Part shown: positions 1 through 64,000 of the stretch, piece by piece
Layout: each line of letters opens with the position of its first letter
How positions within the stretch are numbered: the first letter of the stretch is position 1
Origin: Lagopus muta
Taxonomy: Eukaryota; Chordata; Aves; Galliformes; Phasianidae
NCBI RefSeq assembly: GCF_023343835.1
Contig: NC_064433.1
Coordinates: 28,520,214 to 28,584,213 of the forward strand
Direction of reading: 5' to 3'
Length of the DNA stretch: 64,000 nucleotides
Made by a program: the position numbers and the translations under genes
Notes under the pieces: generated by a model
The model's database searches: none
The model's input: the letters and a program-made list of their open reading frames with translations, nothing else
Told to the model about the DNA's origin: nothing

Positions 1-1224
1 TAAATTGAGCATTAGGTTATTTATAATGTTCTGTACGTCATTATTGCATGTTGTATCACATCTATCATTTCTTCAAGCTTGGCTCCTCATTTATGTATCA
101 GACATTCTCCCTTTATGTAGTATTGATTCTCTGTACAAAAAATTCGACTAGTTTTACACTTACAGATTAATTAAGGGTGGAAAGGACTCAGAAGCCCCTA
201 CATACTTCTCAAAGCAAGGCCAGCTGCAAGCTCAGACCAGGATGCTCAGGGTTGGGTCTTCTGGGGATGAAGACCCTCCTTGTGAACCCTGTTCTACAGC
301 CTAACTTTTTCCTAGCATCTGGTCTGTGCCTCTTGTAGTCAAATGTGTGTCTTTTGTCACTCATCCCTCCTGCCATGCACCACTTTAGAGAACCTGGCTC
401 AATCTTATTGATAAATGCAGACAGGCTGCTCGTAATTTGCTCCAAAGAAAGCAACTTCTTCTTGAGAATGAACAAGCCTGTCTCTCTCACCTTCCTATCA
501 AAGGGCAGGTACTCCAGCTCCCTACAAGGTCAGTGGCCCTGTGTTAAGCTCACTGCACATTATCAGTGTCTTTCTTTTACTGGGGGACCCAAAGCAAGAC
601 ATGATATTCCAGGTCTCTCTGAACATTCTTAGCAGTGTTCAATTAAGAAGTATATCTTGTGTATTTATAACACACTTCTGTGCACTAAAAATGCGTACAA
701 CCAGTTTGAGGATTTCTGTCAGTAAATACTGTACTGGGCAACTTGGATCTGCAGGGTTGTGCTGAATAATAATATATTTTATACATTTACAGTGTGAAAT
801 ACGATTAACAGCTTCTGCAGTGGGTGCCCTGATTAACTGAGTTAAATGCTTCAGAATTGCCTTTAAATGGTTAAATAATAAATATTAAATTTCAATGAAT
901 AAATATGACTTAAGCCACATTTCAGGGAGTTTCTGAACATATTTGCATGCCAGCAAACACACATGGTCAGCAGCATAGTAAAGGGTAATTTTGGCGACTT
1001 CCATTTGGACAGAAGGACAAACCCACAAAGCAGGCACTGCACAAGCCATACAAAATTGCCTGGCCAAAGCTGCAGCGCTTAGTTCAAAGAAGAAAACTGC
1101 ATACCTATATGAAGATCAGATATGATTTCCCTTTTTACGTTTCTACATATCCATGAAAGTTTCACTGAAGGTTTGTGAAGTAAGTCTCAGTTCTTTACAC
1201 ATTAATGCATATGTTGTTTTTCAG
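1..1224 (+). other. CNTN1: CNTN1 intron (3' part), no exon seen
   Basis: This is the 3' portion of an intron of contactin-1, ending in a pyrimidine-rich acceptor (TTTTTCAG) at 1217-1224. I looked for an earlier fibronectin exon and found none. An old antisense CR1 relic occupies roughly 175-640; the rest is AT-rich and unremarkable. Confidence 0.8.
175..640 (-). mobile_element. Ancient degraded CR1 LINE fragment, antisense
   Basis: Read on the minus strand, 175-300 follows the CR1 3'-end layout (a CCAGAAGACCCAACCCTG block, a CTTGCTTTGAG block and a final TCCTTTCCACC). Further in, 500-620 parallels the CR1 segment where better copies encode the end of the reverse transcriptase (plus-strand TACTGGGGGACCCA, TATTCCAGGT). 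No frame survives. Boundaries are approximate and divergence is high, so this is an old insertion in the CNTN1 intron. Confidence 0.6.
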
Positions 1225-1337
1225 CTCCAAGCCAACGTCCAAGAATCATCAGTTCTGTAAGATCTGGTTCAAGGTACATCATCACCTGGGATCACGTGAA
1301 GGCAATGTCAAATGAGTCTGCAGTTGAAGGATACAAA
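1225..1337 (+). CDS. CNTN1: Contactin-1, third-last coding exon (last FNIII repeat, first half)
   Basis: This 113-bp exon encodes the first half of the last fibronectin type III repeat of contactin-1, a GPI-anchored neural adhesion molecule of the immunoglobulin superfamily. The acceptor is TTTTTCAG|CT and the donor AAA|GTATGA. Two bases complete a codon from the previous exon (entry phase 1), and 37 codons follow with no stop. The peptide starts PSQRPRIISSVRSGSR and runs through YIITWDHVKAM to a final EGYK, including the FNIII tryptophan (ITWDH). It leaves in phase 0, matching the next exon. The assignment to CNTN1 rather than CNTN3-6 rests on remembered similarity of this segment and the two later exons to contactin-1. 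Confidence 0.95.
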
Positions 1338-2456
1338 GTATGACCTGTGAAAATAATTTTTATCTATGCATATTCTACATGAGCTGCATTTTATAAACAG
1401 GAATGCATTTTAGTACCTAAATGAGCTTAAACATAATTGCATGCTAAAGATGAAGGTGTCAGGCTCAGAGATCTCAAACATCTAGTAAACACAGGGCAGA
1501 GCTGATGGGCTTTGTCAATATGATGAGAAAATAGTGTGGGTAGTCACCCATATTATGATAATGTTTAGATCTGCTCTGACTGTAGCAACCTGATATCCAG
1601 TATGATTAAATTTAGACTATAGGCTAAACAATATTTCAAAAAACTTCTTTAATAGTTTCTCCCTTTACCAGCTGCATTGCTCCAGCTTTCTCTCCTAACT
1701 CCATGGGAGCTACAGTTGCAGAACTGAACTCAAGTTCTTGCAGTTAAAGAACACAAGTTCTTTACAATCAGGGAAAAGGGAAGTAAACTATCACCTAGCC
1801 TATGAGAGCAAGTGCGTATACTAACCATAGAGTGTATAAAAAGCTTCGGAAATAATTTTGTGTTTAAGTTTGCTGCTTGCATGGTGGTAGGAAAATCAGT
1901 ATTAATTTCCACATATACAATTTTTCCTTGAGGAGTTAAATTAATTCCTGGGAATTGGTGTAAATATTTTCCAGAGATAATTCAAGAGAAAGTGGAGATC
2001 TTTTCTAAAGGTCCCACAAGACATACACTGTCATATTTGCAATAGTTTAACAGCACTGAAATTTAATATTGAAATTAATAATTGTTTAATTTATGAAAAT
2101 GGTAATCAATTTTATGTTAAAAAACCTGAGAAGTGAGATTTTTATTTGGTGCTCTTTGACACCCTCCATTCCTATCCTCCATCATTCAGACACTTATTCT
2201 GAATGTAGAAAATTGAAATTATTTTTCAAAAGGTGGTGTAAATTATATGACAGAGAAAGCAATGAAGAAACGTCTTATCTAGATTCACCCTAGATAAAAA
2301 GGTAAAAGATGGTACTAAAAGATGTACTAAAAGATGCAGCTAAGTTCTGAGATATATACACGCATAAACCCAATACCTTTTAATTCACTCATTGTACATA
2401 TATGTTTTTGTGGAAATGTGGCATTTTAATAAAAATGTTTGCTCTGGCTTTCCTAG
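1338..2456 (+). other. CNTN1: CNTN1 intron (1.1 kb)
   Basis: Canonical GT...AG intron (GTATGA at 1338, TTTCCTAG ending 2456) between the two exons of the last FNIII repeat. The sequence is AT-rich. I see no recognisable repeat, exon or RNA gene. Confidence 0.85.
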
Positions 2457-2613
2457 GTGCTATATAGACCAGATGGACAACATGAAGGCAAGTTGTTTTC
2501 AACTGGAAAACACACAATAGAGGTCCCAGTCCCCAGTGATGGTGAATATGTTGTTGAGGTCCGAGCACACAGTGAAGGAGGAGATGGAGAAGTAGCTCAA
2601 ATTAAAATTTCAG
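2457..2613 (+). CDS. CNTN1: Contactin-1, penultimate coding exon (last FNIII repeat, second half)
   Basis: This 157-bp exon is 52 codons plus one base. It begins VLYRPDGQHEGKLFSTGKH and continues through DGEYVVEVRAHSEGGDG to QIKIS. The Y-x-V-x-V-R-A-H strand is the F/G region of a fibronectin III fold and ends the folded ectodomain. The acceptor is TCCTAG|GTG and the donor TCAG|GTGAGC. Entry in phase 0 and exit in phase 1 fit both neighbouring exons exactly. If the downstream intron were retained, the frame would stay open to 2726 with an unrelated tail (see findings). Confidence 0.96.
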
Positions 2614-3862
2614 GTGAGCAGAACTTCTTCCTTCCAACACTCCTTGGAAATCTTGGAGTAAGTACTTTCTTCTTGTGTACTATCCAGAGATGTCCACTAC
2701 GTTCATGCTCAAAACTGGAGAGGTAGCTAGCTCTTCAGAAGTGACTGCACTGATAATTATGGTTTATCTTAAGTTTTCCTGAAGACTGATAATGCACACA
2801 AGACACTTCAGTAGTGGCCCAACTCAGTCCAGGAAGCACTGTCAATCTTCCAGATATCTCTGCTTCTACAGGTGCCTTCAGTTATGCTGCCACTTTCTGT
2901 AGTTTACCGCAAGCATAACTACACGTGCATAATACATGTGCATGCGTAGGGCTCAAGAAGTCAACTTCCAATAATCCTGTAGTTCCTAGTATCTGGTATC
3001 TCTGCATCTCGTTCCACTGTTAACTATCACAACAAGGAGAAAGACAACTGAGAAAAGAGTGGTCCACAGTGGTCCACAAACCAATTGCTAGAAGAGTTCC
3101 ACTTCTCAAGGTAGAGGAGAAGCTGTACCACATACAGATTAAAAAGAAATGAGAGATGCAAAACGTTCAACTTCAGAGTGGTTTGGATGATTGATAAAGA
3201 GGGTGGCCAGGCTGATTCATCTTATGTTCACTATTGACTCTAAATACAAGGTCAGACATGATCTGTACATCCCTTGCCTACCAGTTTTGCAGTTTAAGTA
3301 GTGTCTTAGCACACTTTGTATAAAGCAGAAAATATAATGATGTCAAGGACTCAGACAGTGTTTTTGCACAATTATAATTTAAACATGTGCTGTATTATTT
3401 TATTTTTTTCTTTAATTAAAAAACGAACTTTGTGGATAATATCGTTTAAACACAACAATATTGTTGTCACACCATCAATGCAGTCATTATTGTGTCTTTT
3501 AAAAAAGCAACATCTGTGCTATCTTGTGAGTGTACTTTAAGAAAATCTGCCAATTCTGAAAAGAATGGATCTCCGACTTGCTGCTTTTCAGTAATATATA
3601 CAATTTAAATCACCTAATGTGAACTCGTGGATATCACTAGTCTTGTTTGGATGAAGCATCTACTCCAGTCTTGGTAAAATGGAATCTAGAGATGGAGAAT
3701 CATGGGAGTTGGTTCCAGTCATTAATCACCTTCGCTGATGACAACTTTTTGCCCTAGTTTTATCTGGTTTTGAGATCCACCCGTTGCTTTCTTTTATAGC
3801 TTCCGTCTAGACCAAAAAATCTTATTGTATCTCTTATTCCCCTCCATTACGATAGGTATATA

Positions 3863-4392
3863 CAAGGTCTGCTCTGAAAGTAATGACTCCTATTATGTTG
3901 GCCCACAAAGTTAGAGGCAGATGGTGGTTGTATGGCAATAAAGGCTGAACCTTCCCACCAATATTCATTACATGTTGTTGCAATGCGACAGATGGCAGCA
4001 GAGGGGCAGTCTGACACAATGGCAACTGACCTGAAAATTAAGCAAAGTTGTGTCACTGAATTCCCCCATGCAGAAAAAATAGCACTCACTGACATTCATC
4101 AACACTTGCTCAATGTTTCTGGAGACCAACCAGTAGTTGTGAACGCAATGAAGCAATGAGTAGTGCATTTCAGCAGTGGTGACAGCAATGGTGGGTCACC
4201 TCTGCTGGTACAGATTTTTAGGAGCTCAGTATGCCAGCTCTTGTTCATCGCTGGTGAAAATGCCTAGGTAATGGAAATGACTATGTTGAAAAAGAGTGTT
4301 TTGTATGCGAGAATTTGCAATGTCAAATAGCATTACTGTGCTTTTTATATATCATGGAAATAAGTAGGAGGCATTACTTTTGGATCAACCTA
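3863..4392 (+). mobile_element. Mariner-type DNA transposon, internally deleted (Galluhop/Mariner1_GG-like)
   Basis: The ends are imperfect terminal inverted repeats: the left reads AAGGTCTGCTCTGAAAGTAATG, and the right read in reverse is TAGGTTGATCCAAAAGTAATG. Both share the AAAGTAATG core typical of mariner termini, next to TA dinucleotides expected for a TA target duplication. At about 530 bp it is much shorter than an autonomous 1.2-1.3 kb mariner. It keeps an N-terminal transposase relict (3932-4159) and the right terminal region, so the catalytic domain is deleted. Family naming rests on memory of the chicken repeat. Confidence 0.8.
3932..4159 (+). pseudogene. Mariner transposase N-terminal remnant
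   Basis: The open stretch of about 75 codons contains EFPHAEKIALTDIHQHLLNV and SGDQPVVVNAMKQ, which resemble the N-terminal helix-turn-helix DNA-binding region of mariner transposases. A TGA after the final Gln interrupts the frame, and similar coding (VVHFSSGD) resumes directly behind it. No DDD/DDE catalytic domain is present in the element, so it cannot encode an active transposase. Confidence 0.65.
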
Positions 4393-7300
4393 TACATATC
4401 AACCAAGTAACTGATCAGATGCTAAATGGAATCTGTGCCTTGACTTTCTCAGTGATAGCCTTTTCTTCAGGTCTTAAAGAATTTTGACAGCTCTTCGTTT
4501 CTTTGACTTCTGAGAATTCCCTCAGGACTATAAACGCTACAACTGTATGTACTGCTGTCTGAGGAGATGCTCCCTACATTTACTACTCCCAGCATGATTT
4601 ATGAAAGGCTTTCATTAGTCGTTTATTTCACTGCACTGGACTATAAAATGGTGTTCAGCTTGTTTTCCAACTCCACCCTTAAATCCTTCCCAGAGTCCTG
4701 GCTTTCCAGGATATACAGTGTCCCTTCCTGATTTGTGTAGCATTTCCTTAGTGTGTAATTTTATACAAGGTTGTGATTATGCACAGTTGGTTTGAATGAC
4801 CTTAAGTTCCCATGCTATCTGGGATGATCATTTTTCTTGGAAACCTGAAAAGGAGGTTAGGTTTCCTAGAAACAAATGTTTTGGTGGTCAGCTGGCCAGA
4901 ATGGAACTTATATGTTTAGAGTGATGTAAACAACAGAGAAAGCAAAGCATAAAGCATCTTATGTAATTTAGAGCAGACTGTTGCCTTTAGGCATCTGATT
5001 CCAGAATTTTCAAACTACATTAATTTCTTGTGTAAGAGTGGGGAGAATTAAGCAGCAAGCACAGGGACTGAATATAGCCTGGATGCTGACCAGGATGGAA
5101 CGCATCCTAAGCAAACTGAAAGGATGCACGGAAGAGAGAGGAGTGTCTAAAAAACCTGTGTTTCTTCCAAATTTATGTCTTCCTGCTATTCATTGGGTAT
5201 CAAATCCAAAGTAATCTACCTTATTTGACCAAGTTGGGTAACTATATTTCCATTATAAACAGTTTTCATCTGGGGTGTGATTCAGATATTTGAACATTCA
5301 ACAGCTTAAGCAATGCTTCTGGCATTTGACGTGCCCTAGATTAGCAGAGACGTCCATGTAATGCTGGCAGGTATGACAGGTTCTACAGGAGACCTTACGT
5401 CTTCTGGATCAGCAACTGGAGGCCAGGCAGGACCTTAGAAGCACCATTTGCCCAGTATTTCAGGCATCTGAATTGCACTTTTTTGCAAACCAAAACCATT
5501 TCCTTGATTTGTGTGGCTGAAATTGCTGTGCTAGGAGGCTACAGCATAGTCAGTGTGTTGTAGATGTGCAGTTCTAAGTTCTTTCTGAATTGTGTACAAG
5601 AACATCTAGCTCAGGAGCCCTAGATAGCCCTGAGATCTTATGTATGAAATCTACAGTACGTTTTAACAAGCAGAAGTTATATTTGAAAGTCAAATATAAA
5701 AGAAACTAGAACTGCGTGTTATTTCTAGCTTCTTATTTAAGGCACAAACCTTGTTTTTCTCTTTCTTACTAAAAAGCTAGGCATAGGCTGACAAAGGAGG
5801 CAAAACATCCTAAAGCACCTTTGCCCACTTATATCCAGTCACCTTCCTAAGGATGCACTATTTTAGCTGAGCACGATGTAAAGGAAATTTAGCAAGTAGC
5901 CATCACACACACATTTCTGCTCTGTGAGCATCTTGAAATGTGAGTTCTTTTCATAAAATCATTCACCGCATATATGCTGAGCTGCGTTTTGGCGTATTGC
6001 TACAATCTGTAGACCAGTTGTGAACCACTGTATTTTACTGAGCAGTGCCTGTCATACAGTTAGAGGTTGCAGATACTTTTCAAGCCCACTATAATAAATA
6101 CATGAGCCACGCAGTTGAAAAATAATTCTTGAGGTACCACAACTATTTGATGATTGGCACTACTTGTATGGCCAAAGAAAGCCATTCCAACGGCTAACGT
6201 AGGCTTATCTATTTTCTCTGAAATACATTAAAGGCTGAAAATTGTGTTTTTTTGTCTCTTTTTTGCTTTATGGATTGCAATGCTTTGTCATAATACTAGT
6301 CTTAATGTAATCAAAGCAATCTTGCAATAAGTCAGAACTAAAACCATGGGATACTCAGTACTTCTCTCACTTCACTTATGTAACTGCATTGGCCTCAGTG
6401 CAGATAATTTATGCCAGAGAAAAGAAAAATAGAAGCAAGCTCTCAAATCTTAACATTGCATCCATGAGGAAGGAGGGTAACTTCGTATTTAAGAAAATAC
6501 TGTGAAAAAAAACGAAGATAACGCCTTTGTTTATAACCTTCCAATTTAAAACAAGGTTAATATCCCATTTTAAGTAGTGACATAGACAAATAATAACTTA
6601 CATACTGCATATCCTTACAGCAAGAAAACAAAATTAAACTAAATTATAGCTTTGCTTTCACTGCTTACATATAAATATATATGTGCATGTGTGTATTTAT
6701 GAGTTCTATTTGCCAAGGCCATGTTTTATGATCCTGAAGAAATATTTACTTTGAAGTAAGTAGTTTTTTCAAAGCAAAATGAAAAACTTTTACCTATAGG
6801 AACTCACAAACATTTTAATTATTTTATCTTTTTTTTTTTTTTTTAATTATGATTTAAAGGGGATATTAATGTATGCTGCACACATTAGTGTCAAACAAAT
6901 CAGGTGGTCATTCAGTTTTTATGTATTACAGTCAAGCTCTCTTGATCATAATTTGAAAATGTCTGTCTGTTGCAAAGTTGGTTGCAGTTATAGGAAAAGT
7001 AACAGGAGAAAGCAGGTAAAAATCATAAGGCATGCTTATGAAAAGAGGCCCCTGACTGGCTGTATGTTACATGGCAGTCTCTGTTACTGTAGTTGGATTT
7101 CTGATGATAAAGTTCTAAAAATAAGAAAAAGATACTCAATAAAAATACTGAAAAACTATCAAGAAAGTCAAGAAAGTCAAGGAAGGGGTGAAATCTGCAA
7201 GTGAAGCAAGGATCTTCAGCTAGACTAAGGGTAGTTAGTAAAGTAATCATTCACAATAGGGAAAAACTAAACTCGAAAAACATTCACTTTTCTTCATAGT

Positions 7301-10300
7301 ATGTGGATGGAGATACTCAGTAAAAGCAGGCAGCAAGTTGAAAGCTATCCAAATAATACTCTTTTACATGGTACAGAATTAAACTGTGGAACTTGCAGTG
7401 CCAGGAGACTGAACAGGACAGAGTTATAAATACAGACCTGGTCTGTCACTGCTTTGTTTAAATTAATGCCCTATATCCAGACCTTGACTCAAGAACTACT
7501 GAATGACAGATGTGGGGAAGAATATGAGACCAAAACTGTACTCTGCAGGCAATGAATTTGTTTTTCTTTCCATTTCATCTGTTACAGACCACTGTTGGAG
7601 TCAGTGTCCTGAATGAGGTGGAGGCTTGGGTATCACTCATTAAATCTGACCCTGTGCTTCCAGCTTTAGGAAAGTGTACTACAAAATGCTTGAATAATAT
7701 TTAGTTGATAGACAAAGGATTATTCTTTTCAAATCCTCATATGCTCTCCTTACTGTTCTCAGTAGCTTGGATGTTATCCACCAATCAATGACTGACTTCT
7801 AAGATGTTTAAGTAGACAAAGAAAAATAAATTGTGGCTCACTATTCAGTTAAAAATACCTTTTTGAAAAAGTTGGCACATTTTTGATAGACACTGTTTCA
7901 ATAGGACCATCAATTCAACAATGAAGCAAAATGCTTGATAGTATATTCACTTCAACATTAGAGGAAGATGGAAGAAATCTGAATGTTCATTATGTATTTT
8001 AACTCTCACTTCTTTAAATGTAGAAACACAATAAATAGAACACTGCAGAAAAAATCACGTAGCCCATAGACTGAATGCTAAGAAGCATATTTTGGATTAA
8101 TATAGTAATTCCTTTGATGCATAATGATTTAATTTAACACAAATGCATATTCTAATTTCACCTCTTGGTAGGACATTTAACTACTGAACTATATGCAGCA
8201 TTTTTAATTGCTTTGAGAAATCAAAGGAAGGCAAGTGATCTTTAGAGTGGTTTAAAGTAATATTTGAAGGACTCATCTCATTATTTTTTCCCCTTAATAA
8301 TCTAGACAGGATTTCAAAGGTGATCACAGGGATGAAGGAATGAAGAAAGGAATAGTTTCTAGCTGTGACAATTCTTGCACGTTTTAATTTTTAATAGTAG
8401 CAATAGAAGTTCATTATTCAAATTATTTTTAAGTTCAGTGGTTAACAAATTATCTCAGGGGTGCCATGAAGTGGTGGCATGCTCATAACTCTCAGTTGTA
8501 TGCACCTAACCTAACCAAACTACTTTTCTTCTCATTTAGTGAGGAGAGTGATTCAGAACTCCTAGATTAGACATCTGCTGTATCACACTTTTGCATGAAA
8601 CCTCTCTCACTTATAACTGAACAAAAACCAGTGACTCTGACAAAAGCCATTGGTGATTTTCTGATTACTTTAGTTACTGCAGGTATAAAGCACAGATAAA
8701 AGCACTTATTTGCTAAGTTAGAATTATCTTTTAAGTGACAGTGACCATATGGGAAATACTGGTGTATGTTTGCCTTCTTTCTGTAGATCTATTAATAGTA
8801 CATCTTATTACATACTAAAATGCTCCGTGCCATTTTCAGGATACTTCAAGGATTAAAATGTCAGAATGTTCTTGCTTTTAAATGTTAGTGCCATATATTG
8901 TACTTTCACCATATTCTAAAGCCTTTTCGTAAAAACAATAGATGGAGAGGTGAAGATAGATTTGTCCTATAAATAAGGTTTGTGAGAGTGATACCAAGGT
9001 ACTTGTTTGTCTTCTGTTCCTGTACAACAGGAACAGCCAGTGGGGAATGGAAGGAGGAATATTAATGCTGTCGAAGTAGGAAATTTCAAATGAATCTTCC
9101 ATATCTGTTCAAATGAGTTGTTCAGAGTATCAAATTTGGTGCTTGTGGCTTTTTTCTATAGCGTCACTGAAGTAAGAACTTTATCATTTGAGAAATTCTG
9201 AAAGAAGACCAGTCACAATTTTTTTTCTCAATCAGCATGAAAATTTGCTTGACCTGTGAACTTCTGGTTCTTTGATTTTAGAGACTGGATTCATCACAGA
9301 AGTTTGAATCAAAGAAACATTAGTCTTAACATATATGTCCTTTTTTTTCCTTTTCAAATCTGTGCTTTTTGGTCTTTAAATGATGCACACTGAGAAGAAA
9401 TAGCTGTGACTGTACATTTTCTTTTTCTCATGGTATGTAATGTTCTTCCAGTGTGCATTCCAAAAACTGGATCAGAAAAAGGCAATGTAGAACCACAGTG
9501 AGTCTCTTAAGACAGATATCAGAAGACATGAAGTCTAGGGCATCCCATGTAGTACTGTGTGACAAGCCAGTGCCCAGTCAGAAGAACCAGAAAAGTGGCT
9601 GTAAATTTTTCTCAAGGTTATGATTAAACTTTCTTTTCTAGCCTCCCTTTTTTTTTTCCTGAAATATTAGGCCTTGTCAATGAGACTGCCAGAGAAAACA
9701 GTTGACTTCCTCTGAGAAGTTATCAACCATAATTTCTGAGGCCATGAAAAATATATCATTGCGGAACATTCACAGCCAAGTGTTTTGCCATACCGGGCAA
9801 TCTCTGTAATCACAGATGAGATTTTCTACATGGATGACCTACTAAAACTTGCTCCAAGCTCCTCCTGCTGCTTCAGTGGGCAATTTCCAGCAGTGAACAC
9901 CTCTTCTTAACAGAAAACGTGATTCAGCCTTGCTTGGTCTGGCAGTAGTGCTTGAGCTTCTTGTAAGCCAGTTTGTCAGGTGTGATTGCTCACAAGTGAA
10001 GAGAGAGCAGATGCTGAAAGGTATAACAAGCCTTTGCCTGAATCTCACAAAATGGTAAAAAGTACAAATCTGGGTCACAGACAGACCTCCACGGATTGCT
10101 CTTGCTCTTATTTGTTGAGTATATCACTTTAAAAGTACATTTTAAAAATACTGTGTGTGGTCTTCTAATTAACTATCCATGCAAGATAGTCTGTAATCTG
10201 TAAAGGGGAAGAAGATTCTGAGAAATAATTCACATTTATTGACATTTAATAATAGTCTGCCAACTGAATATTATCTCATTTTCCTCAGAGTCTAAGGCAT

Positions 10301-12450
10301 CTTGTCATTTTGGCAGTGCAGGTCTCCAGCGGGGCCAGAGTCAATAGAAAGGTAGCCCATGCAGCTTCCAGCAAGCCAGGTGCTGTTGCCAGAACAAAAC
10401 AAAAAGCTTGTTTGGCTCTGTTACGGATTCTTAAGTAGGAGAAGACAAACTAATAGTGGGTGAATAAACCACTCAGACCATCAGTAGTCCTTTGAACATG
10501 TTTTTAATGCTGTCTCTTTTGTTCTTGTAATAGGTTTAAAAGTGTTCTAAAGCAACGCAGTAAACATTAGCACAGCACTAAGCACAGGGAAATGCACAGG
10601 CAGCGTTATTGCCATCACATGTCTACTGTGCTGCAAAACTGTACTTCACAGAATTATGGAGCCTTTATAATATGGAGCCTTTCTTGAAATGTTTATGGCA
10701 TAGACAAGAAAAAAAAAATTTCCTCATACCTATACAGAAGTAATCCTAGACAATGGAAATTTGGAACTATGACTGAGCAATGTTGTCACCGATGCAAGAT
10801 AAATATATTTTAATTAGTTCAATTATTTTCCATTTACCATGAATAGGAATAGCAAAATTGAAACCATGTCTGCCGATATTTCCCATTTCTTCTTAGTAGC
10901 AGTAGCCCTTCTTGAAGATGCTATTTCCAGCTGAGACAAGTAATATTTCTTTTCAGAAACCAGTTCACAGAATGACAAATCAACTCTCTTATTTTATGCT
11001 GTGTAGTTTAACCTAAAAAAAAATTTATTTCCTCCCTTCCCACTTTTCTGTTCTGCCTGGGTAAATATGCACTCAAAACAGATATTGATGGAGCCTAGGG
11101 GATGCTAAAGAAACTAAGGAACAGTATTCAGAGAATCTGAGGAGGCAAAAATACTTTTTCCAAAAATAATTCTTCAGTTGGCTCAGTTATTTCCCACAGA
11201 AGTGAACATGCTTAGTTGCAAACAAGGAGATAGAAAATTTGAGAAGGCTTTGCATTTACCTTTCATAAAGTAAAAAGGAGAAATATAGAAGCAGGTAGCC
11301 CTGATGGACATTGCTTCGTGGGCACTGGACCAAAAGGAGCATATTGTTTACAGGAAAGTAGATAGGAGTTTTGTCAAGAAAAAAAAAAATCCATTTTTTG
11401 AAAATAGGTGCAAAGGCACATACATTTATTAAATAACAAGAGTAAAACTTTGTTCTGCTATAAACTTAAATTGATTATTATTCATATAAAATCTCAATTC
11501 TGATAAGGAAATATTCTGTTTTCCTTACTCACTTGTAATAAATTTATGACAGGTTTTGTCAGGAAAATGTGTTGCATCTACTGTATCATTCAGATGGTCA
11601 GTCTGCGTCTACCTGAGTGGTTTGTACAGCACAGTAGAGGGTGGATGAGTAGAAAAAAACAGTTGACATTGAGGATCCAGCTCCACAATATATGCTGAGG
11701 CCAGGTTTTGCTTTGCATGCTGTCTCTTCTGTTCCTGCACAGTGTGTCTAAGTCAGCTCCATAGTGCAAAATAAAGCCCAGTAAGTGGGTCAGCTGAGAT
11801 ACTTCAGATCACACTCCTCAAACTAGAACATTCATGTAGATATTCCCCGCAATGTTCAGTTCCCAGGAACTAAGAAAACTGATGTAATTTAATACAGATT
11901 AATTCTTCAACAATATTTCTTGATAACAAAAGCAGAGAAGGAGTTTTGCTACAACAGGATCAGTTCATGATGAGCCAAGGAACAGCTTGACATTTGTGTA
12001 TGTTGGCAGAGCGAATGCTTTCTCACTGAGAAAGAGAAGTTATTTACATATGACAGTTTCACAGATGATCAGGAACTAATTTCCTGTTTCACAGACCTGA
12101 TGAAAGTAAGATTTCTAAATTATCTTCTACATTTTTTTTGTAATCAATATGGAAAGGATACTAATGTTGGGAAAGGGTCCAGAAATGTCTTGTCTTAAAG
12201 ATAGGTAACACTTAAAGAAAATTATGACATGTTTTTAATAACAAGTCATTGCAGAGTTTTGGGAAATACACAGAAGTCTGAATTGTTTCAACTTCTTTCA
12301 TTTGGACCTTAAATTAATTTCATTACTTTTGAGTATCATTGGAAAACATGTTGCACAGTGTTAAAGATGACAGAAGATTTGGAATCTCCATTCAGAAATA
12401 TAAAAAAATTTACTCTCGACTCATGATTGAATTGGCAACAAAGAATATAA

Positions 12451-13355
12451 ATCACAGAATCACAGAATCACCCGGGTTGGAAGGGACCCCAAGGATCATG
12501 TAGTTCCAACCCCCCTGCCTAGCAGGGCCACCAAACATTCACATTCAGATCAGGTTGCCCAGGACCCCGTCCAACCTGGCCTTAAACACGTCCAAGGACG
12601 GGGCATCCACAACCTCCCTGGGCAGCCCGTTCCAGGGCCTAACCACTCTCCTTGTGAAGAACTTCCCCCTAACATCTAACCTAAATCTTCCCTCCTTCAA
12701 CTTAAAACCATTTCCCCTAGTCCTGCTGTTGTCAGCCCTTTTGAAGAGTTTACTCCCCTCCTGGGTGTAGGTTCCCTTCAGGTATTGATAGGCTGCAATG
12801 AGGTCACCCCGCAGCCTTCTCTTCTCCAGGCTGAACAAGCCCAACTCCCTCAGCCTGTCCTCATAGGGGAGGTGCTCCAGCCCCCTGATCATCTTAGTCG
12901 CCCTCCTCTGGACCCTTTCCAAAATCTCAATGTCTTTCTTGTACTGAGGGCTCCACACCTGGACACAGTACTCCAGGTGGGGCCTCACAAGAGCCGAGTA
13001 GAGAGGGACAATCACCTCCCTGTCCCTGCTGGCCACCCCTCTCCTGATGGAGCCCAGGATCCCATTTGCCTTTCGAGCTGCCAGAGCGCACTGCTGGCTC
13101 ATGTTCAGTCTCTCGTCCATCAGGACCCCCAGGTCCTTCTCTGCCGAGCTGCTCTCAAGGACCACTCCTCCCAGCCTGTACAGGTGCCTGGGGTTCTTCC
13201 GGCCCAAATGCAAAACCCTGCACTTTGCCGTGTTGAACCTCATCAGGTTCACCTGAGCCCAGCCCTCCAGCCTGTCGAGGTCCCTCTGAATGGCATCCCT
13301 TCCTTCCACCGTATCAACCGCACCACTCAGCTTGGTGTCGTCAGCAAACTTGCTG
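12451..13355 (-). mobile_element. CR1 LINE 3' end, 5'-truncated, relatively young
   Basis: The element is antisense: its 3' tail lies at the left (ATCACAGAATCACAGAATCA, the CR1 octamer-like tail) and its truncated 5' end at about 13355. The sense strand carries the C-terminal end of the CR1 ORF2 in one uninterrupted frame (12545-13309), and just upstream of that the FADDTKLSG segment containing the reverse transcriptase active-site FADD. Low decay suggests a younger CR1 subfamily. The 5' junction sits on a 15-bp tandem duplication (13351-13380). Confidence 0.93.
12545..13309 (-). CDS. CR1 ORF2 C-terminal fragment (post-reverse-transcriptase region)
   Basis: This is a 254-codon open frame with no stop or frameshift, from [11 protein letters not shown] to [11 protein letters not shown]. 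It is the C-terminal part of the CR1 pol-like protein downstream of the RT palm domain, with the familiar blocks [28 protein letters not shown] and [20 protein letters not shown]. The ATG is an internal methionine, not a real start. The upstream frame stays open to about 13355, where the insertion is truncated. It lacks the endonuclease and most of the RT, so it should be inert. It lies antisense inside the last CNTN1 intron. Confidence 0.85.
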
Positions 13356-13380
13356 AATAAAGTATTGCTGAATAAAGTAT
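13351..13380. repeat. 15-bp tandem duplication at CR1 5' junction
   Basis: TGCTGAATAAAGTAT occurs twice in perfect tandem (13351-13365 and 13366-13380), followed by a related TGTATAAAGT. The first copy overlaps the last CR1 bases (TTGCTGA), so the duplication covers the junction where CR1 first-strand synthesis ended. Confidence 0.85.
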
Positions 13381-15643
13381 TGTATAAAGTACAAATAGAA
13401 AGCTGTGGATTAGTAGGACTTTACCAGGAGTTCCTGTAGTAGGTAAAGTTCTTGCTGAACGCAAATCTGTCCAGCAATTGTGCCCTTCATTTACTCAGGT
13501 AAGCAGCTGTTCGTGAGATAGCTATTCCAGAAGGCTGCTGAGAAAAGAAGGAAGGAAAAAGTTATGATAATTTCATGCATTAAATGCAAATTGTATTCAA
13601 TAAGGCATACGTTTCTGTGGATAGTTTAGTCATTGGCTTAAAAATAGCAACTATAGGAACTCTACAGCAGACAGTAGTAAGGCTTTCATGTGAACATAGC
13701 AAGAAACAAGATTTCGTGGCTTCTTTTGTTTGGGGCTGTTGGGAAAAAAAAGAATTTATGGTGTGTTTATTTGAAGGAAATGAGGAATCTTGATCTGATG
13801 TCCACAGATAATGGGTTGGAGTGGTAATTAGGTGATGTGACAGTGATTTCGTTTTGGCCTCTACTTTCATGACTGTATCTTGCAATGGCATGCGTGCTGG
13901 ATACATAAGATGCTGACTGGGAGAACAGAATAAATGTTGTAGCACTGAGGAGAGAATGAAGCTTTATATTGCTAAATTGTTCGTGCCTGGCTAGACTTCA
14001 AGAGGAGTTTAATAACCCTTCTGTTTTCATTTAAATCCACATGTTTATCTCTTCACATTCTGTAAGTCTTTATCTGGCATTTCTCTAGTTTTTGAGAGGT
14101 TGTTAAAACTGGCAGATCACAACTGCAGTACTCTATTGCACAGAATTAACTGTGATCGTTACTCGGGCACAATGTGCACTGATTTCTGTTCATGAGCTTC
14201 TGAAGAATACAGGCCATCATGCAGTGGTGAATGGTAATTCAAGTAAAATATGTTCCTGGCACGTGGGTCAGTAGTATAACACAAAAAAATATATGAAAAC
14301 AGGAGATGAATTTAACATGGATTTATCCTCACAATGTTCCGCTAGTCTGATGCATTGTAAGGAATGGCTGTAATGGGACAAGATTTATTATTGCTTTCTC
14401 TTGGTAGAATAGTTTCATGCAGATAGAAATTTCCTTTTATTTTCTCATCATTTTTTCCTCATGTTTTCTTTAATCAGCAGCATTCAAAATATGTCTTTAG
14501 TTGTGTCTTTGCAACTGCATTTTCCTACTCTGACAAACGCAGAATATGTTTTTGTGGATATTCTTAAGCATATAATATAGAATTTGTTTTCTAAGGCCAT
14601 TAACTCATTCATTAAAAGCTACTACTTTGATATTTGAGGATAAAGACTACACAAAAAGAATGATGTGCCTCACAAATCACTAAGAAGTATAGATAAATAT
14701 GCTCCCATACTTTTCACAGTTGTCAGAATATATACTTGTTATGTATGAGAATATATCTGAACATACATTTGTATACATCTTAAGTGTAAATCTCCTCCAT
14801 TTATGGGGACTTCGAAGCAACCTTTCAATATTTTCCTTAATTTTATCTTTTACTGTGCTGTACTTTTTACAGCTGAATTGAAGAAATGAAGAAGGATTGG
14901 TAGGTCTCTCGTCTTGGTTCTCTAAGTGCTTGGATGTGAGAAAGAAGTACAGAAGAACTTCAGAAAGGAGCCCCACAGTGCTAAGGGAAAGGGGAGAAGT
15001 CAGAGCAGAGAAGAGTTTTGAGGGGGTCAGAAGTAAGAGAAAGCAAGCAAATGGAGTTTAATATGGGGGACAGAGAAGAGAGTGGAGCAGCACAAACGCC
15101 TTCATTTGAGAGAGGAGCGGAGCCGAGAGGAATGGGGTGAGAGACTTACAAAGAGGGAGCAGAATAAGAGGAACATGGCTGAAGTTGAAAAGAAGTTCTA
15201 TGGGAAAGACCTGAAATTCTGATTTTGTGGCAGATGCTGTGGACTTTGTCCCTGGATGGACAGCAGAGAAACCAGGCTGATGTGAAAATGCTTGCTTCCT
15301 CCTCCTGTGACAGAAGCAGGAAGGGAAATAGTTGGCTCCATCTCAGAGGCAGTTTTCTGACAAATCTCTGATGGGATCTGTGTAGAACTTCCCCCATGAG
15401 TCAGGAGACACTGCCTTTTAGATCTGCCTTTCTAATAGCACTCAAAATTCACTGCTTAAGGCCTCTTGTAAACAAGCCAAGCCTTCTGTTTGCGAGTGGC
15501 TCATGGTCCTGTTTCTGTTAAATGAGTTGCTATATGACAAGCTATAGGAACATCTTCCTTCCATTCCTGGGATGGAGAGGACACACATTTGATTTTGGCT
15601 AAAGATGTTTTTAGACCCAACTTGCTCCAGTGATACACATGTA

Positions 15644-15657
15644 TTATATATATATAT
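15644..15657. repeat. Short (TA)n microsatellite
   Basis: Run of alternating TA inside the last CNTN1 intron, after GTAT. Confidence 0.8.
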
Positions 15658-16073
15658 GGTGGAACATAATTCTTCCCACTATGACAACATTCAGGAATGA
15701 GTTGGAAATGCTGCAATAAGCTAGTTGAAGGAAAGAAGAAGAGGCACTCTAGCTTGAGATATGCTCTCAACTGGCTTTTCAAAGAACTGCCTGAATTTGG
15801 ACGGAGGGCTGTTTGAAGTTGAAGGAGAAAAGAAGATAGTGCTCTGAACATGGAGAACTACAGCTGAAGGCTCCATTAAATGACTGAAAAGAGGAAAAAC
15901 CCTGCCTAGTACAAACATTAAGATTGCACGTGATGATTCTTAGAAGACTTCTTCATGGAGCAAAGCTTGTGTCCTGGAATTGTGAATAGTACATGTTTGG
16001 TGCATCATAGTCACTGATGAAAAAGAAGTCAAACCCATACTGTGTTGAGACATATCATGAAAACACCATCCAA

Positions 16074-16095
16074 ATAAACAAACAAACAAACAAAC
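16074..16095. repeat. (AAAC)n microsatellite
   Basis: About five perfect AAAC/CAAA units in the last CNTN1 intron. Confidence 0.85.
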
Positions 16096-17058
16096 ATTCC
16101 TGCAATTGTGTATGTGGGAACCACAAACAATTGAAGAATACAGCTTTTGTATATCCACAATTAACTAATGAACTAGTGAGCTCTGCAGTTGTCTGATTTG
16201 TACTCAGGCTGCTGACTTCGTGAAAAAGGTTTTTTGTTATCAGTCAGTTTCATTTCTATCTAGTTTCCTTACTTTCTCATTATGATTGTGGGTAGGAAAT
16301 ACTGGAAGAAATAAATGCTTGAAGGTAACCTACCAGAATTTATTTGGTCAAATTCCCACTTTAAATCATCATGGTTTTTTTTACACTCACTATCATACTT
16401 TGATGACTTTTAATTAGTAAAGCCCTTTATTAGCAGAATATTCGAGAACAAAAGATACAGAAACTTCTTAGACTGACACATAAAGCCTGCAGATCTGTCT
16501 TTCTAGAAAGATCCTTGTGACTTGCACAGACACAGATGTGTAAATGCCACACTGCTAGAAGCCAGCCATCTGGACTTTGTAATCAAGCAGGTAAACAAAT
16601 GGACCAGGCTCTTCGACATCTCTCAGATTATTGCTGATCATAATAACATTAACTTTTCCAAAGGTGTCTCTTTGCTTCATCACATTTCAAAGACTCCATT
16701 AATTTTGTTTTCACATGCTTAAATATTTATTTTGACCTTTTGCCTCCTGCTATAACCTCCTGGCTTGTTGGACCATCCAAATCAAAATACACTGATGTGT
16801 TCTGAATGGCCTTGCTGCTTGTATAAACACGCTGCATAAACAACTCTTGCAGAACAAAAGACCAAGTCCTCTGCTGTGCTGTAGAAAGTCTCTTTGTCCA
16901 TTTCAGATTATCCATACAGGTAGGAGCTGTGTTGAGATATGCCAGCTGGTTTTCCAGTCTTCTTACCCTGCATTCTTGCTGACATCCAGCTTTGTTTCCC
17001 TACTCTGAGTAATGCTAAAGAAAAATCAACACCATGTTGTTCTCTGTTCACTGTGCAG

Positions 17059-17138
17059 GTGCCACTGCTGGAGTGCCGACTCTGCTTCTGGGCCTGGTGC
17101 TGCCGGCCCTCGCTGTCCTTGCCTACTCGGGATTCTGA
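17059..17138 (+). CDS. CNTN1: Contactin-1, last coding exon (GPI-anchor signal and stop)
   Basis: The acceptor CTGTGCAG precedes 17059. Joining GT to the phase-1 G left by the exon at 2613 restores a Gly codon. The reading continues as ATAGVPTLLLGL then VLPALAVLAYSGF and a TGA at 17136-17138. This is a typical C-terminal GPI signal: small residues (S-G-A around the exon junction, candidate omega site), a short spacer, and a hydrophobic tail ending at the C-terminus. It directs removal of the tail and attachment of contactin-1 to the outer membrane leaflet. The exon is much more GC-rich than the surrounding intron. Both the phase and the conserved ending support this as the true last coding exon. 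Confidence 0.95.
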
Positions 17139-17252
17139 ATGTAGCTGGATTTACCTTGTCCTCACCCGAACACGAGGGACTCCCTTTGAAGAGGAGGACT
17201 GCAACTCTTGATTCCTGTGGCACCATCCTAAGCCAAATAAGTTACACTTTAA

Positions 17253-17258
17253 AATAAA
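17253..17258 (+). terminator. CNTN1: Proximal polyadenylation signal AATAAA
   Basis: Canonical hexamer 115 nt after the CNTN1 stop codon, within CTTTAAAATAAATTACC. Use of this site would give a very short 3' UTR. Confidence 0.45.
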
Positions 17259-17971
17259 TTACCCTACCGATTTCCTATGGACTTTAAAAGGACTGAGGCA
17301 TCCAGGAACTCCTTCATTAAGTAAATCAACTTTTGAAAGGATAAGAAATATTTTTAACTTGTTCCAATATGCCTTATAAAAACACTTATGCTGATCTGTG
17401 ACAGTTGCATGATTCGGTCCAATGGGGCAAGTTACAGTGTTAAAATCCAATAACATAGGCTGTACAGTGAAAGTAAAATCACCATACGTAGGTGCTTTAA
17501 CTTGAATAACAAATTGTGAAATATAATAGAGATTGAAATGTTGATTGTATGTGATAAATGTAAGAGTACTACGTCTGTCTGTACTATCCTATATGTTTTG
17601 TGTACTGCATATTTTTGAATGGCCCCATCATCATTCATTGGGATTACTGGTTTTTTGAGAGACAGTCAAAGCAAAAACATTTTGTTCATTTTCACAGCTA
17701 TATTTCTTGAGGCTATTGGATACAATTTGAAGGACTTGAAGTAAATGTCAACGGCAAGAAAAATTTTCTTTTAAATATGTTCAGAATACCTGAGACATTC
17801 ATAGTATGCTCAGCTTAAAGGAGTTTACCTGTACTTCACTGACACTAGATTTACTGTATTTTTTTTCTTAAAACAGTTCTGTTGAAAATTCTGTTATGGT
17901 CATTGTTGATGATTTTAGGAGTGAAATGTCAGCGTTCAGGGAAGCAGCATAATATATCACTTTTGATTTAG

Positions 17972-17988
17972 TATTATTATTATTATTA
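17972..17988. repeat. (ATT)n microsatellite in CNTN1 3' UTR
   Basis: About five and a half TAT/ATT units within the inferred 3' UTR. Confidence 0.85.
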
Positions 17989-19595
17989 AGGTAGCAATAT
18001 AACACATAGAAGACTGAAGATATAGTATTAAGATCACCTAAATGGACCATGAAATGGTAGGATGCTTATGTTATTTTTTAAAGTAAAAAGATTTAAAATA
18101 TAAAAAAAGAAATAGATATACAGTAAATGACACAAACAGAGTAGCACAGTTAAAAAATTATTATATTTACATTTCTATGCTGCAGATGCCAGGTGTTACC
18201 TTCCTGTGGTGAAGCGTACATTTGGGAGAACTATATGCTTTTTCAAGAATTTGATATTATTCTAATATTCATAGTGTTGTAAATAAGAGTTTTAAAGTTC
18301 TGGGACTGTTTCCCTGTTTGACAGAGAACTGAATGGTCCAACTGTGTGTTAATACATGAAAGTCAGCTCCCAAATGTCAGTTGAAACTAAATGTTTGCTA
18401 TGACCTTTGCAAAATGGGAATTCTATTAGAGATAGAGAATGTTTTTGTTCTGACTGTGTCTAAAGTGTTTCAGTGTTTTTTTGGAGTTTGTTTTATTTTT
18501 TTAAGTTTGTAAAGAAATACACGTTCTTTATGTTTTCCATGGTATGCTGGGAATTAGAGTGTGAATGTTGAAGAAACACAGTGATACTGAATCAGATGGC
18601 TCAAGTAATAGTGCAATGTCTGATGCTTCAAGAATTATAAGCTTTGAATCATATTTTATTAGCACAACCTTGCTAGCTACTTAGAAATAGATTTTATCTT
18701 TTTAGAACTGATACTGTAGAGGTCCATAACAATATTTACATGAAGCAAGAATAGGCCTATCAATGATTTTCACCCCCTTCTTTAATTTGTATAATTTTGT
18801 ACTATATATTTACATGTAGAAGTGTAGAATCTTCATCAAGGAGTACCAATAATACTGTTTTAGTTTAATTTTAACTATTTGTTACAATATGAAAATTTTT
18901 TAAATAGGTGAAAGTGGTAACTTCCCTATAGAGGAATGTCAAAGTGTCAAGCACTACTCTGTTTCGTAAATTGTATCATTATTTGAAAGAGAAACGATCT
19001 GTCTTCATACATGAGAAGCTAATATGCTGTAAGCCTTCTGTACAAAAAGAAATGTGTTTTATTGTATTTCATTTGGTTTTGTTCTTTTGCAGTATGACTC
19101 ATTTTTATATAATCTACAGCCACAACTAAAACTTTTGCCAAATGCATGATTGCCTTTTACTTTTCTAATACATGGTGTAAAAAGCAAAACTGGTTAGTTT
19201 TTGCATGAAAATGACCTGGGAGGGAAAGCCACTTCCTTTTTTAAATCAGCAGCACAGATGAGGTAGGTCTCACGTACTCATCAGATAGTTCAAAGTTTTT
19301 CATTGTTTCACATAATTGTATAAATTCGACTGGGACCTGAAGTTTCAAATTGCTGTAAAGAAAAACTAACTAATGTATCATCTGCTTTAAAACGCAAGGT
19401 TCTTAATTAAAGTTTATATAGATAGACATATTTGTTGTTTCTTTATATTTCAGGAAACTTGATATTACTATTATTTGATACAGATGAATATTGAACTGTT
19501 TTTTTAGTTACTTTTTATCTTCTTTTTCCTTTTTCAAATGAATAGAGCAGGACCGTGCTTTGTCCTTTTTATGAATGAAAAGTAAATTAAAGTTA

Positions 19596-19601
19596 AATAA
19601 A
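19596..19601 (+). terminator. CNTN1: Distal polyadenylation signal AATAAA
   Basis: Canonical hexamer 2.46 kb after the stop, followed by TGTATTAATGTTACTC and a later TGTCTTTTG, compatible with a downstream U/GU element. It is the best candidate for the main CNTN1 3' end. Confidence 0.5.
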
Positions 19602-20103
19602 TGTATTAATGTTACTCAAGATATAATAACTGTCTTTTGAATTAGAGCTTTCTGCTTTCACAATAATGATGCGGTTCTCTGTAGCAGTAAGAATGTGGTT
19701 AGAATGAAAGCCTGTGTATCCCTCCCCTGCGTTCTTATGAGTTTAGCAGAACTGAAAGAGCTTCTGTGGGGTAAGGGTGGCTGTTTCACTTTGATTATAG
19801 GTGACATAGATTGAAAGATTTTTGTGACTGAGAGCTTTTCAGAGCTTTTGGGAGGAAAAGTTAACCAAGTGTTGAGCTCTGTACTGATTCATACGTTGTA
19901 TGATCACAATTTCAAGGGCTTGCTTACATCAAAAATCTGAGAGGCTGCTGGCCTTTTAGGGATCACTTTCAGACCCTAAGCTGCACCAAATGTAGCATGA
20001 AAGAAGTTTATCTGTCGGTGAAGCTCACGATTATATTTCAGAACTTGGTTTCATTTATCTTCAGACATCCCAAAAGAGAAGAGCTGTTGACAGAATACAT
20101 TTC

Positions 20104-20160
20104 ATAGAATCGTGGAATCATTTTGGTTGGAAAAGTCCTTCATGCCCTGCACCTGAAGAT
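20104..20160 (-). mobile_element. CR1 3'-tail fragment, antisense
   Basis: CATAGAATCGTGGAATCATTTTGGTTGGAAAAGTCCTT is the reverse complement of a CR1 3' end with its tail octamers. Only about 50 bp remain. Confidence 0.8.
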
Positions 20161-21258
20161 TGTCTTGTCAACTGGAACAGAGATCAGACTGGGGAAGGGG
20201 ATATTATGAGAGGTTTGATTTGGTATGTTTTGTATTTTATCTTGGTCTCTAAGAGAATTAAGTTTTTGATTCTCTGACTACCTGCTAATAATTCTGAATC
20301 TATTGGAAAGTGGCAGGTGAATTAAACAGCTTCATACTACAGAAATACATAGCCTGATTAGAAAGTGAAGACTTAAATTAGAAATTTGCAACCAAGCAGG
20401 CAGCAGCAAGGTCAGTGTGTTTCCTGTTCTGGACACCCAGCCAGCAAACACCTCAGCTTGCCTTGCTCCTGCCTTGCCCAGGGCCTGCAGAGCACAGAGT
20501 GAGCGTATGCTGGGAGGAAGTCAGAACACATGGCATTGTAGGAGCTAAATGTAACAGAGGGAAACAGATCGCTGCAGCAACATGGGGAGGATTTGGGGAG
20601 AGAATATACATCCATAAGAGAAAATGTTTCATTATTTCCAGTCAACATAATTTCCAGATGAATTTGTTTTTATTTGTGAGACTTCTTTGTTTCCAGACTT
20701 TAGGGCCTCTAGCTACAGAAAGTGATAAGAAATATGCCTTTAAATAGAAGATATCTGGCTGAAGACCAGATCTTCGAGTCTCAATCTGCCCCAGCATGAC
20801 ATTAAAGTACATTTCCTATTGGAATTAAAACAAAAAAGACAGACATTAGGAAATACATTTCAGTATAGATCTTGAAAATATTCCAAATGCTTTTGCTTGG
20901 AGATTCTGTATATTTAAATACATCACTGAAATGTCAGTCTTTCAGATCATGACAATATCAGTTAAGTAAATTCTGTTGGCATCAGTGTGCATTTCTATAG
21001 CTTCTAGCACTTGTGTATGGTCCATCTTTACATATATTATCCAGTGGAATCTCTGCACCATTGGTACTATTTGGGAACCACCTGTATATATCACATTATC
21101 AGAGAAAGTTTGTTCCTCTCTGTTTCTTCCACAGATTATTCATTTTCTGTGGCTCTTCTGCCACTGTTTCCTTTCACTTTGTCACTTCAGTATTTTTATT
21201 TTCAAAAACAGAAGAAATGATAGAAAGCATGAGAATCCACATAAATGCAAGACAAAAA

Positions 21259-21530
21259 ATCATAGAATCGTAGAATCACAAAAGGGAAATGACCTGTAAG
21301 ATCATCTAGTCCAACCGTCCTCCCATTACCACTGCTACCACAAGCACTAAACCCTATCTCATAGCTCCTCATCCAGATGCCTCTTGAACACTGCCAGGGA
21401 CGGCGACTCCACCACCTCCCTGGGCAGCCATTCCAGTGCCTGACCACTCTGAGAGAAAAGTTCTTCCTTATGTCTAACCTAAACCTCCTCTGGTACAACT
21501 TGAGGCCATCAATGAAGTATCTCAAACAGC
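21259..21530 (-). mobile_element. CR1 LINE 3'-end fragment, antisense
   Basis: Starts with tail repeats (ATCATAGAATCGTAGAATCA), then the reverse complement of the CR1 3' UTR and ORF2 end (TGCCAGGGACGGCGACTCCACC, CTCCCTGGGCAGCCATTCCAG, AAGTTCTTCCTTATGTCTAACC). The minus-strand frame is broken by indels. It is about 270 bp and 5'-truncated. Confidence 0.9.
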
Positions 21531-23836
21531 ACTGTCTTTTCCTTCCACTCTAAAGGATGTCTGAAAAGACATATGAGAAGCCTTAACTTCAACTACCTTG
21601 ACTATGATCTATTCTCTTGATTAATTTCTGGCGTACATGCAGCTGTTCTGACATAGGGTTAGCTAGTGTTGTGTGATAAAAGTAAAATAATTATACTGGC
21701 AAAATGTCTGTTAGAAGTACTCTGCACCCACTAGGAGGAAGCACTGAACAGCATGGCAGCAAAGGCACTGCATTGAAGACTGGTTCCCATCAGCAGTTAA
21801 GCCTCAAGAGGATTGGGAGAGACTGTACAGGCACACCTCTCCAACTGGAGCCGTGTCATATGCTCTGGAGTGTGTCCTTTCCTTGGATTGACTGCAGAAA
21901 CAAGAATTAAAGACCCACTTGGCTTCTCCTTCTCCATCCTTCTCTAGTATGGTAGGAGATAATGTTTTCCAAAGAGAACTCTTCTCTGCACCCACTTCAA
22001 ATCTCATCCTGTACTGAATGAGTAAATAGGATAAATAAATGACTTCCCTAAACATGCCTGCTCACTATGAAAGAGATCTAATTCTTAGCTATCTGATGGT
22101 GGAGAAGAAAACCCAACCTCAGCTGTGCTATGACAACATGCAAGGTCAGCCACTGGTAAAAAGGTAGACAGAGAATACAAAGACTGGGCCTCATACTATA
22201 TAGATGGCTGGTAGGGTTCGGCAGCTTGTCCGTGTCAGCAGACATGGATGGCAGCAAAGGGTGGGGAGCACATAACCCCAGTGCACAGGCCCTGCTCCCA
22301 GCATACAGATTACCCATGCAGGTACACTTCTGATTCTCACAGGAGGAAAGGAGAAAAGCACAGAGTCTCCAGAGGCATTCAGACTCAGGAACTGATCTTG
22401 CTCAGGTGGCTCCCTGCTATCAGCCTCTCTGCAGAGGTGGTAGCAGGGACATGACATATCTGTGGCCATAGCAGCTTTGTACTAGTAAGTGTATTGCCTG
22501 GGGCTCCTCTCTGGTACTGAGTTTGTTAGGCTTTATCCCCTGACTGAACTGCTTACGCATCCTGACTGGGTCAGCATGTTAATGTGATGGTTCAACCATA
22601 TGGAGCATGGTATAACCTCAAAGCAGTATGGGGACATGAACAGGACTTTAAGACATGGCCCTGTGTGACAAGACCTTTGCTGATTCATCTCTTAAATCTT
22701 GTAATTGAACTGCTGTCATTTGCCTTGTGAGTCCACACGTAGCCAATAATATTAATGAAATCATATGTAGCTTTCTCTACTACATCAGTGCAGAAAGACT
22801 TTTGCTATAAATATTGAGGCAGATGCTTCCGTCAGACCTCCTTAACGACAACACTCTGAAGCAATTAATTACAGATCATAGTTTAACTGTATTCTGGCAG
22901 AACACTCTAATGTATAACAGACTTTCTGTGGATTGACCTGTAGCTCAATGAGCTGTCAAAAAGCAGCCCATTTGCCAGGAAGCTCCTCTGCCTGCCAGAA
23001 CACCACACTACCACTGCAGGCCTCCGAGATGTCTGCTGAGGCCCAGATGATGTATCTCCTGGCAACAGATTCCAAGGATCTTCAGCCAACCTCATTCTCT
23101 GGTTTGCTTTCCAGTAAAAAGTAGCTGATGGAATGATGCAAAAGGTTGGATCTGTAAATGTGAGCATTGTACAGGTAGGTAAACAAACAATAACAACAAA
23201 AGAATTGAGCAGTTTTTTGAGGTTGTTTTTAAACTTCAGGTTGACAGAGCCAAAAAAAAAAAGTAGGCAAAATTATTCTACTCAGTTCTGCTCAATGGAG
23301 TTTTCTATCATTAACTTACAGCACTGACCTTTCTGTACTGTTGCAGATGTGATTGCATAGACAGTAGAAAAGGAGAAAAGAGGGGAGAATGGTTCTGTTT
23401 AAGCAAAGGAGGAATCACTAGTTCAAACTCTCAATATGGAACTAAATGTGCTAATAAAAATGACCTAGAAAACAGCATAAATACTTTATTTCAGTAACTA
23501 TGTTGATATGCAGCACAATAACACTCGCCTTTGGAGTTTACTGATTCCAGAACATAGAAAAACTGGATTTTCTTAATAGAAACAGCATGATGGCTGACTT
23601 CATCTGTTTTTAGTCAGCAATCTGAGCAACCTAGACAACTTCATTGTGTCAGGAACATGGGATCACAGAGGGCATAAACTTAGCTAACACAGTTTATTTC
23701 CTTATCCTATTTGGTTCAAAATATCCTTTCTGGGATGTGATAACCTGATGGCTTCTAACCAATATTCACTCCTGCACAAACCTCTCAGGCAAGTGCAAAC
23801 TAAAACAGTCGTTTTCAAGATCAAAAATACTAAGAC

Positions 23837-23985
23837 ACTTTCCCTTTGTGTTTCTTTGTCTTTCTTCATCTTTTTCTCTGTGTTCTTTTCTGTCTCCATT
23901 CTTTCTCTCTTTTCTCCTTTTCTTCTTTCTCTCTTCCTCTGTATTCCATTTCTTCTTTCTTCCATTTCTCAAAAGAAAATCAGAG
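23837..23985 (+). repeat. Polypyrimidine (CT-rich) tract
   Basis: About 150 bp almost purely of C and T on the plus strand, with repeated TTTCTT, CTTTCTCTC and TTCCTC words and isolated G or A. It is low-complexity DNA. The purine-rich minus strand gives spurious Lys/Glu/Arg-rich open frames that are not genes. Confidence 0.85.
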
Positions 23986-26900
23986 CTAAGAATTTGAACA
24001 TCAACAGTATAAAGCTGTCGGCAAAAAATACAATCTCTGATCAATCTCTGAAGAAAAACAGTCACTTACAGACTAGCTGTGTATTCAAGAGATTTTGGAG
24101 GTACTCAATTTCCCCAAAAACTCTAACATGAGAAAGAAATAAAAACTCTGTGACTTTTATTTCTTTCAAGCACTACATAGGCTTCTTCCAAAAGATGTGA
24201 ATTGAATTTGGAGGATAAAGGTTATAATCCAGTAGTTTCAAAAGACTTGGCATCAGAATCACAGCTGTCTTAAAGGATTTTAAACCATGTGCTCTGAAAT
24301 TTAAGCAAAATTTTATGTGTTTTGCATTATGTGGTGACTAACACAAAATTTCCCTTCTAATTTCATAGTGTAACTGATAGATAGTAGGACAGTAGCATTT
24401 ATGCCAATATACAGCATAGCAAAATCAGCGAAAAGAATACATCTGGCTTCACATTGGGTAACAGATTATTGCATTCATTATTTACTCAGCATAGCCAACT
24501 TTACTCCAACCCATCTCAGGTACCTCCACTACAAAAACCACGTGTGCCAGTTTAGGTACTTCTCAAAGAGCTGTTCAGCTCTCAGATAGTCTGGGCACCT
24601 TCTGCTCATTTCTATTGCTCTCCATTAAGAGCAGTGTTCTTCTCTGAGCCTAGATAGGATCCATCCACTACTGACAGAGCAAGATTTCCCTGGTGAAGAC
24701 CATCACTTTCTTCAATGAGAGAAGAATTATTCTAATATTCATGGAAATCCCTCCTTCAAAAGCATCTATTTCCAACGGTAGAATGACAAGAAAATGTGAT
24801 AGTTTAGATAGTAACTCTATATTATATTGTTGCTGACAAACATTTTCAGAAAAGTGAGAAATAAGAACTGCACAACACAAAATTTTCTGCAGTAAGATCT
24901 CGAAATACTGGAAAATTTAAACACCAGTGAAATACTTGAGTTTTATGATACCACAAGTAAAATCCTGTGAGGCATCTGCTCAAGAGAAATAGACTTTGTA
25001 ACCACCCTCACAAAGACAAAACTCAGGGCAACCAAACTGAAGAGTCAGTACTCTGAAATGTGCCACTGGAGAAATAACAGTAAAGAAGAAGGATTATTTC
25101 TAATGATATCATTAAAAATCAAAGTGTTGTTGACAGCATTAGCTTTTCAGAAATTAATGAGCTAGAACTTACTGTGAGAATTACTGCTTATAAAATGCAA
25201 TCATACTGACGCTATGCCAGAAGCTGTGATGTTTACCAAGAATTAATTTATAAACTCAAAACTCAAAGCAAACCAACTCCAATTATGACCTCTAAAAAGT
25301 GCAAGTAAATATAGGATGCAAAAATCTCATGAGAAAGTATACTTTTATAACTACATGTACAACATGAAAACTAGAAGAACCTATGCTAAAATTACAAATA
25401 TGTAATTAGCATTTGAAGCATTTTCCTCCCTGTGTTTATTTCTAAAAGGTGGTGCTGTGGATTCTGATTTCCATATTCCTGTCCTAACAGCCATTAATTT
25501 TTCACTGGGACAGTGTTCTTTGCCAATTTCAGGCAACAGGATCTGTTGTGAGAGGTTTGTTTTGTTTCCTTGTTTTAATTGCAGATGGATTTACCTGAGC
25601 AGGAGGCTTTGAAAGAGTGGCAGGTGGGAAGCAAGAGCATATCTCAAGATAGCCATCTCTCAGCAAACTCTGCAGATCTGTTCAAAAACGAGCTAGATCT
25701 ATTTCCTTTGAAGATTTCTCTTCTTTCCTAGAGCCAATTCTACTGGGAATGATCAAAGAAGAAAATGCAGAATGAGCCACCCTCAGTCCAGAAAGGACTT
25801 TTCTTTGCAGTGGGCCAAAGTGGCTGGTAAGGGATCCAGGGATCTGCTGTGGCTGTGACATCTCTATTCCTGCTATCACTACCTGCAAAAGCAGGCAGTC
25901 TTGCCATACTAAGTCTCCACAAATATGCTGTTGTGATCACAGACAAGGAAAAAGATCTCCATTATATTGTGTCTTACTGCTGGTGAAGCTAGGAACCATA
26001 GAGAAAGCAGTATGAAGTACTTCTGGGAAGTTTTATTACTTTCTGCATCAAAATGATTAAAAACTGCTACAAATCAAAGATTACAGAGCTGCAAAAAGTC
26101 AGCAACGAGCAGACCCCAGCCTAGAATAAGCAGATACAGTGAGAGAATGTGCCCATACCTCATGGATTTACTCATGAGCTGAAGGGATGGAACAGGTTTA
26201 TCAATATAATATGGTGCAGTGAATGTCTTTTTGTCTTTGTCTTTCACAATGTCGCTCTGCATTTTCTGTATCCACTTCAACATTTGAAACAGTGAGAATA
26301 TATACATGTTCTTTTTATCATGTTATTAAATATGCCTACTGTTGTTTTGACATCTTCATGATTTTCACTGGCTTGCTTCAGTGACTATGGGAATAGTCCA
26401 CTACGTCCAGACTACTAGTGCCACATACTTAGAAATAATTTATCTTTTTGAACCTGTAGGCATTTTGAAATTTCAACTGCCCTGTAGCAAGCTGCTGAGT
26501 GCATTTGTTGAGTCATAGCAGTTTGTGCTATTTCTATTGATTTTATTAACTACAAGGTGAATTCTTCTCTGGTCTAGAAGTGAACATTGTCTTCTACTTT
26601 ATGTACCGTTCCAAAATTGAGAGTGTCTGCATTCAATTTGCTTAAACAGCCATGTAAGGGGTTAAATAGTAGTTATTCCAAGTATGCAGTTATTAAGCTT
26701 TTCTGTGTTATAACTGCTAGCAAAATCTAGATAATGCAAATGTACACTTAACTAGGGGCATATGAAAAAAACCCATTATGTGTATTTGTGAAGATACCCA
26801 GTAAAGTATCCATCTGTAAGGCTTTCTGACATTCTTTAACTCAGAACAGGAAGCCCCCATTGATTTTATTTATAAAGTGTACATTCAATAAGACATTGAA

Positions 26901-29382
26901 AGTAATTCATATTCTAAAATACAAACAAAAAATCAATAAGCATGAAATCTAGTAATAAATGTGGAATTAAGATGTTTTGAAAAAAAATCCTTCAGTTATG
27001 GATGCTAATGCTTCAGGCCATTAAGCATCAAAAATTAATTTTCTGGAATGGATGTATTAAAATTACCACTCATTAGAAGCTGATGACTGCCAGATGTTAA
27101 TAAGATATTCCTAAATTATTATCATTAGGTATAATAATGACTAAGCTCATGAAGTGTTTCTTGTTTATGGGCCTTTAAACCACAGCATGTGGACCAACGT
27201 CTGGATACATGTTTTTAAATGAAAATGCATTATATAAAAGTCTGTTCTCTACGAGATAATGAGAAGGAAAAATAACATTTCAGACTATAATAGTCTAAGA
27301 GTTTTTTGAGGTCAGTCTTCCACTCTCAGGTAGATACATTTCTTGGTGAAGCCTACATCCATTATTTACTTAATTGGTTCCTGTACACTAGATAAACTGA
27401 CAAAGAGATCAACCTTTGTTGTCATTCGGATAAATGGCACACATTTTTATATTTATTTTTGCTCTATTATCTATTTTAAATAGGATCCAGGACAGCAGAA
27501 AATCTGATCCTTCCTAAAGGTATTTATGGCAGGTGCTGACTATGATGACTGATGATATTGCAGACTCAAGCTGGGAGGATTGTTTCTGGAGGATGCCAGC
27601 AGCAGAGGTATGGAAGAATTGCTTTTCTCTCTAAAATACTTATTTTCTAAATATTGTGATATTTCAATGTATCTCCAGCCTTCTGTTGTTTGCTACATCA
27701 TGTCACAATCTGTGCTGCTGAATAACTTTAAAAGCTAGAAAGGAATTCCTAAGCTCTCATTTAATTCACAGTGAGTGCTGTACTCCGCAGTAATAAGAAG
27801 GGGTAGGAACACCCTGAACTAGATTTCTATCCAGTAATGAGTGTTAGGGGAGTTCATGTGTCAAATCTTGGTGTATCTGAAATTACACTGAACTCTGTAG
27901 AGCAGGCTTTCATTTCAGGTTGATTAAATCCAGTCAAGAGACTTGTGATCCTGGTTGAAATCTCACAGAGCCTGACCTACGGGGCTGTGGAAGCTTTTGC
28001 CCTTCCAGGCAGAGCTGAGATTTGCTGAGTAATTCTGTAGGCAAAGGAGCCTACAAAGTAAGAAAGTCTGCACCTGCAGCAGGAGGAGAAACAAGTGCCA
28101 GGTTGTTTCCTCACTGATCTACTATCCCTCAGATGTGTGCACCAGAGCCAACTCTGCGCATCCACAAGGACACTGACTTCAGGAAATAACTTTCACCTAC
28201 TCAAGACCTTTTTATCATAGCAGTTCAGTGCCTTTGAGCTGTGCTTGGAGATCTCATGAACCATACCTAAGAAAAGTGATGATTTAGCAGCTACATATTG
28301 TTATGGTAAGAATTAAAGCATGTATGGAAAGTCAATTTTCTCTACCACTTCGGTTGTTTGCAGTGTTTTAAGATATCTAAAAGTAAGTTTTGAGCTGGAA
28401 GAATTTCTTAAATAACATTAATTTTACCACCATATTTTCTGTTTACCCCAATCCTGCCATGTAAAATTTTTTTTTATTCTTTCTTTGGATGAAGTAGAGC
28501 TAGCTGAGCTTAGCACATATACTAAAGACCTGAACAACAAGATTGACTCGTTTAAATCCAGTTCTCAAAGTGTAAAATTCCCAACAGTTTGAAAGCATAA
28601 CTTTCATAACTCTTCCTCCAGAGAAACCTGGGAAAGTAGCAGCAAAATGTGGAGACAGTTCCCTATGGTTGTTCCTTTTCACAGCATGTTTGTATTTATT
28701 CATTGCCAGCCAGGTCCTGGAGTCTCTCTGGAAAGATGAGCAGGGCCCAAGTGCCCCACATGTTACTCAAGTAATGACAGACAAGGGGAATAAGTGAATC
28801 TTCTTATCTCTTAGTTAATGAATGCATTCCAAATCTGTCATGAAGGTGTGTTTTTTGGGTTTTTTTTTTTCGTTTAAGTGCTTTGTGGAGTTGCAAATCC
28901 CAGCTTCAGCTCCATGTGTGACGCAACAGGGTACTGACAGGGCCAACATTGTCATCAGGATTTCAGTCCCCTCCGTCCTTTCTCTAAATATTTTTCTCTA
29001 CTGTCATTCCCTGCTACCTAATTGAATGTACAGAATTGAATTAGTGGTCCAGACAACTGATGGATGTGAAAATAACCTTCCAGCTAAGCCAGAAGCTGAC
29101 AGGAGGAAAAGTTCTTGTGAAAAGACAGTGCTTTCCTCGGCCAAAAGTGCCTCCTTCCTTCTAACTAGGCAAGCATGTCCTTTGCACCTCAGGGTCCCAT
29201 TACCTAAGAGCCAGCTTTCACTGCTGTGACGCTTCAGGGACCCAGGCGTTTGAACAAGGCCTCTATGAGGCTCATTAGCTTGTGGGATGATGTCAGCAGC
29301 CTTCTGTTTATGCCTACTGACATATATTAGACACCTACTGGCTGAAGTAACAGCTGAGCAATGTTTTTTTGAAGATATCAGT

Positions 29383-29534
29383 GGCGCCTAACTAGTGGGA
29401 TCAGGCTCCTACATACCTTTGAGGTGCACAGCCAAGGAGATTAAGTGGCTTGCCCAGAGTCACAAAGGAAATCTATGGCAGAGCCAGGAACTGAAACCAA
29501 CTTTCTGACTTAACCACAAGATTACCATTCTTCC
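29383..29534 (+). mobile_element. Ancient MIR/CORE-SINE-like fragment
   Basis: The segment TTAAGTGGCTTGCCCAGAGTCACA followed by TGGCAGAGCCAGGAACTGAA and a later CTTAACCAC reproduces the order of words in the MIR core and 3' half. It is diverged. The preceding GCGCCTAACTAGTGG could belong to the same ancient amniote repeat. The family assignment is from memory of the core motif. Confidence 0.6.
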
Positions 29535-32500
29535 ATGTATAAAATTATTAATTCTGATGCTTGTCAGGAAGCCTGGGGCACAGGATGGGTACTTATTAAT
29601 TGGAGCCAGACACATAAACATTCACATTGATTTAGGTATTCATTTATTTAAAACTAGATGAAAGAACAATCTGGTATCTCATTTGGGATCTTACTTTAGT
29701 CATTCTCCTCCTGGTTTACATAGAGTTGAGGATGCGCTGGAAGCTGACCAGATTTTCCCCGTATATGGAACCCTTGCTTATGGGCCTATACATGCAGTAG
29801 GACTCATTACAAGTTGGGAAGGTTGGTTTCGCCATATATCATCCCAGTCCATCTTTCAGATATAGACAGTGTTGTCACACATTCCTGGCTGGAGTTTGTT
29901 TCTTCATTAAGCCAATGTGCCAACAGAGTATTTCTGCTAGTCTGCGTTCAGCTCAATTGCTTCTAATTCTGTGGTTTTTTCATTATTCTTTGTTCCCTTG
30001 AGAAACAGAAAAAGAAAATATCCAGGGAAGATGGAGGACACGGCACTGCCAAGGTTTAGATACTGAACTGGGATGCCTGTGTTAGGAAACGAGTCTCCCT
30101 ATCCTTGATGCAGTCAGAGGAAGAGGGTAACTTTTGGGGGTGACTCAAGGAGGAGCCTAGTTTGCAGGCTCTGACTTGCCCTCTGGGGGAGACAGCCTGT
30201 CTGCTCTGACTATCAGGAGAGCCCAGGGCGGCAAGGCTGGCAAATGTAGGCACTGAGGCATTTAAATTAGTGTGCTTTTAATACATTCCTTACACCTTGC
30301 ACACCTCCTGTTTATGCTTGTGGTACTGGAGAGAGGATCATGGAAACACTGGATGTTGTATTCTGAGCTGATGTGTTGCTAGAGGACAAATAATGTGAAT
30401 AACCACAGGTACATTCCAGTTCTGGTTTCAAGAACAAGAGGATTGTTGAGACTTTTGTGGCACCTAATCAGAGCCTTCCCAATCAAATCCCAACAAGGAA
30501 ACCCACTGACACCTTGGGCAGAGTAAGGTAGTGGTGCTGGGAATGCTGCTGAGGAAAGTGAACTCCAGGAGTGGAGAGATCAGAAATGAATTTACAGCTT
30601 AGGCTACATGGACTGTAAAGCTATGTACATTATGTATGCCCCATCTACTTTGTAGCTGTGCTTAACCACATGGAGAACATCAGAAGTTTTGTTGGTCACC
30701 ATGTAATATATGTCACTGACCTTAGAATATCCTAGGGCAAAATATTTTGGGGTTAGGTTATATTTTGGCCAGATGATAAATCAGGTACGTAGGTCTTGTA
30801 AACCAGGTTGATGTATCTTAACTCATATACTTGGTAGCCAGCTTTGTATCTGGTTATTTCTGATGAGCATTTTACAGTACTACGTGAGCACTGCACCATG
30901 TGCAGTATATTTCACTCTGCAACGGTTTGGTGATGTATGGAATTAATATTATGAATCTTCATAGCTTTGGGCCTGTAAGTCCTAAATGTAAACAAGTAAA
31001 AGCACACAAGTTATTGTTAAGTGTTATAGATTATTTATTGTTGCTCCTCCTGAAAATGAAATGTCTTCTATATATGTACTCATACAGTATCTCTTCCATC
31101 TGCAACTTGCCAAAAAAAAAAAACCCAACCAGTTTGCAGTTCAGCATTTGGATTATTTGAATAACACAGTGTGCCTTAGCATGACAAACACAAGCATGAT
31201 ATAAGTAACATCTAGATACAGCGACAATAGCAGCAAATAGCAACCAAGGAAGATGTATGTAGTCAGCTTTCCCATTCAGAGTCAGTGTCAGCCTTCCTTT
31301 TCTGTACATTTTACTCATGCTGGAGTTTACATTACATGTAGTCACAGTCAAGACGCAATGCTGCTGGTCTCAATGGAACTTACTGTGTCCTTGGCCCTTT
31401 TGAAATTTAGGTTATTTACACAGCATCCATATTTTGACTTCTGTTCTAGGCATATCTTCACCCACCTATTTTGTGGTACTATCTACACCCATATTTTCAA
31501 ATGGAAAAAAACTGTATCTACATACCCAGTCTTAATTTTGAGTATGTTGAGATATATTCAGGTGCTTGCTCTGCAGGTGTTTCAAAGACATTGGGTTTTT
31601 TTCAACCATTATTTTTTCCTAGTTTCTCAGTGTTAATCCTGCACCTAGGTGCTATGTCTGGATTAGCTATTTTTTGGCAGGGTGTGCTATATGGGTCCTT
31701 GTTCACTAAGGCAGCATCCTTATGGCTTTTGTTTTTGGAGAACTTTCCAAGTCAAGTCTTTGAAAAGGGGGGCATTGAGAGGATTTGGACTAGGGAACAG
31801 TTTTGAAGGTGTTAGGAAACTTAGAGGCTAGTTTAGGGAATGAGAAGTCTGTGAGAAGTGGAGTGGAGAGAAGCATTATAGGCTGTGGTCATGATTTAGC
31901 AGTTTAGCAGTAACACTGTGAGACAAGAAAAAGATGAAGTACCAGAGAAGTGAGAAATGGGCATCAGAGAAGGATACACGTAACATCAGAACAAATCTGT
32001 AGAATAAGTGGTGAGCTTTCTTGCTTTTTTGTTTTTTTTTTTTTTTTTTCCAAAGGAATGTAAACAGACAATAAATTGTTATGGGTTTTGCCCACAGAAT
32101 CCATGCAGCTTTGATTGTTGGTACTTGTTTTATTTTGTTTAATTTGTTGTTGGAAATGTTTGGGGTTGGTTTGTTTTTGCCAGATAACTACCGTAAGCCC
32201 CAGAGAATGGGTATGACAATGCGAGAGGCGGTTTTGGGTTATTGCAGGCAAAATCCCAGGATTGCTGAGGAACTCCTGGAGGCACCAAACAGGTCAAGAC
32301 AGGCTGACCTCTCCTCTTGGCTTCAGGGTAGCTGCCCACAGAGGTGTCACAGCAGACTCTGGCATTGTGGATAGACTAAGAAAACTTACGGTTTTTTCCA
32401 CATGGATTTCTATGAGCTTGAGGCAAAACAAAAAACTTAGCCAGCTGTGGCTACTGCAAGAGGATAATTTAAGGCTTCCGATGAGGAGGAGAGCAGAAGA

Positions 32501-33970
32501 AGGAAAGCAGAGGGCTCTGTAGCAGCTTTGGCCCCAAACTTTTCCTTACTCCAAAGGAATCATTCGGGTTGTTACTGGCACAGGTTTGTTCAGCTTCCAG
32601 AAACACGCTAGAGCAAGTGCATGATTTCTTTATGTAATTAAGCTGTATGGATACTCTAAGAGCATCATGGTATCGTAACATGATTGCCAAATGAGTGCCA
32701 AATAGAAGCAGCTGAAGACTGGTCAGTTATTTGTGATGTGCCAGCGGCTTCAGAAAATGCCTGGTTAATCATTTATCAGAAGGCTGGGCTAGGCTTTCAC
32801 TCCGATACCATGACTGACAGCATACTACCAAGTCCATCCTGTGTGCAGAGTAATCCACTCTACCAGGTACAGCTGGATGCCTTCATGTATTCCCCATAGA
32901 CCATATTTGCTTGGCTAATTGCAAAATATTTTTGCATGAGAATCAAACAAAAGGCAGACCAGTGGGAAACTGTTCTATTCTATTTTAATAATGCTGGATA
33001 ATTGATGATTGTGAAGAGTAGGGTGGTCTTTTCTAAGAGACATTCAGAGTAGGACTGTGAATAAATACCCACAGAGAACTCGATTAGAAAACTATGAGAA
33101 GAATTTTGCTACACTGTAGTTAAAAGCTATACCCTTCTGGAAGTGCCAATTTCTTAAATTTCTTTTTACAAGATGGGGAACTGAGTGCTTTGGATAATAT
33201 ATTGAAATACAAGACAAGTGCAGAAAAAAACCCTCCAGGATGAGCACAAGGTCATATTTCTGCCACCCCTTACTCTGAGTGCTTCCTGTTACTTACTGGA
33301 TGTGTGCAGGCAAACATGACAAAAAGGGGAAGGAAGCACATGTGAGGCTCACAGTTGCTGTCCTGCTACAGGTCTCCCTTCTCTCCCAGAAAAGAAACAA
33401 TGGTGTGTTAGGATTATGTTTTTCTAATCAGTTGTTGACGTAAAACTTGATTATTTTCCTTCTTCTGGTGCCTAAGGACAAGACAAAGATTTGCAACACA
33501 TGAAGCAGACAGCAAAAAGCAGGCAGTGACTAAAAAAAAAGAAAGCTCTAAGATTAAAGATAGAGGAAAAATTAGACCACCTAAGAAAGGTGCTTAGATC
33601 TCCAGCTCTGAGATTCCTGCCTTCAAACACTGATTCATGTCAAGCTTTACAGTTCAAGTAGGAATACAGGGTAGGTATAGAGGTGCACCTGAATCCCCAG
33701 AGCATTTTGGCCCTCGAGTACCTGCATTAGGGCTACCTTCAACTCCTCTGTCTACAGAGCAGGAAGACCTTCATGTCCATCCCTGGAGTGATGGTCTGTT
33801 ATTGTGGGTGTAGAAGTGCTGAGGCTGTCTCCATGCTGGTGGTACCAGCTTGTTCCTCAGATGGACTCTGAGCTGTAGTCTCCTTTAGAAGATGCAGCTG
33901 GATAATTCCTGTCTCCCAAGGGAATGGTTTTACTATCAGCTGGTACAACATCCCAAAAGGAGGCCAGGAA

Positions 33971-34105
33971 AATCATAGAGTCACCAAGGTTGGAAAAGAC
34001 CTCTAAAACCATCCAGTCCAACCATCCACCTATCACCAATATTTCCCACTGAATCATGTTCATTGTATAACATCTAAATATTGGATATGTCCTAGTCCTC
34101 CTTAC
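33971..34105 (-). mobile_element. CR1 3'-end fragment, antisense
   Basis: AATCATAGAGTCACCAAGGTTGGAAAAGACCTCTAAAACCATCCAGTCCAACC is the reverse complement of a CR1 3' end, and the following CCTATCACCAATATTTCCCACTGAATCATG fits one of the common avian CR1 subfamilies. It is truncated after about 135 bp. Confidence 0.88.
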
Positions 34106-36466
34106 AAATGAAGGCCCTTCCTGACAGGAACACAGGTGTTGTGGGATGGAAAGAGAAAGTGAAGTGTAGCCCAGTAGCTAAAGACTCAGCTGGGGGAAGC
34201 TCTCCAGCTGAGGTGCAGGCAGTGGGCTTCTCTTACTGGAATCTCCTTCTTCCATTGCCGAGAAGTGGGCAGGCTGGCAGTGGATGTGGTTTCATAGTTC
34301 TTTTCTGCAGAAGTTATCTATGAAGGAAAGTGGCAGCAAGAGCCCACTTCTCCTCTATTTACTGCTTTATCAGGTTGCTCCTCAAGAGAGTCCTGTGCCC
34401 TCCTCCACACCCAGCCAAGCCCAGATCATTGAGCAGAGAACACCAGCAGAGCTGCACAATCCCTCTTGGGAAGGGGATTTGCCTGGATTGGGACTGATAG
34501 CGAAGCCAGACCAGGACTTCGGTAAGTCTCTTACAAAGAGTGGGGTTGTAAGGGGTGGCTTTGAGTGTGCAATCCTTCCTACCTCTGAGGAACAACTAAA
34601 TTGTCCTGGCATGACCTCAGAACAGTTTCTGATTTCTTCTCGTGTCATTGTCACTGTTGATACAGTCCAAAAGATTTTAGGATGCAAATTTTATCAGAAC
34701 AAAGTCCAACATTTGAGGTGAACTCCACATGAGTGTCTGGAGTTTCAAACTGATGGCTCTCACAGCTGTGTGATATGCTTGACTAATTCCCTGGGTAATG
34801 CTAGGAGCTGGTAGGAAGAGAGCTTAAAGAAAAACTAGTGAAGTATAATAAAATGTATCAGTGAATTGTATTTAACACTCTGCATTATTTACTACTGAAA
34901 GATGGTTGTCTGCATGAAAAGATAGCAGATAGTGCACGAGGCCTGTAAAGAGATCTGTTTCTCCCAGCAGTGCATTGAGTGGCTAAAATAAAAAGAAAAA
35001 AGTAATGCAGTGGATGTGATTGAAACAGCAGCAATCTAACAACTCCCTCTTCTGGGATCCAACTAACCTGGAAATAGAAATACTCTGAAGTAATCACTTT
35101 ATTTAATCTGCACCTGGGGACACGTTCAGCTTCAGCTTTGCCTCTGATGCCTTTTGAACTTGGGGGTCACTATTTTTCTCCTTAAACATTCAAGGAAGAC
35201 TCCTACTAAAATTTATACCAATAACAGAACAATGCATATGAGGTATTATTATTATGTGGCTCAGGAATGTTAGTAACTGACTCTTCATTATTTGTCTTGA
35301 TAGGCTTAGGCCCAGAGGCATTACTGCAGTGTAGTTTATTTGGGTAAATGGACTCCTTCAGACATATTTATGAAGACTATCCTTTGTAATAGAATTTAAA
35401 GTGTTTTCAGCATAGGTTTAGTTTCCAGTTGGCTACGTGAAAAATGTGATATCCCATAATTTTTTCTAAGCCATTATTCACTTTCATTTTTGCGTTTTCA
35501 GGATCCATGTGTAATATGACACTTGCTACTGTGATTTATGGCTTTAGGTGAACAATATGCTGCATGTGCTGTTAATCATACTGGATAGAATCCAGAGACA
35601 TTAAAATGCTCATCTTCCCTCCTTCGTGCTAATGAGCTTTGATTTCTACCCTGTCAGCAGGATTTATTTATTAGAGCATCATGTTTGTGATTCTACACAG
35701 TAGCTCAAGTGTCAGTGATGTCCTCCTGGCACCCTTTATTCCCTCCTTAATGCTGTTTGGACACAAAAGGAAAGTTGTGTGCTGGCTTGGCTTAGGAGGC
35801 ACTGCCTGAATGTATGCTTTGGGAGCTAAGATCATAATGGGAATAAATACAGGAATTGGGGAACAGATATTAAAAAAAGAAACTGGGCAAATTTGGGAAA
35901 TACATCTTATAATAATACTCTGGATATTAAGTATTTTGCCTGGAGTAGGTGGAGTCATTTTTTTTCTACAGGATTGAGCAAAGGTGAGAAATTTAGAGCT
36001 CCTGATATCTAATAACAGCTCTAGAAGAAAGAATTTTCTTGGTTTTTTTTGGCAGCTGTCAATTAACCCCCCTACTTAGGTTTCCCATTTCCCAAATAAA
36101 GCTAAATGCATCTTTTAACTGAATAAGAATAGATTAATTGGTAATAATTCGCAGAAGAAAAGTACTACATAAATTTAAGTAGTCTGGATTAAGAAGTCTG
36201 GATTTTCTTGTTGGCTATCTGTAGAATTGAGTAGCTTTGATTTTTCTTTCTGATCAATTCATCCATTACCTCACAAAACTCTATCTAACAATTGATAGCA
36301 CATTTGCATCAAATAACAAAACAAGTAAATACAATCTTTGAAAAGAATCGAAAGCTTTACATTAATATGCTAATAACATTGGTTAACTTTTGTATGACAA
36401 GATAATAAGCAGACAGGAATGTCGAAAATGTAACAAATTATAATTCAGCTGTGAAGTGTTTTGTAT
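34106..36466. other. Intergenic DNA left of the composite retroviral element
   Basis: No gene or certain repeat. The open frame at 34284-34721 has no recognisable domain, splice context or codon signature and overlaps equally long frames on the other strand, so I do not call it. Confidence 0.6.
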
Positions 36467-36471
36467 GATAG
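36467..36471. repeat. Left target-site duplication GATAG
   Basis: GATAG directly precedes the TG that opens the 5' LTR and is repeated exactly at 47781-47785 after the CA that closes the 3' LTR. A 5-bp duplication is what ERV-L-type integration makes. Confidence 0.75.
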
Positions 36472-36797
36472 TGTGTGGGAACTGCTGAGTCACGGCCTGA
36501 ACCTCTGATTGATCACCTGAGTCGAGCCATGAGTCAGCCAGAGGAGCACAGCTGAAGGCAATTCACCTGTGCTGCTGGCAGGGGGTGGAGCCAGTCTCCA
36601 CCTGTCCTAGACCTATTGAAGAGCTGGCTACCAGTGGGGAAGGATCTCGTCTGGAGATTGCCTCTGCTGGTGTTTTGTGAGTGAGCCCAGGATAGGGGTA
36701 AGCTTTCTATTTATTCTCTTTTGTTATCGTTATCTGCTTTGCCTAACTCCCTTGTTTATTTTGTGATTATAACATCCTAATATTCTTTGATTATACA
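36472..36797 (+). repeat. 5' LTR of the ERV-L-like element
   Basis: A 326-bp TG...CA sequence from TGTGTGGGAACTGCTGAG to CTTTGATTATACA. It aligns end to end with the 3' LTR at 47457-47780 with small indels. No AATAAA is seen, so the R/U5 boundary is not assigned. Confidence 0.88.
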
Positions 36798-36799
36798 CT

Positions 36800-36817
36800 T
36801 GGTGAGCCAGGCAGGCC
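36800..36817 (+). promoter_or_regulatory. Putative primer-binding site
   Basis: TGGTGAGCCAGGCAGGCC starts two bases after the 5' LTR, the place where a tRNA 3'-end complement is expected, and opens with the usual TGG. I cannot assign the priming tRNA with confidence. Confidence 0.5.
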
Positions 36818-36838
36818 AAATATACTAAAATTTACATC

Positions 36839-36943
36839 ATGTCTTTTCTTTGGAATTTCTATAAATGGGTCAAGGGGGAGAACAATACTCCTCTAGAGAA
36901 AACGTTTCCAGGGCAGATCCCAGTGGACAAAGAGACTCTATGA
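36839..36943 (+). pseudogene. gag-like N-terminal remnant of the ERV-L-like element
   Basis: The first ATG after the primer-binding site opens 34 codons (MSFLWNFYKWVKGENN...) and then meets TGA. Its position fits the start of gag. From about 36915 the DNA instead aligns with the integrase C-terminal region of the right-hand pol segment (46520 onward), so gag, protease, RT and most of integrase are missing and only the leader end is original. Confidence 0.45.
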
Positions 36944-37678
36944 AACCCAGCGGGATCTGAATGAAAGGCTAGAGACAGCAGACTGTGAAAATGCTGCAGA
37001 TGACACGGGCCTCCCTGCTTAGGATCCAAATTATGGGCACTGATAATTGGGTAAGACCTTATATAGGCAATGAAAATGACCTTCTGCCCTCTGCCCCTGA
37101 GAATCTAGAACCAAGTACCTATGGAACAAAATGGCTTTGGAGGGTGCAGGTAGGACAGAAGTGGCGTGGCCTCCTTGCACCTTGGGGGAGATTATTGGAG
37201 CTGGGAGGCTCAGTAGGCGCTCCAGTAACTGGTACATGGCCTACGGATATTGTGGTCAATACTCCAGGTTTTGTTACTAAGGGGACCCAAATCCTGACTC
37301 CTGGTCCCCTGAAACATCTGTACTACTCCCCATGAGTCTTTGAGTCCCTAGAATTACTGGAAGGAGCAAAATGCCATTGAAGCGTTCCAGTATTGCTGTG
37401 AGATCAAGCACAACACCTGGTGATGGCCAATGTGGGGCTGACGGAACACAAGATGGACCTGCAACAAACAACTGCATGCCTCCAGCAACACCACCGAGCA
37501 TCGGCCCACGAGAGAACATGAACTTCAACCACAAACCCATCATTAATGGTCTTAGGCTGTGTCAACCTGCATCACGATGGGCTGTTGTATAAATGTCACG
37601 GTGCATTGGATCCCTGCACTAGGGAAGGCTCAGCCTCCAGCTGACTCAGTCGTTGCTTTGTGCTGTGAAGGGGTGCAG
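36925..37678 (+). pseudogene. Second-copy integrase C-terminal end and 3' region
   Basis: Aligns with 46545-47456 (shared words GATCCAAATTATGGGCACTGAT, CACCTTGGGGGAGATT, CATGGCCTAC, GTGAAACATCTGTA-type ending), but is visibly more diverged than the outer LTRs are from each other. About 170 bp present on the right (46910-47085) is missing. One frame is open from 36985 to 37335. It ends in a purine-rich GTGAAGGGGTGCAG just before the divergent LTR, in the place of a polypurine tract. This is a decayed piece of a related but different subfamily. Confidence 0.7.
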
Positions 37679-38013
37679 TGTATGGGAACTGTTGAGTCAC
37701 GGACTGAAGCAGTGACTGAGCATCCAGGGGAAGGAACAGCTCAGCACTGGGAGCACAGGTGAAGGCAGTTCAGCTGTGCAAATGGAAGGGCTGCACCTCT
37801 CCTAGATCCCATTTAGGGGCTGACTCCCATTGGGGAAGGATCTCTTTGTGGCGATCTGTTGTTGGTGGAGCCTTCCCCTGAGAACTTGAAATCTACTGAT
37901 ATGGGCAATCTTATCACCATCGCTTATAGCACCTTTCTATCCTACTGGTCCTCCTGTCTCTAGACTTCTGGTGTAATGATATTGGTCATTACATCATATT
38001 GATTGGTTACACA
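37679..38013 (+). repeat. Divergent internal LTR
   Basis: Starts TGTATGGGAACTGTTGAGTCACGG, like the outer LTRs, and keeps recognisable blocks (GAGCACAGGTGAAGGCA, CTGCACCTCTCCTAGA, TTGGGGAAGGATCTC) to about 37880. The last 130 bp are only weakly comparable, and the end at TTGGTTACACA is chosen for its length (335 bp) and its CA. It is clearly more diverged than the outer pair. Confidence 0.6.
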
Positions 38014-38275
38014 CTACAAGGGCTCAGAGGAGTTGCTGGCAATGGCAGGTGCATTTACAGAGTCTCCTGGGTAGCACGAGATAGAAAGTGCACCTTTCAC
38101 CCATGGGAATCAAAGGCATTGAGCAAGCATTCATCCACGTGTGCTCAGACTCTGGGAAGGAAGGAGCGCTCCTCCTGCTGCTGTGCTGTGGAGCACTGCT
38201 CCTCCTGCCTCCCATCACCTCCTGTTGGGGTCCAGGTGGAGATGGGAGAAAGAGAAAGCATGTAGTTCATAGCCA
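38014..38275. other. Unassigned spacer before module copy 1
   Basis: About 260 bp, GC-richer toward the right, with no match that I can see elsewhere in the window. It contains a CTCCTCCTGCTG/CTGTGCTGTGG stretch of low complexity. No feature is called. Confidence 0.5.
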
Positions 38276-38339
38276 GACATGGGCAAAGCACCATCAGACA
38301 TTCAGAGATGAACAACTGATCATTAATTAGACGGACGGT

Positions 38340-38560
38340 GGAAGGCAGCAGCCCCACGCCAGGCAGCCCCAGCCCTGCTATGTCACGGCCACGTTGCCAG
38401 GGGCAGCCTGCAGCTCCAGGAAGCCCCCTGCAGCCGGCACAGCCATGTCACAAGAGCACAGCGCTGGGGGGGGCTGTGTTCCAGAGCCAGCTTGGTGTCA
38501 CAGCAGCCCGGAATGCTGAGCAGGAGGGCAGTGCCAGCCCGAGATCGCCGCCGAGTAGCC
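38340..38560 (+). promoter_or_regulatory. Candidate promoter/5' UTR of module copy 1
   Basis: A GC-rich segment immediately 5' of the ATG, almost unchanged in copy 3 (42810-43031). It holds two TGTCAC words (38391 region and about 38446), GTTGCCAGGGGCAGC at 38393 resembling an RFX X-box, and a run of seven G at about 38467. No TATA box is evident. The promoter role is inferred from position and conservation only. Confidence 0.3.
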
Positions 38561-39785
38561 ATGAGCGAGGGCTGTGGTGGGCAGGAGCAGCCCATGGAGA
38601 CGGATGGGGCCGCTCCTCCTCTGCTTCACAGCCACACGCGGGGACAGAGACACAGCAGGATGGCGAGACGCCCCTGTTCTCAGCCACAGCACAGATAAGT
38701 CGCCCCCAAACTGCAGCCCGCCTCGCTCCTGCGGGACCCTGGCAGCTCCCCATGGTTTCCCTTGCCCTTGTTGCCAATGTTTGGTGCTGCTGTGCTGAGT
38801 CCTGACCTCACTCCAGGTGCTGGCACCGGACCTGCTGATGGCAGAGGCTTTTCCACACAGCCCTGGGGACAGCAACCCGGTGAGCAGGGCTGTGTAGGGG
38901 AGGGCAGCACAGGGCAGCAGGGCAGGAGGCTGCTCCTTTCATTCCTTCCCCTCTGCCTTGCAGATGGACAGCCCAACACAAATGGCTCCAGATGACTCCA
39001 AGTGCTGGAGCAAACCCCATCATACTGGTGTCCTACAAAAAAGGTACGTCAGCTCCCGAATGGGAGCCTGTCGTGCTCCAACAGGACCATGGAAGCTCCC
39101 AAAAATCCCCCTGCCCTCACCCCAACATTTGGTGCTGCTGTGCTGAGTCCTGACCTCACTCCAGGTGCTGGCACCGGACCTGATGATTGCAGTGGCCTTT
39201 CCACACAGCCCTGGGGACAGCAACCTGGTGAGCAGGGCTGTGCAGGGGAGGGCAGCACAGGGCAGCAGGGCAGGAGGCTGCTCCTTTCATTCCTTCCCCA
39301 CTGCCTTGCAGAGGGACAGCTCAGCACAAATGGCTCCAGATGACCCCAAGTGCTGGAGCAAACCCCATCATACTGGTGTCCTACAAAAAGGGTATGTCAG
39401 CTCCCAAACTGGAGCCTGTCGTGCTCTGACAGGACCATGGAAGCTCCCAAAAATCCCCCTGCCCTCACCCCAACATATGGTGCTGCTTTTCTGAGTCCTG
39501 ACTCGCTCCAGGTGCTGGCACTTGAACTGCCGATTGCAGTGGCTGTGTCAACGTGGCATTGGTGACACAGGCAGCCCCAAATGGCCAAGGAAACCATTTT
39601 TACAGCAGCAACCCGGTGAGCAGGGCTGTGCAGGAGAGAGCAGCACAGGGCAGCAGGGCAGGAGGCTGCTCCTTTCACCCTTCCTCCCCTTTTGACTTGC
39701 AGATGGACAGCCCAGTCAGGACCTTCTGTGCTACACACATCAGTGCCTCCAGGAACCACATGGATTGCGTGAAACAGAACTCTGA
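38561..39785 (+). CDS. Predicted spliced ORF of module copy 1 (hypothetical, 106 aa)
   Basis: A hypothesis. Exon 38561-38694 (134 nt, starting MSEGCGGQEQPMETDG) leaves phase 2. The terminal 104-nt block 39512-39615 is open only when entered in phase 2 (CWHLNCRLQWLCQ...), and its exit phase runs into the last block 39703-39785 (DGQPSQDLL...) to a TGA. The total is 321 nt, exactly 107 codons, and the same path works in copy 3. Acceptors (CTCGCTCCAG, TTTGACTTGCAG) and the donor at 39616 (CCG|GTGAGC) are good. The first donor site reads ATAAGT instead of GTAAGT in both copies, a serious problem. The product is unknown and Cys/Gln/Pro-rich. It could equally be a non-coding transcript or a dead gene. 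Confidence 0.3.
38817..38879 (+). other. Exon-like block A1 (copy 1)
   Basis: 63 bp between CTCACTCCAG and CCG|GTGAGC. It is open in frame 0 (VLAPDLLMAVAFPHSPGDSNP). If entered from the ATG exon in phase 2 it meets TGA after six codons. Confidence 0.45.
38964..39043 (+). other. Exon-like block B1 (copy 1)
   Basis: 80 bp after a strong acceptor (CCCCTCTGCCTTGCAG) and before AAG|GTACGTCAG. Frame 0 reads MDSPTQMAPDDSKCWSKPHH and onward, open throughout. A length of 80 shifts phase by two per unit. Confidence 0.45.
39165..39227 (+). other. Exon-like block A2 (copy 1)
   Basis: 63 bp, a second copy of A1 with a GATGATTGCAG variant. The donor is CTG|GTGAGC. It is open in frame 0. Confidence 0.45.
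39312..39391 (+). other. Exon-like block B2 (copy 1)
   Basis: 80 bp after CTGCCTTGCAG and before GG|GTATGTCAG. It starts AGGGACAG instead of ATGGACAG and is open in frame 0 (RDSSAQMAPDDPKCW...). Confidence 0.45.
39512..39615 (+). other. Terminal exon-like block A3 (copy 1), 41 bp longer
   Basis: Begins like the 63-bp blocks (GTGCTGGCAC) but diverges after about 30 bp and is 104 bp long, ending in the same AGCAACCCG|GTGAGC. Only the phase-2 frame is open; both other frames hit stops. Confidence 0.45.
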
Positions 39786-39810
39786 AGATGAGGATGGAAC
39801 AAGAGGCTGA
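39703..39810 (+). other. Terminal exon-like block B3 (copy 1)
   Basis: Starts ATGGACAGCCCAGTC after TTTGACTTGCAG. Frame 0 runs 36 codons to TGA at 39808-39810. The frame expected from the spliced model ends at TGA 39783-39785. No donor follows; the region runs to the polyadenylation signals. Confidence 0.45.
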
Positions 39811-39975
39811 AGGGGATGGATGGGCCCTACTCAGAAATACCGCAGGCACCACGTCCAGACGAGAAAGAAGCACCGTAACTGAGCGCTGCTGAGGCCGACA
39901 TGGAAGTTTAGGAGCCACAAAGACTGTCAGCCTTCCTGCCTTGACCCCAGATGACCACCCAGAAGACAACACTGA

Positions 39976-40008
39976 ATTAAAGACTAATTTTAAAACCTTC
40001 AAAATAAA
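39976..40008 (+). terminator. Polyadenylation signals of module copy 1
   Basis: ATTAAA at 39976-39981 and AATAAA at 40003-40008 close the module. Both are kept in copy 2 (41874 and 41901). Copy 3 keeps ATTAAA at 44645, but its second site has become AATGAA. Confidence 0.55.
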
Positions 40009-40764
40009 CTGTCTCTCATTCCTTACACCCGTGGTGCTTCTTCCATCTCGTGGCATCCACAGTGCACACTTTTGGGGGGTGGGAGGGCTTCCTTGCTGTC
40101 GTCGTCTCTACATATTAATGCATCTCTGTGCACCTGGATGCTGGAACACTCAGCACAGCACACCAATACCTTCCCTGCCTCCCCTGCTGTCACAAGACAT
40201 CCCCAGCACACCTCACTGCTAACACAGCTGCTCACGGCACCAAGTTTCACTTTCAAGGCGCTCCTGATGGTCTTCATGGAGCAGAGCGTCTTCATGGAGC
40301 AGAGCGTCTCCAACAGGCACTGAAACGCAGCACTCCTGCCACTGTAGGGCTTCCCCATCTCACAGAGCCCCTTCAGCTCCCAGCCATGGTTGCATCTTAC
40401 TGCACCCGGGGCCCCAGCCCACCCAAAGTCTCCTGCTTCCACAGCTCACAGTTTTATTCCCCGTGCTTTAATGCCACAGCTTTCCATGAAGACAAAGAGT
40501 TCTGAACAACTTCTCTTCTCCTTTGTGGCCGCCTTCGAGATTTCTCCCCTCCAAATTCACAGATCGCCTAAGAGCCTCAGAAAGAAAGGAATTTTGCAGG
40601 CTGCGGGATGGGAGCAGGTGGCTGCTCTGGCATTACCACAACCATTTCCTTTGCATGGCTCTTCAAAGGCACTGCAACTGGCAGTGACACTCAGAGAAGC
40701 AAGGAACACATACAGCTTTTCCTGGGAAGTGGGAAGGGGTGGTACAGTACCCTGTTGTGTGGAG

Positions 40765-41523
40765 AGGAGTGCAGTGGGATCCACCCGAGGCTGCTGAGGG
40801 AGCTGGTGGAGCTGGTGGAGCTGGTAGCCAAGACGCTTTCCGTCATCTCTCGGCATTCCTGGTCAGCTGGAGGGCTCCCAGAGGACTGGGGGCTTGCCAG
40901 CGTGACCCTATCTCCAAGAAGAGTCAGAAGGAGGATCCGGGGAACTGCAGGCCTGTCAGCTCTGTGCCAGGTACGCTTATGGAGCAGATCATCTTGGAAA
41001 GGTCATGGGGTATGTGCAGGACAAGTGGGGGATCGGGCCCAGCAGCGTGGGGTTGTGACAGGCAGGTCCTCCTTGAGCAACCTCATCTCCTTCCGTGAGC
41101 CACTGACCCACCTGGAGGATGAGGCAAAGGCTGCTGACGGAGTCTGGTCGACTTCAGCACAGCCTTTGGCACCGCCTCCCACAGAATTCTCCCAGCCAAG
41201 CAGCAGCCCATGGCTGGGACACGTGCACTCTTGGTGGGTAAAGAACTGGCTGAGGGCTGGGCCCAGAGAGCGGAGCTGCATGGAGTCACATCCAGCTGGC
41301 AGACGGTCACCAGTGCTGTTCCCCAGGGCTCGGTGCCAGAGCCTGTCCTGCTCGATGTCTTTACTGAGGACCTGCATGAGGGCACTGAGTGCACCTCAGT
41401 ACGTGTGCAAATGACACCACGATGGGTGGAAGCATCCATCAGCCTGAGCATAGGAAGGGCCTACAGAGGGTCCTGGACTGGCTGATTGCTGGGCTGGGGC
41501 CAAGGGGATGCAGTTCAACAAGG
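40765..41523 (+). mobile_element. CR1 ORF2 internal fragment, sense, decayed
   Basis: Begins with the CR1 segment reading HPRLLRELVELV, then PEDWGLASVT, a frame slip, PISKKSQKEDPGNCRPVSS, and continues with several shifts and stops to the ATGCAGTTCAACAAGG block near 41521. It covers the RT domain middle and lacks both ends. It replaces the 5' part of module copy 2. The 268-codon frame through it is a by-product of GC content. Confidence 0.88.
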
Positions 41524-42010
41524 AAGCAGGGCACAAGGCTGTTCCTTTCTTCCTCCCCCTCTGCCTTGCAGATGGGCATCCAGACCAAGATGGAACCAGA
41601 GCAGGACACACGCCTCTCCTCAGCTCTCTGATTAGTCTCCATGCTTACAGGACAGACAAGCCAGCCACAAATGTTACCCTTTCTCAGTTCTAAAGGACCC
41701 TGGCAGCTCCCCAGGATCCCCCTGCCCACACCCCAACATTTGATACCGCTTTGCTGAGCCCTGGCCCCACTGCAGGTGCTGGCACTGGAATTACTGGACC
41801 AAGGATGAAAGTTTAGGAGCGATGAGACTGACAGCCTTCCTGCCTCAGACAACCACCGAGAAGATAACACAGAATTAAAGACTAATGTAAAAACCTTCAA
41901 AATAAACTTTCTCATTCATTACACCCACAGTGTTCCTTCCGTCTCATCACATCCAAACTGTGAGCTCTTATTGTCACCATCTCTTTATACTTATGCACCT
42001 GGATGTCGTG
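41524..42010 (+). repeat. Gene-like module, copy 2 (5'-truncated)
   Basis: Directly after the CR1 the sequence resumes as module: CCCCTCTGCCTTGCAG ending 41571 with a B-type block (ATGGGCATCCAGACCAAG...), the GGACCCTGGCAGCTCCCC spacer, a CACTGCAG acceptor with an A-type block at 41776 (GTGCTGGCAC), then the tail with ATTAAA (41874) and AATAAA (41901). It is much more diverged than copies 1 and 3 are from each other and is clearly non-functional. Confidence 0.75.
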
Positions 42011-42370
42011 GTATCACAGAACGGTTTGGGTTGGAAGGGACCTTGAAGCTCACCCGCTGCCAACCCCCTGCTGTAGGCAGGGACACCTCCCATAGCCCAG
42101 GTTGCTCACAGCCCCATCCAGCCTGGCCTTCAGTGCTTCCCGGGAGGGGGCATCCACAGCCTGGCTGGGCAACCTCGGCCAGTTTCTCACCACCCTCACG
42201 GGAAAGAATTTCTTCCCAATCCCTACTCCAAACCTACCCCCCTCCAGTTGGAAGTCATTTCTCCTCATCCTGCCTCCACCTGCCCATATAAAAAGTCCCT
42301 CCCTCCCCAGCTTTTCTGTAGGTCCCCTTCAGGTCCTGGAAGGCTGCTATAACGTCCGCCAGGAGCCTGT
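42011..42370 (-). mobile_element. CR1 3'-end fragment, antisense, in copy 2 flank
   Basis: GTATCACAGAACGGTTTGGGTTGGAAGGGACCTTGAAG opens the reverse complement of a CR1 3' end. The ORF2 end follows (CATCCACAGCCTGGCTGGGCAACC, CAGTTTCTCACCACCCTCACGG). It is truncated near GCTGCTATAACGTCCGCC. Confidence 0.92.
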
Positions 42371-42744
42371 TCCATTCCTGCACTCCAGTCATGACAGCCA
42401 TCCCACCACATCTCAGAGATGCCGGTGACATCACAGCCCTGTAGGCACACACACACCTGACACACTTGTTGCTCCTTTTACCATGCTCTGTGCATTATGA
42501 GCAGGCTCCCATTGAGGCACATTTACCTACTGCAGTTCTCTTATCCTGCACCTTTGCTGCTCTCTTACTGCCCTGGGATCCAGCTCAGGCCCACAGCATC
42601 CATTACCACCTCCAGCCTCAAAGTGGGATGCACTGAGGATCCCCTCCTTGGCTACTTTCAATCAAAGCCCCCCGATGACAGTGGAAAGCTGGATGCCAAA
42701 GATGGCCTTCCTCTTCTCACAGACCGGGCAGTGACGTTCACGCT
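42371..42744. other. Spacer before module copy 3
   Basis: About 370 bp without recognisable features. It does not resemble the spacer left of copy 1, which shows that the shared module begins sharply at GACATGGCCAAAGC. Confidence 0.5.
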
Positions 42745-43031
42745 GACATGGCCAAAGCACCATCAGACATTCAGGGATGAACAACTGATCATTTATTAGA
42801 TGGACGGCAGAAGGCAGCAGCCCCACGCCAGGCAGCACCAGCCCTGCTATGTCACGGCCACGTTGCCAGGGGCAGCCTGCAGCTCCAGGAAGCCCCCTGC
42901 AGCCGGCACAGCCATGTCACAAGAGCACAGCGCTGGGGGGGGGGCTGTGTTCCAGAGCCAGCTTGGTGTCACAGCAGCCCGGAATGCTGAGCAGAAGGCC
43001 AGGGCCAGCCCGAGATCGCCGCCGAGTAGCC

Positions 43032-44604
43032 ATGAGCGAGGGCTGTGGTGGGCAGGAGCAGCCCATGGAAACGTATGGGGCCACTCCTCCTCTGCCTCAC
43101 AGCCACACGCGGGGACAGAGACACAGCAGGATGGCGAAACGCTCCTGTGCTCACCCACAGCACAGATAAGTCGCCCCCAAACTGCAGCCCGCCTCGCTCC
43201 TGCGGGACCCTGGCAGCTCCCCATGGTTTCCCTTGCCCTTGTTGCCAATGTTTGGTGCTGCTGTGCTGAGTCCTGACCTCACTCCAGGTGCTGGCACCGG
43301 ACCTGCTGATGGCAGTGGCCTTTCCACACAGCCCTGGGGACAGCAACCCGGTGAGCAGGGCTGTGTAGGGGAGGGCAGCACAGGGCAGCAGGGCAGGAGG
43401 CTGCTCCTTTCATCCCTTCCCCTCTGCCTTGCAGATGGGCAGCCCAACACAAATGGCTCCAGATGACCCCTAGTGCTGGAGCAAACCCCATCATACTGGT
43501 GTCCTACAAAAAAGGTACGTCAGCTCCCAAACTGGAGCCTGCTGTGCTCCGACAGGACCATGGAAGCTCCCAAAAATCCCCCTGCCCTCACCCCAACATG
43601 TGGTGCTGCTGTGTTGAGTCCTGACCTCGCTCCAGGTGCTGGCACCCGACCTGCTGATGGCAGTGGCCTTTCCACACAGCCCTGGGGAAAGAAACCCGGT
43701 GAGCAGGGCTGTGTAGGGGAGGGCAGCACAGGGCAGCAGGGCAGGAGGCTGCTCCTTTCATTCCTTCCCCACTGCCTTGCAGAGGGACAGCTCAGCACAA
43801 ATGGCACCAGATGACCCCAAGTGCTGGAGCAAACCCCATCATACTGGTGTCCTACAAAAAAGGTACGTCAGCTCCCAAACTGGAGCCGGCCGTGCTCCGA
43901 CAGGACCATGGAAGCTCCCAAAAATCCCCCTGCCCTCACCCCAACATATGGTGCTGCTTTGCTGTGTCCTGACCTCACTCCAGGTGCTGGCACCAGACCT
44001 GCTGATTGCAGTGGCCTTTCCACACAGCCCTGGGGACAGCAACCTGGTGAGCAGGGCTGTGCAGGGGAGGGCAGCACAGGGCAGCAGGGCAGGAGGCTGC
44101 TCCTTTCATTCCTTCCCCTCTGCCTTGCAGATGGACAGCCCAACACAAATGGCTCCAGATGACTCCAAGTGCTGGAGCTCACCCCTCCATACTGGTGTCC
44201 TACAAAAAAGGTACGTCAGCTCCCAAACTGGAGCCTGTCGTGCTCTGACAGGACCATGGAAGCTCCCAAAAATCCCCCTGCCCTCACCCCAACATGTGGT
44301 GCTGCTGTGCTGAGTCCTGACTCACTCCAGGTGCTGGCACTTGAACTGCCGATTGCAGTGGCTGTGTCAACGTGGCATTGGTGACGCAGGCAGCCCCAAA
44401 TGGCCAAGGAAACCATTTTTACAGCAGCAACCCGGTGAGCAGGGCTGTGCAGGAGAGAGCAGCACAGGGAAGCGGGGCAGGAGGCTGCTCCTTTCACCCT
44501 TCCTCCCCTTCTGACTTGCAGATGGACAGCCCAGTCAGGACCTTCAGTGCTGCACACATCTGCGCCTCCAGGAACCACATGGATTGTGTGAAACAGAACT
44601 CTGA
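43032..44604 (+). CDS. Predicted spliced ORF of module copy 3 (hypothetical, 106 aa)
   Basis: The same hypothetical path as copy 1: 43032-43165 (134 nt), 44331-44434 (104 nt), 44522-44604 (83 nt), giving 107 codons including TGA without an internal stop. The first donor again reads ATAAGT. The extra 348-bp unit lies in the long first intron of this model. Because copies 1 and 3 are close paralogues, the match between them is weak independent support. Confidence 0.28.
43288..44210 (+). repeat. 348-bp tandem units in module copy 3 (three units)
   Basis: The B blocks at 43435-43514, 43783-43862 and 44131-44210 are spaced exactly 348 bp, and the A blocks at 43288-43350, 43636-43698 and 43984-44046 likewise. 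B1 carries a TAG in frame 0 (GATGACCCCTAG) where copy 1 has AAG. Because 348 is divisible by three, frames stay open through exon-like and intron-like parts alike, including the 178-codon frame at 43777-44313. Confidence 0.88.
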
Positions 44605-44656
44605 AGATGAGGACCCCAGACGGCCACCAAGAAGCTTGCACACAATTAAAGACTAG
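44331..44656 (+). other. Terminal exon-like pair and tail of module copy 3
   Basis: A 104-bp block (44331-44434) with donor CCG|GTGAGC, then after GACTTGCAG the block at 44522. In frame 0 this runs past the deletion to TAG at 44654-44656; in the spliced-model frame it stops at 44604. ATTAAA is at 44645. Confidence 0.4.
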
Positions 44657-44793
44657 TTGAACAACCTTCAGAATGAACTTTCTGTTTCCTTACACCTGTG
44701 GTGCTTCTTCCATCTCGTATCATCCCTACTGCTTACTCTGGGGAGGTTTCCTCGTTTTCTCCATCTCCTCCTATTTATGCATCTGTATATCAT

Positions 44794-45086
44794 GGAATCA
44801 CAGAATGGTTTGGGTTGGAAGGATCTTGAAGATCACCGAGTCCCATTGGCCTTCTGGGCTGCTGGCACACATTGCCAGCTCACGTTGAGGTTTCCATCCA
44901 CCAACACCCCCAAATCCTTCTCCTTGGGGCTGATCTCAAGCCATTCTCTGCCCAACCTCTGTGCTTGGGATTGCCCCCACCCAGCTGCAGGACCTCTCAC
45001 TTGGCCTTGTTGAACTCCATGAGGTTGGCATGGGCCTGCCTCTCCATCCTGCCCAGGTCCTCTGCATGGCATCCCTTCCTTCTGGA
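44794..45086 (-). mobile_element. CR1 fragment, antisense, with internal deletion
   Basis: GGAATCACAGAATGGTTTGGGTTGG is a CR1 3' tail in reverse. It jumps after GAAGATCACCGAGTC to an internal ORF2 part (CCATTGGCCTTCTGGGCTGCTGGC, CATGAGGTTGGCATGGGCC, ATGGCATCCCTTCCTTCTGG), skipping several hundred bp. It sits at the same place in the module flank as the CR1 in copy 2. Confidence 0.9.
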
Positions 45087-45479
45087 CTGTCATTTCTCCA
45101 TGCTTCAATGGCAGAGCATTCCATGATGACAAAGAGCTTTGAAGAACTTCTCTCCTTTGTAGCTGACTTCTAGACTTCTCCCCTCCACATTTCCATTCTC
45201 AGAAATTCACCTAAAAGCCTTTGCAAGAAAACATTACTGCAAGCTGGACAATGCCAGCTGCATGTTGCACAGTCACTGGGACCACGAACACAGCAAAAAA
45301 GAAACTCCCAGGGGAAACCCCAGGGTTCTCAGGTTCCCCTTGGCAAAGTCCAGCTCGGATTACTGAAGAATTGGGACCTACAGGGGACAGTGGTCCTATG
45401 GTGAAATCCCTCTCAAAATGGCTGATTGCCAGAGGAATAGTCTGTCCACATCTCCATTGGAAGAAGAACTTCAGAAGCT

Positions 45480-47125
45480 CCTAGGCCCAGTGAGTAACAC
45501 AGTGATGCATCAAAAGAAACATTGGTTGCTCCACCGGAGTCCCATTCCTGAAGATGCCTGGTACACAGATAGGTCCAGCAAGGGCAACCCGAGCTAGTGA
45601 GAGCAATAGCATCCCATCCCTCCACCAAGACAATCTGGTTTGACGAGGGGGATGGTCAGAGCAACCAGTGGGCAGAACTGCAAGCCGCGTGCATGGTTAT
45701 AACCAAGGAACCCGGTGGTGGGATCCTGAATATCCAACAGATAGTTGGGCTGTATACAGGGGGCTCACTCTTTGCATTGCACAGTGGGCCACCCAGGAAT
45801 GGACAATCCACGCCTGACCAATCTGGGGCAGAGATGTGTGGTTAGATGTATGGAATGTGCTTAAACACAGGACTGTACGTGTCTACCAGGTCTCTGGTCA
45901 CCAACCCCTACAGGCACTAGGAAACGACAAAGCTGACACGCTGGCCCAAGTGCAGTGGATTGAGAATTCACCATCTGAGAACATCACCCGTTGGTTACAT
46001 CAGAAGCTATGGCACAAGGACAAAAGACACTGTGGGCAGCTGCTGCAGCGTGGGGACTGCCCATACAGCTACCTGACATCACTCAGGCACGCCGAGACTG
46101 CGGTGCTTGCTCCAACATGAGATTGAGATCGTTGCCTGAAACAACAGCCCGTCTTGCTAGAGGATACAATCCTCTCCAGCGAAGGCAGGTCGATTACATC
46201 GGGCCCCTTCCTCGCTGCGAGGGGACAAGATACGCCCTGACCTGCGTCAACACTGCAAGTGGGCTACTGCAGGCCTATCCAGTACCGAGAGCAAACCAGG
46301 CATATATCATCAAGGCATTCACTAAACTGATATCTGCCTACGGGTCACCTCAAGTCATCGAGAGCGACCAAGGGACTCATTTTACCGGTGAAACAATGCA
46401 GTGCTGGGCATAAGAAAATAACATTGAATGGCGATTCCACCTGCCGTATAATCCAATGGGGGCAGGCCCCATCAAACGTTATAATGGTATTCTTAAGGCT
46501 GCCCTGAAGACAGACTCTCAGTCCCTGCAGGGGTGGACGAAAAGACTGTATGAAATCCTGCGGGACCTGAATGAAAGACCTCGAGACGGCAGACCCAGTG
46601 CCCTGAGAATGTTGCAGACAACATGGGCCACCCTGCTTAGGATCCAAATTATGGGCACTGATCATCACGTAAGACCCCAGATTGGTAACGAAAATAATCT
46701 TCTGCTCCCTGCCCCTGAGAATTTAGATCCGGGTACCCGTAGAATAAAATGGCCCTGGAAGGTGCAGGTAGGACCCAAGTGGTGTGGCCTGCTTGCACCT
46801 TGGGGGAGATTGTTGGAGGTGGGAGGCTCAGTAGTCCCTCCAGTAAAAGGTACATGGCCTACTGATATTGTGCTCACACTCTGATTTTCATTGCTAAAGG
46901 GACCCCCATCATGTCCCTATGGCAGATCAGGACACCTCCTTTGGTGCCTGATATCGTTATGCAGCCGCAGACATCCGGCCAGAAGGTATGGTACAGGCTG
47001 CCAGGACGTGCCCCAGTACAGGCGGAAGTGTTGACCCAGGATAGATATATGGCCTGTATCTTGCCCTGGAGAGCAGAACTTCCCCTCCTGGTACCTCTGA
47101 AACATCTGTATTACTCCCCGTGAGT
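45480..47125 (+). pseudogene. Decayed ERV-L-like pol: RNase H and integrase
   Basis: Successive frames carry an RNase H start (DAWYTDRSSKG, first Asp at about 45568), NQWAELQAA (acidic residue kept), then YTGGSLF where a third Asp would be expected, followed by stops and shifts. HQPLQALGNDKADTLAQ ends RNase H. Integrase follows: WLHQKLWH and CGACSNM (zinc-binding region), VDYIGPLP, ALTCVNTASGLLQAYPV, ESDQGTHFTG, a TAA after MQCWA, and GPIKRYNG, where Lys stands at the expected catalytic Glu. The C-terminal LAPWGRLLEVGGS block ends near 46850. Frameshifts and stops make it non-coding today. Upstream RT is absent. Confidence 0.85.
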
Positions 47126-47456
47126 CTGTGAGCCTGCAGGACCACCGGAAGGAACAAAATGCCATCAAGCGTTCCAGTGTTGCTGTCAGATCACGTACAA
47201 CACCTGGTGATGGTCTGCATGGGACTGGTGGAACATAGAAAGGACCTGCACCTCAGGACCTCATACCTCCAGGCACATCATTGAGCACTGGCCCATAGAA
47301 GAATATGGACATCCACTGATCATCACTCATCTTGAATTGTACCAACACACGTCGCGATAAAATTGTATAAGCGTCGCGATATAACAGATCTCTGTATTAG
47401 GGAAAGCTTACCCTTTAGTTAACCTGATCATTGGTTCATGCCATGAAGGGGTGGAG
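47126..47456 (+). other. 3' region and polypurine tract of the ERV-L-like element
   Basis: Runs from the last pol stop to the 3' LTR and aligns with 37335-37678 of the second copy. No env-like frame is present, as in other ERV-L elements. ATGAAGGGGTGGAG at 47443-47456 is the probable polypurine tract. Confidence 0.65.
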
Positions 47457-47780
47457 TGTATGGGAACTGCTGAGTCACGGCCTGAACCTCTGATTGATCA
47501 CCTGAGGCGAGCCATGAGTCAGCCAGAGGAGCACAGCTGAAGGCAATTCACCTGTGCTGCCGGAAGGAGTGGAGCCTGGCTGCACCTCTCCTAGACCTAT
47601 TGAAGAGCTGGCTACCAGTGGGAAGAGTCTCTTCTGGAGATCTGCTCTGCTGGAGTTTTGTGAGTGAGCCCAGGATAGGGGTAAGCCTTCTATTTGTTCT
47701 CTTTTGTTATCATAGTCTGTTTTGCCTAACTCTATTGATTGTTTTGTGATTATAACATCCTAATAGTCTTTGATTATGCA
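47457..47780 (+). repeat. 3' LTR of the ERV-L-like element
   Basis: A 324-bp TG...CA sequence, TGTATGGGAACTGCTGAG to CTTTGATTATGCA, matching 36472-36797 along its whole length. Confidence 0.9.
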
Positions 47781-47785
47781 GATAG
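47781..47785. repeat. Right target-site duplication GATAG
   Basis: Exact copy of 36467-36471, directly after the 3' LTR. Confidence 0.75.
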
Positions 47786-50700
47786 GCACTTGATATTGTC
47801 AATCATAATGTTTTGCTACAGATTTAACTGGAAAAACAGGATTAAAAATATGAAAAATCAAGGTAGCTGCATTGGTGTTCTATCTAGATCTTTATGTTGT
47901 AGTTGGCATAAAACTCTGATTTTTTTTTTTTTTTTTTTTAATTACCTGTTTAATCCAGTAAGTCTCGTTTTTATGGAACTTTAATATTTATCATTCCTAA
48001 ATGTTTTTGTTTTTTTAACTATGTAGCTATGTTTTTTGATACTGTTTTGTATTTAATTCCCATGTTTATTTTGAATTTAAACCAACCTTTCTGCACTCAA
48101 TAACACAAACAATTAAATATTCTCACAAGGTTCTCACTGTGTCAGCTGAGCACCCTCAGAAGATTTTTTTTTTTAATTGCTTTATATGTTGCTTTTAATT
48201 ACATTCCTTTCCCAAGAGATTATATCCTCATACAGGCCCCATTCCTGCAAGCTATCCTGGCACAGAAGCAGAAAAGTGCTGGGAAGAATCGCCACGGGAA
48301 AAAAGGCATGGCCTTCCAGGCAAAACAGAGGGATGCCAAGAAAGCTGTAGGTCTTGTAAAGGGTTCTCTCTGATTCAAAACAAAACACCAACCAGAGTAA
48401 GTCAAGTCATTTTGGAGACCTGAGGGAGCATTAGGCTCTAGTTACCCACCTGGGTAATACTGGGAGCTGGCAGAAAGATCTTCTGGGGCAGTTGAGCAAG
48501 GTATGAAGTAGAGACAGGGTCTTCCTTTGGGAGGAGAAAGCATAGTTTGCCTTGGGCTGGGCCACGTGAATTTCTCTTTTACTGCTGCAGTGTTTGAGCT
48601 TGACTGTTCATTGAGGAGATACAAAGGCCCCTGGGATGACGGAATAGGAGCTGATCCCCAGGAAGCATTGGTGCACAGCCCACGGTTGCAAGGTCATTTT
48701 CTAAGTAGGATGAGAAGGTTGTAGGGAAAAGTCTAACATTGATCACCTAGAAAGAGTTTGCCTTATGTTAGGAAGGATGAAAACTGCTAAGAAATACACT
48801 TTTTTAATCAAGAAATGCCCATTAGAATGAGAAAAGGAATCTGCACTGAATTTCAGTAATAGAAAGAGCAAGTTGTTCAGAGATTAGGTCCCTTGTCCTA
48901 GAACACAGCAGAACCTTCCAGGTTACAGGAGTCTGGAGAGGGACCCAGCTGTAACTACAGCTGAGATAAGAAAATACTGATTGATTACCAACTAACACAA
49001 ATGATAAGCATCTGTTGTCTAGCTGATGGGAGCCAAGAAACCAAACAGGGACACTTTTAAAATCCTAGATTTTGGAGTTAGGTGATGTCCCAATTTCCTG
49101 ACCATCTACCTACATAAGACAAACTACTCCAGCATGTCTTTCCTGCACTAGTCTGTATTTTTCCTGCTAGAAAAGTGAAACTCCTTCAGTGGTAAAACTG
49201 TGCATCTTACCATTTTACTTCATATTTGAGTGCCTTAACTTTAGTTATGCAGTCTTGCCATATATTCACTTGTCTAAAATGAAAATGCTTTTGTTGTCTT
49301 TTATTGTGTATGTGTATGAGCAGCACTGCAAGTCCAAACATGATGAGATTAATTAAAGGTACTTATTTGTATGTCCTTGAATATACATGATTCATGTTTT
49401 CAGGGTTTTTTTTTTTGATTTTTACTTTTTTTTTTTTTTTTGTTGCCCTAGAATTCAGAACTAGATAGAAATATCTGGGGGAGATTCATTTCATTTTTAA
49501 TGAATGTTGCATTTCTGACAAGACTGCATGACTCTGGGATGCAAAGCTTTATCAAAAAGAATCATGCAATAACATCACAGATACAAAATAAATGCCAGTA
49601 GATTATAAATATTATTGTTTGAAATAATATTTATATTTAAAAACTCTCAGTTATTCCTACCTTCCAGTTGGGATTTCTGCTAATTTCAGTGAAGTCTTGA
49701 CAACCTGAGTAGTTATTACCGCATTCTGCACAAAAGCAGTGGTAGAGTCAGGATCAGCCTCACATCAAGGATGTACAATGAGTTGCCTGGTAATATGACC
49801 CCTAAATCCTTGATCTGGATATTTATTTCTGAAATACAGTGACCTTTTCTATAACAGTAACCTATTTTTATTTTTTTTATGGCAACGTTAATGACATTAC
49901 ATTATCTGTGTTCAAGTGCATACTGTTCAAATGAACTCGGCATTCCAAATTGCTCCCAAGTGTCACCTCCTTGTCTAATAGCTAGCAGTCATCATTGATT
50001 ACTCTTGTAATATTTTTAAAGCAAAGACATCTCACAAGTACTAATGAGCTTGGTTGAATGTATATATAAGAAAGCACAAGGAAGGAAATTATGTAAATTT
50101 TAATTCTGTGTTTCTTAAATTCTCCTTCTGACTTTTAACAGATGAAAAATGGCTTTTACCTGGTGAGATGGTGTTGCCTTTATGGAAATAATTCTTGGTA
50201 GACCTCTTTGGAGTTATTTGGCCACTTCTCAAGTTTTTCAAGGCATGCAGCCAGTGTTGTGATCTCCACCTTGGGTTTAGCGTCTAGAAGGTAAATAGCT
50301 GTTTTCTCCTTCTGCTATGGTTTTCTCTCTGCAAAGTGATTCCCACTCACTCCACTTCAATGAAGAGTCTGATCTCTGGCTGCTTTTAATTTCTTCATGG
50401 ACACAGTTCATCTGCTAGAGGAAAGATTAACAAAAGTGCAGAACTTCTATAGTATTAGAAACAGGGAAGCAAATTTTATTTCTTTTAACTGTTTGACATG
50501 GCAGACAAAATTTATAGCGCATGAATCTAGCTGTCGTCAGAGGGTCCTCTGAAATTTGGAGCAATTGCGCCTGGTTCCATATCCAAAGGAGCAGGATTGC
50601 TCATGGCCCTCATATCCTGTTCCCAGAATGGAGTCAAAGCTCTTCTACTTAAGATTGGTTGTTTCTCTAAAGGAGCAAGCACCAGTATTTTGGGAAAAAG

Positions 50701-52837
50701 GAAATTATCCATATGATGTTTTACAGTAAGAAAGTGAAATCTGTCTTTTCTACAAATGTTGCTCAAATATTGTCACAAGAATGCATTACTGTTTCTTATA
50801 TATCAATACATCTTTAAAACAAATTTCTTGAGTGGGTATAAATGAAAAGCATAGGCAGTCATGAACAAATGTGTGTGTATATATATATGCAATAGTAGCA
50901 AAAATATACCTATGAAGATGTGTTTTATCTGGATTTCCCCATTCCTTTTGTTTTTCACCATTGCTACTAGATGCACGTGCTCTACAGAGCAATGAGAGAA
51001 GGAAACCAGCTACACCCTGGTAGTTTATGCTGAAGCAAGCTCTAAAATGATGACTAAAAAAATGCAGTAACACTGCAAGCAAGCACCAGAAGCATGACAG
51101 CTATTATGTGCCAAAAATAGGACAGTGATAACTAATTCATAGAGCAAGTAAAGTTTCCGTATCAAAACATGTATTTAGAGTATTTTAATTCTAAGAGAGC
51201 CAAAGCAGAGGAAAACAAGTCCTCCTGCATCCTCTTGTGTATAAATTATTTTTGTGATCTACTGAATACAAATGTCCTTCAGCCACATAAAAAAATAGGG
51301 ATGGAAGATCTTAGGTTTATAGCCTTTGCTCTGTGCAGTAGTTCAGATTTTTAATTTTCTTCATTTGACTATGATTCCCAGACTGAAAAACTTTCCCCTT
51401 GTAAATAATTCAGGTTCTCTTCCTGTGACTGCAACATAAGCCTGCTTTTCCACCTGTCAACGCTGATGTGTAAAGCACAGTATGTAAAATAGTGCCCAAG
51501 TTAAAAGATTTAATGAAATTATTGCTATGAGAAACTTGAAATGCTGTGGATACCATTTCTTTGTGGTACATGGCCTTCCATGACTTCATTTTGAAGATAC
51601 TTTTCTTCGAATACAAATCATCCTCAAGTTCATTAGAACAGTACAGAACACACAAAGAATGTAACTTTGAAAGGTCATTTAAAATCAATGGGAGTGCTAT
51701 GTATTTGTTTTACATAGTTCATAGATCATCTTTATCCATATTGAATGTACTTTGCCCCAGAATATCTCGTCTCCATAGTGCACAGACAGCCAAGAACCAC
51801 TAGTGTCCTTATGCCCTGCACACCCCATAAGTAACCACACAGCTTATGCAAGAGATACTCCCCAGTGCTAGTTATCTGGTATTGTTCAAAAAGGAATATG
51901 ATGCAACTTGATTCAACAAGGCCAACTTACAAGGTCATTACCTGGACTGAAGCAACCTCAAGTGCACAGTAATGGTGAGGATCCCAGGAAATGGTACTCG
52001 GTAGAAAAGGTGCAGGAACTTGTATGCTGCTTTGTGGGAATGGAGGTCTGTCCAGCTGGCCCTAGAGAGTCCCATGAGGGCATCACAGGGTGTGTGCTTA
52101 AGCTCCTGTGGCTGTGCCACGAGCCCTGCTCCAGCCTTCACTCTCATATGGGGACTGAGGGGATGGAAGGTGCTGCAGAAGGAACTTGGTGGGTGCTGTA
52201 GTTGTAGATCCTGCAAAACACTTGGAATTTCTCGGTAGAAGTGGTCAAAGTGATGTGTAGGAACTCTTTCCAAGGATGTACCAGAAAGAAAGGGGAGATG
52301 ACTCAATAGCTGACACCTTGCATGTGCCTTTTAACTGGGAAAAAAGTCTCAGTTAATGTTCAGGAAAGTGGTGCACAATTTGATATCTGATATGATAACG
52401 TGTGAGCAAGACAAACGTCTCCAGAGTACCATATGGTTGTGTTTTTTTTTTTAAAAAAAAGGCAGCTGAACCCCAGCTTCTAGCATCTTCTCCTTGTAGG
52501 AGGCAGCTTTACAGAGCGTAGGCCAGCAGGCGGAAGTGCTGCAGAGGTGCTGTGAAGGTCTCCAGAAGACAGCCCCCAGGGATGGTGAACAGTGGATAAC
52601 TGTTCATTGCGGTGGGTTAGACTGGATAATCTTGCAGTGGGGACACAGCAGTAGCAAGCTTTGAAGGAGCAGTGGCAGTGATATTGTGAGGCTGGCTAGT
52701 AAGTGATGAAGCATCTTTGGTTTGGTGCCAGCAAAATGTTGGGAAAAGGTGAAGCCATGGAGAACAAATTTAGAGCGAGAAATACTGTGTGGACCTTGTA
52801 ACTAGAAACAGAGCTGTAACTACTTTAGCTGAAATAA
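47786..52837. other. Intergenic DNA right of the composite element
   Basis: AT-rich with poly-T runs (47922-47939, 49413-49441) and a GT/AT run at 50870-50889. The open frames at 51908-52238 overlap on both strands and show no domain or splice support. I see no gene. Confidence 0.65.
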
Positions 52838-53752
52838 GTAACGTCAACACCTTGCTGGAGGGAAAGGATGCCATCCAGAAGTACCTTGACAGACTCAACA
52901 AGTGAGCCCATGTGAACAATATGCAGTTCAGCTATGCCCAAGCACAAGGTCCTGTGTCTCAGTTGAGGCAATCCCAAACAGCAATGCAGTCTGAGTGATG
53001 AGTAGATGAAGAGCAGTCCTATGGGTGAGAACTTGGCTATTGACAATGAAAAACTTGGCACTGGCCAGCATAGTGTGCTTACAGCCCAGAAGGCCAATTG
53101 TATCCTAGGCTGCATCAAAAGAAGCATGGCCAACAGGCTGAGGAAGGTGATGGTCTACTCTGCTCTTGTGGGGCCACATGTGGATTACTGCATCTAGATC
53201 TGAGGCCCCCGCACAAGAGAAATATAGAGCTGTAGGAGCAGGTCCAAAAAAGACTACAGAGATTATCAGAGGGCTGAGGGACCTCTCCTATGAAGACAGG
53301 CTGAGAAAGTTTGATCTATTTAGCCTAGAAAAGAGAAGGCTCTGGGAAGACCTTATAGCTGCCTTCCAATATTTAAAGAGGCCTGATGAAAGATGGAGAA
53401 GAACTCTTCATTGAGGAGTGTGGTGACAGTTGAAAGTGTAATGATTTATACTAAAAAATAATAATAATAATAATAATAAAAATTGAGATTTATAAGGAGG
53501 ATAATCCTTATAGATATATCCTTCAGATACATAAGGAGGAAAATCTTTATGAGAAAATCTTCATGAGAGTGGTGAGACATTGAAACAGATTGTCCAGAGA
53601 AGCTGTGGATACCCCACTCCTGAAGGTATTTAAGGCCAAGCTGAATGGAGCTTTGGGAAACCTGGCCTAATGGAAGGTGTCCTGTCCCTGTCAGGTGGTG
53701 GAACTAGAGGCCTTTGAGATCCCTTCCAACTCAAACCATTCTATGATCTCAT
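52838..53752 (+). mobile_element. Old CR1 LINE 3' end, sense
   Basis: Begins GGAGGGAAAGGATGCCATCCAG and follows CR1 ORF2 to the 3' UTR: AATTGTATCCTAGGCTGCATC, GACCTCTCCTATGAAGACAGGC, GAGATCCCTTCCAACTCAAACC, ending CATTCTATGATCTCAT. The frame is broken many times. An (AAT)n tract interrupts it at 53454-53480. The tail shows the CR1 octamer. Confidence 0.92.
53454..53480. repeat. (AAT)n microsatellite inside CR1
   Basis: About eight AAT units inside the CR1 copy, flanked by partly duplicated GAGGAxAATCxTTAT words. Confidence 0.9.
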
Positions 53753-55778
53753 ATCCTTTGAGAAAAAGATCTACTTAGCCTTACCTCCAGGCCTAGGCAG
53801 TGAGCTGTGAGTAATGTATAGGCAGGTAAGCAGCTAGCTGCCTCCTCAGTCAGCTGAAAGAGGCATTTCAGAACTATTCCAAGGCCAAGACGCCTTTGAA
53901 CAGCAGTAGTTTCATCTTGTGCAAGTTAGTTGGATTTTCTGAGTTGATTTTTTTAATTATTATTTTTCTTCAACTCGTGTGGAAAAATAAAGGAATTGTT
54001 TGCTTAGACCTTTCTTTCCAGATCTGTTACTTGCCACTCATGAAATATTACTCACTCTTGAACACCCTTGATTTAGCTACCTACATTGGAAAAGAAACAT
54101 GTCAGCGTTTTCGGTAAGAGTTTCTACAAAAATGGACCAGGTACATTTGTCTACATCTGCCTGCCATTTGTCCAGCAGAAAGGTTATGGGAGCTTATATC
54201 CCCATGCTTGGAAAAGTAGACCTCAGTCTTACATCTGAGTAGACGCAGGAGTTTTCTGGCATGCAGTTATTGGTAAAAACTGTGGCATACGTTATAACAG
54301 ATCTCTGACAAGACCTCCAATGTTGATGTTAATTGAATGTTTTTTTCTTAGGAACATTTTCAATGTTGTTTCTCTTCGCTTGTCCAAGTTTCAATACTCC
54401 TGAGAACAGGGAGATGACAAGAATTAATGCCTGTTTGCATTAGCCCTAACTTTATTGTCACTTAATTAACCATGATTAATGTCAGGAGGCAAAGGAGAAA
54501 CGTCAAGCTATTTTCAACAGCTCTGTACTGATGAGCTCAGAGAGAGGGGAAAAAAAAAAAAAAAAAGCAGTAGCATTAAAGTGTTGATTACAATAGAACC
54601 CAGCCAACAGATGCATTGTTTTGAAGGCAAGGTTTATTCTTCAGCCTCTGGCACCCTGGTAAATTGCCAGTGACTGTATCCCCTAGAAATTTCACTTAAG
54701 AAGCATGAACCAAAAAAACCCAAAAGCTGTCCCTTATAGTGAAAAACAAAAGAGGAAAATATTACTGCAAATTACTTAATGGTTGTGGACCTGTGTAAAC
54801 TATGCTTTGGTAATATAATCTCAGTGATTTCTCAGGGAAACAGAACAGCCCAATTTTATATTGTCGCTATTCTTCATTAATATCATGAATTGAATATAGT
54901 CCAGATGCCAAAAAAAAAAAAAAAAAAAAGCACTATTCTTGCTAGGTCTAGCAAAGCAGGCTGGCAGGCTTGCATTTTAAGTAAGTAACTAGAAGCAGCT
55001 AAGCTCTCTAAGATCTCTTTTTCAAATCATCAGAAAGGAAAAAAAAGTGAAAGAAATGAAAACTAAATTGTGATTGATATTGTATCTTTGCTGAGTTCTT
55101 CACTGGGAAATGTAGAACTTGAGTTGGTAGTGTGAATACTTGCTGGCTGTTTGTGCTGGGTAACAAGCTAATGCAAAGAAGGAGGGTAAGAAAGTGATTT
55201 GAAAATAGGCAGAAAACTGGTAACTTTTTCCAGTGGATTTGTCTGTATAATCTTTCTAAAGGTTCCAGGGGAAGCATATACACGTGTTTGCCTTTTGCTA
55301 GAAGATAATGCTTTGGGTTGTTTTTTTCTTATTGTGCCTGTGATCTGGGAGCTCCATGAGGGATACATTACTCCCTTCTCTTAATATACAAGCAGGAGGA
55401 AAAAAAAAAAAGATGAAGTAAGTTTGCAAGAAGCAAGCTCTTGAATGGAAGCAGGGTAAGGCAGTGTCTGGGTGGGATTCCTCCCACCTGCCCTCCTTCC
55501 TACAAGGCTTTGCCTTTGTGTGTGCTCCTCCCTTCTGAGGCAGGGAGGAGAGCTTAGCTCATAGCTCTCACTAGCAAAGAAGAATGGAAAATATGACATG
55601 AAATGGAGGAATAGCTGATGAAAAAGAGGAGGGAAAGTGAGCTGGGGAGTAGGAGGAATTGGCATATTTAAGATTGGAACAAGGACAGACAGAGACTGGT
55701 ATAGAGAAAGGGCAAGATGATTACAGGGAGAAGTAAATGAAGTCATTAAAACTAGAAATGAGGACAAGAGAAAGAGGA
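53753..55778. other. Intergenic DNA between two CR1 copies
   Basis: No gene seen. Contains poly-A runs at 54549-54566 and 54909-54929 and a GA-rich stretch at about 55600-55780 just before the next CR1. Confidence 0.6.
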
Positions 55779-56940
55779 CAGATGCCATTTACCTGGACTT
55801 GAACAAGGCCTTTGACATGGTCCCCCACCTCATCCTTATCTCCAAATTGGAGGGATGTGGATTTGATGGGCACACCCCTCGATGGATAAGAAACTGAAAG
55901 GCTGCAGACAGAAGGTGGTCATCACCTGGCTCTATGTCCAGGTGGAGGCTGGTAATGAGCGGTGTCCCCCAGGGGTCTGTCTTGGGACCAGTGCTCTTTA
56001 ACATCTTTATCAGTGACATCGATGACGGAATCGAGTGCACCCTCAGCAAGTTTGCTGACAACACCATGTTGAGTGGTGCGGTTGACAAGGTAGAAGGAAG
56101 GGATGCCATGCAGAGGTACCTTGAGAGGCTAGAAAGTGGGCCCAGGTGAACCTGATGAGGCTCAACACAGCAAAGTAAAGAGTTTTGCACTTGGGCCGGA
56201 GGAATCCCAGGCATCCGTACAGACTGGAAGGAGCGGTCCTTGAGAGCAGCCTTGTGGAGAAGGACTTGGGGGTCTTGATAGATGAAAAACTTAACATGAG
56301 CCAGCAGTGTGCTCTTGCAGCTTGAAAAGCAAATGGTATCCTTGGCTCCATCAAAAGAGGGGTGGCAGCAGGGACAGGGAGGTGATTGTCTCCCTCTGCT
56401 CTTGTGAGGCCCCATCTGGAATACTGTGTCCAAGTATGGAGCCCCCAGTACAAAAGAGACAGGGAGCCCCCTGGAGAGGGTCCAGAGGAGGGCCACAAAG
56501 ATCATCTGGGGACTGGAGCACCTCCCCTATGAACACAGGCTGAGGGAGCTGGCCTTGTTCAGCCTGGAGAAAAGAAGGCTGTGGGGTGACTTCATTGCAG
56601 CATTTCAGTACCTAAAGGGAGCCTTTAGAGGGGAGAGGAATCAACTCTTTGAAAGGGTTGATAACTGCAGGACAAGGGGAAATGGTTTGAAGTTGAGGGA
56701 GGGAAGATTTGGGTTGGATGTCAGGGGGGAATTCTTTACAGGAAGAGTGGTGAGGTGCTGGGACAGGCTGCCCAGAGAGGCTGTGGATGCCCTGTCCCTG
56801 GAGGTGTTCAAGGCCAGGTTGGATGGGGCCCTGGGCAGCCTGGTCTAGTATTGAATGGGGAGGTTGGTGGCCCTGCCTGTGGCAGGGGGGTTGGAGCTTC
56901 ATGATCCTTGAGGTCCCTTCCAGCCATGGCCATTCTGTGA
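55779..56940 (+). mobile_element. CR1 LINE 3' end, sense, including part of the RT domain
   Basis: Starts within the reverse transcriptase ([16 protein letters not shown]) and runs to the 3' UTR, ending GAGGTCCCTTCCAGCC and GGCCATTCTGTGA. Blocks in order are [20 protein letters not shown] (55958 onward), [11 protein letters not shown] (about 56050), CR1 C-terminal blocks, and an open end from 56426 to 56848 ending ARLDGALGSLV. The copy is 5'-truncated by most of ORF2 and has several frameshifts. Confidence 0.94.
56426..56848 (+). pseudogene. CR1 ORF2 C-terminal remnant
   Basis: 140-codon open frame with the usual C-terminal CR1 blocks ([55 protein letters not shown]). It is disconnected from the upstream RT frame by indels and lacks a genuine start. 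Confidence 0.8.
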
Positions 56941-59900
56941 AAGGGGAAACTGTGCTTCTGTTCTATGTTTTTTCACTTAGAAAATATATTCTCCTGGTAT
57001 TTTTTTTCCTTTTTGAGCTTGCCTTTTGAGGGCACTCTAGGTGGCCTTGCAGTGAACTGACTGTTTAGCAACAATGTATGTTAATGGGCAAACATTTTTA
57101 CACACACACAGTACAGATGAATTTTAATTATAGCACTGAGTGGATAGTCAAGGCAGAAAAAAAAACCCACAAAAACTAATCAGGAAGACAGATCTAGTCT
57201 GGCCAGTGAAACCAGCAGTTTGTACTCTTGTTATCATTTGGCCAAATGATTTTACACACAGAGGGATAATGTTCTGCTGAGGACCTACACTGAGAACAAT
57301 ATTCCTGCCATGAATAAGACTTTCAAGGAATTTTCTTGTTTACTCATGGAATGAGAACTCTAGCTTTTGGAAAGATTTCCTTCACCCATTCTTTTCAATT
57401 GGAATTTTATGTGAAGAAATAAAACCTTTTATGCTAAGGCTGAAGTCATAGGAAACGGCTAAGGGAAGAAAACTGTCATGGGTGACCACTAACTGATGTC
57501 ACTCTTCTGGAGCATTCAGCAGAGCAATCATTTTAAGAAGCAACAATTTGCAAGCATTGTATTTTCACTGGACAACAGCCTTGCCATTTGTAATATCTAG
57601 CTACAGTCTTTGGTTGTGAGGTCTAGTGTCCTTGGTGGGTTTGGTGGAGTCCATTAGGCTAGTTGCATAGGCCTTAAGAGCATTTTAGTCTCAGCCACAT
57701 AATTATAATGTGCCTTGTCATTTGGCCAGCCTGCGAAGAATAGTTAGTGTGAGTCATGAGAATTAGAACTTGATATTTCATAGTATCACTGGTGGTTTTT
57801 CAAATTTCTTTCTCTCTCTCTTTCTTCCTCACTCTTCGAGTACACTGTCAATTGTTTTCTCTTCTTCTGCAGTGAAGGAGATAAAGCAGTCTGTCATCCC
57901 CAACTCAGTCTCCATTCTGGATGTGGAAACCATTGCACAACACAGTATAGGATTGAAAAGTTGTCATCAAAGTGTGTGATGTTTCTGTGTGCAGTGGTTT
58001 AATACTGAAGGATGGCATTTCACTGCTTACTTAGTATTTAACTACTTCTAAAGCTATATCCTGATTAAAAAGATATCTGATTTAATAACAGCAATTGTAT
58101 TATAGAAATCTAAACTCCGATTTTAAGCAAATATTTTGCAGTAAAAATGTCCTTTCTTCAATAAGCAAAATAAAATGTTTGCAGCTGAGATTCTGAAATA
58201 GCAAAATGAGACATTTAAAGATTAGTTATATCTCATAAGTAAAATTATTTCCATTGGTCATTTTACTCTGCAGAGCAAAACTTTTTGCTCTAAGATGTTC
58301 GCAGCTGCAGACTCATTTTTCTTCCCAAAATAAAGCAAATACTGTTCTCAAGAAACCCCAATTGAGTGGGCAGTCAGACCACTGACCAACACAGGAAACA
58401 GGCTGGATTTCATTCAGGTCTTACAAATATAGCGGAAGACAAAGTCTAATGCTAGTTCATTGTTGCAATGTGTTTGCATATAAACATGTCCAAAAAGTGA
58501 CATTCTAAGCAGGAGAAAATCTCTTCAGATTTTCTATTTGAGTTTTCAAACATGCTTGTGTATCTGAATGATACTGAAGAAGATGCAGTCTTTCCTCTGG
58601 GATCTGTAACTATTTCTTTCAGCCTAGTGGCAAGGCAGAGCATGTCAAGAGAGCTTCCAAAGTGATTATGAAGGATAGGAACAACAGTTGTGAATAGGCA
58701 TACAGCTGACTGCTGGTTGAAAACATAGGTGCCTAAATATGGAAGATGAGACTGTCAGTTGTTGGGCAAAGCAATCCTTTGATTCGGTGTACTTAATTTG
58801 TTTCTCTGTGGCAATTAAATTTTGAATGGGAACAGTGTGCCTGGACGAGACACCAAAGCAGCATAGAGTTGTTTGTAACACCATAATATAAATGGGATTG
58901 GTATCTGCCAACGTGTAAAGTAACATTCTTGCAGAACTCTTTTCTTCCCTTCCCTCTCCCCCTGCTCTCTCCTCTCCCCAATCTCCTGCAGAATCTAAGG
59001 AAATGCCCTGTAACAAATGCAGCTATTCACAGCAGGCCAGAAAAGGGAGGCCACTACGATACAATGTGAGATGTGCTTCTACATCATCCTACTTGGGTCT
59101 CTGCTGTCTCTGCAGGGCAGCAAAGAACTCCAAGAAAGTAAGAGAATGCCTCTGGAGTGGGGTAAACTAAATACAACTCAGGATAAACTGTCCCTCCTAG
59201 AGAATCAAGATTGGCCAGAAGGTGTCTAATATGTAGATAAGGCTTACCATGCATCTTATATCTTGACACTTACTGCTGCTATTAGCACAATCTGGTCAGC
59301 ATTTGAAGCCAGCAGCACCCTCTTCTACATAGGCATTATATGCCATTATGCTTTATCCCTTTCTAATCTTTACTGGAGAAATGATAAGAGACACATTCAA
59401 GTTTTTCCTCACAACGTGTATCTACATGGCCCAGTTCCTTAAACGGTGCCCTGGACCTGTCTCCAGGCTGTCCTAGGATCTGGTCAGGATCTCTCCTCTG
59501 TCAGGACTGAAAACAAGACCAGAGAAATCACACCCGTATTGGAAGAAAAGAAAGATTCACTCTATCTGCTGATGATTAAACCAGAATTGTTGATTAAATC
59601 AGCACTGATGATTAAATCACGTGGTTAATTGCATAAAATCTAATTCAGACAATCCTGGTAAGAGCAAAAAATCTAAGGTACTTGAAGAGCTCTAATACCT
59701 ATGGGTATTTTAAGAGGTTCAAAATTTCAGTTTTGCACTTGCATTAACCTACCTCAAGCATTAGCTTGCTTCTTTCTGTTGAGCAGATGTCTCGGCAGGA
59801 GGCTTTCACTGCTTAATTAACAAGGGAACCTCTTTCACTTGAGATCTGGTCCTACATTAATGGCAACAGCAGCTCCTACCCCTGTTCATGAGGAGACTTG

Positions 59901-62900
59901 AAAAGACAGTGTTTGTACATGGGATGTCATAGGCCATCCATGTCCTGGAAGCATACTAGGGAGATGGTCAGGTGTACCAGGAGGAGGGAGAAGTTACAAA
60001 CCGTTGAGGGCTTGTGATTATTGAAACGCATCTTAAATACAAAGAGTTCGTCAAATGTCAAAAATAAGAGATATACCATTTTCTGCAGGACTTATCTTAG
60101 ATGTGTAACCAAGATCTTGAAGATTCTCTTTTCATTTCTGAATTCCTCCTTTTCTACCTCAAGCTTCCTTAAATGAAATTCAGTGAACTGGATTTAATGT
60201 GAATGAATGCAATTGCTATACTTCTTCCTTTGACTGTGTAAATACTATTTACTTCTGCTTCATGGTCCATTCTATACTGCCCCCCAAAAGTTCTTTGTTT
60301 CTGATTCAGACCATGCCTTTATGAATTCTGCCTGCCATACAAAAATGTGGCTTTTTACTGGGCCTTATCCAAAGGCCACTGAAATCAATGGATTCACGAT
60401 GGTTTGGAGCCAATTATCAGTGCTGCGACTGACAGCCATGTTCTCTTCATGTAGTATGTTCTACTTTTTTAGTTCTATTTTCTTTCTTTAAAAAAAAAAC
60501 TCCATTGCAGTGCAATGAAATGTGTATGATATTCAAATTTTTCTTTTTCTTTTTTATGCGTAACAATTTTTAATAGCATTCCTTATCTTGCAGGGATGGC
60601 ATGTAAATCCAGTGAGTCTAATGATAAATTGTGGAGGATAAATGGAACATTAGTACTCTGTATCAATGAGTAATGTTGTGCTGCTTAAATAAATATTACT
60701 GTAAAATGTATCCTTGATTTACAGAGTCTGGACTAAAAATAGATGACTAGCATTGTTCTGACAGTGTAGGAAAAAAATGGCCAAACCATTCTCATGTGTA
60801 ACATGTGGGAAACTGACAGAATTGCATTTAGGGCAAATATTTGTTTGGTTCATCGTCACTATTCTTCATTTTTTGAAGTAGAATTATAAAAGCAATTACG
60901 TTAACTTCATTGAATTGGTAAAGTGACATCTCCTATGCAAGATTGTTTTTCTTTTTTTTATGCCTTGCATTTAGAACATAATCTGCTGAATTTTAGATAA
61001 TTACTGAAGCTCCTTAATCATTTTGCAATCTTCAGCATCTTCCCATCTAGTTCTACAAATTTAAAATAATAATAATAATAATAAAAAGTCTGTACATCCC
61101 TCTGCTGTATTTGAAGAGCCCTTCAGACTTCTCCAGGTCACTCACATTCCACAATGTCTTCAAAGGTTTTGGGCAATCGTGGGACTAAGAAATAGAAGCT
61201 CTAAATGTCACCGTACCAGAAACCCTGAGATAGCAGTACTGCTGCATGGTGCCACCAACTGCTGTGTGCCAAATCAGTGCCAGGAGCATTAAGCATCAGA
61301 GCGCATCCCGAAGTCTGATTGTGCTTAGGGGCCTGATCTCTCCCCACGCCAAACGTGGGTTTGCCTTTTGATTCTTGGGCTCCCACTAAACTCTTCCCCT
61401 TTTAAGCAAACAGAAATACCACTAGTTCAAAGCTTTGGCATTTGAAAAGCATTTCATCCTTTTTTCTGTAGAAGAGAAGACTATAAACCCCCAGTTTAAT
61501 CTGCTTACTAGCCTTTAATTACACTAACTGCCAATAGATTTTATTACTAGTCCAAAGAAAATACTGGCTGTTGCTTATTATTTTAACTGTGATTGATGAA
61601 GCATATTTGTGTAACATTAGGTCATATTTGTCGGAGTCTAACTTTTTAGTTGGCAACTACACCATTAATTAGCAATATTGCTGATAACCTCTATTTTGTA
61701 TAACCAGCAAGCTGTTTTTCCATACAAGCTGGCAGTGGAAAATAAGAAAAGGATATTTCCATGGTGCCACAAGTCTGGAGTCAGAATATTCACAGAAATA
61801 CAGACTACAACATCCTCTGTGATTGCTATCTGTAAAACAGGCTTTATTTCTTGGCAGGTATTATTTTCTTAGATGCTCTTATAATAGCTTCCTTCCTTGT
61901 CAGTCTTATAGTATACTCCTTTTAATGTTACCTCTCTTTTGGATGCTCTCTGTGTCCATAGTGAGCCCAGTAGCATATTCCTGAGGTTGCACATTTCTTA
62001 GCCTGATTTCAGCTTCTTATAACTCTTCCAAACTTTCTCTATTTGCAATGAAATTCCATCTAATTACTGTTTTTCTAAATAATGCTTTAGCTAAATCTGC
62101 ACTGCTGGATTTGAGCATGAATGATAAATGATATGTTTTTATCTTCCTCCAAAATCACAGCATCTGTTTCTTTAAATATAAGTATCTTCTATCTTTCAGA
62201 GCTGGGATATGAAATTTTGCAGAAGGAAATGTTTTCTATTGGAAGCATCTCTTCTACTGTCACTATGAAAATTCACCTTCAGCCATATGAGATTCGTTTG
62301 AAATATCACGGTTCAAAATCTCAGTAGAATCTGGTTTGTGTTCACCAGTTAAAGTCTCCAGAGATGAGGCGACTTCTTGCACAAGCTCTCTGAGCACACC
62401 CCAGGGCACTGCAGCTCTTAGTGTACTTACGCTACACAGCTTAATGTTAGTCATTCTGCATTGCATTTTCAAATCTGGAACATGGGAAAAATACAAAGTC
62501 CGTGCCTCAGAGGAGCTGTGTGAAACTAAGTCACGAATGTCAGTGAAGCACGTACGTGCTGCAGTGATAGGTGTTGTAGTATTGCTCCTGAGAATATGAA
62601 TAATCCCACCTTTACACCACAGCTTCATCTGTGGAGAGAAAAGCAGCTTGGGTAATATATTGAACAATGAAGTGAAAATAAAATAGTGTGCTGTTACTAT
62701 TTAACTGAGTACAGTCAGTTCTTTGCACTGAGAAAAGAACTGTGGGAAGCAAAAGAGGACATAAGGATGTGATGAAAGATAGCATCCTAGGGCACATGCT
62801 CCGCCTTATTGCCTAGAAATTGTGTGGGTGTTAGGTCATGCATTTTCTAGCTCCTGAGCTCTTAATAATGGTCTTTAACCTAATCTCTGTTATGTATCTT

Positions 62901-64000
62901 GTGACTGACAGGTGGGGATGGATGTCTTTCTAGTTTAGTGCTGACCTGGGACCTGGGGACAGTGGGCTTCTTTCCAGATTCTACCACGTACCTACTGTAG
63001 AAACTAAATCTGTAAAATGAGCATAATAAAAAGAAAAAAAACAACCACCGCAATTTATTTTCCTGCTATCTATCACATCTGTTTGATGTTTCTCTTTTCA
63101 GAATGTTTAGGGAAGTTTTTGTCTCTTGTTCAGTATTTGTCAGTCTCTCTTGAGGCCTCTAGTTACCACTTTAGAGAAAGAATGACTTGATCAGTGGCAT
63201 TTGGGGCTTGCTGGAAGTAAACAAATTCTAGTGAATACAGTGGCATTTGTGGTGGCTGTGGGAGTTTCTCTAAACAAATTCCTGGGAAATGCACCCCTTC
63301 TGGTACAGTATGATTCTGTGATTCTTAGCATGGTTATAAAAATGCGAAGGCTAAAAGCCAGTCTTTCCATCCTAAGATGTGTTTAAGAATTTTGAAATAG
63401 ATGAGGCATGCAGTCATCAGTGGCTTGATAGACTCTCCCAAGAAACAAAATGTGATCAGGACATATGCAACAAGCTACCGTGTTTGGCCGCAAACCCATG
63501 GGGCCCGGCCTTCCTTGCAGTGAGAGGCATTGAGGTACCAGGCAGGATATGGAAGGATATGCGAGTGGCAACAGGAGCCTTGGTTTAGGCAGCTGAACTG
63601 GGCTTTGTGCTTCTGAAACTGGATCAAAAGCATTAATATGGATTATTTTCAGCATTTTCATTGTAATTCTTACCAATGCGGTGCTCTAATTGCATTTTAT
63701 CTACAAATGCAACAAAATGACTATAAATCCTGGAAAGAAAGGTGATATTAAATGCTTCTTTTTATTTATTAGATTTCTTACATAGTATTATAATATAAGC
63801 TAATAGAGAAAAGGGGTTTATTAAACTCAAATTTGAGGTTGTAGATCTAATTAAAGTTTCTTGCAGATACACACAAGAAAAATTCTTTGTAAACAAAAGC
63901 CTCTCCAAAATCCCTGCTTCAGCAACTATAGCTGTGGGAATTAGAGCAGAAGAGCAACAGAACAAGAACAGGGTCAATAAGGTAAAAACTGTCATGCAGC
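56941..64000. other. Intergenic DNA to the window end
   Basis: No exon, RNA gene or certain transposon found. Contains an (AAT)n microsatellite (61064-61085). The frames in this stretch are short and unconvincing. 61430-61700 has a run of TAAT-rich, low-repeat sequence (see findings). Confidence 0.6.
61064..61085. repeat. (AAT)n microsatellite
   Basis: About seven AAT units flanked by A-rich sequence. Confidence 0.88.

Follow-up and report, generated by a model that had tools for sequence, protein, structure and literature searches.

A re-duplicated, gene-like module of Lagopus muta from a family represented by the uncharacterised chicken gene model LOC100858183

Anatomy of the three copies

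The window (the whole stretch of 64,000 nucleotides that we analysed) is AT-rich for most of its 64 kb and holds a GC-rich block at 37-47 kb. The module found there, read on the forward strand, consists of two long copies (~38276-40125 and ~42700-44790) and one truncated copy (~41518-42012). The initial annotation had counted three copies; three are present, but just two are long, and the third is a truncated, older piece lying behind a CR1-like fragment. Both long copies follow one plan, in which a 5' segment with an ATG exon leads into 348-bp units, each an A-B exon pair, followed by an exon A' and a terminal exon T with a poly(A) signal. Exon A measures 63 nt, B 80 nt and A' 104 nt, and the A-B intron 84 nt. 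Copy 1 has two A-B pairs and copy 2 three; Tandem Repeats Finder placed the 348-bp arrays at 38780-39543 and 43253-44362 and counted 2.2 and 3.2 repeats in them, respectively.

Copy 1 opens with its 5' segment and ATG exon (38276-38694, ATG at 38561; GC 0.64, CpG observed/expected ratio 0.44). It is preceded by a flank (38049-38275) that does not align with copy 2 and is common to the database protein P0001, whose residues 1-44 and 47-168 match 38049-38180 and 38198-38557 by tblastn. Then come A1 (38817-38879), B1 (38964-39043, acceptor at 38964 and donor at 39044), A2 (39165-39227), B2 (39312-39391), A' (39512-39615) and T (39703-40024, 3' end approximate), which carries ATTAAA at 39976 and AATAAA at 40003. 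The 5' segment and ATG exon of copy 2 span 42700-43165 (ATG at 43032); the alignment with copy 1 begins at 42745, and the match to P0001 at 42700. Its three A-B pairs (43288-44210), delimited by the 348-bp repeat and by splice-like borders, comprise A exons at 43288-43350, 43636-43698 and 43984-44046 and B exons at 43435-43514, 43783-43862 and 44131-44210; A' (44331-44434) and T (44522 to ~44680, ATTAAA at 44645) complete the copy. Copy 3 (41518-42012) retains a B-type exon from 41572, an A-type exon from 41776 and a 3' end with ATTAAA at 41874 and AATAAA at 41901. What cuts off its 5' side is a forward-strand fragment at 40740-41518 (borders approximate) that we take to be a CR1-like LINE. 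ATTAAA is thus present in all three copies and AATAAA in copies 1 and 3. The repeated blocks, the distinct terminal pair of A' and T and the polyadenylation signals named in the initial annotation were all recovered. Between copy 1 and the CR1-like fragment, an 18-bp unit is repeated 2.2 times with zero mismatches (40270-40309).

The 5' segments stand out by composition, as the initial annotation had noted. Only 53 of 6357 windows of 430 bases combined a GC content of at least 0.6 with a CpG ratio of at least 0.4, and all of them start at 38211-38471 or 42611-42921, which are the two 5' segments. CpG ratios were 0.40-0.50 in these segments, 0.17-0.18 in the rest of the copies and 0.15-0.16 in the flanks. 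The values at the 5' segments lie below the usual CpG-island ratio of 0.6; the CpGs retained there would fit a germline promoter. A scan of 38200-38700 for bacterial promoters and terminators returned nothing, the bacterial models being uninformative for a bird.

Splice-like borders recur throughout the module. GTGAGC follows every A or A' exon of the long copies (7/7), GTACGT or GTATGT follows all five B exons, and CAG precedes eight A-type and eight B- or T-type exons when copy 3 is counted. The ATG exon is present in both long copies, yet lacks a GT donor: by unit alignment it ends in CACAG/ATAAGT (border at the slash) in each of them. We counted 14 donor-like sites against 10.1 +/- 3.2 in 200 first-order Markov simulations, and 14 acceptor-like sites against 8.7 +/- 3.0, a mild excess over simulated sequence. 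Twelve of the donor-like and eight of the acceptor-like sites fall at unit borders, where the units, as copies of one another, are not independent observations. Those eight are the full set of B and T acceptors, while none of the eight A acceptors passed our simple threshold, so that the "good acceptors and donors" of the initial annotation hold for the recurrent borders and the B and T acceptors but not for the A acceptors.

The introns also carry G-quadruplex patterns. On the forward strand these occur in five of the seven A-B-type introns of the long copies (at 38887, 39235, 43358, 43706 and 44054) and are absent from the two that precede T; on the reverse strand they occur in the B-A introns, copy 3 included (39122, 39470, 41733, 43593, 43941 and 44289). 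Across 200 single-base shuffles of 38276-44790, the mean was 0.07 patterns and the maximum 1.

Duplication, probable homogenisation and the retroviral surroundings

Self-comparison aligned copy 1 (38276-39714) with copy 2 (42745-44142), with a shorter third copy from 41518. Over 38276-39789, copy 1 is 96.3% identical to copy 2 (56 differences in 1514 aligned sites), against 17 differences in 83 sites in the 3' end and 22 in 93 further downstream. The similarity extends past the poly(A) signals, pairing 39943-40125 with 44612-44784 and 40457-40603 with 45094-45246. Since introns are retained and the similarity runs beyond the poly(A) signals, it was DNA that was duplicated and not RNA copies. 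A CR1-like stretch begins at one and the same aligned position in copies 2 and 3 and is missing from copy 1. From the uneven similarity along the long copies, we infer that their 5' two thirds were probably homogenised after duplication by gene conversion or unequal exchange.

The 348-bp periodicity could also denote a repeat element, either a satellite-like array or an unknown transposon, with incidental splice-like borders. The splice-like sites exceed simulated sequence only mildly, and several relatives lie in other contigs, both of which agree with this explanation. Against it, the arrays hold just two or three units, the copies are alike in flanking DNA downstream of the poly(A) signals instead of stopping at common termini, the 64 kb contain no further copy of the module, and the chicken relative described below is a multi-isoform gene model. 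We regard a repeat element as very unlikely.

The module is flanked at 36470-37858 and 46533-47780 by partial retroviral copies that are equally oriented and have LTR-like segments, as pairwise identities indicate: 90.9% between 36470-36797 and 47455-47780, 80.9% between 36923-37296 and 46533-46913, and 70.7% between 37298-37858 and 47085-47644. The left flank includes an additional LTR-like piece (36470-36797), part of which (36470-36648) shares 71% identity with 37677-37844 as well. Pfam places an integrase core (rve, E = 1.8e-08) at 45979-46410, preceded by a weak RNase H match below cut-off (E = 0.08). The "retroviral context" of the initial annotation applies to the neighbourhood but not to the module itself, which showed no similarity to the flanking retroviral pieces in self-comparison and gave no Pfam match in three of its frames. 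Nor did we find any sign that the retroviral copies had carried the module. Among the windows listed, CpG ratios peak in the integrase region (45781-46331; 0.46-0.70) in spite of its interrupted frame, suggesting a fairly young insertion or low methylation.

Tandem duplication amid retroviral fragments is also what a piRNA or other small-RNA precursor locus within transposon-rich DNA might present. According to one report, chicken pachytene piRNA loci make up 0.98% of the genome, overlap 189 of 1526 tandem duplications and are enriched in transposons (PMC9925758). The likeness of the module to these loci lies in tandem duplication and transposon-rich surroundings (PMC9925758; PMC5383398). The module itself is unlike the flanking retroviral pieces, and we hold a small-RNA precursor to be highly improbable.

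Elsewhere in the window, no nameable host-gene exon was found among the 28 open frames listed outside 36-48 kb in a codon-usage ranking, which was headed by CR1-like frames. Pieces of LINEs, presumably CR1-like, include an oppositely oriented pair at 12460-13356 and 56043-56940 (83% identity over 906 columns), and the first of these still holds a 291-residue open frame.

Relatives in databases and the chicken gene model

We searched for relatives of the module among proteins, with a search that reaches just those sharing short exact words with the query. The 5' segment retrieved P0001 (E = 7.5e-20) and P0002 (E = 1.7e-11), and an open frame spanning two units retrieved P0003, P0004 and P0005. 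With the alignment of P0003 and P0004 as query, nine proteins were obtained: P0003-P0005, P0006-P0009, P0010 and P0011. The last two are Gallus gallus uncharacterized protein LOC100858183, isoform X2 (P0010, E = 8.2e-4 to the P0003/P0004 profile) and isoform X1 (P0011, E = 9.6e-4). In tblastn these chicken proteins matched the window with E-values down to 4.3e-18 (P0010) and 7.8e-18 (P0011), best in the region of copy 3. The peptides of the module, which the initial annotation had matched to nothing, thus do have relatives. All eleven (E 1e-3) match the window solely within 38049-44635.

LOC100858183 contains sequence related to A, to the A-B intron and to B, with a tblastn identity of at most 68% over 53 residues, to copy 3 (chicken residues 36-87 match it at 68%). 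Isoform X1 reads through A, the A-B intron, B and A, while X2 also reads A joined to B joined to A. This order of A, B and A, with junctions that fit the borders called here, is read from the protein alone, and it suggests that the 84-nt A-B intron may sometimes be kept in chicken transcripts. The long copies are more distant from the chicken proteins (43-54% identity in the A-B parts); in contrast to LOC100858183, their B exon has a GT donor of its own and shifts the frame, and stops interrupt frames through which the chicken proteins read.

Outside birds, exact-pattern scans of viral contigs found nothing, and related-locus scans of them matched 4 and 18 stretches, none of which tblastn confirmed. 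Likewise, in a non-bird collection of bacterial and archaeal genome contigs, an exact-pattern scan found nothing, and none of the 36 stretches matched by a related-locus scan was confirmed. That the family is lineage-specific is only suggested. We found no publication naming LOC100858183, and none among the papers listed is on the family as far as titles and abstract openings tell. No Rfam family was present in the window at gathering thresholds. Pfam gave no match for the module frames 38327-38695, 38320-38802 and 43717-44310, and nothing above cut-off for ten of the eleven relatives, with P0009 left out. A likeness between P0002 and APC_basic (15.5 bits where the cut-off is 25, E = 0.012) was taken as chance.

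Altogether, the module is real, gene-like and re-duplicated, and it belongs to an avian family that is unstudied and, in chicken, already annotated as an uncharacterised gene model. The relatives, LOC100858183 included, and the lack of Rfam or above-cut-off Pfam matches bear out the initial proposal of a gene-like family or non-coding transcript cluster. A previously unexplained stretch is now tied to an annotated gene model.

Coding capacity and the origin of the module

We further investigated whether the exons form an open frame. None of the three frames stays open through the A-B-A exon chain: frame 0 of A continues into frame 0 of B, whose 80 nt shift the next A into frame 1, and frame 1 of A is stopped in all five standard A exons, as is frame 2 of B in all five B exons. 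The frame through the A-B intron has a stop in three of seven units. Joins that skip B (A to A, or A to T) hold frame 0, so that B-skipping chains are open. Frame 0 of A' is stopped in both long copies; A and T are jointly open in frame 0, the T part ending after 35 codons in copy 1 and 44 in copy 2. Between the long copies, exons are no more constrained than introns, with 19 of 477 sites differing in exons A to T and 19 of 618 in introns, counts that depend for B2 and the next intron on the aligner having placed copy 2's additional unit within B2. From its ATG onwards, the ATG exon differs at 8 of 134 sites. The closed exon chain, the like differences in exons and introns and the AT at the first-exon donor together argue against a protein-coding gene, and the module probably encodes no protein. 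This gives grounds to doubt that the family as a whole is protein-coding.

We weighed against this a fast-evolving protein-coding family whose B-skipping joins would give short proteins, the copies here being recent pseudogenes or still coding by skipping B. The 63-nt length of A and the frame 0 shared by A and T would suit such a family, as would the modelling of chicken LOC100858183 by NCBI as a protein-coding gene with several isoforms. Between P0003 and P0004, the residues compared (20 of A and 28 of T) show no difference and the intervening intron is 93% identical, the pattern expected of a coding gene and opposite to that between the long copies. Yet the full exon chain is closed in every frame, A' has its stop in both long copies, exons and introns differ alike, P0003 and P0004 run in different frames late in T, and the relatives enter their common segment in differing frames of A. 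Moreover, the openness of the relatives' frames is biased because the database contains open frames only. We therefore consider a coding family unlikely, if worth keeping in mind.

The explanation that we favour, with somewhat better than even confidence, is that an unstudied avian family expanded here in tandem and was partly homogenised through gene conversion, the family being either a non-coding transcript that is spliced or a gene in decay. The expansion would have started from a multicopy bird sequence family, with LOC100858183 as its annotated relative, that has the layout of a host gene: a start rich in GC and CpG, repeated A-B pairs, short introns, a terminal exon and poly(A) signals. 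At a small scale, 348-bp exon-pair units would have been gained or lost, leaving copy 1 with two units and copy 2 with three; at a large scale, whole copies of ~4.5 kb would have been duplicated; later, gene conversion or unequal exchange would have evened out the long copies over their 5' two thirds. The most probable product of either long copy, now or in the past, is a spliced and polyadenylated RNA that specifies no conserved protein, the promoter activity, splicing and non-coding nature of the long copies being predicted from the DNA. Against this explanation stand the AT donor of the first exon and the failure of all eight A acceptors to pass the threshold, the CpG ratio of the 5' segments, which is below 0.6 and exceeded by that of the integrase region (up to 0.70), and the exon identity of P0003 and P0004 together with the protein-coding NCBI model of the chicken relative. 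Should the module be transcribed, it would offer a compact example of how exon pairs accrue through tandem duplication and are homogenised by gene conversion. FIRRE is a long non-coding RNA with repeated exons, and the likeness of the module to RNAs of this type, seen here in DNA, lies in tandemly repeated exon-sized units within a gene-like frame.

The A-B intron may deserve attention of its own. Over the 15 pairs of six B-type relatives (P0010 being dropped as a near-duplicate of P0011), mean ungapped identity was 0.81 in the intron segment, 0.44 in A and 0.29 in B. With P0008 and P0009, in which the B part is shifted, left out too, the six remaining pairs gave 0.84, 0.46 and 0.55. Because hits were selected by shared words, which favours a shared segment, this conservation is a lead and not a result. 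It would be in keeping with non-coding transcription units that form a family confined to birds, expand by exon pairs and have the G-rich 84-nt intron as their conserved working part, a proposal that we think quite unlikely to be right. Such an intron could act, for example, as a regulated retained intron or as a G-quadruplex element, and the chicken gene models would then hold both its retained and its spliced form.
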